From: Acidobacteriota bacterium
GTDB lineage: Bacteria > Acidobacteriota > Terriglobia > Acidiferrales > UBA7541
Assembly: GCA_003224085.1 (NCBI GenBank)
Contig: QHYK01000117.1
Coordinates: 1,139 to 65,138 of the forward strand
Direction of reading: 5' to 3'
DNA: 64,000 nucleotides
The position numbers and the translations under genes were made by a program. Below the pieces are notes generated by a model. It worked only from the letters and a program-made list of their open reading frames with translations, searched no databases and was not told the DNA's origin. Below are positions 1 to 64,000 of the stretch, one piece after another (within the stretch, counting starts at the first letter, position 1; every line of letters starts with the position of its first letter).

Positions 1-185
1 CGTGCTCTCTGCCTTGCGACAGAGGCAACAGTTCGTTGTGCCCATCGACGTCCAGGTCATATTCGTAGTCGGGCTCGAATCGCGCCAGAATGAACCGGCC
101 TTCCTCCGCTTAGAGACGGTGTCCCAGCATAACTCCATCTCCAGAATATTTTCATGGTTCGCTTGTGGCTCGAAAGAGCCATGAC

Positions 186-2858
186 CTATTCGTAGCGCAG
201 GGCAATCACCGGATCGACGCGAGTCGCTCGTCGCGCGGGAACGTAACACGCCAACAGGGATACAACGATCATCAAAAGACTGACCAGCACGAAGATTAGC
301 GGATCTCTCGGGTTTACCGCGTACACCATGGATTCGAGCAAGCGGGTAAGCACGAGCGCCGCCAAGACTCCGATTAGCACGCCGCCGAACACAAGTCTCA
401 ATCCTTCGGCAAGGATCAGCCTAAAGACGTCGGTGGGACGCGCGCCGAGAGCAATCCTTACGCCGATTTCCCGGGTCCGGCGCGCAACCACGAAGGAAAT
501 GACTCCGTACAGTCCTACACTCGCGAGCACCATGGCCAGACCGCCAAATATTCCCAGCAGCCGCATGAGGAAACTGCGCAGAGCCAGCGAACGCGACAGG
601 ATTTCATCCATCGAGCGAACTGCCCCGGTAGGAACGAGCGCATCCACGGTCTCGACGGCTTGCCTCACTGCGCGGCCGAGGCTTAGCGGGTCAACGCTCG
701 AACGTAGGACGACAGTTCTGGGAAACCAGTCTTCCCAGATTTTCGAACCTTCGTACGGAGCCTGGGTGGCCGGAATGAACGCGGTTGGGAGAGCAGGCCG
801 GTCGAGGCTTGATTTCGCATCTGCAACTATGCCTACAATTTCGCGCGATACGTTGTCCAAGAAAACATGCTCGCCTAGAGCACTGCGCCCGGCAAGATAG
901 TTCTGGACGAATGCTTCGTTGACCACGGCGACTTGACTGGAATTTTCCGTATCCGTTTCTAGAATGCTGCGGCCCGAGCGCAGAGCAATGCCCATGGCGT
1001 GAAAATAATTCGGGGAGGCCTCGCGATAGTCGCAAGGCCGCCACTCCGACTGGTGCGGTCCGGCAATTCTCACCCTGCTATGCCCTCCACGCTCGAGTGG
1101 CAATCCCGCCGCCACAATGCCGACGGATTCGACGCTAGGCAGAGACGCAATGCGCGCCTCGACAGCGCGATAGAAAGCCGTGACCTCCTGCGTTGAGTGG
1201 TACTTCGAGCCGTTCAACCAGAATTGCATGGTGAGCACGCCGTTAGGATCAAATCCGGGGCCCGTCCTCATTAATTTAATGAAGCTCGCAATCATCAGCC
1301 CTGCCCCCGTAAGCAGGACGAGCGAGAGGGCGAATTCACCGATCACCAGACCTTGACGAAGTTTCGCGCGGCCAGCTCCGGTTGTTGCTCTGCCGTCTGC
1401 CGCTTTCAGAATCTCGTTGAGGTCAATGTTGGTCGCCCAGATTGCCGGCGCCAGTCCAGAGAGGGAACCAGTCAAAACGGAAATCAAAAAAGTGAAAACA
1501 AACACCCAGCCGTCCAAATGAATATCGTTGAGGCGGGGTAGGTCGAAGGGCGCCATCGCGAGCAACGACCCGAGACCTGCGCTGGCAAAGGCGAAACCGA
1601 GAGCTCCGCCAGCGAGAGCAAGAATTAGGCTTTCCGTTAGCAATTGGCGAGAGAGTCGGCCCCGGGTGGCGCCCAGGGCCATGCGCGCGGCGATTTCCCG
1701 GGCTCGCGATCCGCCGCGCGCAAGCAGCAAGTTGGCCACGTTCGCGCAAGCGATCAGCAAGACAAAGCCAATCGAGCCCCACAGCAGAACAAGAAACGGT
1801 CGCAGGTCTGCAGCTAACATAAATTGGTAAGACAGGAAGCTCATGCGCGTCTTCGGCCCTACATCTCCCGGAAACTCTTTTCGGAATTGCTTGGTGACAA
1901 GGCTCATCTGCGCATCGAGCTGGGATTGCTTCACTCCGGGCTTGAGTCGAGCAAGGACCTCGATGTTCTCTCCGCTGCCGGCCGTCTTTGCCACGAGGGC
2001 TAAAGGAACCCAAATATCCACGGGTAGGCCGGGGTTTATATCCGAGTAGCCGTAAGGATCGAATCCGGCTGGCATTATCCCGGTCACTGTATAGGCTTCC
2101 CCGTTGAGAAGGATTTTTCGGCCAATCGCCGAGAGTTCGGCTCCGAAACGGCGTTTCCACAACGCGTGACTTAGAATGGCGACGCGTTGGCCTCCTCCCC
2201 GGTCTTCTTCAGGGAGAAACTCTCTACCGACTGCGGGATGAACTCCCAGCACTTGAAAATAATCTGCGGATACAGGAGTTCCGCGAACGTGCTCAGCAGC
2301 GTTTCCAACCGCTAAATTGAAGCCTAAATCGGTCCAGCCGGCGACATGCTCGAAGACTTGCCCGAATTCGCGCAGACGTTGCAGTTGCGTTGCTGTCAAG
2401 TCCATTTCGCCGGATTGTCCCTGGTCCATCTCAGCGAGTTCGAAGATCCGATCCGGTTCAGGAAACGGCAGCGCACGAAACAGCACTCCATAGACAACCG
2501 CGAATATAGCAGTATTGGCGCCAATGCCCAAGGTGAGAGTGAGGATAGCAACAGCCGTGAAGCCATGAGATTTGCGAAGAGTGCGCAACACGAAACGGAA
2601 GTCAGAAAGAGCGGTCTCGAGGAAAGGCAAGTCCCGCTGATCGCGGTACTTTTCTTTGGTTTGTTCCACGCCGCCGAGTTTGAGGAGCGCGTCGCGGCGG
2701 GCCGCTTCGAGCGTCATTCCCGCGCGGAGGTTGTCTTCAACATGAAGTTGAAGATGGCTCTCCAACTCTACCTCGAATTCTGCATCGTGCCGTGACTTGC
2801 GGAGAAAACTGGCGAAGCGCCGAAACCACGCGCGAATCAATTTCCAGATGCGGGTCAT
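186..2858 (-). CDS. ADOP-family ABC transporter permease (MacB/FtsX type)
   Basis: Inner-membrane protein of about 890 residues with the tandem FtsX/MacB-like layout of the Acidobacterial duplicated permease family. An N-terminal soluble ADOP region (residues about 1-80) is followed by a first membrane segment (AVAILTLTLGIGANTAIF), a large extracytoplasmic MacB-like domain, an FtsX block (LLWGSIGFVLLIACANVAN), a second periplasmic domain and a terminal FtsX block (GVRIALGARPTDVFRLIL). The family is thought to move or sense lipids, peptides or drugs; the substrate is unknown. The reading frame stays open upstream, but I choose the ATG at 2858 because it overlaps the stop of the PadR gene by four bases (ATGA), the usual PadR-permease coupling. 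No ATPase gene is adjacent, which is normal for this family. Confidence 0.9.
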   Translation of the reverse strand: MTRIWKLIRAWFRRFASFLRKSRHDAEFEVELESHLQLHVEDNLRAGMTLEAARRDALLKLGGVEQTKEKYRDQRDLPFLETALSDFRFVLRTLRKSHGFTAVAILTLTLGIGANTAIFAVVYGVLFRALPFPEPDRIFELAEMDQGQSGEMDLTATQLQRLREFGQVFEHVAGWTDLGFNLAVGNAAEHVRGTPVSADYFQVLGVHPAVGREFLPEEDRGGGQRVAILSHALWKRRFGAELSAIGRKILLNGEAYTVTGIMPAGFDPYGYSDINPGLPVDIWVPLALVAKTAGSGENIEVLARLKPGVKQSQLDAQMSLVTKQFRKEFPGDVGPKTRMSFLSYQFMLAADLRPFLVLLWGSIGFVLLIACANVANLLLARGGSRAREIAARMALGATRGRLSRQLLTESLILALAGGALGFAFASAGLGSLLAMAPFDLPRLNDIHLDGWVFVFTFLISVLTGSLSGLAPAIWATNIDLNEILKAADGRATTGAGRAKLRQGLVIGEFALSLVLLTGAGLMIASFIKLMRTGPGFDPNGVLTMQFWLNGSKYHSTQEVTAFYRAVEARIASLPSVESVGIVAAGLPLERGGHSRVRIAGPHQSEWRPCDYREASPNYFHAMGIALRSGRSILETDTENSSQVAVVNEAFVQNYLAGRSALGEHVFLDNVSREIVGIVADAKSSLDRPALPTAFIPATQAPYEGSKIWEDWFPRTVVLRSSVDPLSLGRAVRQAVETVDALVPTGAVRSMDEILSRSLALRSFLMRLLGIFGGLAMVLASVGLYGVISFVVARRTREIGVRIALGARPTDVFRLILAEGLRLVFGGVLIGVLAALVLTRLLESMVYAVNPRDPLIFVLVSLLMIVVSLLACYVPARRATRVDPVIALRYE

Positions 2859-3198
2859 GCGGATGGCTCCGCGGAAAGGAACTTCGCCAGAATGACTTGC
2901 GCTGGTTGCCAATCTCGCACTTCGCGCTCCAATTGTTTTCGGCCTGCGCGCGTCAGCTGGTAATACTTCGCCGTGCGATCGTTGTCGGATACACCCCACT
3001 CGGATTCGATGGAGCCCTCCTGCTCAAGCTTCAACAAGGCCGGGTACACCGTTCCCTAATTGAGTGAAAGGACGCCACCACTGGTTTGCTCGATGCGCCG
3101 GCCGATGCCGTAGCCGTGGAGAGGCCCGAGCGTTTCGAGGGTTTTCAAAAATCATGAGGGCAAGTGTGCCCTGCCCAAACATCCGCCTTATGGCTCAT
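2855..3198 (-). pseudogene. PadR-family transcriptional regulator, disrupted
   Basis: A PadR winged-helix repressor normally of about 113 residues, upstream of the ADOP permease. The start is an ATG at 3198 behind AGGAGGG. After the codons for MSHKADV the frame shifts by one base. The next frame reads GTLALMILKTLETLGPLHGY and GIGRRIEQTSGGVLSLN, then meets an in-frame TAG (3056-3058) where the family has Gln, and resumes as GTVYPALLKLEQEGSIES to the normal C-terminus at 2855. It carries one frameshift and one nonsense codon. A truncated 64-residue product could start at the GTG at 3049, but it would lack the recognition helix region. The permease may therefore be constitutively expressed. Confidence 0.85.
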
Positions 3199-3305
3199 AG
3201 CCCTCCTATGGGAAGTCAATAGGAAATGAGGCTGGACGATTAAAAATCGGTGAAGCGCTATTCACTGCTGGAGAAAGACAAGAAGAAAGGTGTGCAGGTC
3301 TGCTG

Positions 3306-3725
3306 TCAATCCCGCTCCCGGTATTCTTCCGGAACGTCGTCTTCCGACACCTCGTGGGTTTCCACTTCCTTTTCACCAGTTCGGTCGGCATCTTCTACGC
3401 CCTTGACCACTTCAGCCTCGTAGGCATTTCCTTCTTCCAACAGTTCTTCCACGCTTTCCGAAGCCGCGCCCTCCACGCCGGGAAGTCCTTGAATGTCTCC
3501 TGCTTGTCCGCCCGAGCGGGCGCCCATACCGCGTGCCTCGTACGGCGCTATCTCCGGCATCGCAGGTTGGCCGCGGGCCGGCCTCTTCTTTTTTGCAGCT
3601 CCCCTGAGCGAGGGTTTACGACGAGTCGCCGTAGCTTTCGCAGCGAGTTTCTTTTTGGCAGCGCGTCGAGGACGAGCAGCTTTTTTGTGCTTGTCGCGCT
3701 TCTTGCTTTTCTTTGGGCTGGCCAT
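3306..3725 (-). CDS. Lysine/alanine-rich basic protein with acidic tail
   Basis: A 139-residue protein in two parts. Residues 1-50 are histone-H1-like (repeated AKKK and KKKRPARG motifs), suggesting nucleic-acid binding. Residues 80-139 are acidic and resemble a tail seen in small Acidobacterial proteins (SESVEELLEEGNAYEAEVV, then DDVPEEYRERD). The start ATG at 3725 has GGAG eight bases upstream. There are no membrane or enzyme motifs. It could be a nucleoid-associated or stress protein; function is not known. Confidence 0.7.
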   Translation of the reverse strand: MASPKKSKKRDKHKKAARPRRAAKKKLAAKATATRRKPSLRGAAKKKRPARGQPAMPEIAPYEARGMGARSGGQAGDIQGLPGVEGAASESVEELLEEGNAYEAEVVKGVEDADRTGEKEVETHEVSEDDVPEEYRERD

Positions 3726-3813
3726 TAGGAGGCTCCGTCAATTTCTGTCTTGTTTTTACACCCCAGGAGCAGGGAAGTCCAGCCTTTGGAACGATGCATT
3801 GATCCGATGCAAG

Positions 3814-4293
3814 TCAGACTTGTAATTCGACGAACTCCATTTCGAACGGCGTGTGTCCGAGGTTCAAGCGCGCCACACAAACAGGCAGTTGAAACCTGCG
3901 TGGACCTGCGCTGCCGGGATTGATGTAGAGGACGCCATCACGTTCGAACTTTCCAGGCTGGTGGGAATGCCCGCAGACGACAACATGGAATCCCGCAGCT
4001 GCGGGATTCAAGTCGAGGGCAAGCACATCGTGCAAGACATACAAGCGGACTTCACCCGCTTCTGCAACCGCCGTTTCTGGAAGCGTTCGGGCCCAATCGG
4101 AAGTATCTACGTTTCCGCGTACTGCGGTCACGGGAGCGAGGTTTCGCAGAGCGGTGAGGACTTCGGGTTTGCCTACGTCCCCGGCATGGAGAATCAATTC
4201 CGAGCCGCGCAGTGCCTGCACAGCCTGTGGCCGCAGCAAGCCGTGGGTGTCCGAGATCAGGCCAATGTGCGTCGGCGAAGTTGGCACGGACAA
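3814..4293 (-). CDS. YfcE/MJ0936-type metallophosphoesterase
   Basis: A 159-residue single-domain calcineurin-like phosphodiesterase, cytoplasmic. All metal-binding blocks are visible: SDTHG (residues 14-18), HAGDVG, RGNVD, a histidine in LHD, CGHSHQP and NPGS. Family members hydrolyse phosphodiesters (bis-pNPP in vitro) with two metal ions; the natural substrate is usually unknown. The listed start is a TTG at 4293; a GTG two codons later (4287) is equally possible. Length matches the family (about 155-185). Confidence 0.88.
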   Translation of the reverse strand: MSVPTSPTHIGLISDTHGLLRPQAVQALRGSELILHAGDVGKPEVLTALRNLAPVTAVRGNVDTSDWARTLPETAVAEAGEVRLYVLHDVLALDLNPAAAGFHVVVCGHSHQPGKFERDGVLYINPGSAGPRRFQLPVCVARLNLGHTPFEMEFVELQV

Positions 4294-4340
4294 ATTCTAA
4301 TGCTTGGTTGTTTCTTGCGGTTGAAGAATTAGGCGAAGCC

Positions 4341-4361
4341 TCTAGTCTAATAAAGACTAGA
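4341..4361 (-). terminator. Hairpin downstream of the PilZ gene
   Basis: Perfect 8-bp inverted repeat TCTAGTCT / AGACTAGA with a 5-base loop, just past the end of the PilZ gene on the minus strand. A second small hairpin (AGGC-TTC-GCCT) follows. There is no clear U-tract, so intrinsic termination is only plausible. Confidence 0.4.
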
Positions 4362-4391
4362 TCTTCCTTAGGCTAGTCTCATTTACACTGG

Positions 4392-4769
4392 TCACGCTGA
4401 GGCTTTGTTGGGGAGCACGCGGCGCAGCGGCCTCGCTCCGGGGGAGGGGAACTGCATGTGCCAGAAATTCGTTTCGGGGGAGAGAAATTCCACACCGACA
4501 TATTGTTTGCTATCGCGCGCGCGGTGGATCGACACGACGCGGCACTCCATCGACTGGGCGGTGTGATCGTTGACCAAAATTACCGTTTGCCCCACCAGCA
4601 CGATTTCTTCGAGCTGAAACAGCGCTCCATGGCGATTGACCGACTGCGAAGTGGTATGGGCGGAGAATCGCTCGCCGGTGTCTGTTTTTCCGTGGACCTT
4701 CAGCGGTACGGTCAACGCCACCCTTAAAGTGCGGCGGCGTTCTTTGACACGAAAGTGAAGCAGGGACAT
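4392..4769 (-). CDS. PilZ-domain protein, divergent
   Basis: A 125-residue protein with a single PilZ-like beta-barrel. The arginine motif is present (RRTLR, residues 12-16), and VGVEF closes the barrel near residue 93. The second c-di-GMP motif (normally D/NxSxxG) is degenerate here (NRHGA), so binding of c-di-GMP is uncertain. The start ATG is at 4769. The related gene at 12594 shows the same divergence in its first domain. A cytosolic regulator or adaptor is the likely role. Confidence 0.75.
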   Translation of the reverse strand: MSLLHFRVKERRRTLRVALTVPLKVHGKTDTGERFSAHTTSQSVNRHGALFQLEEIVLVGQTVILVNDHTAQSMECRVVSIHRARDSKQYVGVEFLSPETNFWHMQFPSPGARPLRRVLPNKASA

Positions 4770-5241
4770 TTCTTGCTCGACCTCAATCGGTTTAGCACTT
4801 CCACCGGGACTATCCGGTGCGTTTCATTTCCGAAGGAACTCGCCTGGCGTAACGTGTCAGCAGCGTGCCAAAACGAAAGAACAACAGCACAGAGGTGAGT
4901 AGCACGAATCTTGCCCACACAGCCCCATACTGCGCACCGACTTCTCCGGTGACAATGGCGTAACTGTACCACAAAACGTCTGCCGATGACAGTACTCTTG
5001 TACTCCCCCATTTTTAGGAGGCTCCCGAGGACCGAGGAAAGGATGAGCTGCCTGGCAACGAAATGCTATGCCTCTGCAGAAACAAAATAGCCATCTCGTA
5101 ACCATTTGATTTCACACGGCTTGCTTCATCACAAAAGAAGCCGTCAGCAGCGGCGATTTTGCGGGCGTCTTGTTTTAGGCTTCACCGGGTCGTGGTTCGC
5201 AACACTTGTTCGTTTCAAGGGGTGTTCCTGTTTTGAAAAAC
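4770..5241. other. Intergenic, no gene recognised
   Basis: No reading frame here looks like a protein family. The only structure I see is an inverted repeat ACGGCTT / AAGCCGT around 5115-5143, which may form a hairpin downstream of the M23 peptidase gene on the minus strand. It also holds the upstream region of the PilZ gene. Confidence 0.5.
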
Positions 5242-6234
5242 CTACCTCGGGGTTACCGTCCTGCTGCCGTTCGCCAGGGAGCCGCTCCCGCTTCCTAACA
5301 GCTTGACCAATTGGAGAGGATTCACGCGCGCCCGCTCGACCGTCAGGCCCCAATGGAGGTGCGGCCCGGTCACGCGGCCCGTAGCTCCGACCTTTCCGAG
5401 TATTTGCCCAGACTGCAGCTCGTCGCCAACTCTCACGTCGATCTCAAAAAGGTGTCCGTAGAACGTATAAATGCCCAGACCATGGTCCACGACGACAGTG
5501 TTGCCGGAAAAAAACAGCTCTTGTGCGAGGACCACGCGTCCGTTTTGTGCCGCATAAACGGGAGTGCCAGTCACCGCGGGGAAATCCACACCACTGTGGG
5601 GCGAACCGGGTTGGCCGTTCAGGATGCGGCGCTTGCCGAAATTCCCGCCGGTGGTGACGCCGTCGAGCGGCACGCGAAAACCTCCAGTCCACAGCTTTTC
5701 TGGTGTCGCTAGGTCGAAGATGGCTCGCAATTTATCGCGCTCTTCGTTTGCGCGCTGGATTTGCTCGGGGCTGGGCTCGACAAATTCCTTGCCAACTTGC
5801 AGTTTCTCGGTAGCGAACTTCCCCGCTCGGACGGGAATCTGGAGAGTGCAAGTGGCAGCCTTGCCATTGGCACTTTGCACGCGTAGGAGCACAGGGTAAG
5901 TGCCTGGCGGTTTTTCCAGATCCACCCCTAATATTGCTTGGCGCACGTCGGACGAGCTAGCGGCCTTTGAATCCAAGTGCGTGTCAGAGAGCTGCCAAAA
6001 GGGAACATTTCGGGAATTCCACTCCGCGGTTAATTCCGATAACGCTGTGCGGCTGCGAACCTCGAGCAGGAGCAAGCTGCCTTGAGTCGGCGCCGGAGCG
6101 CTTAGCTTCACAATTATCCCGGGGGCGCAGTTTCGCGGAACGTTCGCGGCAACCGTCAGCGGAAATAGAAATAATCCGAGTCCGGCAAGCAGGGTGATAG
6201 CGAACCAAGGCCGGATAGGAACACTGGGGACCAA
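5242..6234 (-). CDS. Secreted M23-family (LytM) peptidase
   Basis: A 330-residue zinc peptidase with an N-terminal hydrophobic signal (residues about 10-29, ending AANV), an Ig-like middle region, and a C-terminal M23 domain. Zinc ligands and catalytic residues are visible: HSGVDF, YGHLF and GPHLHWGL. Family members cut peptidoglycan cross-bridges or activate amidases in the periplasm. The initiation codon appears to be TTG at 6234, two bases after the stop of the upstream gene at 6237, so the pair is translationally coupled. Length and domain order are typical of Acidobacterial M23 proteins. Confidence 0.88.
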   Translation of the reverse strand: MVPSVPIRPWFAITLLAGLGLFLFPLTVAANVPRNCAPGIIVKLSAPAPTQGSLLLLEVRSRTALSELTAEWNSRNVPFWQLSDTHLDSKAASSSDVRQAILGVDLEKPPGTYPVLLRVQSANGKAATCTLQIPVRAGKFATEKLQVGKEFVEPSPEQIQRANEERDKLRAIFDLATPEKLWTGGFRVPLDGVTTGGNFGKRRILNGQPGSPHSGVDFPAVTGTPVYAAQNGRVVLAQELFFSGNTVVVDHGLGIYTFYGHLFEIDVRVGDELQSGQILGKVGATGRVTGPHLHWGLTVERARVNPLQLVKLLGSGSGSLANGSRTVTPR

Positions 6235-6236
6235 CT

Positions 6237-6686
6237 TCAGGCTCCCCGCTTCGGGCGCATCATGTTCACGCGAGGCTCTACTTTTTCGAACTGCGCGCGG
6301 CCCAGCTTTGAGCCATAGATGGCTTTCTCGGAAAGCAGAAACAAGTCGGGATTTTCCGCTTTTTCGCGGATTTCCTTTAAGAAGGGCCGCACTTTGGCAA
6401 ACATGAAGTACAACTCTCCGCAGAAAGCCGGCTCAAAGAACAATTTTTCGCTGATGAGGCCATTCAACACGAAAGTCGTCGCAATTCCCCAGTAGCTCCC
6501 CACCTGGCGCAGCCAGTTGTTCTCCGGCGAGCCAAAATCCATGGCCACCTTCATGAAATCATCGGCGCAGGTTGGCCAAAACGTTGTGAGCCACCATTGG
6601 CGTGCCTTGCGCATTTCGGGCTCACGCCGGAGATCGTAGAGCTCCAGAATCAAGCGTGCTTCCTCGACCGTCGGCTTTTTCGGCAT
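6237..6686 (-). CDS. Conserved hypothetical protein
   Basis: A 149-residue soluble, Trp/Phe-rich helical protein (WWLTTFWPTCADDF, then VGSYWGIATTFVLNGL). I do not recognise a characterised family. I choose the ATG at 6686 because it follows GGAGG at good spacing; eleven more upstream codons are open but lack a ribosome site. It is translationally coupled to the M23 peptidase downstream, so a role linked to the cell envelope is possible but unproven. Confidence 0.65.
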   Translation of the reverse strand: MPKKPTVEEARLILELYDLRREPEMRKARQWWLTTFWPTCADDFMKVAMDFGSPENNWLRQVGSYWGIATTFVLNGLISEKLFFEPAFCGELYFMFAKVRPFLKEIREKAENPDLFLLSEKAIYGSKLGRAQFEKVEPRVNMMRPKRGA

Positions 6687-6835
6687 TCTTTTTTCCTCCG
6701 CGTTACTTGCGTCGTGCAATTCTACCTTTGACAGAGACGTTTGTGCTCCGGGATGTTGAAGGCCGTTATTGAATTCTCAGATTCAAACACGTGGCAAGCG
6801 GCGCGAATACAGGGTTCACCGGATCACACTTGCGT

Positions 6836-8431
6836 TCAGCTGTGTGGCATGCTTGCCCGAAGTTTGAAGCGCTGGATTTTTCCTGTCACGGTCTTGGGAA
6901 GCTCACTGCAAAAGCGGACCTCGCGAGGGACTTTGTGGGAAACCAGGCGCGCTTTAACATGACCACGAATTTCCTCGGCGAGTTCATTTGATCCTTGGCA
7001 TCCCGCGCGCAAAGTGACGTACGCCACGGCAAAAGCCAGGCCGCAGGGATCTATGGCGCCTACCACTGCAGCTTCGGCAACGCGTGGGTGGCCGAGAAGC
7101 GCGTTCTCCACTTCCATAGGGGAAACCCACATCCCCGCAACTTTCAACATGTCGTCCGCGCGGCCGCAATAATGGTAATAACCATCACCATCGCGAAAAA
7201 ATTTATCGCCCGTCACCACCCATTCGCCGCGTTTCGTGTGCGCGCTCAATCCAGGAATTCGCCAGTATTCAGAAAATGCGCTGTCGCCGCGCACCCAAAG
7301 GCTCCCGATTTCCCCCGCAACTGCGTCGTCCGAGGCGTCGCCTACAATTTTTGCCTCATAGCCCGGCACCGGGATACCGCAACTCCCCGGCCTGCAATTG
7401 CCAGCACGGCTCGAAATAAAAATGTGCAGCATCTCCGTCGAGCCAATGCCGTCGAGAATCTCCAAGCCAGTCGTCCGCTTCCAGCGATCAAAAATCTCGG
7501 CCGGCAACGTTTCGCCGGCAGAGACGCAGAGGCGGACCGAGGAAAAATCGGGCGCTTGGCCCCCCGTTTCCGCTTCCCTGAGAATGGCCGCATAAAGAGT
7601 TGGCACGGCAAAGAAAATAGTGGGCCGGTGCTTAGACACCAATTCAATAACCTCAGGAACGTTAGTGCGCCGCGGGTTCAGCACCGTGGCCGCGCCAAAT
7701 GCGAGTGGGAAATACATGCCGTTTCCAAGGCCATAGGCAAAGAAGAGCTTCGAGGTGGAGAAGGTCACGTCGTTGGCCTTCAATCCTAAAACGCCTTGCG
7801 CGTAATTCCGGGTCGTCACCAGCATGTCGCTATGCCGATGCACGGCTGCTTTGGGCGTTCCGCCGCTGCCCGAAGTATAGAGCATAAAAGCCGGATCAGC
7901 CGCAGAAGTCTTGGCAGGGGCGAGCGAATCCCGAGCAGAAGCAATCCAGTCTGCCCAACGCGTGCAGGACGCTCCGCGCGTTTCGAGCTGGCCTTGGCCG
8001 ATTACAACAATTGGCATTTGCGGGCCTTCGCCGGAGGCGGGCAAAAAAGCTTCGAGCACTTCCGAATGAACAATCGCTGCGCACGGCTCGCAGTCTTCAA
8101 TGTAATGGATGTAATCCGCGAACCGCGCGAAAGGATTTACGGGCACTGCCACGGCGCCGATTTTGGCGGCACCAAAAAAGGAAGCAATGAACTCAGCAGA
8201 ATCGGGAAGCACAATCAAAACACGGTCGCCGGGAGATATCCCTCGTTCGAGAAGCGCATTCCCCACGCGATTTGCGAGAGCTGACAACTCGGCGTAGGTC
8301 ACTCGGCCAGGTTCGCCGAAGATGGCCGTCTTGTGCGGATGCCGGAAGGCAGGCGCATCCAGGAAAAACTCGGCAATGTTGAACCGCTTCGGTGTTTCCG
8401 CAAGCAGAGATTTATCCGGGGAAGTCGCCAT
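6836..8431 (-). CDS. Benzoate-CoA-ligase-family acyl-CoA synthetase
   Basis: A 531-residue ANL-superfamily enzyme. The ATP-binding loop TSGSGGTPKAAVHRH, the DGIGSTEMLHIF motif, the hinge GRADDMLKVAGMWVSP and the catalytic lysine in TVTGKIQRFKLR are all present. The motifs around STEMLHIF and PGYEAKIV are characteristic of the benzoate-CoA ligase subgroup, which adenylates an aromatic acid and forms its CoA thioester. The ATG at 8431 starts near the family N-terminus; an upstream open stretch to 8542 would overlap the neighbouring gene. No ring-reduction or ring-cleavage genes are nearby, so the true acid is unknown. Confidence 0.85.
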   Translation of the reverse strand: MATSPDKSLLAETPKRFNIAEFFLDAPAFRHPHKTAIFGEPGRVTYAELSALANRVGNALLERGISPGDRVLIVLPDSAEFIASFFGAAKIGAVAVPVNPFARFADYIHYIEDCEPCAAIVHSEVLEAFLPASGEGPQMPIVVIGQGQLETRGASCTRWADWIASARDSLAPAKTSAADPAFMLYTSGSGGTPKAAVHRHSDMLVTTRNYAQGVLGLKANDVTFSTSKLFFAYGLGNGMYFPLAFGAATVLNPRRTNVPEVIELVSKHRPTIFFAVPTLYAAILREAETGGQAPDFSSVRLCVSAGETLPAEIFDRWKRTTGLEILDGIGSTEMLHIFISSRAGNCRPGSCGIPVPGYEAKIVGDASDDAVAGEIGSLWVRGDSAFSEYWRIPGLSAHTKRGEWVVTGDKFFRDGDGYYHYCGRADDMLKVAGMWVSPMEVENALLGHPRVAEAAVVGAIDPCGLAFAVAYVTLRAGCQGSNELAEEIRGHVKARLVSHKVPREVRFCSELPKTVTGKIQRFKLRASMPHS

Positions 8432-8471
8432 TGCGCTTGATTTAGCTACCACGTCCGTTTTGTTGACTGGT

Positions 8472-8945
8472 TTATTGAGCGGACGCTGTTGCTCCGGTAA
8501 TGCGAATTTTGTACCAGGCCGTGCCAGCCGGGTACAGCGCATCGTTGATTTCCGAACTTTTCTGCCCGCCGGGTTCGATGGTTCCGGGGATAGTTCCTTT
8601 GTTGATTAGGATGGCCGTGTTATTTGCGCCCACGTATGTGGTTTCGTACTGAATATTGCTGTAGGTGTGGGACGAAGATTTGTTTTCGATGCTCACAAGC
8701 CATACCGCGGTAGTGCCCGTGCGATCCTTACTCATCGTCGCGTGCTGGACTTTTAGATCGTGAATCGGATCTGCTGGGCCTGCGGGCTGAGCCGGCGCAG
8801 CCGCCGCCACAGGCGATGGCCTGGTGGACTTTGCTTTTGAGACGAACATGTAACCGCCAAAGCCAATCGCTGCCGCAACGACAGCGACGCCAGCCCACAT
8901 TCCCATAGATGCCGATGATCTTGCTTCTTGAGTCGCGTCGAACAT
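8472..8945 (-). CDS. Membrane-anchored protein of unknown function
   Basis: A 157-residue protein with a short cytoplasmic N-terminus, one transmembrane helix (residues about 13-36), an Ala/Pro linker and an extracytoplasmic beta-rich domain (SIENKSSSHTYSNIQYETTY), resembling FxLYD-type beta-sandwiches. The ATG at 8945 follows a very strong purine-rich site (GAGAGGGGGGAG). The gene lies 40 bases upstream of the acyl-CoA ligase and may share its transcript. Function unknown. Confidence 0.65.
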   Translation of the reverse strand: MFDATQEARSSASMGMWAGVAVVAAAIGFGGYMFVSKAKSTRPSPVAAAAPAQPAGPADPIHDLKVQHATMSKDRTGTTAVWLVSIENKSSSHTYSNIQYETTYVGANNTAILINKGTIPGTIEPGGQKSSEINDALYPAGTAWYKIRITGATASAQ

Positions 8946-9158
8946 AAGCTCCCCCCCTCTCTCCGCCCCGGCAGTCCCTGCAGGACATGCTCGTTCCAGA
9001 TAACAGGAAAATCCCAGGAGCCGTTCTGCAAGTGAAAGTGGCGGTCGCGCCAAGGGCGTCCCCCGCCTCGGGGCGAGAGCCGCCCTAGAAATACCAAAGA
9101 TAAGCGTGGAAGTCCATCATCAGATAGGGTGCCTAGGGTGCCCCGGCCTTGACGTCCC

Positions 9159-10268
9159 TCACTCTTCTCCGATGTCTTCCTTCCAGACTTCGGGATGTTC
9201 CTTCACATATTTCGCGAGCAGGTCGATGCATTCGCCAGAGTGGAGGTCAATCACCTCGATGCCATTCTCGCGAAGCCAATCGATTGCGCCTTGAAAATTC
9301 ACCGATTCCCCGACGACCACTGTCCCGATCCCAAATTGGCGAATCAACCCGCTGCAATACCAGCAAGGAGCAAGGGTGGTGACCATGATTTTGTCGCGAT
9401 AGGTTCGCTGGCGGCCGGCGCGGCGAAACGCATCCGTTTCACCGTGCGCGGAAGGGTCGCCTTGCTGCACTCTGCGATTATGGCCTTTACCCAGGAGCTT
9501 TCCTTCACGGGTGAAAAGAGCGGCGCCGATGGGAATTCCACCTTCGGCTAGTCCAACGCGAGCCTCCCTGAGCGCAGTTTGCAGCATCGCTTCGTGTTCT
9601 TCTTCATCCCTAACTGAGTCGGTGGCCATTCCCTTTTTCCCTGTTTGAACGCTTTCTTTATGGCGGCTTGGGGCCGAAGGAAAAGCCCGCAGAAGCATCA
9701 GGTGCGTTGGCCAGAAGAAAACCGCTACACATCCCGCGAGAATAATCGTCAGATGCTCGGGAGCAGGTCCCCAGCCGCGGTGCAGCAGAGGATCCTGAAA
9801 CACAAAGTTCATGTTGAGTTCCGGCGAAAGAAATCGCGAAAAAATGAGCACCGCTCCCGTAATTACCGTTTGCAGAGGCAAGGCCCGGCGGTCGTAGCCC
9901 AGAATTTGCAGCGCCCAGAGTAGCGCGACGGGCAGGCCAATGTGGAAGCAAGAAAGGAGCCGCAGCCACAGTGCGTAATGTGTATCCCACATATACTCTG
10001 TGCCGCCGATGAGATGGTGTCCGGTCACGATTCGCCAGAGCACATCCAGGCTCCACACCACGCCAACAAGAGGCGCAAGCAGCGCCTGGCTGGAAACGAG
10101 CAAGGATTGCCGGAACCACAGCCCTAGGCAAGCGATCACCACGCTGACATCGCACAGGTGCATCATGTTTTTCCAGCCCCAAAACCAGGTGTAGAGAGGG
10201 AACCAGGTCAGCACCCAAATCAGGGCGATCCACCGCGCGACGGTGAAAGCTCTTGTCCCTCCCGGCAT
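9159..10268 (-). CDS. Polytopic membrane domain fused to cytosine-deaminase-like domain
   Basis: A 369-residue protein. Residues about 8-195 hold five to six transmembrane helices (for example LIWVLTWFPLYTWFWGW and ILAGCVAVFFWPTHLMLLRA). Residues 214-369 form a complete zinc nucleoside/cytosine deaminase domain with HGE (H275, E277) and PCWYC (C302, C305), closest in look to the yeast FCY1 cytosine deaminase type. The two parts are in one uninterrupted frame; a separate deaminase could also start internally at Met214 (MATDSV). The ATG at 10268 follows GAGGAGG. A TTG or ATG slightly upstream is possible. Confidence 0.75.
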   Translation of the reverse strand: MPGGTRAFTVARWIALIWVLTWFPLYTWFWGWKNMMHLCDVSVVIACLGLWFRQSLLVSSQALLAPLVGVVWSLDVLWRIVTGHHLIGGTEYMWDTHYALWLRLLSCFHIGLPVALLWALQILGYDRRALPLQTVITGAVLIFSRFLSPELNMNFVFQDPLLHRGWGPAPEHLTIILAGCVAVFFWPTHLMLLRAFPSAPSRHKESVQTGKKGMATDSVRDEEEHEAMLQTALREARVGLAEGGIPIGAALFTREGKLLGKGHNRRVQQGDPSAHGETDAFRRAGRQRTYRDKIMVTTLAPCWYCSGLIRQFGIGTVVVGESVNFQGAIDWLRENGIEVIDLHSGECIDLLAKYVKEHPEVWKEDIGEE

Positions 10269-10358
10269 AGCCTCCTCGACGCCAAGTCCGCCAAAGGCTA
10301 CCATAGGCTCCAATATGGAGCTTGGACTTTCCTACCGGCAATCTCAGCATGACGCAAC

Positions 10359-11600
10359 ATGAACGCTCCATCCCAGCAAAACAGAACCACGCAACGTATC
10401 CTGAGTTGGCTTCAGCAGCGCGAAGGCGAAATGGCCGGTCTGCTGGCCGACCTGGTTGCTGTGCCCACAGAGAATCCTCCGGGGATGCACCATCGCGAGT
10501 TCGTGGAGACACTTGAAACCCGGGTCCGGCCACTGGGTTTGAAATTTGAGCGAATCGACGCGTCTTCGCAAGCCCACGGCGACGAAAATGCTCCAGCTTG
10601 TCTTTCCGCCAACTATGGGCGAGGCGAACGCACGTTCTACTTTCATGGGCACTACGACGTGGTTCCTGCCCAATCCGTGGAGCAGTTCACTCCCCAGCGA
10701 AAAGAACACTTCTTGTTCGGTCGAGGCTCGTGCGACATGAAGGGCGGAATCGTCTCCATGCTCTACGCGACACTGGCCCTCAAGGAGTGCGCCATCGAGA
10801 TGAACGGAAAGATCAATCTAATTCTGGTTCCGGACGAAGAGACCGGAGGCGCTCGCGGGTCTGCAAAGTTGGCACAGCAGGGAATACTGGGAAGAAAAGG
10901 CGTCGGCATGCTGCTGGCAGAGCCGACCAGCGGCGTCGTCTGGAATGCCAACCGCGGAGCGATTTCTGCGCGCGTGCGCGTTTTGGGCAAATCTGCTCAC
11001 GTTGGACTGCAACACCAGGGCGAAAATGCGTTCGAGCGAATGCTTTGCGTCGTCGCGCAGCTTCAACAGCTAAAGCGCGAAGTAGAACAACGAACAACAA
11101 GTTCGAACGTGGGCGCCGGCCAGGCCCGCAATTCCATCCTCATGCTTGGCGGCCAGAGCGGTGGCGGAACAAACTTCAACGTGGTTCCTGAAAACTGCTG
11201 GTTCACGATCGACCGGCGAATCAATCCGGAGGAAAACCTGGGAGAGGAAAAGGCCAGGTTAATCAACGTTTTGCAGGGGTGCCGGAGCCAGGGGGTACCG
11301 CTGGAGTGGGAGATTTTGCAAGAAGGGAACTCCGCCTCCTGCCCCGAAAGGGAAACCGCGGGCCAGGCTCTTGCTCAGGCAATTCTTGAAGTGACGGGCA
11401 CGCCAGCCCGCTTTGAGTTATGCCCCGGACTCCTGGAGACCCGCTTTTACGCCCCGCAAGGCGTTCCCAGTTACGCCTTTGGCCCCGGCCTTCTCTCGGT
11501 TGCGCATGGTCCGAACGAATACGTTGATTTGCGCCGGGTTATTGAATGCGCCCGCATTTACGCTCTCACTGCCGTCAAGATTCTCAATGCCAACAGTTAG
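10359..11600 (+). CDS. M20-family deacetylase/peptidase (ArgE/DapE-like)
   Basis: A 413-residue zinc hydrolase. The dinuclear-metal motifs are HGHYDVVP, GRGSCDMKGG (bridging Asp) and PDEETGG (catalytic Glu pair), with a late His in SVAHGPNEYVD. A lid domain with the conserved His (SAHVGLQHQGENAF) lies in the middle. Relatives remove acyl groups from amino acids (acetylornithine, succinyl-DAP) or cleave dipeptides. No arginine or lysine biosynthesis genes are nearby, so the substrate is not assignable. It is divergent from the membrane-deaminase gene. Confidence 0.88.
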   Translation: MNAPSQQNRTTQRILSWLQQREGEMAGLLADLVAVPTENPPGMHHREFVETLETRVRPLGLKFERIDASSQAHGDENAPACLSANYGRGERTFYFHGHYDVVPAQSVEQFTPQRKEHFLFGRGSCDMKGGIVSMLYATLALKECAIEMNGKINLILVPDEETGGARGSAKLAQQGILGRKGVGMLLAEPTSGVVWNANRGAISARVRVLGKSAHVGLQHQGENAFERMLCVVAQLQQLKREVEQRTTSSNVGAGQARNSILMLGGQSGGGTNFNVVPENCWFTIDRRINPEENLGEEKARLINVLQGCRSQGVPLEWEILQEGNSASCPERETAGQALAQAILEVTGTPARFELCPGLLETRFYAPQGVPSYAFGPGLLSVAHGPNEYVDLRRVIECARIYALTAVKILNANS

Positions 11601-11684
11601 CGAACAAAAATTGACCTGTCCTTCGAGTTCAGAGCTCAGACCAAAGGACAGGCCTGCAAGAATGAATCCCTGCTAAATTCCTGA

Positions 11685-12077
11685 ATGGAAATAGCTTATT
11701 TGGGGCGCGAACCGTCTTATTTGATACATCACGTTAGGGTTCCGTGGTCCAAAAGTACTATTCACGTTTCCCGCAAATTTGCTCATGATCTGGGAAGTAT
11801 GCCGAATCTCTACTTTTGCCAGCCGCACGCCAAAAACCAGGGAATGTTAAGGGCTGTTCTTTCCGTGAATGAGTGTGAAGCTGTCATCAAGCAGCATCTA
11901 GCGACGTACGTCGGCGAGGATTTTCCCCGGCTTGACAAAGATCCGGCAACCGCGGCTGATTTTGCGGTCATCTGCTTCCACCCTGAGGAGAAAACGGCCG
12001 CCTGGCGCCCCGGCTACTATCGCCTGGACTCGGATCTGAACAAGTTAAACGAGTCCCTGCTCGCCCTCTCGCGCTAA
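11685..12077 (+). CDS. Conserved hypothetical protein
   Basis: A 130-residue soluble protein with no family I can name. It has a mixed alpha/beta pattern (RAVLSVNECEAVIKQHLATY, then FAVICFHPEEKTAAW) and no signal peptide. It starts at ATG 11685, 84 bases after the M20 hydrolase in the same direction. The open frame and balanced composition support it being real. Confidence 0.55.
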   Translation: MEIAYLGREPSYLIHHVRVPWSKSTIHVSRKFAHDLGSMPNLYFCQPHAKNQGMLRAVLSVNECEAVIKQHLATYVGEDFPRLDKDPATAADFAVICFHPEEKTAAWRPGYYRLDSDLNKLNESLLALSR

Positions 12078-12593
12078 TTACGCTTGCCTTCCGCCGCCAG
12101 GGTGCGGTTTTCGCCAACGTTTCTTGATTGGCCCGTAGGGAAGCCTATTGATGACTAGGCTACACCGTAGAAGTCCGGGTCTATCGACCGCTTCACCAGC
12201 GCAGATAGTTCATGCGCCGGTCCAAAAGCAGGCTGTCGCCAAGTCGGCTTGCAGGCGAAGAGCCAGAAAGCCACTCAACGTGCAGCATTTCAATTAGCTG
12301 CGGCACGGCAAGTCTCAAAGCCCGTTAGCGGTGATGCAGCGGCGCTGGATCGCAAGCGGAAAACGCCTGCTGGCAATCCTCCAAAGCAGTAGGCTGGACC
12401 CGAGGAAAACCCAGTCCCGACAAATGTTTGCGGCTCGAACCCGGCTCCCTTGTATCCTCCCTTGTATCCCTGGGAGGCAGAACTGCGCGAACCTTGCTGC
12501 TTGCGTGTCATTTCCTCAGAAAGTCCGTGACGGAAACAATTTTCCCAACGTACCATCAACTTCAAGAGTCCTCTCAGAGAGAGAGAGAGTCCC
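12078..12593. other. Intergenic, no gene recognised
   Basis: About 515 bases without a convincing gene. Features seen: a short tandem repeat of CCTTGTATCC near 12450-12472, and a GAGAGAGAGAG tract just before the PilZ start at 12594 that probably serves as a ribosome site. I looked for a c-di-GMP riboswitch because the next gene has PilZ domains, but could not fit the GEMM consensus. Confidence 0.4.
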
Positions 12594-13493
12594 ATGCCTC
12601 CCGAAGGTGTGCGCCGAAGCAGCCGTATTCCCAAACAGATGGATATCCTTTTGGTTGGCAGCGACACCGAAGGTAAGGTCTTCTCGGAAAAAACGAAGAC
12701 GGTGCTCCTCAGCAAGCACGGAGCGGGCATCGTTTCTCGCTACAAGCTTTCCGCCGAGCAGGAACTGATTCTTCGCCGCCTGGATACGAATAAAGAGACG
12801 GAAGTGCGTCTTGTGGGCCAGATTGGGGAAGAATCGGACGTCTACACCTATGGCGTAGCCTTTCTGGACACGACGCAAGACTTCTGGGACATCCAATTCC
12901 CTGTGCCATCCGAGGCCGAAAAAGAAATGCGTGTCGTGTCGCTGCAATGCGGAAGCTGCCAGGCGCGCGAAACCATCGAACAAAGTGACTTGGAGTCTGA
13001 CGTTTATCTGGTCAATGAAGGAATTGTCCGCTACTGCAAGAAATGCGGCTCGTCTACATTCTGGAAACGCGCCTCGGAGGATGCCGAAGAGGCGCCGGTT
13101 GTGGTGGAGATGGTCCAAAGCCGCTGCATGGGCTGGTCTGACGAGGAGGAACAGGCGCCCTCTCCCATTGCCGTCGCGGCTCCCCCGGAGCCGGCGCCCG
13201 CCACCGGCCGGGAAAACCGCCGCAAGCACGTGCGCACGAAGGTGAGTTTCAAGGCTTGTGTCCGGAGCCACGCTCACGGCGACGACATTGTGACTTGTGA
13301 AGACGTTTCCCGCGGCGGATTATGCTTCAAGAGCCGGAAAGAGTATCCCGAAAAATTCAAAATCGAAGTTGCCGCGCCGTACACGCCCGGGGTACTCAAT
13401 TTGTTTATCCCCGCCGAGATCGTCCACGTGCATGAGCTAAAAAACGAAAAGAACTTTCGCTGCGGCGTGGCCTATTTGAAGAGCCCTAACTAA
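12594..13493 (+). CDS. Two-PilZ-domain protein with zinc-ribbon insert
   Basis: A 299-residue cytosolic protein. Residues 1-105 form a divergent PilZ-like domain (RRSSR, but the second motif is lost: SKHGAG). Residues 118-155 carry two Cys pairs, CGSCQ and CKKCG, spaced like a zinc ribbon. After an Ala/Pro linker, residues 205-299 form a second PilZ domain with both c-di-GMP motifs intact (RKHVR and EDVSRGG). The C-terminal domain therefore probably binds c-di-GMP, while the first and the zinc ribbon may contact partners. The nearest paralogue here is the single-domain gene at 4392. Confidence 0.8.
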   Translation: MPPEGVRRSSRIPKQMDILLVGSDTEGKVFSEKTKTVLLSKHGAGIVSRYKLSAEQELILRRLDTNKETEVRLVGQIGEESDVYTYGVAFLDTTQDFWDIQFPVPSEAEKEMRVVSLQCGSCQARETIEQSDLESDVYLVNEGIVRYCKKCGSSTFWKRASEDAEEAPVVVEMVQSRCMGWSDEEEQAPSPIAVAAPPEPAPATGRENRRKHVRTKVSFKACVRSHAHGDDIVTCEDVSRGGLCFKSRKEYPEKFKIEVAAPYTPGVLNLFIPAEIVHVHELKNEKNFRCGVAYLKSPN

Positions 13494-13535
13494 GCGGTAG
13501 CCCGAAGCAAGTGGCGCTCCGGATCGTTGTTGGTC

Positions 13536-13928
13536 TCAGAGGTTCGAAGAGTCAAACGGTTTCGGGAACAAAACTCGCATTCGAATCACTTCCATCTTTC
13601 CTTTGAGATTGGCCAGGATCACCGGTACGTCGCCACAGAATTCCCAGATGAGCTGGCGGCACGCGCCGCAGGGCGGCGTCAGCGTGTCTGTGTCGGTCAC
13701 TACGGCAATGGCATCGAAGCCGCGTTCGCCTTCGCTGATGGCTTTGAAAATGGCCACGCGTTCGGCGCAAACCGTCAGGCCGTAAGTTGCGTTCTCCACG
13801 TTGCACCCGCCAAAAACTCTGCCGGAAGCTGCACGCAACGCGGCGCCAACGCGAAAATTCGAATACGGTGCGTGAGCATTCTCTCGCGCTTGTTTGGCTG
13901 CGGAAATCAAAATGTCATATTCGCCCAC
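13536..13928 (-). CDS. cdd: Cytidine deaminase
   Basis: A 130-residue tetrameric-type cytidine deaminase that converts (deoxy)cytidine to (deoxy)uridine. Zinc and catalytic motifs are present: CNVENA, TVCAERVA (with the proton-shuttling Glu) and PPCGACRQ. It starts with GTG at 13928. It is the last gene of a minus-strand operon, 36 bases after the purine nucleoside phosphorylase, and works with the upstream transporter and phosphorylases in nucleoside salvage. Confidence 0.95.
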   Translation of the reverse strand: MGEYDILISAAKQARENAHAPYSNFRVGAALRAASGRVFGGCNVENATYGLTVCAERVAIFKAISEGERGFDAIAVVTDTDTLTPPCGACRQLIWEFCGDVPVILANLKGKMEVIRMRVLFPKPFDSSNL

Positions 13929-13964
13929 CGCTCTTCCTTCGTTACGGTAGTTGCGCCCAGATCT

Positions 13965-14888
13965 TCATCTAATCTCTTCGGCAATGCGCGGAATCACGGC
14001 TTTCAACAAATTAATGAACTGACCCTTTACGCGCTCCGCCGTTTCCAGCACTTCGACATGGTTGAGTGGCTGATCCAGAATCCCCGCTGCCGCGTTGGTC
14101 ACACAGGAAATGCCAAGCACTGGCAATCCGCTGTGCCGCGCGGCGATGACTTCCGGAACTGTAGACATGCCAACCAGATCAGCGCCGATGGTTCGCAGAT
14201 AGCGAATCTCCGCCGAGGTTTCGTAACTTGGTCCCGGAAGCGCGGCGTACACGCCTTCGTACATGCCGATGCCCAGGCGGTTTCCCTCGCCCACAGCTAT
14301 CTCGCGAAATCTTTTGTCGTATGCATTGGTCATGTCATGAAAACGCAAGCCGAACCGCTCATCGTTGGGACCGGTCAGCGGATTGACGCCCTGCAAATTG
14401 ATGTGGTCGCTGATGACTACGAGCCGCCCTTGCGTGAATTCGCGTTTGATGCCTCCCGCTGCGTTAGTCAGAATGACTGCCTTCACTCCCATGCGCGCGA
14501 ACACACGAATCGGGAACACGACTTGCTTCGCCGAATATCCTTCATAAAGATGCACGCGGCCTTGCATTCCTGCTACGGGCACGGCTCCCACTTTTCCAAC
14601 AACCAGCTTACCTGCGTGGCCGATAGCCGTTGACCGAGGGAAATAGGGAATCTCCGCGTACGGGATTTTCATGGCGCTTGTAAATTCGTCGGCAAAGGGG
14701 CCCAATCCTGAGCCCAGAACCAGTGCGATCTGCGGCCGAAGTGGGGTCCGGGAAAAAATAAAATCGGCGGCCAAGCTGGCGCGCTCAAATTCCCCTGGAA
14801 TCGTGGAGTCCTTTTCCGAAACATCCCCACGCCTTTTTGACACGATTTTCTTCTTTACTATTTTTTGCGGGCCTTTCTTCGGACTCAT
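13965..14888 (-). CDS. punA: Purine nucleoside phosphorylase (trimeric type)
   Basis: A 307-residue enzyme that phosphorolyses inosine/guanosine-type nucleosides to base and ribose-1-phosphate. Family motifs: GSGLGPFAD, IGHAGKLVVG, GRVHLYEGY, TNAAGGI, GVYAALPGPSYET and VGMSTVPEVIAARH. An N-terminal Lys-rich extension (residues 1-25) precedes the core. The ATG at 14888 overlaps the NupC stop by four bases (ATGA), fixing the start although the frame is open further upstream. Confidence 0.92.
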   Translation of the reverse strand: MSPKKGPQKIVKKKIVSKRRGDVSEKDSTIPGEFERASLAADFIFSRTPLRPQIALVLGSGLGPFADEFTSAMKIPYAEIPYFPRSTAIGHAGKLVVGKVGAVPVAGMQGRVHLYEGYSAKQVVFPIRVFARMGVKAVILTNAAGGIKREFTQGRLVVISDHINLQGVNPLTGPNDERFGLRFHDMTNAYDKRFREIAVGEGNRLGIGMYEGVYAALPGPSYETSAEIRYLRTIGADLVGMSTVPEVIAARHSGLPVLGISCVTNAAAGILDQPLNHVEVLETAERVKGQFINLLKAVIPRIAEEIR

Positions 14889-16102
14889 GTGAACATTCCG
14901 ACGATAGAGGCGGACATCAGGTTGGCCATAGTGCCGGCAAGCATCGCGCGGATGCCGAATCTGGCAAGCTGCCCGCGCTGTTCCGGTGCCAGTGCTCCAA
15001 TCCCTCCGATCTGAATGCCAATCGAGCTGAAGTTCGCGAAACCGCACAGCGCAAAAGTAGCGATCGTGAACGATCGCGGATCAAGCGTAGCTTTCAGCGT
15101 TCCCAGTTGCTGGAAGGCCACCAGCTCATTGATGACCATGCGCGTACCCAGCAAGTTGCCCATGATTTTGCAATCATGCCAGGGTATTCCTATGACCCAG
15201 GCAATCGGAGAAAGAACCCAGCCGAATACGCGTTGCAAGCTGTCAGGAAACCAGGCGAAGTGGTTGTGGCCCCAACCCATCATGGCATTCACCAGCGCAA
15301 GCAGTGCGATGAACGTCACCAGCATTGCGGCAACGTTTAGCGCGAGGTGCAGACCGTCGCCTGTGCCGCGGGAAATGGCCCCGAGAACGTTCGGCTCCTT
15401 TTCCATTTTTGGCATTTCCACGTGTCCCGCTGTCAGCGATTCCTCGGTCTCCGGCACCAGCATCTTGGCCATCAGCAGAGTGCCCGGAGCGGTCATGATG
15501 ACCGCCGCTAGCAGGTGTTTGGCCTCAATGCCAAACGCGATGTACGCCGCCATGATGCCGCCGGAAACGTGCGCCATTCCGCTGGTCATCACGCACATCA
15601 ATTCGGATTTTGTAAGTTTGTTGAGGAATGGCCGGATCGTTAGCGGGGCCTCCGTTTGCCCCATGAAGATGCTTGCGGCAACGTTCAGTGATTCCGCGCC
15701 GCTCGCTCCCATCACTCGCGTCATCAGCCAGGCGGCACCCCGAATAATAAGTTGCATCACTCCGATGTGATAAAGCACGGCAAAAAACGCAGCAATAAAG
15801 ATGATCGTGGGGAGCACTTGAAAGGCAAACGAAAAACCGAACGACGAAACTTTTTTGCCAATTTCCCCGAACACGAATTCGGAGCCGACATAGGAAAAGC
15901 TCAGCAGGCGGTTTACCGCGTTGCCCGCCGCTTGAAAGATTTCGCGGCCGGTATCAAAGCGCAGTACAAAAAAGGCAAAGGAAGTTTGCAGCCCGAGCCC
16001 CCAAAGGACTGTTTTCAAGCGTATGGCTTTGCGGTCGGTGGAGAACAGGTATGCCAAACCAATCATGGTGCCCAGGCCAAGTAATCCCACGAATCGTTCC
16101 AT
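14885..16102 (-). CDS. nupC: Concentrative nucleoside transporter, NupC family
   Basis: A 405-residue inner-membrane symporter (H+ or Na+) that imports nucleosides. CNT motifs are recognisable: GQTEAPLTIRPFL in the substrate site, KLTKSELMCVMTSGMAHVSGG, and KIMGNLLGTRMVINELVAF. The ATG at 16102 follows AAAGGAG. It is second in the salvage operon, between thymidine phosphorylase and PNP, so imported nucleosides are handed directly to phosphorolysis. Confidence 0.94.
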   Translation of the reverse strand: MERFVGLLGLGTMIGLAYLFSTDRKAIRLKTVLWGLGLQTSFAFFVLRFDTGREIFQAAGNAVNRLLSFSYVGSEFVFGEIGKKVSSFGFSFAFQVLPTIIFIAAFFAVLYHIGVMQLIIRGAAWLMTRVMGASGAESLNVAASIFMGQTEAPLTIRPFLNKLTKSELMCVMTSGMAHVSGGIMAAYIAFGIEAKHLLAAVIMTAPGTLLMAKMLVPETEESLTAGHVEMPKMEKEPNVLGAISRGTGDGLHLALNVAAMLVTFIALLALVNAMMGWGHNHFAWFPDSLQRVFGWVLSPIAWVIGIPWHDCKIMGNLLGTRMVINELVAFQQLGTLKATLDPRSFTIATFALCGFANFSSIGIQIGGIGALAPEQRGQLARFGIRAMLAGTMANLMSASIVGMFT

Positions 16103-16153
16103 TCGTTCTCCTTTATAATCTCCGCCTTGAACAATTCAAATGCCACGAAACAC

Positions 16154-17464
16154 TCAGGCGCCAATAATCCGCCGCACCAGTGGCCGCTTTTCCAGCGGCG
16201 CCCGTTCACTCACTACATAACTGTTTCCAATGAGATTCTTGGCTTCGGTCAGTTTCGCGTCGCTATTGTAATGAATCGTCACCAGTTTTTCGTTTTTTCC
16301 CACGCGATCGCCAATGCGCTTGTGAAATTCCAATCCGACGGCGGGGTCAATTTTGTCTTCCTTCTTTTCGCGCCCGCCTCCGAGCATAGCCAGCGCCGTT
16401 CCTAGCTGCTCGCAATTCGCAACATCGATAAAGCCTGCGGCCGGGCTGACGACCTGGGCGTGAAACCGCGCCTGCGGCAGTCGCCCCGGCTCGTCCACAA
16501 CGCGCTCGTCTCCTCCTTGCAGGCGAATCCCTTGGCGGAATTTCTCGAGCGCCTGTCCCGTGGCCACCATCGTTTCCGCCAGGCGTCGGCCCTCCTCCAC
16601 GCCAGGCGTCCTCGCGCCTAGAAAAAACATCCACGCCGACAGTTCCAGACTTAGCTCTCGCAAGTCTGGCGGCCCCTGGCCCTTGAGCACTTCTATCGAT
16701 TCCCACACTTCATTGGAGTGTCCAGCCATGCGCCCCAACGGCTGATCCATGTTCGTAATCAGTGCCACCACTTTCTTCCCCACGCGCTTCCCGGTCTCCA
16801 CCATCACCTCGGCCAGCCGCACGGAATCTTCTTCTTTCTTCATGAACGCGCCTGAGCCGGTCTTCACATCCAGCACCAGCGCATCAATTCCTTCCGCCAG
16901 CTTCTTGCTCATGATGGAGGCGCAAATCAGCCCGACATTTTCGACCGTCGACGTTACATCGCGCAGCGCATAAATCTTTTTGTCTGCTGGGGCAATTTCT
17001 GCCGTTTGACCAATCAAACCCATGCCACATTCGCGCAGAACGCGGCGGAATTCCGCCAGGGACAAATTCACGTTGAAGCCCGGAATCGCTTCCAGCTTGT
17101 CGAGCGTCCCGCCGGTATGCCCCAGTCCGCGTCCGCTGATCATCGGCACGGTAAGCCCGCCCGCCGAGACAATAGGAGCCAGAATCAGCGAAGTTTTATC
17201 TCCCACGCCTCCCGTCGAGTGCTTGTCCACTTTTTTTCCCGGAATTTCCGAGTGGCTTAAGACCTCTCCGGAGTGCAGCATCGCTTCGGTCAGCGCCGCG
17301 ATTTCCGCGCGGTTCAACCCGCGAATCCACGCGGCCATCAGCCACGACGCCATCTGGTAATCAGGGATTTCTCCGCGCGTGTAGCCGGACACGAGGAAGT
17401 CAATTTCTTCGCGGGAAAGCTCCCCGGAATCGCGTTTTTTGCGGATCAAGTCGACGGCGCGCAT
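16154..17464 (-). CDS. deoA: Thymidine/pyrimidine-nucleoside phosphorylase
   Basis: A 436-residue enzyme of the thymidine phosphorylase family. It begins MRAVDLIRKKRDSGELS and carries the signature DKHSTGGVGDKTSL, the phosphate/nucleoside loop SGRGLGHTGGTLDKLE and DVKTGSGAFMK. It splits thymidine/uridine into base and (deoxy)ribose-1-phosphate. I choose the ATG at 17464 from the family N-terminus; 13 further codons are open upstream. It is first gene of the operon deoA-nupC-punA-cdd (51, -4 and 36 base spacings). DeoA versus Pdp specificity cannot be decided by eye. Confidence 0.92.
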   Translation of the reverse strand: MRAVDLIRKKRDSGELSREEIDFLVSGYTRGEIPDYQMASWLMAAWIRGLNRAEIAALTEAMLHSGEVLSHSEIPGKKVDKHSTGGVGDKTSLILAPIVSAGGLTVPMISGRGLGHTGGTLDKLEAIPGFNVNLSLAEFRRVLRECGMGLIGQTAEIAPADKKIYALRDVTSTVENVGLICASIMSKKLAEGIDALVLDVKTGSGAFMKKEEDSVRLAEVMVETGKRVGKKVVALITNMDQPLGRMAGHSNEVWESIEVLKGQGPPDLRELSLELSAWMFFLGARTPGVEEGRRLAETMVATGQALEKFRQGIRLQGGDERVVDEPGRLPQARFHAQVVSPAAGFIDVANCEQLGTALAMLGGGREKKEDKIDPAVGLEFHKRIGDRVGKNEKLVTIHYNSDAKLTEAKNLIGNSYVVSERAPLEKRPLVRRIIGA

Positions 17465-17539
17465 GCGTGTGGAAGCGTTGGGAGCGTAGCATCCGCTCCA
17501 CATAGCGTCAACGAAAGGCCTGCGCCAGATATAGAACGG

Positions 17540-18061
17540 CTAAAGCGGTTGCCCCACGTCCGGCGGCAGGCTGGTGTTTTGCCCGGAGATCACGTGCCAG
17601 CCGCCCGCCCCGTTCAAATAAACGTGCATGGCGCGCATCTGGTGGGTTACGTTCTGCCCCTTAATGACGCTTCTCGAAGACCAAAGACACATCGCAATAG
17701 CCATGTCCTGGTAAATGCGGACTTTGATGTCGGATGCGATGAAGCTTTGGTACGTGACCGCAGGGGCTTCCACGACCGCTATCCATTGCTGTTTGTTCAC
17801 GGTCTGGCCATGAGAAAGTGTGCCGGCAAAATCATCGCCATACACTCGGCGGAAAAAGGTCCCGTTGCTTGCCTGGATGGCTCGGGCGCCTTCTCTCTCT
17901 AGGCTGACAATCTCTTGCCGTTGCACTTCCGGGTCCGTGTTCGCGGTGTAGCACCGCTCTACGCAGGCCTGCCTCCAGGCTTCTGGCCTGACCTGCCCTT
18001 GGGAAACGAGCGCAAGCGCAATCCCGATAATCACAACAGCGAGCCCCGCAATCCTCTTCAT
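17540..18061 (-). CDS. Secreted SnoaL/DUF4440-like protein
   Basis: A 173-residue protein with a cleavable signal (residues 1-20, LAVVIIGIALALVSQG) and an NTF2-like cone fold typical of the SnoaL/DUF4440 group (RRVYGDDFAGTLSHGQTVNK, then a C-terminal WHVISGQNTSL strand). Two cysteines close together (CVERCYT) may form a disulfide. Such exported proteins are common in Acidobacteriota; no reaction can be assigned. It lies just upstream of the nucleoside operon but 75 bases apart. Confidence 0.75.
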   Translation of the reverse strand: MKRIAGLAVVIIGIALALVSQGQVRPEAWRQACVERCYTANTDPEVQRQEIVSLEREGARAIQASNGTFFRRVYGDDFAGTLSHGQTVNKQQWIAVVEAPAVTYQSFIASDIKVRIYQDMAIAMCLWSSRSVIKGQNVTHQMRAMHVYLNGAGGWHVISGQNTSLPPDVGQPL

Positions 18062-18215
18062 GGCGGAAAATCTCCTTCACCCATTGCTGCACTGCAAAAT
18101 TATAAGAGAAAAGGAATCCGCGAATTTCCTTCATTCAGCGTAAGTGTCGAATTTGCTAGAATCTTGCTCGGTCCAGTTCACCCGAAAACATGGTTTGGCG
18201 CAGGAGAGAATTGGC

Positions 18216-18980
18216 ATGAATCTGACCTACGGATTTTCCCGCCGCGAATTTCTTGCGCACACTTCGTGCTTCGGAGCTTTCTACGCTCTGGCTTCTCGCA
18301 TTCCCCTGCCCAATCTCGCTGCGAAATTGGCCGGTGACTCCCCGCGTCTCGCAAACTCCGCTGGTAGACAAAGGCTTCGCCTCCGTGCGCAAAATCGGCA
18401 ACGGCCTTTATGCGACCGTTTCTGATCCATCAAAGGGCCCGACGACCATCTGCAACCGTGGGTTTCTCATCAATTCGTGAATTCCACCGTCCTCGGCCTT
18501 CCCAACTATCCGCTGGACCCGGCTAAGATGCCCATGTCCATCGACCTGGGCGGGCTGAAGGCGTGCTCGAGTCGTATCCCGGCCATTCCGGCACGGACAT
18601 GGTCACGAAAATTCCGGATCAGAATGTCGTTTACACCGGAGACCTTTTGTTCAGCGGCTGGTATCCGGTTTGCTTCGACGAAAAGGCCTCCATCTCAGCC
18701 TGGCGCGAAACGTTGAAGAAATTTGCTTCCTTTGACAAGGACACCCTCTTTGTCCCCGGCCACGGCCAGCTTTGCGGACAGGAAGGCGTCTCTTCCATCC
18801 GCGAAGTCTTCGACGATGTCGCCGGTCAGGCGGAGAAAATGTGCAAGGCCGGCGTTCCCTGGGAAAGCGCAGCACCGCTACATGGTGCCCGACAAATTCA
18901 AGAATTTCCCCATCTACGGCTGGGGTTTCGCCATCGGTCCGGCTATCACCAAGTTGCACGCCGAATGGCAGGCAAAATAG
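18216..18980 (+). pseudogene. MBL-fold metallohydrolase with Tat signal, decayed
   Basis: The start (ATG 18216) encodes a twin-arginine-type leader (SRREFLAHTSCFGAFYALAS). The frame then shifts near 18350 to ASVRKIGNGLYATV and GFLINS, ending in a stop. The expected region with the HxHxDH zinc motif is missing. The sequence resumes with YPLDPAKMPMSIDLGGLKA, shifts again, and continues as ESYPGHSGTDMVTKIPDQNV, TGDLLFSGWYP and FVPGHGQLCGQ. A last shift gives HRYMVPDKFKNFPIYGWGFA to the stop at 18980. At least three frameshifts and a large internal deletion make it non-functional. Confidence 0.85.
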
Positions 18981-18990
18981 CTGTGAAGCC

Positions 18991-19740
18991 CTACCTGGGA
19001 AAAATGCCGTTGAAATCGCGGATCACTTGCGCGGAGCCGCGCAGCGCGGCATCGGTCTCATGGCGTTCGCATAATAGCGCCTGCATGCCCGCCGCTCTCG
19101 CCGCCTCAATCTCCTTGGCGGCATCCGATAAAAACAAGAACTGCCTCGGCTCGAGCGAAACCGCCGCCGCAATTTTCCGGTAGCTCTCCGCCTCCCCCTT
19201 CGCTCCTACTCGCGTGTCAAAAAACGCCGTGATGTAGGGCGTCAAATCTCCTGTCGCAATGCTTCCAAATAGCAACTGCTGCGCCAGGACGCTCCCGGAG
19301 GAGTAAATGCAAATGGTTTTTCCCCGTCGCTTCCATCGTTCGAACGCCGCCGGCACATCAGGATACACCTCGCCTTTTAGGTCCCCACGCGCATATCCCT
19401 GTTGCCAGATTCTCCCCTGAAGCGCCTTCAACGGCGTGCTCTTGCTGTCCCGCGCGATCAGCCACTGGCCGTACGCTGTAGCCGAACCTACCCGCGCCTC
19501 TTCGGAATCATCGCGCCAGCTCGGCGGCTTCAAGCCGTTCTGCTCATCAACACCCCGCTGCGTTCGCAATTCCTCGAGCGGCGTGCGAATCTCCTCCTTC
19601 GCGGCGTTTTCGCGAAGAAAAGTCTCCAACTTTCGGCTGGCATAGGGAAAAAGCGTCTTCGTCACGAAATCTACGGGTGTGGTGGTTCCTTCAATGTCCA
19701 GAAGAATGGCGCGGACTTGCGTTTCGTCGAAATGCGGCAC
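18991..19740 (-). CDS. mtnC: Enolase-phosphatase E1
   Basis: A 249-residue HAD-superfamily enzyme of the methionine salvage pathway. It enolises and then dephosphorylates 2,3-diketo-5-methylthiopentyl-1-phosphate to acireductone. Motifs: DIEGTT (nucleophile Asp), YSSGS, a Lys in GAKGEAESY, and LSDAAKEIEAARAAGM. I place the start at GTG 19740, five bases after the mtnD stop, because the frame upstream overlaps mtnD and the family begins at about this point. It is the last gene of mtnB-mtnD-mtnC. Confidence 0.93.
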   Translation of the reverse strand: MPHFDETQVRAILLDIEGTTTPVDFVTKTLFPYASRKLETFLRENAAKEEIRTPLEELRTQRGVDEQNGLKPPSWRDDSEEARVGSATAYGQWLIARDSKSTPLKALQGRIWQQGYARGDLKGEVYPDVPAAFERWKRRGKTICIYSSGSVLAQQLLFGSIATGDLTPYITAFFDTRVGAKGEAESYRKIAAAVSLEPRQFLFLSDAAKEIEAARAAGMQALLCERHETDAALRGSAQVIRDFNGIFPR

Positions 19741-19745
19741 GCAGG

Positions 19746-20312
19746 TTATTTTGCCGCAGTCCGGGGCGGAATGTAACGCGGGCCCCAGCAAACCGGCTCG
19801 TAATTCCTATCCACTCCGCTGCCAGTGTAGTGCGGCGTCCAGCCGGACTTGTCCTGAAAAAGGCGAATCGCGCGAATGCGCCGGTCACCGCACAGATCGA
19901 ACCAATGAAGCGTGCCGCGCGGCACCCGCATCAAGTCGCCGGCTTCCACTTCAATCGCCACCACCGGCCCTTTCGGCGGATGAATATGAAACAGTCCTCG
20001 CCCCGCGATGATGTAGCGCACTTCATCTTCGTCATGCGTATGCTCGATATTGAACTTCGCGAGCATCGCGTCAAGCCCGGGCGTGTCCGCGTTCACGTCA
20101 ATCACATCCGCCGTGACGTATCCGCCGCGTCTCTTCAATTCTTCAATTTGCGGAGCGTAGGCGCTCAACACCTGCTCCGCCGAAGCATCCTCTGGCAAAT
20201 CCGCCGGGGTCTCCCACCTCTCATACTCGATGCCAATTCCTTCAAGATAATCCCGTACCTCGTTGTGTTCGCGCAGCGATCTTTGTTCATCAGGAATCCG
20301 CAACACAGCCAC
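19746..20312 (-). CDS. mtnD: Acireductone dioxygenase
   Basis: A 188-residue cupin that oxidises acireductone to 2-keto-4-methylthiobutyrate and formate (Fe form) or to an off-pathway product (Ni form). The metal ligands are in [12 protein letters not shown] (His, His, Glu) and the later His in PRGTLHWFD. It starts with GTG at 20312, 30 bases after mtnB. It is the middle gene of the methionine-salvage operon. Confidence 0.95.
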
Positions 20313-20342
20313 GGCAAGCTCTCCCGTTCGGGCCTTCCTCGC

Positions 20343-21041
20343 TCACGCATTCTGCGCAGCGCCGGAACGCACCAGAACTTCCATCAAAAACTCCAAAATC
20401 TCCACGTGCCGCTTGGCGTCCGCCAGGCTTTCTCCCCAAGTATAAAGCCCATGCTCCTGCAAAAGAAATCCATGTGTTTCGGGATTCTCCCGGAGTGTGT
20501 TCGTGACGCGGTTTGCCAGCTCCACCATGTCCTGCGAGTTTTCCAGAATGGGCAGCCACTCGCGATGCTTGTGTGTCTGCACGCCCGCCAGCCCTTTCAG
20601 CATCTCATAACCTTCCAGCGCAAGCCCGCCGTGCCGCGCGTGCGAGCCGGAAAGCACCGTGCTCCACACCGAGTGCGTGTGCAACACCGCCCCAGCCCCT
20701 GCGCCGTGCACAATCGCCAGATGCAGCAGCGCTTCTGCCGACGGCCGCCCGTCGCCGCGGACCACGTTGGCCTTATCGTCTATCTCCAGGAACTGCCCCG
20801 CTGCCAGGCTTCCCTTGTCCAATCCTGTGGAAGTAATCGCCAATCGCAGCGGCTTCCGCGAAGTCACCGCGCTGAAGTTCCCGCTCGTCCCCAGCACCCA
20901 CCCCCGCGAATAAAACCCTCTCCCGATATCCGCCAAGCTCTCGGCCCCCTTCAAAAAATTCTCCGTGCCTACTTGAGCCGGAGTCGAGTCAGCAGCGCGC
21001 CTCCTCGGAACCGCCTTCGCGCGTCCTTTAGCGGTTTTCAT
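20343..21041 (-). CDS. mtnB: Methylthioribulose-1-phosphate dehydratase
   Basis: A 232-residue class II aldolase/adducin-family enzyme that dehydrates methylthioribulose-1-phosphate. Zinc site and fold motifs: GNFSAVTSRKPLRLAITSTG, VLHTHSVWSTVLS (two His) and QEHGLYTWGESLADA (third His). The N-terminus is extended and basic compared with bacterial relatives. The start ATG is 21041. It begins the mtnB-mtnD-mtnC operon; mtnA, mtnK and the final transaminase are not in the window. Confidence 0.93.
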   Translation of the reverse strand: MKTAKGRAKAVPRRRAADSTPAQVGTENFLKGAESLADIGRGFYSRGWVLGTSGNFSAVTSRKPLRLAITSTGLDKGSLAAGQFLEIDDKANVVRGDGRPSAEALLHLAIVHGAGAGAVLHTHSVWSTVLSGSHARHGGLALEGYEMLKGLAGVQTHKHREWLPILENSQDMVELANRVTNTLRENPETHGFLLQEHGLYTWGESLADAKRHVEILEFLMEVLVRSGAAQNA

Positions 21042-21049
21042 CGCGCTTA

Positions 21050-21407
21050 TTATAGTCTCGGATGCTCTCGCAAATGGATCGGGCGCAGCAACATCGGTCT
21101 CCGGTCAACAATAAAAGTAGTGACCTCGCCGTTCGTGTCCAAGTCCGTTTCCACCAGAACGCGTCCCGGCTTCGGCTCACATATCGCTGCTCGAAACGTC
21201 TTCTTCCTTCTGAACATGCTCATCTGAAAACGGATGATCGTTCCTCTTGCGATTCCGCCCTTTCCACCACCATGCCGCTAAATTCCTTCGGAAGGCGTGC
21301 GGGTGGCCATTGTGATAGTCCGCAATCACCGCGTACACGCGACGCGCTTCCGCCGGCACCAGCGCTGTCGCCGAAATCAAATGCTTGCGATCAGATTTGC
21401 TCTGCAT
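21050..21407 (-). pseudogene. SRPBCC-family protein, frameshifted
   Basis: The start ATG 21407 gives ATALVPAEARRVYAVIADYH, the N-terminal strand of a START/SRPBCC cyclase-like fold. Near 21300 the frame shifts (FSGMVVE in one frame) and shifts again near 21255, after which TIIRFQMSMFRRKKTFRAA, EPKPGRVLVETDLDTNGEV and FIVDRRPMLLRPIHL run to TAA at 21050-21052. Two single-base shifts break the gene, which ends only eight bases from the mtnB start. Confidence 0.75.
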
Positions 21408-21581
21408 CTTGGTAATCCCGGGTGAAGTCATGATAGTGCGGATAAATAGTCCGGATAATCCTCGGATTCCGGGTATTCCCCGAAGTCTCGCAGGTCATGC
21501 AAGGACGCGCGTCTCTAGTCGCACTTGCAATGATCGCAGGGTTGATCCATCTTCGAAGGAGTGGAACTCGCGACCAGGAAT

Positions 21582-22157
21582 ATGGATTTCTCTTCCCCAC
21601 GCCATTGGCTTGCCGCGCTGTGGCTTCTTTTTGGTCTTTATTGGTTGGCCTCCGCGCTCAAGCGAAAGAAAACCAAGCAGCGCGAAACTTGGCTGCAACG
21701 TTTCGGATACATGCTTCCGCTGGCGCTGGCTTTTTATCTGCTCTATGAACCACAACTTCCTTACGCCTGGCTCAGAAAACGCCTTGTTCCGGCGAGTCCT
21801 GCCGCTTCATGGATGGGCGTTCTGCTGACCGCTGCCGGAATTGCTGTGGCGTTCTGGGCGCGATGGCATCTCGGCACCAATTGGAGCGGCACGGTTACCC
21901 TCAAAGTGGGTCACGAACTGATTCGAACCGGCCCCTATCGCGCGGTTCGCCATCCTATTTACACCGGAATTTTGCTCGGCCTTTTGGGAACGGGTATCAC
22001 CATCGGCGAAGTGCGCGCCCTCCTCCTCGTGGCCGTCGCTTGGTTCTCCTTTTACATCAAAGCCCGCCGCGAGGAATCGTTTCTCAGTCAGGAATTTGGT
22101 CCCGGCTTCGCCGAACACAAGCGCCACACCGGAATGTTTCTCCCGCGATTCTCCTGA
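21582..22157 (+). CDS. Isoprenylcysteine-carboxyl-methyltransferase-like membrane protein
   Basis: A 191-residue protein with four to five transmembrane helices. The C-terminal half has the ICMT/PEMT signature: LIRTGPYRAVRHPIYTGIL followed by a helix and REESFLSQEFG. Such bacterial proteins are SAM-dependent methyltransferases of lipid or prenyl substrates, but the substrate is rarely known. The frame is open to a GTG at 21561, where an AAGGAG abuts the codon; I prefer the ATG at 21582. Confidence 0.78.
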   Translation: MDFSSPRHWLAALWLLFGLYWLASALKRKKTKQRETWLQRFGYMLPLALAFYLLYEPQLPYAWLRKRLVPASPAASWMGVLLTAAGIAVAFWARWHLGTNWSGTVTLKVGHELIRTGPYRAVRHPIYTGILLGLLGTGITIGEVRALLLVAVAWFSFYIKARREESFLSQEFGPGFAEHKRHTGMFLPRFS

Positions 22158-22280
22158 ACCGATGAGCCGAGGAAAACGACGCACCTCCCGCGCCCGCCAA
22201 GAATTCTTGACCCTTCGCGCGATTTCTGTACAATCCCCTTGCCTTCCTAGCCTTTCGTTTCATTAACTCAGGCAGGTGCC

Positions 22281-23606
22281 ATGAAACTGAATTCCACGCT
22301 TTTGAAAAGCACGGCTGTTGCAGCGTTGGGGGGACTGCTTTTCGGATTCGACACTGTCGTGATCTCCGGGGCCGTTCAGGCATTGGAAGGTCTCTACCAT
22401 CTCACTCCGGTTTGGAAGGGATTCACCGTCGCAGCCGCGCTCATAGGCACCGTAATTGGCTCCATGTTCGCGGGCATTCCGGGTGACCGCCTCGGGCGGC
22501 GGGCCAGCTTGCGCTGGATGGCGATTTTGTACGTCGTTTCCGCCGCGGGTTGCGCCTTTGCGTGGAACTGGAGTTCGCTTGTATCTTTCCGTTTCATCGG
22601 CGGACTCGGCATTGGCGGCTCGTCCGTTCTCGGGCCGATGTATATCGCGGAAATCGCTCCCCCCAAATGGCGCGGGCGTCTTGTTGGCGTTTTTCAATTT
22701 AACGTCGTCTGCGGAATTCTGCTCGCCTACTTTTCGAACTACGTCATCGGCACCATGGGATTTGGCGACGCCGAATGGCGTTGGAAGCTCGGGATTTCCG
22801 CCGTGCCTGCGCTGCTTTTCCTCGTGATGCTTCTCGGAATTCCCGAAAGCCCGCGCTGGCTCGTAAAGAAGGGAAGAACGAGCGCAGCCGGCGAAGTCCT
22901 TCGCCTGACGGGAGAAGAAAATCCTGACCAAGAGCTGAAGGAAATCGTCGAATCCATCGACGCCGAGCACGTCACCAGCGACGCCCTCTTCACCGCAAAG
23001 TACCGCGTTCCGATTTTTCTCGCGGTCACCATCGGAATGTTCAACCAGCTCACCGGCATCAATGCCATCCTCTACTACCTGAACAGCATCTTTGCGTACG
23101 CAGGTTTCAGCAAAGTTTCCGGCGACCTGCAAGCTGTCGCGGTTGGTGCCACCAATCTGATTTTCACCGTGATTGCCATGTCCGTGATCGACAAACTTGG
23201 CCGCAAAACGCTTCTGCTCGTCGGCTCGGTTGGCACGTGCGTTTGCCTCGCCGGCGTCGCAACCATCTTCCTCACCAACCGCCACGAAGATTTGCTTGTG
23301 TGGATGCTGATCGGTTTCATTGCCTTCTTCGCCTTCTCGCAGGGCGCGGTGATTTGGGTCTATCTCAGCGAAGTGTTTCCCAACCGCGTGCGTGCCAAAG
23401 GCCAGAGCCTCGGCAGCTTTTCTCACTGGATCATGAACGCGCTGATTTCCTGGACCTTTCCGCTGATGGCGGCGTCTTCAGGGGGCTATCCATTCGCGTT
23501 TTTCTCCTCAATGATGGTGGTGCAATTCTTCGTCGTACTGTTCTTCTATCCCGAAACCAAAGGCATCTCGCTCGAAGAGATGCAGAAGAAACTTAAAATC
23601 GCCTGA
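22281..23606 (+). CDS. Sugar porter (MFS) transporter
   Basis: A 441-residue, 12-helix permease of the sugar porter family. Diagnostic motifs: GFDTVVISG in helix 1, GDRLGRRASL loop 2-3, PESPRWL after helix 6, QLTGINAILYYLNSIF in helix 7, and PETKGISLEEMQ at the C-terminus. It likely imports a monosaccharide such as glucose, xylose or arabinose with protons. It is not adjacent to the arabinan locus, so its sugar cannot be fixed by context. Confidence 0.92.
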   Translation: MKLNSTLLKSTAVAALGGLLFGFDTVVISGAVQALEGLYHLTPVWKGFTVAAALIGTVIGSMFAGIPGDRLGRRASLRWMAILYVVSAAGCAFAWNWSSLVSFRFIGGLGIGGSSVLGPMYIAEIAPPKWRGRLVGVFQFNVVCGILLAYFSNYVIGTMGFGDAEWRWKLGISAVPALLFLVMLLGIPESPRWLVKKGRTSAAGEVLRLTGEENPDQELKEIVESIDAEHVTSDALFTAKYRVPIFLAVTIGMFNQLTGINAILYYLNSIFAYAGFSKVSGDLQAVAVGATNLIFTVIAMSVIDKLGRKTLLLVGSVGTCVCLAGVATIFLTNRHEDLLVWMLIGFIAFFAFSQGAVIWVYLSEVFPNRVRAKGQSLGSFSHWIMNALISWTFPLMAASSGGYPFAFFSSMMVVQFFVVLFFYPETKGISLEEMQKKLKIA

Positions 23607-23797
23607 CCCAGTAGTCCACGACCATATACGCCAAAAGCGGGGCTGAGATTTTCACGATCCGGTCTTCAGGCATTTCACTTGTGCCGTCGTCAGGATCCGA
23701 GCCGGCCTCGAACTCGACTTTTGACCCTGATAGAGGGGCAATCTTTTTAAACAAAACGATTGCGCAAAAAATTCGGTTTATAACATGTTCCTTGAGC

Positions 23798-24682
23798 TCA
23801 CCGCCGGCCGGCGGACTTTGCTGTCCTCGCCGCGAGGCGCTGGCGCGCGTAGTCGCCCCACGGGCTCCCGGGATCGAGCTGCAGGTAAGCCTGCCAATGC
23901 TCGCGCGCTTCGTCGAAGCCGCCCAGCTTTTCGCAGACCAGCGCCAGGTTGTAGCGCGCGTCGGGATGATTTGGATCGAGCCGCACGGCCAGCCGAAGGT
24001 GCTGCCGCGCTTCTTCCAGCTGCCCCACTTCTTCCAGCACGCTGCCCAGATTGAAATGCGACAGCCCGCTCTGCGGGTCGCATTCAATCGCACGGCGGTA
24101 ACAGTCCGCCGCCTTTTCGAAATTTCCCTGCTCGTAGTACAGCGTTCCGCAATTAATCAGCGCGTCGGTGCGCTGCGGATCTTGGCGCAACGCATTCTCG
24201 TACGCGTGAATGGCCTCCGCCCAGGTCTTGCGGTTCGCTCTGTCGGCTTCGTAGTCCAGCGCCAGCGCGAACCACTCATCGGCGCCGCGCTCGGAGATCA
24301 CCTGCACCTCTTCATCCAGTTGGCGCGTCTCAAAATTAAGGACAAACTGGCCGCTCAGCGGCTCCAGCCGCGCGCCTTCGCGCTCGACGATGAGGTCCTT
24401 GCCGTCGGAAAGAACGCGCAGCTCAGTCAACGGCGCCTCAACCTGCGAAAGCTTTTCGCGCAACGCAGCGAGCGCGCGCCGCAAGCGGCTGGCCGGAATC
24501 CCTTGTTCGATGAGTTGCTTTACCGTGCGCAGGGCGATGAGGTCACGGAAATCGTAGAAGCGGTTGCCCTGATCCTTTCGCGCGGAGACGAGTTCCAGCC
24601 GGTCCCAGTAGTCCAGTTGTTTTGGAGACAGACCCAGGATGCGCTGGACTTCGTCGCGGCTGAATCTGTCCGTGGTTCCCAT
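23798..24682 (-). CDS. MerR-type HTH fused to TPR repeats
   Basis: A 294-residue protein. Residues 6-70 are a MerR-like winged helix (FSRDEVQRILGLSPKQLDYW, then FYDFRDLIALRTVKQLIE). A short linker domain follows, and residues 150-285 contain about four TPR motifs (AIHAYENALRQDPQRTDALI, then YYEQGNFEKAADCYRRAIE). This fusion is seen in Acidobacteriota and suggests a DNA-binding regulator controlled by protein contacts rather than a metal. The start ATG is 24682. Next genes on its strand are Ku (upstream). Confidence 0.88.
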   Translation of the reverse strand: MGTTDRFSRDEVQRILGLSPKQLDYWDRLELVSARKDQGNRFYDFRDLIALRTVKQLIEQGIPASRLRRALAALREKLSQVEAPLTELRVLSDGKDLIVEREGARLEPLSGQFVLNFETRQLDEEVQVISERGADEWFALALDYEADRANRKTWAEAIHAYENALRQDPQRTDALINCGTLYYEQGNFEKAADCYRRAIECDPQSGLSHFNLGSVLEEVGQLEEARQHLRLAVRLDPNHPDARYNLALVCEKLGGFDEAREHWQAYLQLDPGSPWGDYARQRLAARTAKSAGRR

Positions 24683-24693
24683 GAATACCTAAC

Positions 24694-24829
24694 AGCTTGT
24701 TGAAACCTCGCCGAGTACCGTCATTTTCGGGGAGCGGAGCCACGAGAAATCCCTTTCTTGGTTTTTTGGAACAACAGGGATTCCTCGCTGTGCTCGGAAT
24801 GACCGCTAAGAGACATTTCTCAACAAGCT
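24694..24829. repeat. MITE-like nested inverted repeat
   Basis: A 136-base element with terminal inverted repeats AGCTTGTTGA (24694-24703) and TCAACAAGCT (24820-24829). Inside are GTCATT / AATGAC and GAGAAATCCCT / AGGGATTCCTC pairs (one mismatch), so the whole unit could fold into one long hairpin. It encodes nothing and lies between the MerR-TPR and Ku genes. It looks like a non-autonomous mobile or REP-type sequence. Confidence 0.65.
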
Positions 24830-24846
24830 CCTAAAGAATGCTTTCC

Positions 24847-25704
24847 TCAGCCGACCGCTTTCTTCCCCTTCTTCGGCACCGCCATCGGCCCCGCCGCAGC
24901 CGCGGGTTCGACCGCCCGCACCGGCGGCTTCTTCGCCGGCGCCTGCCGCTCCGCCAGGCTCTTCTTCAGCGCTTCCATCAAGTCAATCACCGGCGCCATG
25001 TGCGGCTGCTGCACCTCGGTCACTTCCTGGCCCTTGAGCTTCGCCGCAATCAGCGCGCGCACATTGTCCTGATACGTGTCGTGATATTTCTGCGGCTCGA
25101 ACGGCACGGCGAGGTTCTCGATCAGCTGCTGCGCCAGCTTCTTTTCCTGGTCTTTCAGCTCGGCCTTGTCCGTCGAAGACGATTCCGCCACGCGAATCTC
25201 GTTCGAGTAGAACATCGTGTGCAGCATCATGCCCTTGTTGCTGGGCCGGACCACCACAATATGTTCGCGCTGATGCATGGTCAGCTTCGCGATCGCCGCG
25301 TAGCCGGACTCCTTCATTGCGCTCATCAAGAGCTGGTACGCCTTCGCGCCCCCTTCATCCGGCGCAAGATAATACGACGCGTCGAAATACACCGGATCCA
25401 CTTCGTCCAGCTTCACGAATTCCAGAATTTCCGCGACCTTCGCCGAAGGCGGCTCGATTTTGTCAAGTTCCTCTTCGGTGAAGAGCGCGTACTGGTCTTT
25501 TTCGTACTCGTAGCCCTTCACCACTTCCGAGCGCTCGATGATGCGGTTGTGCGTCGGGCAAAACAAAGGCTGCTTGACGCGCGTATGGCATTCCTTGTGG
25601 AGCTGGTTGAAGCTGATGCGCTCGCTCCGCGCCGCCGTGGTCAGCCGCACCGGAATCGAAATCAAACCGAAGGTAAGGTGTCCCTTCCAGACCGTTGAAG
25701 CCAT
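24847..25704 (-). CDS. ku: Ku homodimer protein (NHEJ)
   Basis: A 285-residue bacterial Ku. It begins with MASTVWKGHLTFGLISIPVRL, the canonical N-terminus, and contains CPTHNRII, KGYEYEKDQYALFTEEELD and FDASYYLAPDE in the core beta-barrel, followed by a Lys/Ala-rich C-terminal extension. It binds DNA ends and recruits LigD. The ATG 25704 follows AAAGGAG. It is divergent from ligD across a 447-base gap. Confidence 0.96.
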   Translation of the reverse strand: MASTVWKGHLTFGLISIPVRLTTAARSERISFNQLHKECHTRVKQPLFCPTHNRIIERSEVVKGYEYEKDQYALFTEEELDKIEPPSAKVAEILEFVKLDEVDPVYFDASYYLAPDEGGAKAYQLLMSAMKESGYAAIAKLTMHQREHIVVVRPSNKGMMLHTMFYSNEIRVAESSSTDKAELKDQEKKLAQQLIENLAVPFEPQKYHDTYQDNVRALIAAKLKGQEVTEVQQPHMAPVIDLMEALKKSLAERQAPAKKPPVRAVEPAAAAGPMAVPKKGKKAVG

Positions 25705-26151
25705 GCCGAAACTCCTTTGCGCCGGTCACGTCGGCCAGCACCATCTAGAGGCCGCGCCGTGGCCCGGCTCTGGCCTTTAGACCCAAGGGCTCCCCAAAAT
25801 CGCTGCCGATTTGTAAGGTTAGTCGCCGCTTGGGGAGAATGCAAGGCGAATCCTCCTTCCCCCTTGCCCAGGTAGCAAAGTAGCTCTTCCGTCCTCAGCC
25901 GAGCATTCTACATACTCCCTCTTTAAGGGTCTTCCTGTTTAGCCCCTACGTTTACTCCCAAGGCCACATGGTCGTACCAACAAACAGGAATATTGGCTCG
26001 AGTTAAGTCCCTTGTTTGCCGGTCTTAGGAAAACTGCCGCGGTGTTTGTAATGGGTATTCTTTCGGAATGCAACGCCCCGAGAACGCACCGGCACGAATG
26101 CCTGTGCCACCCAAAAAAATCAGCAGGGATTGCGTAGGATAGAATGCACGC
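25705..26151. promoter_or_regulatory. Divergent ku/ligD intergenic region
   Basis: About 450 non-coding bases between the start codons of ku (minus strand) and ligD (plus strand). It must hold both promoters. I could not pick clear -35/-10 pairs or an operator by eye. Confidence 0.4.
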
Positions 26152-28935
26152 ATGGGGAAGCTGGACGAATATAAGCGGAAGAGGAAGTTTGACCGGACGC
26201 CGGAGCCAGTGGGAGAACCCGACGCGGGTGAGGCGGAAAGGACTGCTGCGGCAATCGCCCCGCAGCGTGCAGGCAAGTCCGCCACGGTGGGCGGGTCTGC
26301 CGCTTCAGGCAAGCGCACGCGGTTGCCGAAACCGATGCCGAAGCTGCGGCTGGAAGTTCGTCCCGCCGACGAATACGGAAACATGTTCGTGGTGCAGAAG
26401 CATTCCGCGACGCGGCTGCACTACGACTTCCGGCTGGCGATTGATGGGACGCTGAAATCATGGGCGGTGCCCAAGGGGCCATCACAAAGCCAGGCGGACA
26501 AGCGCCTGGCGGTGCAGACCGAGGACCATCCGCTGGCATACGGTAACTTCGAGGGAAAAATTCCCGAAGGCAACTACGGCGCGGGAACCGTGATGGTGTG
26601 GGACCGCGGAACGTTTGTTGTGGAAGATGAGCCTGGCGGCGCAAGTCATCATCAGAAAAAGAGTCTCGCCGCGCTCCAGCAACTGGACCGCGGCGAGATT
26701 AAGATCAGTTTGAGCGGCGAGAAGCTGCGCGGCAGCTTCGTGCTGGTCAAGCTGAAGCGAAGCGAAAAGGGCAACGAGTGGCTGCTCATCAAGCACAAGG
26801 ACGCCGCCGAAGATCCAAAGTGGAACATTGACGAGCAGGACGGTTCGGTTCTCACCGGGCGCACCATCGAAGAAATTGCCGCGCAAGCTCCGCCGAAGCG
26901 GAGCCCTATCCCAATTCGTCCTGCGGAAGTGCAGGGCGCAAGCAAGGCCGCAATGCCGACACGTGTCGAGCCGATGCTGGCGACTCTTGCAGCCCATGCG
27001 TTCTCCGATCCCAACTGGCTGTTCGAGATTAAGTGGGACGGCGTGCGAGCGCTGGCGTGGATTGACGATGGCGCAGTGACGCTGCGCTCGCGCAATCACA
27101 TAGATATCACGACGCGCTATCCGGAATTGGCTGCGCTTCCCAAAGTTTTCGCCGCGCGGCAGGCGATTGTGGATGGCGAAATTGTGGCGCTCGATGCCAG
27201 CGGGCACAGTAATTTTCAACGCTTGCAGGAACGCATGCACGTGCGCGCGCCGGGAGAAAAGCAGATTCGCGAGACACCCGTCGTCTACTTTGCATTCGAC
27301 CTGATTTATTGCGATGGATACGATCTTCGCGAAGCGCCGCTGCTCGAGCGCAAGCAGCTTTTGCAGCGGATGCTGCACGCCGACGAGCGGTTTCGTTATT
27401 CCGATCATCAAATAGGGAAGGGGAAAGAATTGTTCGAACTGGCAAAAGAGAGAGGGCTGGAAGGAATTGTGGCGAAGCGCGTTGACAGCGCTTACCTAGG
27501 CGATCGCAGCGCGGGTTGGGCGAAGCTGAAAGTGAGCCAGACGCTCGACGCAGTGGTTGGCGGCTGGACGGAGGCGCGAACGGGGGCGATTCCGTTTGGT
27601 TCGCTGCTGCTGGGTTTGTACGAAGGGAAGAAGTTGCGCTTCATCGGTCACGTGGGAAGCGGATTCGATGCGAAGAAGCACGCGGAACTGAGCGGGAGGT
27701 TAAAAGAGCTGGCAATTTCCTCGTGCCCGTTTGAAAAGGTTCCGGAAACGAATGAAATGGCGTCGTGGGTGAAGCCGGGGTTGGTGGCGCGCGTGAAGTT
27801 CAGCGGATGGACGCTGGAAAAGTACCTGCGGCATCCCGTTTTTCTCGGATTGCGCGAGGACTTGAAGCCGGAAGAATGTAAATGGGAGAGCGAGGTTGCC
27901 ATGGCGGCGCCGACGGTAGTGCGAGCGCCCGAGGTTGTGGGAAACGTAATCAGCAAAGAGGCGGAGATCGAAGCGGAGTTGTTCAAAGGCCGCGCGGAGA
28001 CTATCACGATCGAGTTGGAAGGAAAGCGGCTGCGATTCAGCAACCTGAACAAGGTTTATTTTCCGGAATCCGGCTACACCAAGCGCGATTTGCTCGCTTA
28101 CTACTACCGCATGGCGGATTGCATTTTGCCGTTTCTCCAGGACCGCGCGCTGGTGTTGCGACGCTATCCGGACGGAATTAACGGGCAGGCGTTTTTTCAA
28201 AAAGATTTGGTTGAGGGCGTCCCAGAATGGTTTAAGACTGCGCCGATCGAATCCGAGGAACGAGGGAAGCAGATTCACTATGCGGCGGCGAACGACCGCG
28301 CTTCGCTCTTGTTTTTGACGGGGCTCGGCTGCATTGACCACAACCCCTGGACCAGTCGCCTCGATGACCTTGAGCACCCGGACTATTTCTTTTTTGATCT
28401 GGATCCTTCCGACGGTACGGATTTTTCCGTGGTGATTACGATCGCGCGAGCGCTCCATGAAAAGCTGGATGAGTTGGGAGTTGTGAGCTTCCTGAAAACT
28501 TCCGGCGCGACCGGATTCCACATTTTTATACCAGTAGAACCGCTTTATACGTATGAACAGTTGCGGACGTTTGGCGAGATTATCGCGCGAACGGTGACCG
28601 CAGAACACCCCAATCTTGTGACCAATGAGCGCTCCGTTGCGAAAAGGCCCGTGGGGCGCGTGCTCATTGACGTGCAGCAAAATGCGATGGGGCGGCCGCT
28701 GGCATGCGCGTATTCCGTACGAGCGTTTCCGAAGGCGCCAGTGTCCGCACCGGTGTCGCCGCGCGAATTGCGACCGGGCCTGCGGCCGGAAGACTTAAAC
28801 ATCAAAACAATCTTTGCGCGGCTGAAGGAGAAGGGCGATCTGTGGAAAGATTTTTGGAAGCGCCGACAAAGAATTGAGGAAGCGATCGAGCTTCTCAGCG
28901 AGGGCATGTCGTCGAAAGCAAAGAAAGTGCACTGA
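26152..28935 (+). CDS. ligD: ATP-dependent DNA ligase D (phosphoesterase-ligase-polymerase)
   Basis: A 927-residue multi-domain NHEJ enzyme in the Pseudomonas-type order. Residues about 55-210: 3'-phosphoesterase (SATRLHYDFRLAIDG, HPLAYGNFEGKIPEG, NYGAG). Residues about 265-580: ATP-dependent ligase with the nucleotidyl lysine in EIKWDGVRALAW and GLEGIVAKRVDS. Residues about 620-910: AEP-family polymerase/primase with YFFFDLDPSD (metal Asp pair) and KTSGATGFHIFIP. It starts at ATG 26152. With Ku it forms a complete bacterial end-joining pair, useful in non-replicating or desiccated cells. Confidence 0.96.
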   Translation: MGKLDEYKRKRKFDRTPEPVGEPDAGEAERTAAAIAPQRAGKSATVGGSAASGKRTRLPKPMPKLRLEVRPADEYGNMFVVQKHSATRLHYDFRLAIDGTLKSWAVPKGPSQSQADKRLAVQTEDHPLAYGNFEGKIPEGNYGAGTVMVWDRGTFVVEDEPGGASHHQKKSLAALQQLDRGEIKISLSGEKLRGSFVLVKLKRSEKGNEWLLIKHKDAAEDPKWNIDEQDGSVLTGRTIEEIAAQAPPKRSPIPIRPAEVQGASKAAMPTRVEPMLATLAAHAFSDPNWLFEIKWDGVRALAWIDDGAVTLRSRNHIDITTRYPELAALPKVFAARQAIVDGEIVALDASGHSNFQRLQERMHVRAPGEKQIRETPVVYFAFDLIYCDGYDLREAPLLERKQLLQRMLHADERFRYSDHQIGKGKELFELAKERGLEGIVAKRVDSAYLGDRSAGWAKLKVSQTLDAVVGGWTEARTGAIPFGSLLLGLYEGKKLRFIGHVGSGFDAKKHAELSGRLKELAISSCPFEKVPETNEMASWVKPGLVARVKFSGWTLEKYLRHPVFLGLREDLKPEECKWESEVAMAAPTVVRAPEVVGNVISKEAEIEAELFKGRAETITIELEGKRLRFSNLNKVYFPESGYTKRDLLAYYYRMADCILPFLQDRALVLRRYPDGINGQAFFQKDLVEGVPEWFKTAPIESEERGKQIHYAAANDRASLLFLTGLGCIDHNPWTSRLDDLEHPDYFFFDLDPSDGTDFSVVITIARALHEKLDELGVVSFLKTSGATGFHIFIPVEPLYTYEQLRTFGEIIARTVTAEHPNLVTNERSVAKRPVGRVLIDVQQNAMGRPLACAYSVRAFPKAPVSAPVSPRELRPGLRPEDLNIKTIFARLKEKGDLWKDFWKRRQRIEEAIELLSEGMSSKAKKVH

Positions 28936-28961
28936 TGGCGGTGTGAGACCTGGAGACTGCC

Positions 28962-29483
28962 GTGACCTCGCGCGACGTAATTGATCTCTACCTGACTCTG
29001 GAGAATCTAGGTGTCAAGATCTGGATTGATGGCGGCTGGGGTGTGGATGCTTTACTTGGAGAGCAGAGCCGGCCTCATAAAGACCTGGACATAGTGATTC
29101 AACAGAAGGACCTACCCAAGCTGCGAGAGGTGCTGCAGGAGCGAGGATACAAGGACGTTAAGGTGGAGATTGCGAGAGATTGGAATTTCGTTTTGGGCGA
29201 TGAGAATGGCAGAGAAATCGATGTGCACGTCATTGTGTTGGATGGTCAGGGAGATGGGCTATACGGCCGGCCGGAAAATGAAGAAAAATACCCCGCGCCT
29301 TCTTTGACGGGAAGCGGCCAGATCGAAGGCCGAATGGTGAGGTGCATTTCACCGGAGTGGATGGTGAGATTTCATTCCGGCTACGAACTCAAAGACAAGG
29401 ACTTTCGAGACGTCTCTGCTTTGTGCAGGAAATTCGGCATTGACTTGCCTTCCGAATACGCGCGGTTCAAGAACCCGAACTGA
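28962..29483 (+). CDS. Lincosamide/aminoglycoside nucleotidyltransferase-like protein
   Basis: A 173-residue nucleotidyltransferase-fold protein. The metal-site motif is complete: KIWIDGGWGVDALLGEQSRP, followed by HKDLDIVIQ and later EIDVHVIVLDGQG. This is the pattern of the LinA / ANT(2'')-type group, which adenylylates antibiotics. It starts at GTG 28962, 26 bases after ligD, in the same direction. It may be a resistance-like enzyme, but family members of unknown substrate are common. Confidence 0.78.
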   Translation: MTSRDVIDLYLTLENLGVKIWIDGGWGVDALLGEQSRPHKDLDIVIQQKDLPKLREVLQERGYKDVKVEIARDWNFVLGDENGREIDVHVIVLDGQGDGLYGRPENEEKYPAPSLTGSGQIEGRMVRCISPEWMVRFHSGYELKDKDFRDVSALCRKFGIDLPSEYARFKNPN

Positions 29484-29537
29484 GAGGACTACGCTAGCGG
29501 CATCCTTTTCCAAGCGTTGAGGCTGTGATTAAATGCT

Positions 29538-30299
29538 TTGCCTCGGAGGTGGTTCATTTCTCCCACCGATTCACGCACCGGCCAGCTTCGCGTCGGCACG
29601 TCGGGATATTCCTATAAACAGTGGAAAGGGAATTTCTACCCCGAAAAGCTGCCGGACAAGGAAATGCTGAGCTTTTACGCCACGCAGTTCAAGACGGTCG
29701 AGATCAATCACAGTTTTTATCGCATGCCGACGGAAAATTTGCTTCAAAATTGGGCGAAAAGCGTGCCGGAAGGTTTTCGGTTCGCGCTGAAAGCCAACCA
29801 GCAAATCACGCACATTCAGCGGCTGCGCGGGTGTGAGAGCACACTGAAGCGTTTTCTGGAAGTGGCCAGCGTGCTGCATGAGGGCGACCATCTCGGTCCC
29901 ATCTTGGTGCAGCTCCCGCCGTCGTTCAAATTCGACAAGACTTTACTGGAGAATTTTCTGGCGCTGCGGCCGCCGGCCTTTATGTTTGCGTTCGAAGTGC
30001 GCCACGCGTCCTGGTACACCGACGAAACGTATGACGTTCTTCGCAAGCATGAGACCGCGCTGTGCATCGCCGAGACCGAAAAGCAAGAGCCTCCGGATGT
30101 CCTCACCGCCAAATTCACCTATGTGCGGCTGCGGCTCGAAAACTACACCCCGAAGCAACTTGCTGCGTGGCGAAAGCGTTTTGATACGTGGACGAGCCAG
30201 GGCGTCGATGTTTACGCGTATTGCAAGCACGAAGACGAAGGCAAAGCCCCTGCCTACGCGCGCAAGATTTTAGGAAATGAAAGTTCGCCAGGAAAATGA
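29538..30299 (+). CDS. DUF72-domain protein
   Basis: A TIM-barrel-like protein of about 250 residues with DUF72 signatures: RVGTSGYSYKQWKGNFYP, INHSFYRMP, FALKANQQITH, LGPILVQLPPSFK and FEVRHASWY. The biochemical role is unknown. The start is unclear. The frame is open from TTG 29538, which lacks a ribosome site. A strong GGAGGTG at 29545-29551 sits five bases before an ATT (29557), which would be a rare start codon giving ISPTDSRTG. Confidence 0.85.
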   Translation: MPRRWFISPTDSRTGQLRVGTSGYSYKQWKGNFYPEKLPDKEMLSFYATQFKTVEINHSFYRMPTENLLQNWAKSVPEGFRFALKANQQITHIQRLRGCESTLKRFLEVASVLHEGDHLGPILVQLPPSFKFDKTLLENFLALRPPAFMFAFEVRHASWYTDETYDVLRKHETALCIAETEKQEPPDVLTAKFTYVRLRLENYTPKQLAAWRKRFDTWTSQGVDVYAYCKHEDEGKAPAYARKILGNESSPGK

Positions 30300-30390
30300 G
30301 AAGACCTTGTTCCGGTGAGTTCATTCATCCGTTAGAGTCCGCCCTTCGCTCCCGAAAGCTTGTAGCTTATCCCAGCAGGGCTTAGTCCGA

Positions 30391-30415
30391 GGGAGGAGGG
30401 AGGAGGAAGGGGAGG
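30391..30415 (+). other. G-rich tract between convergent genes
   Basis: A 25-base run of G triplets and pairs broken by single A residues (four or more G-runs). It lies between the ends of the DUF72 and AldO genes and could form a G-quadruplex on the plus strand. The rest of 30300-30572 shows nothing else. Confidence 0.4.
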
Positions 30416-30572
30416 TATTGGTCGGGCGTTGTGCCGCTATGGAGGCCAGTATGACCTTCGACGATGCCGACAATCGTGGCTTCGCTGATGAACCCGTCGC
30501 GTCCCACGATGCAGCGTTCGACGACCTCGAAAACGCGCGAGAACCTGATCCTTGTTTTCAGCGAGAATCCGG

Positions 30573-31925
30573 TTATGCGCGGTCGCCAAAGATGTTTGTG
30601 TTTAGGAATGGATTGCGGAATTTGCCAGACGGGTCGTAGGTCTTACTCAACTCGATGAACTCCGGCAGCTTTTCATAGGCGGATTTCAGTTCCGCTGGCG
30701 GAATGGTAAAAAGTTTTCCCCAGTGCGGACGGGGCTTGAATGGCAAAAGCTCCTTTTCAATGATCGGAAGCAGTTTTCTGATCGCAGGCCAATCCTGTTT
30801 CCACGTGAAGTGAATTGTGACGGAAGGCTGTTTATAGCAGGGGCTCATCCAAAGGTCGTCGGCAGCAATGGTGCGGATTTCTGTAATCAAAAGCTGGGGG
30901 CTGACCTGCCCGTGGAGACGCTCGACGGCGAGAATGGCTTCGACCGCGTGCCGCCGGGGCACGAAGTATTCCGACTGCAGTTCCTTGCCGGCGCTTGGAG
31001 TGAAGCCCATGCGAAAATGTGGAAGACGCTCGTACCACGGACCCGGCACTCCCATTTGCTCGGTGCAATTTTCCGCAGCGAGCGCGGCAATGGGATGGAA
31101 ATTTCTGGTGGCTGCCTTCGCGCCGAGAAACTCGGACGAGGGAGCAAAGGCCCTTCCTTCTTCCACGCGACTTTTTATCCAGACCTCATTAACATTCTTG
31201 TTTCGCCAATCGGTGAAGAGGCTGACGCTGTACGCGCTGGAAGAAATGGCGTCGAAGTGTTCCTTCACCTGATCCAAGGGCATGTCCAGGTAAACGTACT
31301 GCTTCATCGTATAGGCCGGTTGAATATCGAGCGTAACCTTGGTGATGACGCCCAGCGCGCCCAGACCCACAACCGCCCCCGAGAATTTGTCGCCGTCCTT
31401 CTGGCGGGAAAGCTGAATCAGGTCGCCGCTGGCGGTGATCATTTCCAGAGCCGACACTGCGGTTGCCAGGTTTCTGTTCTTGTCGCCCGAACCGTGCGTA
31501 CCGGTGCTACAGGAACCGGCAATGGAAATGTGAGGCAGCGAAGCCAGGTTGTGTAACGCAAAGCCCTTCTCGTGAAGAAGCGGACACAAATGGCCGTAGG
31601 TCATGCTCCCGTCGACGGTTGCGGTGCGTGCTTCCGAATTTATGGCCACAAGTTCATCCGCAGGCTTCAACGACAGGAACTGGTTTGTGCTGTCGGCTAT
31701 CTTGTTAAAGCAGTGGCGCGTGCCGAGCACTTTCAGTCTCGATTGTTTCCGGACAAAATCGCGCGCCTGCTCCAGGGAATTGACGGTATATAAATTCTCC
31801 GTGCCGTATTCCACATTGCCGGCCCAGTTCTTCAGTTTGCTGTCCGGGAGCAGCGCCAAAAGGGGAGAGACTGCGGGGCCGGCCAGCATGCCGGAGAAAA
31901 GTTTGATGAAGCTTCTTTTGTTCAT
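30573..31925 (-). CDS. Alditol-oxidase-like FAD flavoprotein
   Basis: A 450-residue VAO-family flavoprotein. It has a signal or Tat-like leader (MNKRSFIKLFSGMLAG, with KR instead of RR), then the FAD domain: LKVLGTRHCFNKIADS, LHNLASLPHISIAGSCSTG and THGSGDKNRNLATAVSALEM. The C-terminal domain has SVTIHFTWKQDWPAI and RPHWGKLFT. These match the AldO/xylitol oxidase and aldonolactone oxidase group, which oxidise alditols or sugar lactones with O2. The ATG 31925 is chosen because the leader starts there; the frame is open to 31994. Confidence 0.88.
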   Translation of the reverse strand: MNKRSFIKLFSGMLAGPAVSPLLALLPDSKLKNWAGNVEYGTENLYTVNSLEQARDFVRKQSRLKVLGTRHCFNKIADSTNQFLSLKPADELVAINSEARTATVDGSMTYGHLCPLLHEKGFALHNLASLPHISIAGSCSTGTHGSGDKNRNLATAVSALEMITASGDLIQLSRQKDGDKFSGAVVGLGALGVITKVTLDIQPAYTMKQYVYLDMPLDQVKEHFDAISSSAYSVSLFTDWRNKNVNEVWIKSRVEEGRAFAPSSEFLGAKAATRNFHPIAALAAENCTEQMGVPGPWYERLPHFRMGFTPSAGKELQSEYFVPRRHAVEAILAVERLHGQVSPQLLITEIRTIAADDLWMSPCYKQPSVTIHFTWKQDWPAIRKLLPIIEKELLPFKPRPHWGKLFTIPPAELKSAYEKLPEFIELSKTYDPSGKFRNPFLNTNIFGDRA

Positions 31926-32160
31926 CACTAAAGGCCAGCTACTATGGAAGTCCACTGGCGGAATTGCCGTTTGAGTCCGGGAATCCGCGCCCATTGTACC
32001 TGCGATTCTTTTTTGGTTGGAAACTTATTCCTGTGGCGCCAACGAGGTCGACCAAGTCCTACGCGCGGCGCTTGCGTAGGGGAGCTGCGCCCGTTACTTG
32101 AGTTGAGATTTCGCCTCATAGTTAAACCATATTTCAGACATGTCGGATAGTTTTTACCGT

Positions 32161-32412
32161 AGCTAAAGCCTGTTGAAAAACCCCCAGCCTAACCCCTGTC
32201 GAATGCGAGCCCCCGTGTTTTTCCTCGGAAATTCGTAGAAAAAAAACCAGAATCCTTCGATTTTTCTCATTTTTCTCTTGACAATCATACGCCTAATCGA
32301 TATATTCGATTAAGTCATGCTCTCCTCGACCCAACACCAATCCTGGCTCTTCTATCTCCCTTTGGCCCAGCAGGCCGCCCTGCTGAAGGACGACTTGCTC
32401 GAACCCGGGTAA
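32161..32412 (+). mobile_element. IS left-end remnant with truncated transposase start
   Basis: The segment starts with an IS-end-like GCCTGTTGAAAAACCC stretch. It contains an ORF (ATG 32317 to TAA 32412) of 31 codons, MLSSTQHQSWLFYLPLAQQ..., that looks like the N-terminus of an IS transposase (family not certain) cut after LLKDDLLEP. The end abuts the start of the diaminopropionate gene cluster four bases later. I read it as an IS broken by insertion of, or recombination with, the cluster. Confidence 0.6.
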
Positions 32413-32415
32413 AGG

Positions 32416-33474
32416 ATGGACACAAATTGCAGCCTGCCATTACAACGCACGATCGTGAGGGAGCCGGAGCGGAGGGACGACAACGGTTTCGCAAAAGGAG
32501 GAAAACATCTCGATCAGATTTCTTCGTCCCGTCTCGCCACGCGTTTGCGAGAGCTTCGAAATACCCTACGACCCACGCCACATGTGCAGTTGGCAATGAA
32601 GGGCATGGATCTGTTTGCCAAACTCGAATATGTCAACCCAGTTGGGAGTATCAAGGATCGCGCCGCCTACTGGATCCTCAGACGAGCGGCCGAGCGAGGT
32701 GAGATTTGTGACCAGACAACGGTGATCGAGTCCTCCTCCGGGAACTTTGCCTGTGCTCTCGCCGCCTTCACGCACCTGGTCGGCCTGCGGTTCATCCCGG
32801 TGATCGACCCCAATATTTCTGGCACCTACGAGTCGTTCCTCCGGCGTCTCTGTCCCACGGTGGTGAAGGTCGAGGACCCCGACGATACCGGCGGATTCCT
32901 GAAGACCCGCCTGCAAAAAGTGAAGCAACTCTGTGCCACCATCCCGAACGCCTTCTGGACGAACCAGTACGGAAATCTGGACGCCGTGGAGGCGCACTAC
33001 GAGCTCACGGCGACGGAAATCTGCGCCGATTTTGACTCGCTTGATTATGTCTTCATCGGCGTCAGCACGGCGGGAACGATCGCCGGAGTGTCTCGCCGGC
33101 TTAAAGAGCGCTATCCCAACATTCGGGTCATCGCCGTCGATACCGAAGGCTCCGCCATCTTCGGTGGGGCACCGCGCAGACGCCACATTCCCGGCGCTGG
33201 ATCGAGTATCGTCCCGCAGTTACTGTCGCACGCCAAAATCGACGACATTGTCTTGATATCCGAGCGGGAGACCGTTCAAGCGTGCAGCGAACTCCTGACG
33301 ACCCACGGACTGTTCGTGGGCGGCTCCAGCGGAACGGCCTTTGCGGCGGTCAAGCGGTATGCTGCGAGGATTCCGGCGTACGAGCACCCGACAGTGATGT
33401 TCCTGTGCGCGGACCGCGGCACGCCTTACCTTGACACGGTCTTCGATCCCGCGTGGGCGACCAGGCTCGAATAG
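32416..33474 (+). CDS. sbnA: SbnA-type N-(2-amino-2-carboxyethyl)-L-glutamate synthase
   Basis: A 352-residue PLP enzyme of the cysteine-synthase fold. In staphyloferrin B synthesis SbnA joins O-phospho-L-serine and L-glutamate, the first step to L-2,3-diaminopropionate. The PLP lysine is K80 in NPVGSIKDRAA; the phosphate/carboxylate loop is ESSSGNFA; STAGTIAGVSRRLKE and LFVGGSSGTAFAAV hold the cofactor phosphate. GGFLKTRLQKVKQL and IFGGAPRRRHIPGAGSS are SbnA-like rather than CysK-like. The first 30 or so residues are outside the conserved core and may be a mis-start; no later ATG or GTG has a ribosome site, although AAAGGAGG lies at 32496-32503. First gene of the cluster. Confidence 0.88.
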   Translation: MDTNCSLPLQRTIVREPERRDDNGFAKGGKHLDQISSSRLATRLRELRNTLRPTPHVQLAMKGMDLFAKLEYVNPVGSIKDRAAYWILRRAAERGEICDQTTVIESSSGNFACALAAFTHLVGLRFIPVIDPNISGTYESFLRRLCPTVVKVEDPDDTGGFLKTRLQKVKQLCATIPNAFWTNQYGNLDAVEAHYELTATEICADFDSLDYVFIGVSTAGTIAGVSRRLKERYPNIRVIAVDTEGSAIFGGAPRRRHIPGAGSSIVPQLLSHAKIDDIVLISERETVQACSELLTTHGLFVGGSSGTAFAAVKRYAARIPAYEHPTVMFLCADRGTPYLDTVFDPAWATRLE

Positions 33475-33489
33475 CGGAGCGCCGAAGCG

Positions 33490-34503
33490 ATGCACTTCGA
33501 GCTATCGATCATCAACGGCAAAATCGTCTTCGACATCATTCGGGCTCACCGAGCCGGTTGTATCGACATTGTCCAGAATGCGTATCTCGCGCACGCCCAG
33601 GGGCAGTCCGTCAACCCGGACAGCTACTTTCTGCGGTTCCCCGACAAGCCCGATTGCCGGATCATCGCGCTTCCGGCCTATCTGGGAGACGGCTTCCACG
33701 TGGCGGGACTCAAGTGGATCGCCAGTTATCCCGGCAACGTCCAGCGAGGCTTTCCGCGCGCATCGGCCGTGCTCGTGCTCAATAACTACGAGAATGGCTA
33801 CCCCTTTGCCATCCTCGAGAGCTCGATCATCTCGGCGGCCCGAACGGCCGCGTCCGCGGCTCTTGCCGCGTACTGGCTGACCGGGCGGTCGCGCCGGGCG
33901 CATTCGCTGGGCATCGTGGGCACCGGGTTCATCGCCCGGTACGTGTACGACTTCCTGGTCGACACTGGATGGGAGATCGAAGAAGTTCGTTTATACGACA
34001 AGTCACCTGTCGAGAGCGAGAAATTCAAAAATACGGCGTGCCGCCCCGAGCACCACCGCACCGTCACAGTCATTCCCGAGCTGACGCAACTGCTGAGGGC
34101 CTCTGACCTGATCGTTTTCACGACCGTCGCGTCCGCGCCATACATTAGCGACGCTTCCCTCTTCGAGCACAACCCGGTGGTGCTGCATATTTCCCTTCGC
34201 GATCTCGCACCCGAGATCCTTCTGCAATCCCAGAACGTCGTCGACGACGTCGAGCACGTCATGAAGGCAAACACCTCCCCTCATCTCACCGAGCAGCTGA
34301 CCGGAAGCCGAAGCTTCGTGACGGGGACTCTCGCCGAGATCATGCTTGGACGCCGATCGGTGAATCGTAGCCGTCCGATCCTTTTCTCCCCCTTCGGCCT
34401 GGGGATCCTCGACGTGGCGGTCGGCAAGTGGGTGTACGACAGGGCGGTGGCCGCCGGCCAGGACCAGCGCTTATCAGATTTCTTCTACGAGACCGCGCGA
34501 TGA
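33490..34503 (+). CDS. sbnB: SbnB-type N-(2-amino-2-carboxyethyl)-L-glutamate dehydrogenase
   Basis: A 337-residue member of the ornithine cyclodeaminase/mu-crystallin family. In the Sbn pathway SbnB oxidatively cleaves the SbnA product to L-2,3-diaminopropionate and 2-oxoglutarate with NAD+. The Rossmann motif is GIVGTGFIARYV (residues 141-152). The substrate region KWIASYPGN, GFPRASAVLVLNN and NGYPFAILE is typical. The gene starts 15 bases after sbnA and is surely co-transcribed. Together the pair commits this cluster to making Dap. Confidence 0.9.
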   Translation: MHFELSIINGKIVFDIIRAHRAGCIDIVQNAYLAHAQGQSVNPDSYFLRFPDKPDCRIIALPAYLGDGFHVAGLKWIASYPGNVQRGFPRASAVLVLNNYENGYPFAILESSIISAARTAASAALAAYWLTGRSRRAHSLGIVGTGFIARYVYDFLVDTGWEIEEVRLYDKSPVESEKFKNTACRPEHHRTVTVIPELTQLLRASDLIVFTTVASAPYISDASLFEHNPVVLHISLRDLAPEILLQSQNVVDDVEHVMKANTSPHLTEQLTGSRSFVTGTLAEIMLGRRSVNRSRPILFSPFGLGILDVAVGKWVYDRAVAAGQDQRLSDFFYETAR

Positions 34504-34533
34504 GGGCGGGCTCGTCCCATTGAGGTGACCGCG

Positions 34534-36993
34534 ATGCCAAAGTCGACGTGGGTGATCGACGGTCCGCGCGGCTCCGCGCCGACGGGCGTCGAAGCCGTCT
34601 TCGCCGGGCTGCTCGCCGAGGTCCTGCATATCGACCGTGTGTCGGTGGACAGCCATTTCTTTGACGACCTCGGTGCCGACTCGTTGGTCATGGCCCATTT
34701 CTGCGCACGAGTGAGGAAACGCGGAAACCTACCGTCGGTATCGATGCAGGACATCTACCGGCATCCGACGATCAGAACCCTGGCAGCGGCGGTCGCGGAC
34801 GTCTTGCCTAGGTCTGTCAAGTCGTCGGTTGCACCAGCAATTGAGGCGCCGACGCCGACAAGCGCGCGAGAGTACGTCTTCTGCGGAGCGCTGCAGGCCT
34901 TGTTTTTCTTGGCATACTCATATGTTGCCGTGGTCGCCATCACGGCGGGTTACGCGTGGGTCGCGGCGGGCGCGAGCGCCGTCCAGATTGGCCTGCGATT
35001 GGTCCTGGCCAGCAGCGCGGCGTTCTTGGCCGTGTGCGCCGTTCCGATCGCGGTGAAGTGGATGCTCGTAGGTCGTTGGTATCCCCAGCAGATCCGCCTC
35101 TGGAGCCTCGCGTACGTCCGCTTCTGGATCGTCAAGACACTCATCCGGTCGAGCCCTGTCGTCCGTATGTTCATCGGGACGCCCGTGTATCTGTTCTATC
35201 TGAGGGCGCTGGGCGCGAAAATCGGGCCGGGCGTCGTGATCTTCTCCCGGCGCGCGCCGGTTTGCACTGATATGTTGACAATCGGCGCAGGGACGGTGAT
35301 TCGCAGAGAGGCGGTCTTCAACGGCTACAGGGCACAGGCCGGACGGATCGAGATCGGACCGGTGACGCTCGGCCGGGAAGTGTTCGTCGGGGAACGGAGC
35401 GTGCTCGACATCCATACGTCCATGGGCAACGGGGCGCAGCTCGGTCACGCATCCGCGCTGCACAGCGGCCAGACGGTACCGCAGGGCGAGCGGTGGCACG
35501 GATCTCCGGCACAGCGCACGGACGTGAACTACCTGAGGGTCCCGCCAGCTCGATGCGGAACGCTGCGTCGGACCGTCTATTCCGCTGTCGCCCTGCTCGT
35601 TGTCCCGCTGCTGTACCTGCCGCTCATGGAGGGGGGCGCGAGCCTGGCGACCGCCGCGGCATCGTGGCTGGTTCACGCGCTCGCACCGGCCGCAGGTGCG
35701 CTGGGGGCGCTCTTCATCCAAGCCGTGATCCTCTCGCTGCTGCTGTTTTTCGGCCTCGGGCTCGTCGGGCTCCTTCTCCAGGTCGCCGTCCCCCGCGTGT
35801 TGAAGCCGTTCATCAAACCGGACAAGGTCTATCCGCTGTACGGCTTCCACGACGTGGTCCACCGGGCGATCGCGCGGTTGGGTAGCCTAAAGTTCTTTAC
35901 GTTCCTCTTTGGTGACAGCTCGTATATCGTCCCGTATCTGCAGTGGCTTGGCTATCAGCTTTCCCCCGTCGTGCAGACCGGGTCGAATTTTGGCAACGAG
36001 GTGATGCACTCGAACCCGTTCCTGTGCTCTGTCAGCAGCGGAACGATGGTCGCCGACGGGTTGATTCTGATGAACGACGAGGTCTCGAGCACGTCGTTCC
36101 GCGTGTCCCGCGTGACGATCGGTCCCAACAATTTCCTGGGGAACGACGTGACCTATCCCGCGGGCGGCAGGACGGGCGACAACGTTCTCCTCGGCACGAA
36201 GGCGATGGTTCCGCTCGACGGCAAGATTCGCGAGGGGGTGGGCTTGTTGGGCGCCCCGTGCTTCGAGATTCCGCGGACCGTCGAACGAGACACCCAATTC
36301 GACCATCTCCGAACGGGGGAGGCGCTGAGCCGCGGTCTTGCGGCGAAGAATCGGTATAACCTGCGGACTATCGGCATCTTCCTTTTGACGCGATGGATGA
36401 GCCTCCTCCTGTTCGCTATGCTCTACCTCGCTGCCTTCGAACTGTACAATGCGCTTTTCCATGTCGTGAGCGCTGTGTGCTTCGCGCTCAGCGTGGTGGT
36501 CGCCGGAGTTTACTTCACGCTGGTGGCGCGCGGCCTCGAAGCGTTGCATCCAGTGCGGCCGGCCATTTGCTCCATCTACCACCCTGATTTCTGGTCGATT
36601 GAGCGCCTGTGGAAGCTGCATCCGATTCATTATCTCCACGCGTTCGATGGCACGCCGTTCAAGAACGTGCTCTGGCGGCTGATGGGCGTTCGGATGGGGA
36701 AAAGGGTCTTCGACGACGGCACCCACATCCCCGAGCCGACCCTCATCACGATCGGAGACGAATCGGTCCTCAATTACCGAAGCAAGATCCAATGCCACTC
36801 GCAGGAGGACGGCACCTTCAAAAGCGATCGCACGACGATCGGCGCCGGCTGCACGATCGGGGTTGATGCGTTGGTCCACTATGGCGTGACCATGGGTGAC
36901 GGCGCAATGCTCGCGGTCGACTCCTTCCTCATGAAGGGAGAGGATGTCCCGCCGCGCACGCGGTGGGCCGGCAACCCGGCGAGGGAGATGTGA
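34534..36993 (+). CDS. Carrier protein fused to Pls-type terminal membrane/hexapeptide region
   Basis: An 819-residue protein lacking an adenylation domain. Residues 15-92: peptidyl carrier with the pantetheinylation serine S50 (DDLGADSLVM). Residues 115-178: two membrane helices. Residues 225-330: left-handed beta-helix (hexapeptide) domain 1. Residues 347-420: two or three helices. Residues 480-580: hexapeptide-like domain 2 (VTIGPNNFLGNDVTYPAGG). Residues 612-668: helices. Residues 735-815: domain 3 (TTIGAGCTIGVDALVHYG). This order is that of the C-terminal part of Pls/PosA-family synthetases (NRPS_term_dom), where tandem domains form amide bonds at the membrane. The ATG 34534 has AGGTG upstream. 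Adjacent A-PCP protein is the probable partner. Confidence 0.85.
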   Translation: MPKSTWVIDGPRGSAPTGVEAVFAGLLAEVLHIDRVSVDSHFFDDLGADSLVMAHFCARVRKRGNLPSVSMQDIYRHPTIRTLAAAVADVLPRSVKSSVAPAIEAPTPTSAREYVFCGALQALFFLAYSYVAVVAITAGYAWVAAGASAVQIGLRLVLASSAAFLAVCAVPIAVKWMLVGRWYPQQIRLWSLAYVRFWIVKTLIRSSPVVRMFIGTPVYLFYLRALGAKIGPGVVIFSRRAPVCTDMLTIGAGTVIRREAVFNGYRAQAGRIEIGPVTLGREVFVGERSVLDIHTSMGNGAQLGHASALHSGQTVPQGERWHGSPAQRTDVNYLRVPPARCGTLRRTVYSAVALLVVPLLYLPLMEGGASLATAAASWLVHALAPAAGALGALFIQAVILSLLLFFGLGLVGLLLQVAVPRVLKPFIKPDKVYPLYGFHDVVHRAIARLGSLKFFTFLFGDSSYIVPYLQWLGYQLSPVVQTGSNFGNEVMHSNPFLCSVSSGTMVADGLILMNDEVSSTSFRVSRVTIGPNNFLGNDVTYPAGGRTGDNVLLGTKAMVPLDGKIREGVGLLGAPCFEIPRTVERDTQFDHLRTGEALSRGLAAKNRYNLRTIGIFLLTRWMSLLLFAMLYLAAFELYNALFHVVSAVCFALSVVVAGVYFTLVARGLEALHPVRPAICSIYHPDFWSIERLWKLHPIHYLHAFDGTPFKNVLWRLMGVRMGKRVFDDGTHIPEPTLITIGDESVLNYRSKIQCHSQEDGTFKSDRTTIGAGCTIGVDALVHYGVTMGDGAMLAVDSFLMKGEDVPPRTRWAGNPAREM

Positions 36994-36994
36994 G

Positions 36995-39535
36995 ATGACG
37001 AATATCGAGTTGCGGGGCGGGGATACGGCGACCACCGCCGAGCGAAGCCGGGACTTCTGGCGCGGTGTCCTTCACGCCGGTGGCTTTGCGGCGGTCCCGA
37101 GGTGGACTCTCGACCCCGTGCCCGGCGTCGACGAACACGCAGTGCGGATTCCCGACGAGCTCGTGGCGGCGCTGCGCCGGCGTGCGGACGAACTGGCGGT
37201 GCCCCTCAGCTCGGTGCTGCTTACCGCGCACGCCAAGGTGCTTGGCGCCCTCTCCGGTGAGCGCGAGGTATGCACCGGCTACGCCGCGGAGGGCGGATCG
37301 CCGTTGCCATGCCGAATGACAATCGGAGGCCGCACCTGGCGAGACGTAGTACGGGAAACTGCGCGAGAAGAGTCAGCGCTGCTATGGCACAAGGATTTTC
37401 CAGTCGCGGAGCTCCGACGTGAGCTGGGTCTCACCGGGCCGTTGTTTGAAGCTGTGTTCGAACTGGGTGCGAGCGGAGTGCAGATCGCCGAGGGGATCGT
37501 GCTGCGCGTCGCCTTCGTGGAACACGACGGGCTTGTGATGCGGCTCCGCTACAAGACGGACGCTATGGACGCGTCCTGCGCCGCCAGGATCGCCGGCTAT
37601 CACGTCACTGCGCTCGCCTTAATCGCGACGGATCCAGATGCGGAACACGCTCGACAGTCCCTGCTCTCCGCCGAGGAGCTGCGCTTCCAGCTTAACGGCC
37701 TCGCTGGGCCGCACAGGGCTCTGCCCGACTGCCGGGTCCACGAGCTGTTCGAGGAACGAGTTCGGGCACACCCGGACGCCATCGCGGCCTTGCACGGCAA
37801 CAAACAGTGGACGTACCGGGAACTCAACGTTCGCGCCAATCAGCTGGCACGATCCCTGCTGTCGCGGGGGCTGGCCCGCGAAGGTGTCGTAGGAGTAGTG
37901 ACGGAGCGTAATCTGGACTGGCTGACTGCGGTACTCGCGATCTTCAAGGCTGGCGGCGCGTACTTGCCCATGGAGCCGCATTTCCCCGCCGACCGCATCG
38001 CTAGGACGCTCTCTCGAGCTGGCTCCCGGTTCGTGCTGACCGAACGCGGCAGCACCGCGATGCTCGCCGAGGCACTCGAATCCCTCCCGAACGTCGAGCA
38101 ACTCTTCGTCGACGCGCCATACACGGAAGGTCATCCCGACGGCGACCTCGGGATCCCCGTGGCCCCCGACCAACTCGCGTACATCTACTTCACCTCCGGT
38201 TCGACCGGTGAGCCCAAGGGCGCGATGTGCGAGCACGCGGGCATGCTCAACCACCTTTTTGCCAAGATTGCTGATCTAGGCATCGGCGAGGGAGACGTGG
38301 TGGCCCAGACGGCGCCCCAGTGCTTCGACATCTCACTGTGGCAATTGGTTTCCGCGCTTTTAGTCGGCGGGCGGACGCTGATCGTGGAGCAGGAGACGAT
38401 CCTCGACGCACCGCGTTTCATCAGCAAGATTGTCGAGGGCCGTGTGGCTGTCGTTCAGGTTGTGCCGTCCTACCTCGAAGTCCTGGTGTCCTATCTGACG
38501 CAGCATCCTCGCGATCTGCCGGAGTTGCGATGCGTATCGGTTACGGGCGAGGCGCTGAAGAAAGAGCTGGTGCAGCGCTGGTTCGCGGTCCAACCTAGGA
38601 TCAAGCTGGTTAACGCGTACGGGCTTACCGAGACCTCTGACGACACCAACCACGAGGTTATGGACGCTGTGCCTCGCCGAGAACGTATTCCGCTTGGCCG
38701 CCCTATCAACAATGTGCACGTCTACGTCGTCGACGAACATCTGTCACCAGTGCCGCTCGGCGCACCCGGAGAGATCGTCTTTTCCGGTGTGTGTGTTGGC
38801 CGCGGGTACATCAATGATCCCGAGCGCACGCACCCCGCGTTCCTCGCCGATCCGCACCGCCAGTGCCAAAGGCTCTACCGGAGTGGGGACTATGGCCGCT
38901 GGCTGCCCGAGGGCAAGCTGGAGTTTCTCGGCCGCCGGGATGCGCAGGTCAAGATCAGCGGCTTCCGGATTGAGATCGGCGAGATCGAGAACCGACTCTT
39001 GCGGCTGCCCGGCGTCCGCGAAGGCGCGGTCGTGGTGACCGAACGCGCTGATCGCAGCAGCAAGCAACTCGTGGCCTTCTACGCCGGCCAGGGACCACTC
39101 GATGCCAACGTTCTGCGGGACCAGCTCCGTGAGTCGCTGCCCGAGTACATGGTTCCGTCGGCCTTCCATTGGCGGAGAGGACTCCCATTGACGGACAACG
39201 GCAAGATCGACAGGAAGGCTTTAGTGACGCTCGCTGGAGAACTCGATGTTGCCGAACAGGACTGCGACGGGCCAACCACGGAGACGGAGCGTCGGTTGGC
39301 CGCCGCATGGGCTGACGTGCTAGGCATTCCGAGGGAACAGATCGGCCGGCGAGACCAGTTCTTTGATCTGGGTGGTACGTCGCTGTCAGCACTGAAACTG
39401 CTGATCAAGCTTGAACGTGCTGTGTCCTTCAAGGACCTCACGGATCATCCGATTCTCGCCAATCTGGCCACGCTGGTCGACGAGAGGTCCGCGCAGGGGC
39501 TCATAGCGGGCCCAGAAAAGTTACCTTTACCTTGA
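36995..39535 (+). CDS. NRPS protein: partial condensation, adenylation, carrier
   Basis: An 846-residue protein. Residues 15-225 match only the C-terminal subdomain of a condensation domain; the HHxxxDG half is absent. Residues 245-745: adenylation domain with FTSGSTGEPKG (399-409), FDISLW (444-449), NAYGLTE (540-546), YRSGDYGRW (628-636), GRRDAQVKISGFRIEIGEIE (646-665) and the catalytic lysine K737 in DNGKIDRK. Residues 765-835: carrier with Ser796 (DLGGTSLSAL). The hand-derived specificity code is D-I-W-S-S-T-A-D-D-K; acidic residues near positions 330/331 fit a basic amino acid such as Dap. No thioesterase. The ATG 36995 follows GAGGGAG, one base past the previous stop. Confidence 0.9.
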   Translation: MTNIELRGGDTATTAERSRDFWRGVLHAGGFAAVPRWTLDPVPGVDEHAVRIPDELVAALRRRADELAVPLSSVLLTAHAKVLGALSGEREVCTGYAAEGGSPLPCRMTIGGRTWRDVVRETAREESALLWHKDFPVAELRRELGLTGPLFEAVFELGASGVQIAEGIVLRVAFVEHDGLVMRLRYKTDAMDASCAARIAGYHVTALALIATDPDAEHARQSLLSAEELRFQLNGLAGPHRALPDCRVHELFEERVRAHPDAIAALHGNKQWTYRELNVRANQLARSLLSRGLAREGVVGVVTERNLDWLTAVLAIFKAGGAYLPMEPHFPADRIARTLSRAGSRFVLTERGSTAMLAEALESLPNVEQLFVDAPYTEGHPDGDLGIPVAPDQLAYIYFTSGSTGEPKGAMCEHAGMLNHLFAKIADLGIGEGDVVAQTAPQCFDISLWQLVSALLVGGRTLIVEQETILDAPRFISKIVEGRVAVVQVVPSYLEVLVSYLTQHPRDLPELRCVSVTGEALKKELVQRWFAVQPRIKLVNAYGLTETSDDTNHEVMDAVPRRERIPLGRPINNVHVYVVDEHLSPVPLGAPGEIVFSGVCVGRGYINDPERTHPAFLADPHRQCQRLYRSGDYGRWLPEGKLEFLGRRDAQVKISGFRIEIGEIENRLLRLPGVREGAVVVTERADRSSKQLVAFYAGQGPLDANVLRDQLRESLPEYMVPSAFHWRRGLPLTDNGKIDRKALVTLAGELDVAEQDCDGPTTETERRLAAAWADVLGIPREQIGRRDQFFDLGGTSLSALKLLIKLERAVSFKDLTDHPILANLATLVDERSAQGLIAGPEKLPLP

Positions 39536-39561
39536 GCAGCAGCGACTGTAAGGAGATCGAG

Positions 39562-40563
39562 ATGCCAACCTCATCCCCGACCTCACGTCTTAACGTGGAC
39601 ATTCAACGCGGAAAGCCACCCATGCTGCAGGTCGACGCAACCGACGACGCCGCGCGCTGGGTCGCCGAGCACCGCGACGCGCTGCGCGCCGCCGTCGTCC
39701 AGCACGGTGCGCTCCTCGTTCGCGGCCTCAAGTTGCACGACGCGGCCGGGACCGAATCCGTCTTTCGGCGGCTAGGCAGTCTGATGACCGAGAAAGAGGC
39801 CTTTGCCGCCCGACGGAGCTACTCCCACAGCGTATATTCCTCATCGAAGTGGCCGCCCAACCAGCAAATGTGCATGCACCACGAACTCAGCTACGTGCTT
39901 GAGTTCCCCAGCGTAATGCTGTTTGCGTGCCTCATTGCGCCGACTGACGGGGGCGCGACACCGGTGGCGGACTCGCGGACGTTACTCCGCGCACTGCCCA
40001 CCGGGTTGATCGAACGTTTTGAGCGGGAGGGCTGGCTACTGGTCCGCAACTACAACAACGAAATCGGTGCGCCGATTGCTGAAGCATTTGGTGCCGACGA
40101 CCGGCGCACCGTCGAAAGTTACTGTCGTGCGAACGCGATCACGTTCGAGTGGCAGCGCGACGGTGCGCTTCGCACCTGGCAGCGGCGCAGCGCCGTCGTA
40201 CGTCACCCGCGGACTGGCCAGCGGTGCTGGTTCAACCAAATCGCATTCCTCAACGAGTGGACGATAGATCCGGAGGTGCGAGAGTATCTCGTGGAAATCT
40301 ACGGCGAGGACGGGTTGCCGTTCAATACGCGCTTTGGCAACGGCGACGCGATCGGCGCGGACGTCGTGCAGTTGATCAACGAGGTTTACGAGGCAAACAC
40401 CGCACGCGAGCAGTGGCAGAGTGGGGACCTGATGCTCGTTGACAACGTCAGCAACGCGCATGGCAGGGAGCGCTTCGAGGGACCGCGCGAAGTGCTCGTC
40501 GCGATGGCCGACGCCGTGCACCTGGCCGACTGCTCACCGACGATCGAGGTGACCGCCAGCTGA
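39562..40563 (+). CDS. SyrP/TauD-type Fe(II)/2-oxoglutarate oxygenase
   Basis: A 333-residue enzyme of the TauD/SyrP family. The metal motif is HxE (H106-H107-E108 in CMHHELSY), as in SyrP-like hydroxylases that use Glu rather than Asp, followed by LIAPTDGGATPVADS and a distal His in VDNVSNAHGRERF (H300). SyrP relatives hydroxylate amino acids bound to a carrier protein. The ATG 39562 has GGAG eight bases upstream. It follows the A-PCP gene by 26 bases, so a PCP-bound Dap or its oligomer is the likely substrate, by inference. Confidence 0.85.
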   Translation: MPTSSPTSRLNVDIQRGKPPMLQVDATDDAARWVAEHRDALRAAVVQHGALLVRGLKLHDAAGTESVFRRLGSLMTEKEAFAARRSYSHSVYSSSKWPPNQQMCMHHELSYVLEFPSVMLFACLIAPTDGGATPVADSRTLLRALPTGLIERFEREGWLLVRNYNNEIGAPIAEAFGADDRRTVESYCRANAITFEWQRDGALRTWQRRSAVVRHPRTGQRCWFNQIAFLNEWTIDPEVREYLVEIYGEDGLPFNTRFGNGDAIGADVVQLINEVYEANTAREQWQSGDLMLVDNVSNAHGRERFEGPREVLVAMADAVHLADCSPTIEVTAS

Positions 40564-40574
40564 CGACCACCGCG

Positions 40575-41333
40575 ATGTCTCTCACCGCTTCACTACCGAG
40601 CTGTTTTCCACTGGCGTCCGACGAAGTTCATATTTGGTGCGCCAGTCTCGACGTTCCGCCTGAAACATCCGCTCGCCTCCACGCGACCCTAACGCCTGAT
40701 GAACGCACCCGGAGTGCGCGTTTTCATTTCGAACGCCATCGGCAGCGTTTCATTGTCGCGCGCGGAATGCTGCGTTATCTCTTGGGGCGGTATCTTCAGG
40801 CCCAACCTAGTCAAGTAAGCCTTGTTTACAACGAGTTCGGCAAGCCTGGCCTTAGCCCTGAATTCGCCAACCGGCTCAAATTCAATCTCTCTCACTCCGC
40901 TGGCCTTGCCCTCATTGTTATCGCCGCTGCCCCAAACGTCGGCGTAGATCTCGAATACATCCGGGCGCAGTCTGATTACGCAGATATCGCGCGACATTTC
41001 TTCTCAGCAACTGAAGTTGACTACTTGACCCATACTCCAAGCCAGTTATACGCCGAAGCCTTCTTCAGTTGTTGGACAAAGAAGGAGGCTTACCTTAAAG
41101 CCTGTGGCGAGGGTCTCGCGATACCGTTGAATAGTTTTTCTGTCCCTCTGACCGCTGATTCTGCGCACACTCCTGTAGATCTTTATGTTCCCTCAGAGGA
41201 TAGCGTTCCAGCCAAGCGTTGGTCGCTCTATACCCTCCGACCTGCCTGGGGCTATGCCGGAGCAGTTGCAATTGAGGGAACTGGCTGGCGCTTGCGTCAA
41301 TGGCAATGGAAGATGCCTCAAGCCGTCGAGTGA
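40575..41333 (+). CDS. Sfp-type 4'-phosphopantetheinyl transferase
   Basis: A 252-residue PPTase that installs phosphopantetheine on carrier-protein serines. The three signature blocks are FNLSHSAGLALI, VGVDLEYIR (Mg ligands Asp, Glu) and FFSCWTKKEAYLKACGEGL. It starts at ATG 40575, 11 bases after the oxygenase, and is last in the cluster. Its codons look less GC-rich than the five upstream genes, hinting at a different origin. It presumably activates the two carriers at residues S50 and S796 of the upstream proteins. Confidence 0.92.
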   Translation: MSLTASLPSCFPLASDEVHIWCASLDVPPETSARLHATLTPDERTRSARFHFERHRQRFIVARGMLRYLLGRYLQAQPSQVSLVYNEFGKPGLSPEFANRLKFNLSHSAGLALIVIAAAPNVGVDLEYIRAQSDYADIARHFFSATEVDYLTHTPSQLYAEAFFSCWTKKEAYLKACGEGLAIPLNSFSVPLTADSAHTPVDLYVPSEDSVPAKRWSLYTLRPAWGYAGAVAIEGTGWRLRQWQWKMPQAVE

Positions 41334-41492
41334 GTACAGTCGTCCTCGAGCGGCATCGGCTCTAGGTTATCGCCCGTCCAAATGGTGTTTGACACCGAGA
41401 CCGGTAAGGAAGCTGCGAGAGTGCCAGCGGAGGGATCGTCGTTCTACAAGAATTACTCATTCCTGCACAATATCGTGTAATTCCATGCGGGA

Positions 41493-41618
41493 TTAATTTT
41501 GTGACGGGTGGAGCCGCAGCTTCTCTATCTCTTCCGCGGAGGGCTTAACCCCGGTCTCGTACCTCTTGGTATCCAGCACCGCTTTCACTCGCTCCACGGA
41601 AGTGCATGAGACCCGCAT
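41493..41618 (-). pseudogene. ISAzo13-like transposase, C-terminal remnant
   Basis: A 41-codon frame (ATG 41618 to TAA 41493) reads VKAVLDTKRYETGVKPSAEE and IEKLRLHP, the pattern of the end of ISAzo13-family transposases. The upstream catalytic part is absent. It is a fragment in the debris on the right flank of the Dap cluster. Confidence 0.6.
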
Positions 41619-41776
41619 GGTCATAGGTTATTCTCACGCTCGTTGGCGAGCGACGCAAGCCCCACCTAACCAAAAGTGATGTGAGGCTTACACTACCACA
41701 ACAACCTTCTGACCCGCATCAGAACGGCCTATCGGGCACTTTTGAGAGGCCAGAATGCGCCGGTTTTAGGAGCTAG

Positions 41777-41938
41777 GGCACTCACACGCGGAAGACGACT
41801 CTCGAAATCTATACGCACGCCAGTGTAATTGCTCAGAGAGAAGCGGTGAACTTGCTCGACGAACAAGTGTGCCCAAGAGTTCCCAAAATTGCGGACGGAA
41901 GAAGAAGTCCGGCAAAGGTCGCTTCGCCACCTAATTAA
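41777..41938 (+). pseudogene. Tyrosine recombinase (phage integrase), C-terminal remnant
   Basis: The frame reads RKTTLEIYTHASVIAQREAV and NLLDEQ to a TAA at 41936-41938. TTLEIYTHA holds the catalytic tyrosine of the integrase family. An in-frame TAG precedes it and the rest of the gene is missing, so it is a dead fragment. It marks a former integration event near the right border of the Dap cluster. Confidence 0.75.
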
Positions 41939-42048
41939 TTGATATTTCAAGATTAAGTGGCGCGCCCGCGAACTCCCGACCCTCTGCTTAGAAGTCAGTT
42001 GGCCGCTTTAATCAGAACTTGCCGGAGCGAGCGTAAAGCGGGAGAAAA

Positions 42049-42231
42049 TCAGCAACTTCCTTTGAGCGGATGTAACCGAAAACCCGGCAAATCCATATCG
42101 GCAACCGTGGCGGCAGCATCTAGACGCGCAAGAATGTCACGCAGCTTTTCCGCATGCTCGCTGATCACGCCGCGCGGGTCGTCGTCTTCGTAAAGACGTT
42201 TCAGTCCTTTGTGGCGGATCGAACGGATCAT
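42049..42231 (-). pseudogene. HigB-family toxin, C-terminally truncated
   Basis: The first 60 residues (MIRSIRHKGLKRLYEDDDP, then DMDLPGFRLHPLKG) match the N-terminal two-thirds of HigB/RelE-type mRNA interferases of about 92 residues. The frame then stops; the catalytic C-terminal strand and the HigA antitoxin are missing. It is part of a decayed toxin-antitoxin patch. Confidence 0.7.
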
Positions 42232-42758
42232 TTTCCACCGTAACGGGTAACGTCCCGAGCGTCGGTTTGATTGGATTGACCAATCGATTAGGTAAGGGGG
42301 GACTTATGGCGTTTGGGGTTATTTTCTGGAGCAACTCTTCAAGCGAAATACCACGATCGCTCATGTCGAGCATGGCCAGAGCCTGCAGGCGTCTAGCGTC
42401 CGCCGAGCAGAATCGATGTTCGGGGCATCGGCCCCGCTAGCATCAGCGCCAACGCTTCCTGCTCACCAGGATCAATACTTTCAGAAAAGAGGGCATCAAA
42501 CTGGTTCATCAACTCGGATAGTTCGTTGAGATCCGCTTGGAGTTCTTTCACCTTATTCTGAGCAATTAGAGAAGCGAGTTGGATGGGGTTGTGCTTCCCC
42601 CCGACCACGAAATACTTTGCTTCGTGGCGGGCGACCACCGCGGGAACCATCACTTCGAAAGAGGCGACCATCCGATGCCAAAATCCGAGTTCGTGAGCTT
42701 CAATGATTACGTTCGCATCAAGCAATACTAAGGGCGGCTTCACTGGGTTGCTGCTCAA
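42137..42758 (-). pseudogene. PIN-domain ribonuclease-like protein, frameshifted
   Basis: Residues 1-121 in the first frame (PLVLLDANVIIEAHELGFWH with the first PIN aspartate, then ESIDPGEQEALALMLAG) end in TAG. One base earlier another frame continues FCSADARRLQALAMLDMSDR and GISLEELLQKI, the expected C-terminus with the third acidic residue. A one-base shift near 42403 therefore breaks the gene. It overlaps the end of the gene at 42718 by about 41 bases. Confidence 0.7.
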
Positions 42759-42999
42759 GTGCTTTCACTTTCCCGCGAAGCTCCGCCAGACTTACCCCGA
42801 TAAGCTCGGCCAATTTCGCGCGTGATAGTTGCTCCTTTTGAAAGCACAGGAAGCAAAGTCTCACATAGCGGTCGGACAAGTCTTTTGGCTTCCACCATTT
42901 GTCCGGCATCGTAGAGCGGTCAACGTCCCGAAATGCAGGGTCGGCCAACACCTTTCTCACATCCTCCGCATCAATCTGTCGCAGGTTACCAATCGCCAC
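42718..42999 (-). CDS. Small HTH-like antitoxin/regulator candidate
   Basis: A 93-residue protein between the ImmA/IrrE-like and PIN genes, overlapping each by about 40 bases. The C-terminal part (KLAELIGVSLAELRGKVKAL) looks like a helix-turn-helix. It has conserved WW (DKWWKPKDLSDRYVRL) typical of a small family seen with ImmA/IrrE peptidases and PIN proteins. A role as antitoxin or transcriptional partner is inferred from context. Confidence 0.6.
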   Translation of the reverse strand: MAIGNLRQIDAEDVRKVLADPAFRDVDRSTMPDKWWKPKDLSDRYVRLCFLCFQKEQLSRAKLAELIGVSLAELRGKVKALEQQPSEAALSIA

Positions 43000-43745
43000 A
43001 AGAGCGCCTCGGTCGAAACGTCAAATTCCCGCGCTATCTCGACGAGATCCGCATAGCTGATTTTTCTTTCATTCAACCTCTCTGCAAAAGCACTCAACAC
43101 GCATTCCGCAGGAAGCAGCAAACAAGAAGCAAAAGAGTTCGCAAGCTTCTCAAACCTGTCTTTCAGTTCTTTCTCTCGACGGAGTCGCTCAGGGGGCATA
43201 ACATTCCACGTCAGCAGATGAAAGAGCCCATGGGCAAAATTGTAGTTGCGCCGCCATGGCGATTCCGAGGAATTCATCAAGATCGCTTGTCCAAAGTCGC
43301 CCACTGCCGATGCCGCTGAGCCCGACAACTCCTCTCGATAGAAGATTTTGATTCCAAAATCCTTCTCGAGGACCTTGGTCAGCGACGTCGCGGGCACCCG
43401 TCCGAGATTCATCGTCTTACCAACTTCCAATGCGAGTTCGGCTGCCTCACGGTATCCAAGCTCTTCTCCGGATATCTCGGCAGGTCGTAGCTGGGACTTC
43501 GGCCGAATCCCGGACAGCTTTTCAACAAGATGGTAGTTGTGCGACAGGTGCAGGAATTCTGTTTCGATCTTCTGGTAGTTGTTCTCGGGCTGCTCTCGCC
43601 AGAGGACGACGGGTTCCGCGACAGCATCTTCTTTCAGAAGCTCATTAATGCTCGTGTGCAACACGGAGGAAATCCGGGCAAGTTCCCATGCCTTGACTTG
43701 CCGCTCTCCATTCTCGATCTGCGACGCATCACAATAGATTGCAAG
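42957..43745 (-). pseudogene. XRE-ImmA/IrrE metallopeptidase, N-terminally truncated
   Basis: The C-terminal 235 residues resemble the HTH plus ImmA/IrrE family: FAHGLFHLL is a variant zinc HExxH-like segment (normally HEL.H; here HGLFH), with FASCLLLPAE downstream. The open frame runs further upstream (CDASQIENGERQVKAWELAR, the second half of an XRE HTH) but meets TAG at 43746-43748, so the first half of the HTH is lost. The Glu of HExxH is replaced by Gly, so the peptidase may be inactive even if translated from the GTG at 43664. Confidence 0.65.
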
Positions 43746-43842
43746 CTATGCTCTTCCGACAATGCGGAGTGCCTAAGCTTCGGCTTCCGTGGCTGCGGTA
43801 TATACTACCCACCGCGGATCGGCATCGGGGAGGGTTTTCGTA

Positions 43843-45747
43843 ATGAATAAGAAAACGTTTGCTTTGCTGATCTACATTACGGCCGCGACGCTTTCTGCCG
43901 CTCTTGCCCAGGTGCGCCCAGTGGCACTGACAATTCATGTTGATAAGCCCGTTTCGAAGGTCAGCCCCACGTTATACGGTTTGATGACCGAGGAGATCAA
44001 CTATTCCTATGACGGCGGGCTGTACGCGGAGATGGTTCGCAATCGCACATTCCGCGCGAGGCGGCGGGATGTGCCCTACTGGCTGCTGGTGGAAGGCGGC
44101 AATGCCCAGGCCCAAATGGAAATCGATCAGCAGACTGGCCCCAGCGAAGCATTGAATTACAGCTTGCGGTTGGAGGCGACCCAGGCGGACGCAGAAAACC
44201 AGGCCGGCGTGCTCAACGGCGGCTATTGGGGACTGCCGCTGAAACCCAGCACGACCTACAAAGGCTCGTTCTATGCGAAGGCGGACTCCGACGCGCTGGG
44301 CGCAGTGAACGTGAAACTGGTAAGTGACAATAGCGGCGAGGCGCTCGCATCCACAACCGTTTTCGGGCTGACAACGGCCTGGAAGCAATATCAATTTTCG
44401 TTGAAGACCGCAGCGCTCCAGCCATCGCCGGCCAACCACCTGGTGCTCACGGTAACGCATGCAGGGACGCTGTGGCTCAACCTTGTGTCGTTGTTTCCCC
44501 CGACGTACCACGAGCGGGAAAACGGCAACCGCATCGACTTAATGGAGAAATTGGCCGCCATGCATCCGGCTTTCCTGCGTTTTCCCGGGGGAAACTACCT
44601 TGAGGGAGATCATATTCCCGAACGGTACGAATGGAAGAAAACGATTGGCTCCCTGGTGGACAGGCCCACGCATCCCAGTCCGTGGCGCTACAACTCGTCG
44701 GATGGGCTGGGTCTTCTGGAGTTTCTGGAGTGGTGCGAAGATCTCAAGATGCAGCCGGTCCTTGCGGTGTACGCCGGCTATTCGATGGCGCAAGAGCACG
44801 TAAATCCCGGACCGGATCTCGATCCTTACGTGCAGGACGCACTCGACGAGGTCGAGTACATAACCGGTGGAGCGGACACGAAATGGGGCGCTGTTCGTGC
44901 GCAAAACGGGCATCTCGAGCCGTTTGCGCTGACTTACGTGGAGATCGGCAACGAGGATTTCTTCGACCGGTCCGGCAGTTACGACGGAAGGTACGCGCAG
45001 TTCCATAAAGCAATCAAAGCCAAATACCCGCATCTTCAAATCATTGCGACCATGCCGGTTAAGAGCATTCGCCCAGATGTCATCGACGACCATTTCTATA
45101 GACGCGCCACGGAGTTCTTTCGGGATACGACGCACTACGATAAGACCGATCGCAGTGGTCCGAAAATTTTCGTGGGCGAATGGGCTACACGAGAGGGGGC
45201 GCCAACACCCAATTTCGGCGCGACACTTGGCGACGCAGCCTGGATGACAGGGCTCGAGCGCAATAGCGACATCGTGGTGATGGCCGCTTATGCGCCACTG
45301 TTGGTAAACGTGAATCCCGGTGGCATGCAATGGGAGACGGATCTGATTGGCTACGATGCGCGGCGGAGTTACGGATCGCCGAGCTACTATGCGCAGGCGA
45401 TGTTCTCCACCTACCTTGGAGATGAGACGCTGGACTCCAAGCTCGAGGGTGGTGGGCCGAAGTTTTTCTACTCCGTCACAAAGGACACCAAGAAAAACCG
45501 GCTCTATCTAAAGCTAGTCAATGCCGCGTCCAGCCCGCAGCCGATCAATATCAAATTTGCGGACGCGACGCTGGCGAATACCGGGAAACTGGTGATGTTG
45601 AGAGCCCACGACACACAGGCGACCAACACTCTCGAAGAGCCGACAAATATCGTACCGATGGAGAGCACGCTTCGAGACATTGGCAGTGAAATGCATTATG
45701 CGGCGCCCGCATACTCCATCCAGGTCATTCAGATCGATCAGCGTTGA
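43843..45747 (+). CDS. GH51 alpha-L-arabinofuranosidase, secreted
   Basis: A 634-residue enzyme with a signal peptide (residues 1-23, ending AALA-Q), an N-terminal CBM4/9-like beta-sandwich (residues about 75-220) and a GH51 catalytic barrel plus C-terminal beta domain. The acid/base Glu lies in TYVEIGNEDFF, the nucleophile in FVGEWATREG. It releases terminal arabinose from arabinan or arabinoxylan. The ATG 43843 follows GGGGAGGG. The candidate LacI operator GAAAACGTTT covers codons 3-6 (43851-43860). First gene of the arabinose locus. Confidence 0.92.
   Translation: MNKKTFALLIYITAATLSAALAQVRPVALTIHVDKPVSKVSPTLYGLMTEEINYSYDGGLYAEMVRNRTFRARRRDVPYWLLVEGGNAQAQMEIDQQTGPSEALNYSLRLEATQADAENQAGVLNGGYWGLPLKPSTTYKGSFYAKADSDALGAVNVKLVSDNSGEALASTTVFGLTTAWKQYQFSLKTAALQPSPANHLVLTVTHAGTLWLNLVSLFPPTYHERENGNRIDLMEKLAAMHPAFLRFPGGNYLEGDHIPERYEWKKTIGSLVDRPTHPSPWRYNSSDGLGLLEFLEWCEDLKMQPVLAVYAGYSMAQEHVNPGPDLDPYVQDALDEVEYITGGADTKWGAVRAQNGHLEPFALTYVEIGNEDFFDRSGSYDGRYAQFHKAIKAKYPHLQIIATMPVKSIRPDVIDDHFYRRATEFFRDTTHYDKTDRSGPKIFVGEWATREGAPTPNFGATLGDAAWMTGLERNSDIVVMAAYAPLLVNVNPGGMQWETDLIGYDARRSYGSPSYYAQAMFSTYLGDETLDSKLEGGGPKFFYSVTKDTKKNRLYLKLVNAASSPQPINIKFADATLANTGKLVMLRAHDTQATNTLEEPTNIVPMESTLRDIGSEMHYAAPAYSIQVIQIDQR
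43851..43860 (+). promoter_or_regulatory. Candidate LacI operator at the GH51 start
   Basis: The 10-mer GAAAACGTTT, with the CG-centred AAACGTTT palindrome typical of LacI-family sites, lies inside codons 3-6 of the first GH51 gene. The same 10-mer occurs at 47923-47932 and, inverted, at 54669-54678. Confidence 0.45.
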
Positions 45748-45873
45748 GGCAGAAACTTAGGGGATGTCTAGCTCAGGAAGCGCGGTCCTTTTGGGCAATT
45801 GGCGCATCAGCATGGGTTGAGTCTGCCTGATCCCTGAATAGTTTCCTCGGGAGGCACCGTTGGTGAGGTTGCG

Positions 45874-47688
45874 ATGCGCAATCTCTTAGCGCTACTTACC
45901 GCCCTCTGTACGGTACTCGTTGTCCTATCCCTGCTTCCCGCGGGGATCGCACAAATGCCGTCTCCTTTAGCGCAAACAGCAACGAAGCAACGTGGAACCC
46001 CAGGAAAGCCGCGCGCGAAAGCTGTCAGCCCAGAGGGGATGAGCTATCCGGAGCTGGCCGATATTACGTCTTCGACGGGCATTCAATTCGAACATCTTTC
46101 GAGCCCTGAACAGAAATTCATTGTGGAGTCCATGAGTGGAGGCGTGGCGTTGATCGATTATAACCGCGATGGCTGGCCCGACATTTATTTCACCAATGCG
46201 CAGAACGTGGATATGGCGATCCACGGCAGGAAGGCTCGGAGCGCCCTGTACCGCAACAACCACGATGGAACGTTTACTGACGTAACCGACGTGGCCGGAG
46301 TGGGTTATCCCTGCTGGGCCATGGGTGTGGCAGTTGGCGACTACAACAATGACGGGTGGCCTGATCTGCTGGTGACCTGTTTTGGCGGCGTGGTGCTCTA
46401 TCGCAACAACGGCGACGGCACATTTACCGATGTGACCAGGAGCGCGGGACTGAGCGCCGACCCTAAGTGGGCGACGGGAGCCGCCTTTGGCGATTATGAC
46501 GGCGACGGCTGGGTCGATCTCTTCGTTGCACACTATGTGGATTTTCACCTGGACAATATGGCGCCCTTCGGTTCGAGCGATACCTGCAAATACATGGGTA
46601 TAGACGTGCAGTGCGGGCCGCGCGGTCTAAAAGGATCTCCGGATAATCTGTACCACAACAACAGAAATGGGACTTTCACCGACGTTTCCGAGAGATCCGG
46701 CGTGGGGGATTCGGAGCACCGATATGGACTGACAGCGATCTGGTCGGACTTTGATAACGACGGCAAGCTGGATCTTCTGGTAACCAACGACGGCCAGCCG
46801 AACTATCTCTACCGGGGTAATGGGGCGGGTAGGTTCGTGGATGCCGGATTCTCTTCCGGCGTGGCGCTCAACGAGAACGGCGCGGCACAGGCCAATATGG
46901 GAGTCGCCTTAGGCGATTTTCTGCACAAGGGGCGGATGTCTCTTTTGATTTCGCATTTCGACAACGAGTACGCGGCCTTGTATCGCAATGATGGAGACAT
47001 GAATTTTACAGAAATCTCGAATGTCTCGGGTATTGCGAAGGGCACAAGGGGGTATGTGGGTTGGGGAGATGCGTTTGTCGACTTCGGGAACGATGGTTGG
47101 GAGGATTTCTTTTTGGTTAACGGACATGTGTATCCCCAGGTGGACGGCCTCCATTCCAAGGTCACCTACTCTGAACCAAAGTTGCTGTTCTTGAACCAAC
47201 ATGATGGAACTTTCAAGGACATCAGTACGCTGGCTGGGACCGCCATCCAGATTCCGCAGGTGAGCCGTGGAATGGCGGTAGGCGACCTCTTCAATGATGG
47301 CAAGGTCGAAGCGGTGGTTGAGAATCTGGTTGGCAAGCCCATGATTCTGCGTCCCGAGGGTGGCCCGCGGGATCACTGGATCAGCTTTCAGTTGGAGGGT
47401 GTCAAGAGTAACCGCCTGGCTTTGAATGCACGCGTGCGCGCGACGGCTGGCGACTTGGGGCAGCTTAGCGAAGTGATCAGCGGCGGCAGCTATCTTTCGC
47501 AGAATGACCTGCGGCTTCATTTTGGGCTAGGTGAACATGAGAGTGTAGAGGAGGCCAAAATCTTCTGGCCCGATGGAATGGTGGAGACACTTACCAATTT
47601 GATTGCCGACCGTTTCTATGCAGTGCGGGAAGGAGCGGGCGTGGTTTCATCCCAGGCGCCCGCAGCCCCCAATGCCAAGCGTCCCTAG
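45874..47688 (+). CDS. FG-GAP/VCBS and ASPIC/UnbV (CRTAC1-like) secreted protein
   Basis: A 604-residue exported protein. The signal peptide spans residues 1-26. At least five FG-GAP beta-propeller repeats carry calcium-loop-like motifs: DYNRDGWPDIYFTN, DYNNDGWPDLLVT, DYDGDGWVDLFVAHY and DFDNDGKLDLLVTN. The C-terminal ASPIC/UnbV domain follows (HFGLGEHESVEEAKIFWPDG). In Acidobacteriota such genes accompany SusC-like TonB receptors and CAZymes. A cell-surface binding or scaffold role is likely; enzymatic function is unproven. Confidence 0.88.
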   Translation: MRNLLALLTALCTVLVVLSLLPAGIAQMPSPLAQTATKQRGTPGKPRAKAVSPEGMSYPELADITSSTGIQFEHLSSPEQKFIVESMSGGVALIDYNRDGWPDIYFTNAQNVDMAIHGRKARSALYRNNHDGTFTDVTDVAGVGYPCWAMGVAVGDYNNDGWPDLLVTCFGGVVLYRNNGDGTFTDVTRSAGLSADPKWATGAAFGDYDGDGWVDLFVAHYVDFHLDNMAPFGSSDTCKYMGIDVQCGPRGLKGSPDNLYHNNRNGTFTDVSERSGVGDSEHRYGLTAIWSDFDNDGKLDLLVTNDGQPNYLYRGNGAGRFVDAGFSSGVALNENGAAQANMGVALGDFLHKGRMSLLISHFDNEYAALYRNDGDMNFTEISNVSGIAKGTRGYVGWGDAFVDFGNDGWEDFFLVNGHVYPQVDGLHSKVTYSEPKLLFLNQHDGTFKDISTLAGTAIQIPQVSRGMAVGDLFNDGKVEAVVENLVGKPMILRPEGGPRDHWISFQLEGVKSNRLALNARVRATAGDLGQLSEVISGGSYLSQNDLRLHFGLGEHESVEEAKIFWPDGMVETLTNLIADRFYAVREGAGVVSSQAPAAPNAKRP

Positions 47689-47880
47689 CCCAGGTAAGCC
47701 CGACCATTGCCCGCCAGAAGACGCTACCGCGAGGGGCAACCTTATCGGAAATATGGTTCAGAAAGAAACACAGAACAACTACCGGGCGTTTGTGCCAATG
47801 GATTCGCAGCAATTACAAAAAGGCGCTTCTTCGCAAGCAAACGCGAAAAACGCTGGTCTTTTCTGCAAGAAAAAGACCTC

Positions 47881-47909
47881 TTGACAAATCCTGGGAACGA
47901 GTGTAGTAG
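47881..47909 (+). promoter_or_regulatory. Possible sigma70 promoter of the TonB receptor gene
   Basis: A consensus TTGACA at 47881-47886 is followed after 17 bases by TAGTAG (47904-47909), a poor -10 match. The operator-like 10-mer lies 14 bases downstream, where a LacI protein would block transcription. The rest of the 330-base gap (47689-48021) shows nothing else. Confidence 0.35.
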
Positions 47910-47922
47910 CCTTAGCATTTGA

Positions 47923-47932
47923 GAAAACGTTT
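47923..47932 (+). promoter_or_regulatory. Candidate LacI operator upstream of the TonB receptor
   Basis: GAAAACGTTT, extended to AGAAAACGTTTGCT, which is identical over 14 bases to the copy at the first GH51 start (43849-43862). It sits just downstream of the TTGACA element. Confidence 0.5.
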
Positions 47933-48021
47933 GCTGGCTTCAGAAATTCTGTTTTTGTTTGTGGCCCGGGGCACAGGTTTCGACATATAACTACTAACCA
48001 CGCAGAGAAGTGGAGGTAATT

Positions 48022-51000
48022 ATGAGTCATCTATCCACGCACATTTGCGGCATAACGGGGACTACCGTGGGGAGCAAGCTGGCATGGAAGTTCCTGACGG
48101 TCTTCGCCATGTTCCTAATCGTAACGGTCGGAGCTTGGGGGCAAGATAACGCCACGATAACGGGAACCGTGACGGATCCCAGCGGAGGCTTGGTTGCGAG
48201 CGTCACGATTTTCCTCAAAAACCTCGCGACCGGCCAGGTAAGGCAGGTCATATCGAACACTTCGGGCGTTTATCGCTTCCCGGACGTTGGTGTCGGCCGC
48301 TATACTTTGGAAGCAGCAATGCAGGGTTTTCAGAAGTTCACGAAGACGGACATTGTTGTGAATGTCGCGCAGACTCTGCAAGAAGATATTCCTCTCAAGG
48401 TTGGGAGCGCACAAGAGACTGTGACGGTGGAGGCGGACGCCCTGCAGGTCCAATCCCAGACCAACGAAATCAGTAACCTCATCAGCGGTGAACAGGTGTC
48501 CCAACTAGCGACAAATGGCCGCAATGTGACCGCGCTTGCGGCTCTGGGAACGGGAAAGTCCAACACCTTGCCGTCGTATAGTGGCGTGAATGCTCTGACC
48601 ACCGCTAACTCCATTAGCTTCAATGGAACCCGCAATACACACAACATCTACTTGGTGGATGGAGGCGAACTGAACGATCGCGGGTGCGGTGGCTGCTTCA
48701 GCTCGCTGCCCTCGATCGATGCGCTTGCCGAATTCCAGACACTCGATAGCAACTACGGACCCGACTACGGCATCGGCTCCGGCGGAACGATTACGATGGT
48801 CCTCAAATCTGGTTCCCGAGAATTTCACGGGGCGCTGTGGGAGTTCAACCGGAATGAGGACTACCAGGCCAACAACTTTTTCCTTAACTCGGCGGGGAAA
48901 CCCCGGCCCGAGTTTCGGCTGAACGTACCGGGCGGCAATTTCGGCGGCCCGCTGTGGAAGAATACATTTTTCTTTGTGAATGAAGAGTGGCGGAGACAAA
49001 TCCAGGGAAGTACCCCTTCCGTTCAGAATACAATCGCGGCCGCCAATTTCCCCACAATCGGCGCGCCGCTAACCTATATCGTTCCGTCCAACGGGAAGGT
49101 CCCAGTTGTTCCTCAAACCCAGGACCCAGGCAAACTGGCGATCTATGCGGCTGACGGTTTGACCGCTGGCCAGCCCTTCCCAGGGAACACGATCCCTGCC
49201 AATCTGATCGATCAGAATGCGGTCCGGGAACTCAACGCGGGTACCTTCCCGCGCCCCAATTTGGGCACAAGCCAGTTCATATCGTCCATTCCGCAAACCA
49301 CGAATGTCCGCGAAGATATCGTTCGCCTCGATCACAACATCAACAGCAAGTTCCAGTTGATGGGCCATTACCTTCATGACGCGGTCACTCAGACAGTTTA
49401 CCCGCCGTTGTGGGGCAATAGTTCTTATCCAACCGTGGGCTCGGCCATGCTCAACCCTTCCTGGTCGTCGACGGTTAAACTGACGCAGACCTATTCGCCT
49501 GCGCTGCTCAATGAATCCAGCTTCCTTTTCAGCGGCAACACGATTCACCTAAGTCCCGTAGCAGGCCCCGGCGGCTCATTTACGCAGCCCAGCGGGTGGA
49601 CGGCCACAACATTCTTCCCCGTCGCCGATAACATCGGCAGTCGTTTGCCGGAGGTCCGGCTGGGGACGCCGTACGGCACGACCTGGAGCTCCAGCTACTT
49701 TCCCTGGAAGAACTCCTACTTCGGGTATGAGAGCCGGGACGATCTATCCTGGACTCGTGGCCGTCACCAATTCAAGTTTGGTTTTAGCTGGTTGCATGCC
49801 GTCAAGAACCAGCAACTGCAGGCCAACACGCAAGGCACAGCCATCTTTGGTCCCGGCTCCTATTCGGGGGATTCCTATGTGAATTTCCTGCTGGGGGACG
49901 CCGACAGCTTCACGCAACTGCAGTTTCTCGCCGGCAAACACTGGGTGAACAACAACTATGGCGTCTACGGGAATGATAATTGGAGAATCGCTCCCCGGTT
50001 GACGCTCAACCTTGGACTGCGCTATGACGGGTTGCCGCATGCTTTTGAGCGCTACAACCTGTTTTCGAATTTCGTCCCGTCGCACTACGACAGATCCTTG
50101 CCTTATCCGCTCAATCCGGACGGCACGCTGAACCCCGCTTCGCTGACAAACTTCAACGGCCAATCGTTCTATCTCAATGGCATCCGAGAAGCCGGCGTTG
50201 GCGGCTTCCCCGTTGGAAACGTCCACAACAGCTACAACACCGTAGAACCGAGAGTCGGGTTTGCCTACAGCCTCACTCGAGACGGAAAGACGGCTCTCCG
50301 GGGAGGTGTGGGGTTATTCTTCGAACGTGTCCAGGGCAACGATGTATACAACGCCGCCTTGAATCCGCCGTTTGCCTATCAGCCTTCCGCCAATAACGTT
50401 TACTTTTCCAACCCGAACACCAGCACTGTGAACGGTGTCACCACGTCTCAGGCATTCCCTTCTACGATGACCACTCTGCAATACAACTATCGGCCGCCGG
50501 GAACGGCGATGTTCAGCCTGGGAGTTCAACGGCAACTCGCCCAGTCATTGGTCGCGAGCGTGCAGTATGTCGGCTCCCGAGGGTGGGACCAGAGCGATGA
50601 CCGCTCGATCAACACACTGCCGTTGACCGACATCGCCGATCGCCAAGGCGTCGCCAACGGCACCCTGAAGGCGAACCTGTATCGACAGTTTCCCGGCTTC
50701 AGCACCATTACGCAGGAAGAGAACGAGACGAATTTCGCGTATAACTCTCTTCAGGCAAGTCTGCGCATGGAGAACCGGCACGGGCTTACCGTGCAACTGG
50801 CCTACACTTGGTCTCATGAGATCGATGAGGTAAGCAATGATCTCAATGGGCTCTCGAATCCATTTGACCCGACATATGACCGCGGGTCGGGAGGACTCGA
50901 CCGGCGCAACATCTTCAACGCTAATTACGTCTACAGCCTCCCGTTTTTCGGGAAAAACTCGAGCAGGGCGCTACACACGGCTCTGGGAGGCTGGCAGTTC

Positions 51001-51453
51001 TCCGGGATAACGGTCATGCAATCGGGGACGCCGATAGCGATCCGGTACACTGGCCCCGACCATCTCGGATTGGGCGGCGGCACAACGAACCGTATGGATC
51101 AGATAGCGCCGGTCTCCTATCCACACACGGTGAGCGCCTGGTTTAGTACCAGCTCTTTCGCCAATCCAGTCGCTCCCTGGAATAATGGTCCGAATAACGG
51201 CTTTGGCAATGCCAGGAAGGACGCGGTCGTGGGACCGGGACTATTTAACTTCAATTTGTCTCTGTTCAAAACGATTGCACTCGCGTCCCGTGAGAGGGGA
51301 CCGGCGCTTGAATTGCGGTTCGAGTCTTTCAACACGTTCAATCACGCGGAGTTTAACGGCGTCAATACGAGCTCGAGTGACCCGAACTTTGGGCGTGTGA
51401 CCTCGACCTACGATCCTCGCGTGCTGCAGCTTGGCGCGAAGTTTACTTTCTGA
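48022..51453 (+). CDS. TonB-dependent receptor with carboxypeptidase regulatory-like domain
   Basis: A 1143-residue outer-membrane receptor of the Acidobacterial Oar/SusC-like type. A signal peptide ends about residue 49 (GAWGQ). Residues 50-135 are a CarboxypepD regulatory beta-sandwich (ATITGTVTDPSGGLVASV, VSNTSGVYRFPDVGVGRYT-like). A plug domain follows with ISFNGTRNTHNIYLVDGGE, then a 22-strand barrel ending in VLQLGAKFTF, the aromatic C-terminus required for insertion. It probably imports arabino-oligosaccharides. The ATG 48022 follows GGAGG; four codons upstream are open. Confidence 0.92.
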   Translation: MSHLSTHICGITGTTVGSKLAWKFLTVFAMFLIVTVGAWGQDNATITGTVTDPSGGLVASVTIFLKNLATGQVRQVISNTSGVYRFPDVGVGRYTLEAAMQGFQKFTKTDIVVNVAQTLQEDIPLKVGSAQETVTVEADALQVQSQTNEISNLISGEQVSQLATNGRNVTALAALGTGKSNTLPSYSGVNALTTANSISFNGTRNTHNIYLVDGGELNDRGCGGCFSSLPSIDALAEFQTLDSNYGPDYGIGSGGTITMVLKSGSREFHGALWEFNRNEDYQANNFFLNSAGKPRPEFRLNVPGGNFGGPLWKNTFFFVNEEWRRQIQGSTPSVQNTIAAANFPTIGAPLTYIVPSNGKVPVVPQTQDPGKLAIYAADGLTAGQPFPGNTIPANLIDQNAVRELNAGTFPRPNLGTSQFISSIPQTTNVREDIVRLDHNINSKFQLMGHYLHDAVTQTVYPPLWGNSSYPTVGSAMLNPSWSSTVKLTQTYSPALLNESSFLFSGNTIHLSPVAGPGGSFTQPSGWTATTFFPVADNIGSRLPEVRLGTPYGTTWSSSYFPWKNSYFGYESRDDLSWTRGRHQFKFGFSWLHAVKNQQLQANTQGTAIFGPGSYSGDSYVNFLLGDADSFTQLQFLAGKHWVNNNYGVYGNDNWRIAPRLTLNLGLRYDGLPHAFERYNLFSNFVPSHYDRSLPYPLNPDGTLNPASLTNFNGQSFYLNGIREAGVGGFPVGNVHNSYNTVEPRVGFAYSLTRDGKTALRGGVGLFFERVQGNDVYNAALNPPFAYQPSANNVYFSNPNTSTVNGVTTSQAFPSTMTTLQYNYRPPGTAMFSLGVQRQLAQSLVASVQYVGSRGWDQSDDRSINTLPLTDIADRQGVANGTLKANLYRQFPGFSTITQEENETNFAYNSLQASLRMENRHGLTVQLAYTWSHEIDEVSNDLNGLSNPFDPTYDRGSGGLDRRNIFNANYVYSLPFFGKNSSRALHTALGGWQFSGITVMQSGTPIAIRYTGPDHLGLGGGTTNRMDQIAPVSYPHTVSAWFSTSSFANPVAPWNNGPNNGFGNARKDAVVGPGLFNFNLSLFKTIALASRERGPALELRFESFNTFNHAEFNGVNTSSSDPNFGRVTSTYDPRVLQLGAKFTF

Positions 51454-51470
51454 CAGTGAACCACCCCTAA

Positions 51471-51503
51471 CTCGGGCGCTCTGGCCTGATCGGAGCGCCC
51501 GAG
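51471..51503 (+). terminator. Strong hairpin after the TonB receptor gene
   Basis: Perfect 11-bp stem CTCGGGCGCTC / GAGCGCCCGAG with an 11-base loop, 18 bases after the TonB stop. There is no U-tract, so it may act as a Rho-independent-like pause or as an mRNA-stabilising end that lowers expression of the downstream TPR gene. Confidence 0.55.
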
Positions 51504-51574
51504 TCACCCCTCATGCCGCGCGTGAATATTGCGTCTCTCCCAGCCGGCAGGCGACCGTGCCAACGGAGTTGCGT

Positions 51575-52780
51575 GTGAAGAGAGCTGTTCCACTGGGAAT
51601 TCCCCTGATGCTGATGCTGGCGATGCCGGCTGGCACCTGCCGGGCACAGGAAGCCGCGGCAGCAGACCATCAACGCGAGAGAGCGATTGCCATGGAACAA
51701 GAGGGTAAGAGTGCCGAGGCCGAAGCCGCGTGGCGCGCCTTCCTCAAGATTCAGCCAGCGAACGCAGAAGCTTACGCGCATTTGGGCCTGCTGCAAGCTC
51801 GCCAGGAACGCTACAAAGAGGCGGTACCTCTCTATCGCAAGGCTTTGGCGTTGAATTCGGCCATGCCCGGCTTACGGCTGAATCTTGGCCTAGCGCTCTT
51901 CAAGGCCGGCGAGTTGAAGGAGGCCATCCAAACTTTTGACCCGCTTCTCAAGGACCAACCCCCGTCCTCCCCTGAGGCGCGGCGCTTGCGGACGCTGCTA
52001 GGGTTAGCCCGCTACGGGCTGCAGGAATACGCGGCGGCAATTCCCTACCTTAAGGACGCCGCTGCCGGCGACCCGCAGAACCTTTCCTTCCGCCTTGTGT
52101 TGGCGCACAGTTGCCTGTGGTCCAAGCAATTTCAATGCGTTCTCGATGTCTATCACGAGATTTTGCTGTTAAACGCGGAGTCGGCTGAGGCCGATATGCT
52201 GGCCGGGGAAGCGCTGGATGAGATGAATGACCATGCCGGCGCCACGCAACAGTTCCGCGCCGCAGTCAGGGCAAATCCCAGAGAACCCAATGTGCACTTC
52301 GGTCTGGGCTACCTGTTGTGGACCCAAGGCCAATACGAGGAGGCTGCCGAGGAGTTCCAGGCCGAGCTGGTGAATATCCCCGACCACCTTCAGGCCCTAG
52401 CCTACCTGGCGGACACGGAACTGAAAATGAACCGTCCCGAAGCCGCCCTTCCGTTGCTCGAAAGGGTCATTCGGACAGACCCGAAGATGGAACTGGCACA
52501 CCTTGATCGGGGCATCGTGTTTGCCAATGCCGGCCGCCGAAACGACGCCCTGCGCGAATTGAACGCGGCCGCCAGATTAAGCCCTAACGATGTGAACGTT
52601 CACTGGCGGTTGGCGCGGCTTTATCAGGCTATGGGAAGGAAAGAAGAGGCAGACGCCGAGTTCCACAAGACCAGCAGCCTAACCAAAGCTGCCAATGACT
52701 CGGTCTTCAGCAAACTTGGCAATCCTCCCACGAAAAGTAAGCTGCCAGAAGGAGCCGTTGACACACAGCCAGACAAGTGA
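51575..52780 (+). CDS. Secreted/periplasmic TPR-repeat protein
   Basis: A 401-residue protein with a signal peptide (residues 1-25, PLMLMLAMPAGTCRA) and about nine TPR repeats (AEAAWRAFLKIQPANAEAYA, AVPLYRKALALNSAMPGL, ELNAAARLSPNDVNVHWRL). I start it at GTG 51575, which follows GGAG, because the longer frame (from 51431) runs through the terminator hairpin. TPR proteins like this accompany TonB/FG-GAP genes in Acidobacteriota. Binding partners are unknown. Confidence 0.82.
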   Translation: MKRAVPLGIPLMLMLAMPAGTCRAQEAAAADHQRERAIAMEQEGKSAEAEAAWRAFLKIQPANAEAYAHLGLLQARQERYKEAVPLYRKALALNSAMPGLRLNLGLALFKAGELKEAIQTFDPLLKDQPPSSPEARRLRTLLGLARYGLQEYAAAIPYLKDAAAGDPQNLSFRLVLAHSCLWSKQFQCVLDVYHEILLLNAESAEADMLAGEALDEMNDHAGATQQFRAAVRANPREPNVHFGLGYLLWTQGQYEEAAEEFQAELVNIPDHLQALAYLADTELKMNRPEAALPLLERVIRTDPKMELAHLDRGIVFANAGRRNDALRELNAAARLSPNDVNVHWRLARLYQAMGRKEEADAEFHKTSSLTKAANDSVFSKLGNPPTKSKLPEGAVDTQPDK

Positions 52781-52885
52781 CTGCAAATAAGGAAGAGCCC
52801 CGTCTTTCCAAATTCTTTGCTTGAAGGAGAAAAACTGCTACTGGCGAACGCGGCCTAAAAGAAAGCCACTAGGAGCTTCCTGCTC

Positions 52886-54511
52886 ATGGCTTTATTGGCG
52901 AGGAGAAGTTTTTTGCAACAATCTCTCGCGGCAGGCGCGGCCTGTTCCGCCGAGCTGCTGCTCGGTCGCCATCTACCTGCGCAAACTCCATCTTCGAACG
53001 CAGCTGGCCCCGTCCGACTGTATTTAGATACCAAGCGCACGATCGCCTCGATCGACCGGAACATCTTTGGATCTTTTCTGGAACACCTGGGGCGCGCTAT
53101 CTATGAGGGAATCTACGATCCCGGCTCAAAGCTCTCCGACCCTATTAATAATGGGTTCCGAAAAGATGTCATGGAAGAAATCCATTCGCTCAGAGTCCCG
53201 GTGATCCGCTACCCCGGTGGCAATTTCGTTTCCGGGTATAACTGGCTGGATGGCGTGGGGCCGGCGCAAGGGCGTCCCAAAGTTCTGGACAAGGCTTGGA
53301 ATTCGCTCAACGCCAACCAGTTCGGCACGAACGAGTTCCTGAGTTGGTGCAAGGCAGTGGGCACGCAACCGCTCATGGCCGTCAATCTGGGAACGGGAAG
53401 CGCTGAAGAAGCAGCCGCGCTGGTCGAATACTGCAACGTCGAAAAAGGCACTCGCTGGAGCGACCTTCGGCGCAAACACGGCATCGCAGAACCGCACAAG
53501 GTTCAGCACTGCTGTCTCGGAAACGAGATGGATGGCCCCTGGCAAATCGGCCACATGACTGCGACGCAGTACGGAATGAAAGCAACCGACGCCGCAAGGC
53601 AGATGCGCTATGTTGACCCAGCGTTGAAACTTGTGGCGTGCGGATCAAGCGGCATGTTCATGCCAACCTATCTCGAGTGGGACCGCGAGGTGCTGGAGCA
53701 GTGTTACGAATTCGTGGACGCGCTTTCGCTTCATCGGTACTTCGGAAACACGCAGGAGGAAACAGGCGGCGACAGCACACAATTCGTGGCCATGAATCTG
53801 ACGATGGACCTCCACATTGCCGAGACCACAGCGGTCTGTGATCTAGTGCGTGCCCGTAAGCGCTCTCCCAAGAAGCTTTGGTTGTCTTTTGACGAGTGGA
53901 ACGTCTGGTACCGGGCGCGCAGCGGAGACGTCACGAACGGCCATCGGCGAGAGGCGCCGCATCTGCTGGAAGAGGTTTACAACTTGGAGGATGCGCTTCT
54001 GGTCGGCGGAATCCTGATTCGAAATGCGGATCGCGTAAAGCTGGCCTGCCTCGCCCAACTGATGAATGTAATTGCGCCGATCATGACAAATGGCGACGGC
54101 CTGTTTCGCCAGACAATTTACTATCCCTATCGTTGGGGACTGAAGTTCGCACACGGAACCATGTTGAATATTTTAACGGAATCTCAGGCCTATGAAGTTC
54201 CCGGGATCGGGCATGTTCCGTATCTTGATGTCGCAGGGACTTTCTCAAAAGAAACTGGAGAGGTGACGCTTTTCCTTCTGAATCGCGACCTTTCGAAAGC
54301 ACGCGAAATTGATCTGGTTTGGCAGGATACTCCGCCTACACGCGTTACAACGACCACTGTGCTAACGGGCAGCGACTTAAAAGCCTTCAATAGTTTCGAT
54401 TTCCCACGACGAGTCGTTCCGCCGGATCTTGCAAGGCCGCTTACTTCGGGGGGAAACACAAGATTTGAGGTCCCGGCACGCTCGTATACAGTAATTCAGT
54501 GGAGTGCCTAG
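52886..54511 (+). CDS. abfA: GH51 alpha-L-arabinofuranosidase (intracellular-type fold, Tat-like leader)
   Basis: A 541-residue GH51 enzyme with a twin-arginine-type leader (LARRSFLQQSLAAGAACSAE). The catalytic acid/base Glu is in CCLGNEMDGPW and the nucleophile in LSFDEWNVWYR. IRYPGGNFVSGYNWLDGVG and NLEDALLVGGILI are family motifs. It cleaves arabinofuranosyl groups from oligosaccharides. It belongs to a different GH51 subgroup than the enzyme at 43843, which has a CBM-like front domain. The start is ATG 52886. Confidence 0.93.
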   Translation: MALLARRSFLQQSLAAGAACSAELLLGRHLPAQTPSSNAAGPVRLYLDTKRTIASIDRNIFGSFLEHLGRAIYEGIYDPGSKLSDPINNGFRKDVMEEIHSLRVPVIRYPGGNFVSGYNWLDGVGPAQGRPKVLDKAWNSLNANQFGTNEFLSWCKAVGTQPLMAVNLGTGSAEEAAALVEYCNVEKGTRWSDLRRKHGIAEPHKVQHCCLGNEMDGPWQIGHMTATQYGMKATDAARQMRYVDPALKLVACGSSGMFMPTYLEWDREVLEQCYEFVDALSLHRYFGNTQEETGGDSTQFVAMNLTMDLHIAETTAVCDLVRARKRSPKKLWLSFDEWNVWYRARSGDVTNGHRREAPHLLEEVYNLEDALLVGGILIRNADRVKLACLAQLMNVIAPIMTNGDGLFRQTIYYPYRWGLKFAHGTMLNILTESQAYEVPGIGHVPYLDVAGTFSKETGEVTLFLLNRDLSKAREIDLVWQDTPPTRVTTTTVLTGSDLKAFNSFDFPRRVVPPDLARPLTSGGNTRFEVPARSYTVIQWSA

Positions 54512-54668
54512 TCCTAACGGATAGTCCTAAACGATGGATATTCTGCAACGGGCACTTGAAAATGGAACCCGATTCCCCAGGGGGACAAGGACACCGTAGG
54601 TAGCTGCCTGCGATCGGGCCTCGTCCAAGGCTCGCGCCCACGGTCAGCGGCGCTCTTCAGGGCTCATT

Positions 54669-54678
54669 AAACGTTTTC
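54669..54678 (-). promoter_or_regulatory. Candidate LacI operator upstream of the GH43 gene
   Basis: AAACGTTTTC, the reverse complement of GAAAACGTTT, is 38 bases before the GH43 start codon. It is the third copy in the locus. Confidence 0.45.
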
Positions 54679-54715
54679 CCGTCGTAGCCTTCAGGTCCAC
54701 AAAGGTTGGTGTTTC

Positions 54716-55801
54716 ATGGCTTTCCGCCGCATCCACACTTTAAATATCTCCTTTGTTGCTTTGGCATTCCTTGTTCCGCTGTGCAGTCTTCCAAGAACGG
54801 CCGACAGCGAGCCACGTGCTCTGGCAGTCGAGGGTGACGTCGTGGGAACGCACGATCCTTCGGTCATAAAGCAAGGCGATACCTGGTACTTGTTCGCTAC
54901 CACGCCGCCGCATTCAAAGACCGGGGAGCAATTTCCCATGCGCTGCTCGAAGGATCTGCTGCAGTGGAAAGCATGCGGGTCTGTGCTTGCGGAGATCCCT
55001 GGCTGGATTCGGAACGGGAGCCCAAAAACGAAGGAACTCTGGGCACCTGACATCTCTTTCTTTGATGGCGAATACCATCTGTACTACGCATATTCTGTGT
55101 TTGGGCGAAACACCTCGGGGATCGCTCTTCTAACCAACAAAACGCTGAATCCGCAGAGCCCCGATTACAATTGGGTGGACAAAGGACTCGTTCTGCGCTC
55201 AGGTACGGAGGACGACTTCAATGCGATCGACCCCGATTTAATTCTCGACGAAAAGGGGCAGGCATGGCTGGCTTTCGGGAGTTTCTGGAGTGGAATCAAG
55301 ATGCGCAGGCTCGACCGGAAAACGGGCAACCTTTCAACGGATGATACGAAGCTCTATTCTCTGGCGAGTCGCTTCAGACCGCAACACTTCGACGCTGTTA
55401 TGCCGAACCTTCCTCCGGATTACCAAGCCATCGAAGCGCCGTTCATTGTGCGCCACGAAAAGTACTACTATCTTTTCGTTTCCTTCGGCCTTTGCTGCCG
55501 CGGCATCAAGAGCACCTACAGAACGATGGTAGGCCGGGCCGAGGAGGTGACCGGGCCATACCTGGACGCCGATGGTAAGAAGATGAGCGAGGGCGGCGCG
55601 ACTCCATTGCTTAAAGCGAATCAAAAATGGCTGGGCCCCGGCGGCGAATCTATCTTGCTTCAAAACGACGGAGATATCATCGTTTTTCACGCTTACGACG
55701 CGAAAACCGGCGTTCCCTCGCTGCAGATTTCAACGCTCTCATGGACACATAGCTGGCCGCATGCAGCATTGGAGGGCGATCCTTCAAACGAGAAGAAATA
55801 G
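54716..55801 (+). CDS. GH43 arabinan endo-1,5-alpha-L-arabinosidase-like enzyme
   Basis: A 361-residue five-bladed beta-propeller with a signal peptide (residues 1-30). The catalytic triad of family GH43 is visible: general base Asp in GTHDPSVIK, the pKa-modulating Asp in AIDPDLI, and the acid Glu in AIEAPFIV. ELWAPDISFFDGEYHLYYA is typical of the arabinanase subfamily. It should cut the arabinan backbone that the GH51 enzymes debranch and finish. The start is ATG 54716. Confidence 0.92.
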   Translation: MAFRRIHTLNISFVALAFLVPLCSLPRTADSEPRALAVEGDVVGTHDPSVIKQGDTWYLFATTPPHSKTGEQFPMRCSKDLLQWKACGSVLAEIPGWIRNGSPKTKELWAPDISFFDGEYHLYYAYSVFGRNTSGIALLTNKTLNPQSPDYNWVDKGLVLRSGTEDDFNAIDPDLILDEKGQAWLAFGSFWSGIKMRRLDRKTGNLSTDDTKLYSLASRFRPQHFDAVMPNLPPDYQAIEAPFIVRHEKYYYLFVSFGLCCRGIKSTYRTMVGRAEEVTGPYLDADGKKMSEGGATPLLKANQKWLGPGGESILLQNDGDIIVFHAYDAKTGVPSLQISTLSWTHSWPHAALEGDPSNEKK

Positions 55802-55901
55802 TCTAGGGCGGAAGGCGTTTCAATAGTGGTTTGGAACAGCTAACCGAGCTTCTGGATCAACTTCGGATTCCTGAAATAGCGGCAAAGAGGAGGGGACCCC
55901 T

Positions 55902-56018
55902 ATGGACCGGCGGGATTTCTTGCATAACGGAGCGCTTGGAACTGAATCACTCTGGCTCTCCCCAAAGACATCCTGGCATTCAATGCAGGGTGATCGGCCC
56001 AGAGGCGTAATCTTTTGA
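55902..56018 (+). pseudogene. Truncated gene with Tat leader
   Basis: An ATG at 55902 behind AAGAGGAGGGGACCCC starts MDRRDFLHNGALGTESLWLS, a twin-arginine signal, but the frame ends after 38 residues inside the 3' end of the LacI gene. I read this as the 5' remnant of another exported enzyme of the locus, cut by a deletion that joined it to the LacI gene. Confidence 0.55.
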
Positions 56019-57080
56019 ACCGTGTGATTTCTTCCCGCGCGCCGGCCGAGATGGCGTCGACCCCGCTCTCTTGTGGCCTGCCGGAAACGCGGTCGACTTT
56101 CGAAGTACCAGATGGGTCTTTAGAATGTATTCCGCTCCTTCCGGTAAGGGGAGCTCTCTCCCCACTTCCTTCATGAGGGCGTCGAAAGCCAGCTTCGCCA
56201 ACTCCGTCTGCGACATTTGAACCGAGGTCAGCGGAGGAATCATAAAGTCAGCCAGCCGCGTATCGTCAAATCCAACCACAGACAATTCATGTGGCACGGA
56301 CACTCCCAGTTCGTAGGCTTGACGCATTACACCAATAGCAGTCATGTCATTCGAACACAGAACGGCTGAGGGGCGCTCCCGAAGGCTTGAGAGCCTCTGA
56401 AGAGCGCGCTTTCCACCTTCTAAACTATGGTCTCCCTCAACGATAAACTCCGGTCTAGGGAGCAAGCCAATTTCACGCATGGACTCCTCAAACGCAACTT
56501 TCCGAGCAACGGCGGATCGGAGGTCGAGCGGACCGCTCACAAAGGCGGTTCGCTCATGTCCCAGCGCGGCCAAGTGCTGTATGGCTTGGCGAATCCCACA
56601 GAGGTAGTCCACCCGAATATTACTGACTCGCGGGGCTTTCGGACCCACATCAACAAAGACAAGGGGCACGTTCCGGAAGCGGAGATGATTCAACAACTCG
56701 TCTTCCATGCCGAAAGTGAGAATCGCGACACCCTCCACGCGCCTCTCAATCATCCTCCGAACCGCAAGCTCCATCCGCTTGGGATCATGAATCGTGGAGG
56801 TCAAGAGAAGTTCATAGTTCTGTTCGACGGCCAGGTTTTCAAACGTCTGCACAATTTCGGGGAAGAACGGGTTTGTTATTTCGGAAACGATCAGGCCAAA
56901 AATCCTGCTTTTTCCGGAGACCAAGGCGCGTGCCTGTTTATTGGGGTAGTAGCCAAGCTCCTCCACCGCCCTCCAGACGCGTTTTGCCAGTTGTGCATCA
57001 ACGGTAGAAACCTGATTCACAGTACGCGAAACCGTAGCGGTCGATACTTTGGCCCGTCGGGCCACGTCCCGAATGTCCAC
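55980..57080 (-). CDS. LacI-family transcriptional regulator
   Basis: A 366-residue regulator. The HTH is in DIRDVARRAKVSTATVSRTV (hinge helix LGYYPNKQARAL), followed by a PBP-I-like effector domain (IFGLIVSEITNPFFPEIVQT, VGFDDTRLADFMIPPLTSV). It probably represses the arabinan locus and releases DNA on binding arabinose or a product. The C-terminal tail after LVLRKSTAF is basic and unusual and may be read-through of deleted DNA, since the truncated Tat gene overlaps it. The start ATG 57080 is normal for the family. Confidence 0.93.
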   Translation of the reverse strand: MDIRDVARRAKVSTATVSRTVNQVSTVDAQLAKRVWRAVEELGYYPNKQARALVSGKSRIFGLIVSEITNPFFPEIVQTFENLAVEQNYELLLTSTIHDPKRMELAVRRMIERRVEGVAILTFGMEDELLNHLRFRNVPLVFVDVGPKAPRVSNIRVDYLCGIRQAIQHLAALGHERTAFVSGPLDLRSAVARKVAFEESMREIGLLPRPEFIVEGDHSLEGGKRALQRLSSLRERPSAVLCSNDMTAIGVMRQAYELGVSVPHELSVVGFDDTRLADFMIPPLTSVQMSQTELAKLAFDALMKEVGRELPLPEGAEYILKTHLVLRKSTAFPAGHKRAGSTPSRPARGKKSHGSKDYASGPITLH

Positions 57081-57365
57081 TTAGTTCCTCATACGAGCGG
57101 AAGGATTAATCGATTCCAAGTATACGCTTTCTTTCGCTGACGCCAAATATCCGTATCGTACCGCAGGGGTTCCGCTTCTAGCAGGGAGCGCGTTACCCGA
57201 AAGCGCTGACCGATCCGGGCGGAAATGCGCGGAGCGCGTGCAGCCCTCAGCGTAACAGCTGCTTCAGTTTGTGGCGGGTGAGCTTTCTTCCTGGCCAGGC
57301 AAGGGGCGGGCAGCGAGGGGGCCGGTGCGTCCGCGCTGCCCACAGGGCGCGGCTCCGGCGCGGTG
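57081..57365. other. Intergenic, LacI promoter side and IS debris
   Basis: About 285 bases. Near 57104-57117 is TTAATCGATTCC, a CG-centred palindrome that could be an autoregulatory site for LacI. The remainder (57140-57365) is GC-rich and shows no gene; it is probably the flank of the transposase remnant. Confidence 0.4.
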
Positions 57366-57602
57366 TCAGCTCGTGTTGAGCAGGAAAGTCGCCCAAGGAA
57401 TGGGCGCGGGCAGAGTGGCCACCTCGCGCAGCATGACCTCGACGATGTGCCGGATGGTATCGGTAGGATCCTTCGGTCGGCGGCAGCGACCTAGCCGACG
57501 ATAGACGAACAGCTGCAGCAGATTGAAAACGAGCGTCCAGAGAAGCAGGATGACTTGCAGCGGATTCTCTCCGTGACGGAACACGTGCCCGAGGTGCCAT
57601 AC
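57366..57602 (-). pseudogene. Transposase C-terminal fragment
   Basis: The frame reads WHLGHVFRHGENPLQVILLL, then FNLLQLFVYRRLGRCRRP and PTDTIRHIVEVML to a stop at 57366. This is the C-terminal end of a DDE transposase of the same kind as the fragment at 60730-61928, in the same orientation. The serine recombinase module lies between the two parts. Confidence 0.7.
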
Positions 57603-57604
57603 GT

Positions 57605-59198
57605 GTGCGACATAAATCGAAATTGGTTGACACTTTCTGCTGCGCCGGCTGGGAGGGGCGAGGAAGCGGGATAGTGTAGAGCACGTCGACCCGCCAATCC
57701 TTGATCACGACCTTGTCCAGCACCATTCGCAAGAGCCTCTGTTTATCCTCGAAGGAAAAGTGTTGGAGACGGTTCGCTATCAGGGCTGCAAACTCCTCGA
57801 GGTCACCCCGAACATCGCCTTCCTGCCTTTGCTCTAAAGCCATTTTCTCCAGAAGCTCCTTCTCTCGATTAAGCGTGTTGAGTTTTACCTCCACCAATCG
57901 CCGGCGCTTCTGCAACTCCGGTAGTTCAATGGCGCCCGCCTGGTAGGCATCCACAAGCCGGCTCATCTCCGTGTTCGCCAACTTGATCTGAGTCGCTAGC
58001 CTTTGCGCTGGTTCGCTCGAGCCAGCCTCCTCGTGATCCCGACGATGCGACCTATCCCTTCGGTATGCTTCCAGCACCAACCCCGGATCTTGCAGCCGGG
58101 TACTCACTTCCTGCCAAACCAGCTCGTCCAACGCATCGGCCCCGATAACGCGCTGGGAGCACCGCTCCTGCCTAAAGAAACCGTTCACGCTCGAGCAAAT
58201 GTAATAATGCTTGGGTCTCCCCTTCATTTGATTCATCGTCCTGGCAAAACAACTCAACCCGCATTGCCCGCAGCGGACGAGCTTCCGCAAAAGATAGGCC
58301 ATCTCCTGCAGATTTCGCGGAGAGAATTTCTGATTGTCTTTGCTTCTGATGCTGGCTTGATGGAAGCTCTCTAAGTCGATGATGGTGGGCACTGAAATCG
58401 GGATCCATTCCTCCCTGGGCCGAAGGGTGACTTTAACCGAAGGCCGCTTCTGACCATGCGCCCCTTCCGTCATCACACAGTTGCGGCGGCTGTAGTACAA
58501 GGTGCCGATGTAGGCTTCATCGTGCAAGATGCGATGCACGGTGGCCGATGCCATTCCCGGCCACCGCTCGGATTAGGAGTTCCCTCCAGCGTCAGTTGCT
58601 TGGCAATGTGGCGGATCGTCTGGCCTTGCTGCACATAGGCATCGAAGATTCTGCGCACCACAACCGCTTCGTCTTCCCGGATCTCCGCGTGCGACGCCAC
58701 ACCGTCACGGCGTGGAATGCGCACGTATCCGAAGGGAACTTCTCCAGTCACAATCTCGCCGCATCGCGCTCGGTAGAGCTTGCCCCGCCGGTTCCTTTCG
58801 GTAATCTTCGCACGCTCGAACTCGGCCACCGCTCCCGTGATCTGGTGCATGAGCTTCGAGAGCGGATCGTCGGCCGCCCCACCCTCCAGGAAGATGGCCT
58901 TCACTCCGAAACGTTCCAACTCCTCCAAAATTAAAGCTTGCAAGACAAACTTCCGTGCCAGTCGATCGGTACAGTAACTCAGGAGGACCTCGAAACCGCG
59001 GTGTTCTGCCAAGTCACGCATGCGGTCCAGGGCGGGACGATCTAGCCGGGCCCCACTGTAGCCCTCATCGGTAAACTCCTCGACGATCTCCATCGCATGT
59101 TGGTTCGCGTAGTTCCGCAAGGCTTCCAGCTGCGAGCCGATCGTATGCTCTTTCTCCTGCCTCTCACTGGAAACCCGAGCGTAGATGGCGGCTCGCAT
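57605..59198 (-). pseudogene. Large serine recombinase, frameshifted
   Basis: The N-terminal part (ATG 59198) has the catalytic Ser10 in YARVSSERQ, TDRLARK, and the resolvase domain, then a recombinase domain up to TPNPSGGREW. One base is missing near 58550 in a G-run (GAATGGCATCG). The second frame continues ASATVHRILHDEAYIGTLYY, a zinc ribbon (CGQCGLSCFARTM, YYICSS), and a coiled-coil (RLVEVKLNTLNREKELLEKM) to about QKVSTNF. Without the shift it would be an active integrase of about 530 residues; it could still be expressed by frameshifting. It is the last gene of the module, three bases after the resolvase-like paralogue. Confidence 0.85.
57625..57632 (+). repeat. Direct repeat, candidate att core (right end of module)
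   Basis: GGTTGACA, in the context AATTGGTTGACACTTTCTGC. The same 8-mer occurs in the same orientation at 60559-60566. The two copies bracket the whole serine recombinase module (about 2.94 kb). Confidence 0.4.
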
Positions 59199-59200
59199 GC

Positions 59201-59683
59201 CTACTTACCTCCGAGGAGAAAAGTGTGCCGAGTCGGCGAAAGCTCTCGGCCCGAACTTAGCGGGGCAGAACGGGATCGAAAAGTTCCTCTGGCACGCCGA
59301 GCCCGACCACTGATAAGTCTTTGCAGCGCGTCCTGGGGAACGAACTCAGCCCTGGCCCCTCCCTCCAGAAAAATGGTTCTCACTCCGAACCCGCCCAACT
59401 CTTCCAGCATGCGAGCGAGCATCCCAGCATTCCTTGCCAAGCGCTCCGGATTGCAGGTCAACAAAACATCAAAGCCACGACTCTCTGCCAGGGCGCGCAT
59501 GCCGTCCAGGCCAGGACGATCCCGACGCAGCCCGCTATATCCCTCGTCCGTAAACTCCGCGACAACGCTCATCCCACTCTGAGCAGCATGGGCTCTCAAG
59601 GCTTTCACCTGCAACCCCATGGCAAAGTTCGACTCCTGGTTGGAGCAGGCTGTTCGGGCATAAATGGCGGCTCGCATTTTCAC
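59201..59683 (-). CDS. Serine recombinase paralogue lacking catalytic serine
   Basis: A 160-residue protein similar to the resolvase domain of the downstream recombinase. Aligning YARVSSERQ with YARTACSNQ shows Ala in place of Ser10. TDRLAR is PERLAR. It ends after the catalytic domain with a basic tail (GRARRARGTFRSRSA) and has no zinc ribbon. It is probably a non-catalytic partner or decoy. It starts at ATG 59683 behind CAGGAGG and ends three bases before the active-type gene, so the two are co-translated. Confidence 0.75.
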   Translation of the reverse strand: MKMRAAIYARTACSNQESNFAMGLQVKALRAHAAQSGMSVVAEFTDEGYSGLRRDRPGLDGMRALAESRGFDVLLTCNPERLARNAGMLARMLEELGGFGVRTIFLEGGARAEFVPQDALQRLISGRARRARGTFRSRSAPLSSGRELSPTRHTFLLGGK

Positions 59684-59918
59684 TCACCTCCTGGGTAAGG
59701 AATTCATAAACCTGATGCAGTCTCTCGCGGTGAAAGTCTCTCTTCCCGTTCCAAGCAGGAGGAGGAATGCTCTGGGCATAGAGGATGAACGGAAGATCTT
59801 CTTGGGCTCCGGAAAACAAGTTGGCCACGCCATAGCAGCGCACTCGCTCCAAGGCCCAGGAAGCCGGTTCCGAGTTCTCGAGTGCCTCACGACGCACATT
59901 TTCATAAATCCCCTGCAT
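59535..59918 (-). CDS. Small conserved protein of the recombinase module
   Basis: The first 75 residues (VRCYGVANLFSGAQEDLPFI, then WNGKRDFHRERLHQVYEFLT) look like a genuine conserved protein. After LTQEV the frame runs through the start of the next gene and becomes unprotein-like, so the true end is probably near 59690 and a frameshift is likely. It overlaps the HTH gene by 17 bases. Function unknown. Confidence 0.5.
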   Translation of the reverse strand: MQGIYENVRREALENSEPASWALERVRCYGVANLFSGAQEDLPFILYAQSIPPPAWNGKRDFHRERLHQVYEFLTQEVSENASRHLCPNSLLQPGVELCHGVAGESLESPCCSEWDERCRGVYGRGI

Positions 59919-60408
59919 TGGGTTGTCGCTTGCGACGAACGCTTCTCGCTGATTTCTTGGTCGGCGAGCGCCGTTTTTTTTTCATCCCCCGTAGCACGGT
60001 CGTCCTATGGATCGGGATCCCATAACGCTCTCGGATCAAATCGGCCAATCGACCCGGATCGAGATCGGGATCCTCTTTTTGCTTCGCCAGGGCGAACTCC
60101 AGCACCTCGCCCTTGAGTTTGATCGGACCCTTGCGGCCGCGCTTGGCCGGCAGGAAAGAGCAGAACCCCAGTTCATGAAAGGCCCGTTCGATCCGGTAGA
60201 AGGTTTCCCGGCTGAAGCCGAACTGGCGGCATGCCTCGGCGACGGGATCTTCGTCGACCTTATGGGCGCGCAACATCTCGTATTTGACCTGCGCCAAGTC
60301 GCAGGGATCGAAAAACTCCGTCTTGAAGAGGTCGGAGCGCACGGCTTCGGGGTGCGGGTTGAGCGTACCGGAAGCCAGGAGGGCCTTTTTCTTGGCCGGC
60401 GTGGACAT
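59902..60408 (-). CDS. HTH protein of the recombinase module
   Basis: A 168-residue DNA-binding protein with a homeodomain/HTH_29-like pair: ACRQFGFSRETFYRIERAF in the first helix-turn-helix and ADLIRERYGIPIHRTTVLRG in the second, ending in a Lys/Arg-rich tail. Similar proteins occur with transposases and recombinases. The ATG 60408 is chosen because the frame upstream lacks a homologous N-terminus. It probably regulates the module or binds its ends. Confidence 0.75.
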   Translation of the reverse strand: MSTPAKKKALLASGTLNPHPEAVRSDLFKTEFFDPCDLAQVKYEMLRAHKVDEDPVAEACRQFGFSRETFYRIERAFHELGFCSFLPAKRGRKGPIKLKGEVLEFALAKQKEDPDLDPGRLADLIRERYGIPIHRTTVLRGMKKKRRSPTKKSARSVRRKRQPNAGDL

Positions 60409-60417
60409 GGCAGGAAG

Positions 60418-60438
60418 ATGCTTATCATAAAAAAGCAT
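60418..60438. promoter_or_regulatory. Inverted repeat upstream of the HTH gene
   Basis: ATGCTT / AAGCAT separated by nine bases, directly upstream of the start at 60408, with TTGACA (minus strand, 60442-60447) next to it. It may be the promoter/operator of the module. I could not find a good -10 match. Confidence 0.3.
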
Positions 60439-60558
60439 ATATGTCAAGCTATTACTGCACACAAGAACTTCCAGATAAATCTGTTGCCGTACTAACGTCA
60501 CATTCACTAGGTTCAGAAGCGTTTTTAGGCCTCTTGCGGAAAGGTTAGTGCGTACATA

Positions 60559-60566
60559 GGTTGACA
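60559..60566 (+). repeat. Direct repeat, candidate att core (left end of module)
   Basis: GGTTGACA, in the context ATAGGTTGACATTTATGC, matching the copy at 57625-57632 with similar flanking bases. This would be the second attachment core. Confidence 0.4.
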
Positions 60567-60595
60567 TTTATGCATACATAAAGTTACACCTACAG

Positions 60596-60736
60596 TTACT
60601 TCTTCCCGCTCCCGCTAACTACCAATTGTTTCCCCCACTTTGTGTACAGGCCATGCTGCTCCGGGCTGGCGAAAAGGCTCACCGAAAAGGCCAAATGCGC
60701 ATTTGTGTCGCGCACGAGCAGTAGCTGATCCATTGA
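60596..60736 (-). other. C-terminal coding fragment of unknown gene
   Basis: The frame reads MDQLLLVRDTNAHLAFSVSL, then FASPEQHGLYTKWGKQLV and ends at TAA 60596. It looks like the end of some protein in a different frame from the transposase, but I cannot name it. It sits between the transposase fragment and the recombinase module. Confidence 0.3.
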
Positions 60737-61928
60737 TGGAACCCGGTGTCCTCGATATGCCAGCGGGACCGGATGATCCGTAGCGCCGTTTGACGACTGA
60801 TCTGGCGCGCACGCTGGCCGATGACGGCGAAGCACCAGGTGGTTGGTTTCTCTTGGTCCGGCTTGGTCACCACGGCGCGGACCGCGCGGACTCTTCCTTG
60901 GTAGGTATCCAGTGTCTCGATATTGTCGATGTCCCAGAAATCCACCTGTTCTTTCCGCTCCGCATCGTCGCAGCTCTCGCACCGCCCCTCGATCTCCCAG
61001 AGCTGGAGTGCTTCTTTGAACGGTTCGTCCTTTTCCTTCTTGAGAACCAGGAAGCCGCCGTAACCGTAATTGGTGAGCTGGGTCATCACCTACGAAGGCA
61101 TCGATGAACCCGCCGTAGATCTTGTGCAGCGAATCGATCAGACGCTTTGCCGCGGTCAGTTCCCCTTCATGGGCCGACATGCTCGGGATCGCTATCGCGC
61201 AGAGCCTCCTCGTTGCGTACCGGCTCGATCCCCAGAATGACATCGATCACCGGGCCGAGCAGCATGGCCACAACTTAGGAGTGATAATACTGTTCCACCT
61301 CTTCGGTCTGACCACCCCGTTTTCGTTTGACCTTGCGCGTCAAGCAGCGCGGGCAGTGCCGATCATAGGAAGCGAACGGCTGCCAACCATCAATGGCTAC
61401 ACAGCGCAGAGCACCGTAGCCGTCGCGAAAAGCTTTGTTCCTCTCGGCTTTGTGAATCACCTCCTCGTTCGCGTCCCGCAGCCCGTCCAGCTCCAATTTA
61501 TCCAGAACATTGGCCACCACGTCGGCGCTGAAGGCTTTCACCTCCGGCGTGGGCTGGCGGCCAATGAGTTTCTGGAAATCGGCTTCCTTCAAATCGCCCT
61601 CCAGCGCGTTGATGCTGGGAATACGCAGCAAGGCCGTGTGAAACAAGCGGTTGACCACGTCGAAGGTGGGAATCTTCGGACGGCGCCTCTTGTCCCTTAG
61701 GCTCCCCAACAGATCCGGCAAGGCAAACACATGGTGAGCGTACTTTTCAAACTGGTGGAGTTTGCGGCGAGAACCCTCGATCCACTCGGGCAACGCGGCA
61801 CCACGCTGCTCCCGGCGAAGGGCTTCATCCCGTTCCCGACAGCATCGCTTGTATTTCGCGCCGCTCCCGCAGCGGCACGCTTCGTTCCGCCCCACACGGG
61901 TCGGAAGGACGACGACGACCTCACCCAC
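60730..61928 (-). pseudogene. DDE transposase with SEC-C zinc motif, decayed
   Basis: The N-terminal frame (from GTG 61928) has CRCGSGAKYKRCC (SEC-C motif), then AIDGWQPFASYDRHCPRCL, the region with the first catalytic Asp, and EEVEQYYHS before a TAA. The next frame holds VVAMLLGPVIDVILGIEPVR, and after another shift AKRLIDSLHKIYGGFIDAFV; about 20-25 bases are then missing before TQLTNYGYGGFLVLKKEKDE and IRSRWHIEDTGFHQW. Nonsense codon, shifts and a deletion make it dead. The C-terminal end lies at 57366-57602. Confidence 0.75.
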
Positions 61929-62010
61929 CCTGTCCGAAGCTTCCTGCTGGCTCAGGGTGAGTCCCCTGGTCAGCCGTTCGAGACTACCGCCCGAAGGCTA
62001 GATCGCTCGT

Positions 62011-62379
62011 TCACGTTTTCTTGCGCCTCTTCTTCGTGGACTGCCGACGCCACAACGCCAGCAGTTGGGCGTTGGCGGCAAAGACCTCGGCAATGGCGTC
62101 CTTGAACTCGCGTCCTTGCTCAACCAGGGGGCGGACCTGCTCCACCCATTCGTCGGGAATGCGCTCGACGTGCTTCTTGCCATCTGCCATGAACGTCAAC
62201 GACCAGGAGGGATGTCCCTCTCCCCCGGCGCACCGGCAGGTGGGCTTTCCGCAGCGGCTGTGCGTGAGGGCCAGCGAGCCGGGTAAAGCGTCGGGAGGAA
62301 TCTTCAGACCACGAAGCAAGGCGTGCTTCCGCTGGCGCAAGCGCGCGGCGGGATCACCCTGGGCGTCGTATAAATTCAT
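62011..62379 (-). CDS. DUF6788-family protein
   Basis: A 122-residue protein with SLALTHSRCGKPTCRCA (Cys pair near residue 45), SWSLTFMADGKKHVERIPDE and a basic C-terminus (KKRRKKT). It matches the small DUF6788 proteins that often precede IS transposases of this type. It starts at ATG 62379 and ends 82 bases before the transposase remnant, on the same strand. Probably a transposition accessory or regulator, by context. Confidence 0.7.
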   Translation of the reverse strand: MNLYDAQGDPAARLRQRKHALLRGLKIPPDALPGSLALTHSRCGKPTCRCAGGEGHPSWSLTFMADGKKHVERIPDEWVEQVRPLVEQGREFKDAIAEVFAANAQLLALWRRQSTKKRRKKT

Positions 62380-62827
62380 CTAGGTGTAATAATACGCCAA
62401 GAACAGGCTGTGTCAAGGCGATTCTTTCGCTGGGGGAATTTGCGCTTGACGCCACCGCGGGGATCTTCAATGGCTATGTGGTGTTACAGGGTTGGGCCGG
62501 AAGTCCTGGGCCATCTTGCCCTCCGATGTGTCAAGAGACGATGTGAACGTTAAGCGCGATCCTAAATCGAAAACGGTGGCGATCTTGTTCGACTTCCGGA
62601 CTTGTCCGGCGCACTCGAACTGACGCAAATGGATTTAGTCAAACGGGACAACTACCTCCACGCGATCCAACTTCTTCGGTTTATGCGTTGTCGGGCGCTA
62701 GGACATCGAATCGACTTGGTTAACCAAATCCAAATTCATGGCCGTACTCCGACTCAGACGTATAGGGCTGTTCTGCAGGCTGTCACTTCAGAACGCGGGG
62801 AACCACCTCTAATTCCGCGGTGTCCAA
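62380..62827. other. Intergenic, possible decayed coding DNA
   Basis: About 450 bases without a clear gene. Short protein-like stretches occur in different frames (LGEFALDATAGIFNGYVV near 62430, DDVNVKRDPKSKTVAILFD near 62545), suggesting remnants of a broken gene at the edge of the IS. The region also holds the promoter side of the gene at 62828. Confidence 0.4.
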
Positions 62828-63529
62828 ATGATGATGATAATTCTTGCCATCGCCTGCGGCTTTCTGCTCTTTGCGCCCAACATTTACGGGCAAGGCAATC
62901 CTCTTGAACGGCGGGTTTCCGAGTTCGATTCGAAAGGTGTTGGCTTGACAGAAACACTCCTCAAGCTCTCGCATCAGCAGCATCTTCCAATCGCCGTCGA
63001 ATACCTTGACCGAACCTCAATGGACCAGCCCGTTGACGTCAGCCTGAGGAATATAACGATCGGTCGGGCACTTGATTCCATTCTGCACCATGGCAATGGG
63101 TACAGGTGGAGGCTACGATATGGAATCATTCAAATCACAAATAGGCATGCTTCAAGACGTGCCGGCGGTCTGTTGAACAGAGTGATTCCCGTTTTCGAGA
63201 TTCCAAAAGGAGAGACAGTTAAAATGACTTCCACCATGCTGTGGTGGAACCTGCAAATCGCCCTCGACCCGAGGCTGAAAGGAAAGGGATTCATGGGAGA
63301 CATTATGGGCAGGTCATCCGCAGTGAAGCCAGCGACATTGCACAACCGAACCGTGCGAGAGATTCTTTCCTACATCGTTCTCAATAGCCAAGCGGAAGGT
63401 TGGGTCGTAGCGGGCCCTCCGGAATGCCTTGGCTATACTCCATATTGCGGGCTGTGGTTCTTCATTGAAGGGGAGCCCTTTGGCACTTCATACCAAGTTA
63501 TCCTGCGTCGGGTCCATGAAAACCTCTAG
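62828..63529 (+). CDS. Secreted STN-domain protein
   Basis: A 233-residue protein with a signal peptide (residues 1-22, ending NIYGQ). Residues 35-105 resemble the STN (secretin/TonB short N-terminal) domain: LTETLLKLSHQQHLPIAVEY, followed by VDVSLRNITIGRALDSIL. The C-terminal half has a paired-Cys hairpin (ECLGYTPYCGLWF). No plug or barrel follows, so it is a stand-alone STN protein; similar Acidobacterial ones have unknown function. The start may be any of three consecutive ATG codons. Confidence 0.72.
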   Translation: MMMIILAIACGFLLFAPNIYGQGNPLERRVSEFDSKGVGLTETLLKLSHQQHLPIAVEYLDRTSMDQPVDVSLRNITIGRALDSILHHGNGYRWRLRYGIIQITNRHASRRAGGLLNRVIPVFEIPKGETVKMTSTMLWWNLQIALDPRLKGKGFMGDIMGRSSAVKPATLHNRTVREILSYIVLNSQAEGWVVAGPPECLGYTPYCGLWFFIEGEPFGTSYQVILRRVHENL

Positions 63530-63714
63530 GTTGATTGGCAGGAGGTAGCTTTCATCCGATTGAGAAATCTACCTCTACTGTCCTGCCCGGCTACTTCTGT
63601 GTCGCATAATTGTACAATTGGCTGTCACTGGCCCGAAACGGCGTTCGAGGAGGTAGGAGCAGGGGCAACATTCAGCAAAGACCTTTTCGTTGGTCTAGGC
63701 CCAGAACAGACCGT

Positions 63715-64000
63715 TCACTTAGAAGACCTCTTAGGAGCGTTTTCCTTAAGGAGTAGTAGGATCTCGCTCTCAAATGCGCTTTTCTCCACCATACCGTGCA
63801 AGTCAGCGATCTTACCTTCGCGATCGGTTAACAGCGTTACCGGCAACCCGTTCTCAGCACCAAACAGCTTGGCCAATTCCCAATTGCCGATCACAACCGG
63901 GTAGTTAACCCTTTTCTCTGCGAGGAAGGGCTTCACTGATTTCCAACCGTCTTCATCCACTGAAACGCCAACAACTGATAGACCGCTCTTGCAGTCCAGC
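63715..64000 (-). CDS. Thioredoxin-like (TlpA/redoxin) protein, partial
   Basis: The C-terminal part of a redoxin; the gene runs off the right edge of the window. Visible are LSVVGVSVDEDGWKSVKPFL, NYPVVIGNWELAKLFGAENG and the cis-Pro loop LPVTLLTDREGKI. The active-site CxxC would lie outside the window. Such exported redoxins reduce protein disulfides in the periplasm. Stop at 63715. Confidence 0.75.
   Translation of the reverse strand, partial: LDCKSGLSVVGVSVDEDGWKSVKPFLAEKRVNYPVVIGNWELAKLFGAENGLPVTLLTDREGKIADLHGMVEKSAFESEILLLLKENAPKRSSK

Follow-up and report, generated by a model that had tools for sequence, protein, structure and literature searches.

Gene content of the locus

Positions 32,416–41,333 of the window, the 64,000-nucleotide stretch of an Acidobacteriota genome analyzed here, hold six tightly packed, co-directional open reading frames, all found on the + strand and over the span claimed by a first-pass annotation of the DNA (Table 1). 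From the SbnA gene to the phosphopantetheinyl transferase (PPTase) gene the intergenic gaps are 15, 21, 1, 26 and 11 bases. The 26-base gap, between the A-carrier and TauD-type genes, holds for an ATG start; a TTG start gives a 4-base overlap. Of only six carrier-domain (T) matches across the entire genome, two lie in this operon.

Table 1. Features of the operon and its upstream region (window positions)
Feature	Position	Strand	Evidence
Predicted sigma-70-like promoter, TTGACA-N17-TATATT	32278..32306	+	Consensus match 11/12
SbnA-type PLP enzyme gene	32416..33474	+	TIGR03945, 407 bits (cut-off 350)
SbnB-type oxidoreductase gene	33490..34503	+	TIGR03944, 436 bits (cut-off 327)
Gene for carrier (T) plus Pls/PosA-type terminal region, without A domain	34525..36993	+	PF00550; TIGR02353 (NRPS_term_dom), 713 bits (cut-off 423)
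T domain of Pls-type protein, Ser53 in LGADSL	34603..34794	+	PF00550, residues 27–90
Pls terminal (polymerization) region, three transmembrane pairs, three soluble hexapeptide-repeat stretches	34882..36981	+	TIGR02353, residues 120–819
Truncated C–A–T protein gene	36995..39535	+	PF00501, 269 bits; PF00550; partial PF00668
C-terminal half of condensation (C) domain, without catalytic HHxxxDG lobe	37040..37678	+	PF00668 profile 192–451 of 456, 24 bits (below cut-off 30.6)
Adenylation (A) domain, code DIWQSTADDK	37736..39223	+	Motif alignment, homologue codes
T domain of A-T protein	39293..39475	+	PF00550, residues 768–828
TauD/TfdA-type Fe(II)/2-oxoglutarate oxygenase gene	39562..40563 (ATG); TTG upstream at 39532	+	PF02668, 147 bits
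Sfp/HetI-type PPTase gene	40575..41333	+	PF01648, PF22624; NF042922 HetI, 214 bits (below cut-off 370)

The predicted promoter was matched in 0 of 100 shuffles, and an inverted repeat (TAATCGA-TATAT-TCGATTA) overlaps its -10 element. It was not seen in relatives, nor were a short leader ORF and operator-like repeat preceding sbnA.

Predicted Dap supply

The first two genes encode a putative L-2,3-diaminopropionate (Dap) synthase pair. SbnA would convert O-phosphoserine and glutamate to ACEGA, from which SbnB would release Dap and 2-oxoglutarate. Both proteins score above their equivalog cut-offs; that of TIGR03945 is passed by one gene only in the host genome and in none of 14 control genomes. 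Aligned to Staphylococcus aureus SbnA (5D84), the window's SbnA retains K47, R132, Y152 and S185, the lysine and the three OPS-selective residues (Arg132, Tyr152, Ser185) named in PMC12414870. Cut-offs and residues together support the first-pass proposal of a Dap supply by SbnA and SbnB.

The pair belongs to Dap-forming families shared with SbnA/SbnB of staphyloferrin B and CmnB/CmnK of capreomycin. A PDB search with the window's SbnA gave 238 bits to SbnA and 163 bits to CmnB, and the Arg/Tyr/Ser substrate residues are conserved in both alignments. The downstream machinery differs: the operon's Dap genes are coupled to a Pls-type machine, whereas those of staphyloferrin B serve an NIS siderophore synthetase and those of capreomycin a tuberactinomycin NRPS.

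Three distinct sbnAB types adjoin a well-conserved core. The two types other than the window's share only 35–41% (SbnA) and 41–54% (SbnB) identity with it, against 63–77% for the A-T and TauD proteins and 57–74% for the T-Pls protein of the same relatives. Two of the three types fill one and the same slot inside the window's own genus, and in the tested relatives carrying the other two types SbnA and SbnB are likewise above the equivalog cut-offs. Because non-orthologous sbnAB pairs replace each other beside a conserved core, it is Dap supply that is conserved and under selection.

Terminal-region and A-carrier proteins

The Pls-type terminal region of the third gene was correctly recognized in the first-pass annotation: TIGR02353 scores above its cut-off, and three membrane-helix pairs are seen both in hydropathy and as helices of the predicted model (residues 114–182, 346–429 and 598–674). 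Its soluble parts match hexapeptide acyltransferase-like folds. H758, E761, D762 and K766 are retained and shared with distant fused Pls proteins, but 30 columns invariant among the latter are changed in this region. Given these changed columns, its chemistry may differ from that of the fused enzymes.

The TIGR02353 terminal region, the adjacent T domain and the three helix pairs with hexapeptide-type soluble parts are common to the operon and the Pls/CHPA synthetases, such as epsilon-poly-lysine synthetase, the delta-poly-ornithine synthetase PosA and the PDAP synthetase of Streptomyces albulus PD-1. Those enzymes have A, T and terminal region on a single protein, whereas here the protein comprises T and terminal region, with the A domain on the next gene. 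Also unlike them, the operon holds the oxygenase and Dap genes. The PDAP synthetase is a single protein with its Dap genes elsewhere; the precedent invoked in the first-pass annotation, Dap genes adjoining a Pls-like synthetase in Streptomyces, does not hold, since in S. albulus PD-1 these genes lie distant from the synthetase gene pdaps (PMC4668381).

The fourth gene product opens with a truncated C domain that the first-pass annotation missed and that lacks the HHxxxDG lobe of a functional condensation domain. The A domain is of ordinary NRPS type, not of Pls/CHPA type: CHPA synthetases have Asp at position 1 and a conserved Glu at position 3 of the code (PMC10522769), and position 3 is W here. 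Its code, DIWQSTADDK, is the same in 61 of the 71 homologous A domains, with variation at positions 5–7 only, and also occurs in a Streptomyces cluster that has an SbnA-like and an argininosuccinate-lyase-like enzyme and no Pls region. The pocket is compatible with Dap, this near-invariant code being Ser/Dap-like. Dap is the probable substrate, with Ser or another small polar residue also fitting the code.

Capreomycin biosynthesis offers a parallel for the loading of a separate carrier: CmnA-A1 charges the A-less T domain of another protein, CmnI, with L-Dap in trans (PMC12400406). We propose in-trans loading here as well, with the differences that CmnI bears a C domain rather than a membrane Pls region and that the pocket codes are unlike; a putative CmnA-A1, assigned as the first module beside a 96% CmnB, has the code DVYHFSLVDK.

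Oxygenase

The fifth gene product belongs to the TauD/TfdA family, and H116-x-E118, H310 and R319, the Fe-binding HxE...H and 2-oxoglutarate-binding Arg, are invariant among 30 homologues, in keeping with the hydroxylation step suggested earlier as a possibility. The best solved match to its predicted fold is 1y0z (At3g21360; Z 27.6); the fold search returned TauD-fold enzymes in general, without a clue to the substrate. Beta-hydroxylation of free Dap yields a carbinolamine that is unstable unless the beta-amine is acylated, which counts against the oxidation proposed below.

Distribution

All five core genes (T-Pls, A-T, TauD, SbnB and SbnA) are present at 57 of the 62 loci with enough flanking sequence, and the separate A-carrier protein almost always comes with a 2-oxoglutarate oxygenase. 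The core occurs in Rokubacteria, Gemmatimonadota, Pseudogulbenkiania and dozens of Actinomycetota, and the terminal-region clade was found in 71 of 199 Streptomyces genomes (about one third of sampled species). Because the set recurs in many distant bacteria, it is not a chance assembly. It is also not special to Acidobacteriota but spans several phyla and is mostly actinomycetotal; in the Acidobacteriota host the core looks horizontally acquired. No additional conserved gene, such as a transporter or regulator, is prominent around the core in relatives, where the large families consist of the core genes themselves or of their antisense and out-of-frame readings.

Two Pseudonocardia plasmid loci (L041 and L042) carry adjoining Pls and TauD genes of the same terminal-region clade (46–50%) and oxygenase family (51–55%). 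Neither has a separate A-T protein of the type found in the window: L042 retains a fused A domain whose code is unrelated, and L041 has an AMP-binding gene ahead of its Pls gene. The plasmid terminal-region matches in Streptomyces, L037 and L038, were set aside as Pls-only orphans in which the other core genes are absent.

A literature search found no description of the gene set or its product, a weak negative, as few subscription journals were covered; nor was the string DIWQSTADDK found in papers.

Proposed function and alternatives

On balance, and by a small degree, we favor a split, two-protein synthetase of cationic poly- or oligo-amino acids that makes its own monomer, the product being a short, polycationic, partly oxidized Dap chain. 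This reading starts from the gene set, the protein families, the conserved residues, the in-family A code, the exchange of Dap pairs and the membrane architecture; we infer Dap as the A-domain substrate, loading in trans, chain formation and length, and the oxidation and its position. SbnA and SbnB would make L-Dap, releasing 2-oxoglutarate. The separate A domain would adenylate Dap and load it both onto the T domain of the same protein and, in trans, onto that of the Pls-type protein, both T domains having been armed by the local PPTase. The membrane-bound terminal region would then link Dap units by amide, probably isopeptide, bonds, and the oxygenase would use 2-oxoglutarate to oxidize a carrier-bound Dap unit, most likely by hydroxylation. 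Poly- or oligo-Dap is a plausible product.

Unlikely, though foremost among the alternatives, is that the terminal region carries out only one or two acyl transfers, so that the product is a small di- or tripeptide containing Dap, or Dap released in modified form, rather than a polymer. In most Streptomyces the A-T protein exceeds the window's by about 240 residues, a thioesterase-length extension that in the one protein scanned contains PF00975, and such an extension suits a released short peptide as much as a polymer. Clusters without any Pls region also hold close relatives of the A-T protein whose code is identical or nearly so. However, judged by protein length the extension is missing from the window's A-T protein and its nearest relatives, and the terminal region retains its membrane architecture and core motif.

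Somewhat less probable still is a hetero-peptide in which a different small residue (Ser, Asp or Ala-like) is activated by the A domain and hydroxylated by the oxygenase, Dap serving as amine acceptor only. The W at position 3 and the D at position 9 of DIWQSTADDK are also features of Ser-type pockets, and SyrP-type enzymes hydroxylate carrier-bound Asp. Against this stand the extra Asp at position 8 and the identical code in the Streptomyces cluster, where the apparent route to Dap is a different one.

We consider improbable a comb-like polymer in which backbone and side-chain Dap come separately from the two T domains, building a branched multi-Dap-poly-Dap: two separate carriers are present, and such a polymer is known chemically from Streptomyces (Takehara 2021, as cited in PMC9606270 and PMC10522769), but the oxygenase would be left unexplained. 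The literature search found no reported gene cluster for that polymer.

Significance

To our knowledge, the list of known cationic homopoly(amino acid)s is short, and the characterized synthetases found in the literature are all one-piece enzymes. With monomer supply, activation, polymerization and oxidation on separate genes, each step of the split synthetase favored here can be tested alone, including bond-making by the enigmatic Pls terminal region. The family may have gone unnoticed because a published synthetase survey used a network length filter of 1100–1800 residues (PMC10522769), which would exclude carrier-terminal proteins that stand alone and are about 830 residues long.

More tentatively, and with less than even confidence, we suggest a widespread undescribed class of two-protein homopolymer synthetases whose membrane Pls polymerase is supplied in trans by an ordinary NRPS A-T protein and whose chain is decorated by a 2-oxoglutarate oxygenase, giving an oxidized, possibly comb-like poly-Dap in numerous soil Streptomyces as well as in scattered phyla from soil. 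Since the core is present in cultured hosts (Pseudogulbenkiania and many Streptomyces), the product is within reach. The exchange of sbnAB cassettes in a single operon slot clearly illustrates how biosynthesis can evolve in modules.

Operon and domain content

ORF calls and family scans confirmed the six-gene operon of the first-pass annotation (Table). Consecutive ORFs are 1–26 bases apart; should the oxygenase start at the TTG, one pair would instead overlap by 4 bases. Following sbnA and sbnB, the T-Pls gene encodes a carrier domain followed by a Pls/PosA terminal domain (TIGR02353, 713 bits; cut-off 423). The remaining families are an A-carrier protein (A-T), a TauD/TfdA oxygenase and a PPTase. 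At the start of A-T lies the latter half of a condensation domain, lacking the catalytic HHxxxDG lobe. The whole genome has only six carrier-domain matches, two of them within the operon. In the region of T-Pls, A-T and the oxygenase gene, G+C content reaches 63–64%, versus 53–59% elsewhere in the window, which suggests that this stretch is acquired DNA. Neither the inverted repeat nor the 31-codon ORF before sbnA was found in the relatives searched.

Features at and around the operon in the window
Positions	Strand	Feature
26152–28935		LigD gene
28962–29480		Stand-alone aminoglycoside-2''-adenylyltransferase-like protein (PF10706, 122 bits), adjoining the LigD gene
32294–32412		Inverted repeat TAATCGA-TATAT-TCGATTA overlapping promoter -10; 31-codon ORF between promoter and sbnA
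32416–41333	+	Operon, six ORFs
42396–43664	-	Three ORFs: IrrE/ImmA-like M78 peptidase protein (PF06114) and two small ORFs

The two small ORFs of the minus-strand group have no Pfam matches, and one starts PIN-like; the group resembles a toxin-antitoxin or stress-response unit.

Predicted supply of Dap

The first-pass annotation proposed that SbnA and SbnB supply L-2,3-diaminopropionate (Dap), and named grouping of SbnA with cysteine synthases as evidence against this. Dap supply is supported by the family models, with SbnA scoring 407 bits (TIGR03945, cut-off 350) and SbnB 436 bits (TIGR03944, cut-off 327). No other gene in the genome exceeds the SbnA cut-off, nor did any in 14 control genomes scanned with that model (0/14). 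In Staphylococcus aureus SbnA, Lys47 is the PLP lysine and Arg132, Tyr152 and Ser185 select O-phosphoserine (PMC12414870). All four are kept in the window SbnA (alignment to 5D84), and the corresponding Arg, Tyr and Ser are likewise kept in the capreomycin homologue CmnB. Since SbnA is specifically over its cut-off and keeps its substrate residues, the cysteine-synthase placement test does not refute the proposal. In the SbnA tree, the window protein groups (100/100) with same-operon homologues from gp2 and gp6 Acidobacteria, a betaproteobacterium and Pseudogulbenkiania, and the genome's own cysteine-synthase-like genes are separate; deeper forks are weak.

Use of Dap by the assembly line is best supported by the exchange of the sbnAB pair. 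In sampled Actinomycetota, T-Pls (57–59%), A-T (63–73%) and TauD (63–74%) are well conserved relative to the window, but identity is only 35–38% for SbnA and 50–54% for SbnB. A third group (L054, L059, L143) has SbnA and SbnB at 40–44% identity to the window, with A-T and TauD, where present, at 73–77%. This third type lies upstream of T-Pls inside the window's own genus (G314, G326), in which other congeners (G313, G307) carry the window's type. Tested relatives of both other types pass both equivalog cut-offs. The sbnAB genes are thus swapped while the core is kept, which argues that their conserved role is Dap supply. The local PPTase likewise varies, sharing 76% identity with that of a gp6 MAG and 33–38% with those of congeners.

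Adenylation domain

Motif alignment at what we take to be the GrsA positions gives the A-domain code DIWQSTADDK. Of 71 homologous A domains, 61 share it exactly, and the remaining fully read homologues vary at positions 5–7 only. Fused cationic homopolymer (CHPA) synthetases require Glu at position 3 (PMC10522769); the Trp found here indicates an A domain not of that type. A yardstick cluster, recovered with a 96% CmnB match, has adjoining A domains DVYHFSLVDK and DVRHLSMVEK, assigned by order to CmnA-A1 and CmnA-A2. L-Dap is the substrate of CmnA-A1, which also charges the A-less CmnI with it in trans (PMC12400406). Judged from the code, the pocket in the window belongs to this small, polar class too, with an extra acid at position 8. 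Dap is therefore the probable substrate, with serine a possible alternative.

On Kitasatospora and Streptomyces plasmids (L045, L046), an A-T protein with the same or nearly the same code is clustered with ATP-grasp domains and with SbnA-like and argininosuccinate-lyase-like enzymes, probably another Dap-using pathway. The L046 cluster has the identical code, one ATP-grasp protein and a kinase but no Pls, and we infer another Dap-type route.

Terminal region and oxygenase

Hydropathy and an AlphaFold2 model (mean pLDDT 73.7; lower at 557–591 and the C-terminus) place three helix pairs in T-Pls at 114–182, 346–429 and 598–674, with hexapeptide-type soluble parts. This predicted architecture agrees with the PosA model in PMC10522769. 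Foldseek matched hexapeptide acyltransferases with small coverage. Against eleven distant fused Pls proteins, 45 invariant columns are kept, including H758, E761, D762 and K766, and thirty others differ. Split T-Pls proteins fall in one clade with moderate support (84/49, 89/96; midpoint root only). Fused proteins make up the outer members of this clade, suggesting loss of the A domain from a fused ancestor; one fused member adjoins an ectB-type diaminobutyrate transaminase gene. In relatives L040, L042, L081, L091 and L094, two or three carrier domains stand in tandem ahead of the terminal region.

The oxygenase model (pLDDT 80) has a TauD fold. All 30 homologues compared retain R319 and the facial triad H116-x-E118...H310. 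The best solved structural match, At3g21360, has no assigned substrate. The oxygenase accompanies T-Pls in Pseudonocardia and A-T in Kitasatospora. S. aureus SbnB releases 2-oxoglutarate on making Dap (PMC4668381), and we infer a coupling in which this would feed the oxygenase as co-substrate. Hydroxylation would be the first guess for its reaction; desaturation is possible.

Distribution and known systems

Among 297 genomes sampled from the phylum, the only close T-Pls match is the window's own protein, other full-length matches being fused Pls proteins at ~30% identity. T-Pls is patchy within the genus (4/35 sampled congeners). A scan of named genomes with the clade alignment gave 80 loci, most from Streptomyces and other Actinomycetota, the rest spanning Rokubacteria, Gemmatimonadetes, beta- and gammaproteobacterial MAGs, Pseudogulbenkiania subflava and ferrooxidans, and gp2/gp6 Acidobacteria. 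The cluster is therefore not unique to Acidobacteriota. All five core genes (all but the PPTase) occur in 57 of 62 loci with sufficient flanking DNA, a proportion among loci selected by T-Pls similarity and not a general frequency. The order is sbnA-sbnB-T.Pls-A.T-tauD in Proteobacteria and Acidobacteria and T.Pls-A.T-tauD-sbnB-sbnA in most Actinomycetota. Counting the T-Pls protein alone (E below 1e-150), 71 of 199 Streptomyces genomes have a clade member, mostly stand-alone, with a few fused. In the Pseudogulbenkiania versions, the oxygenase and PPTase genes are separated by one of D-2-hydroxyacid dehydrogenase type (L055, 9481–10500). Two Streptomyces plasmids (L037, L038) carry orphan T-Pls genes with no other core genes nearby.

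Among described systems, one-piece Pls-type synthetases come nearest. The precedent first cited, Dap genes next to a Pls-like synthetase in Streptomyces, was mistaken: poly-Dap of S. albulus PD-1 is the product of one A-T-terminal protein, whose gene does not have the Dap genes close by (PMC4668381). An S. scabies SbnB homologue, whose gene has an sbnA homologue and an NRPS gene nearby, was detected in a proteome with potato tubers (PMC11479980). Our literature search, of incomplete coverage, found no description of the split cluster. Two defining Pls/CHPA features, the fusion and the D-x-E code, are absent. From its sequence, the cluster nevertheless appears to belong with the Pls/CHPA kind and would work like one. 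A comb-like Dap polymer has been described chemically (Takehara 2021, as cited in PMC9606270 and PMC10522769). The Dap-polymer class of product originally proposed is plausible.
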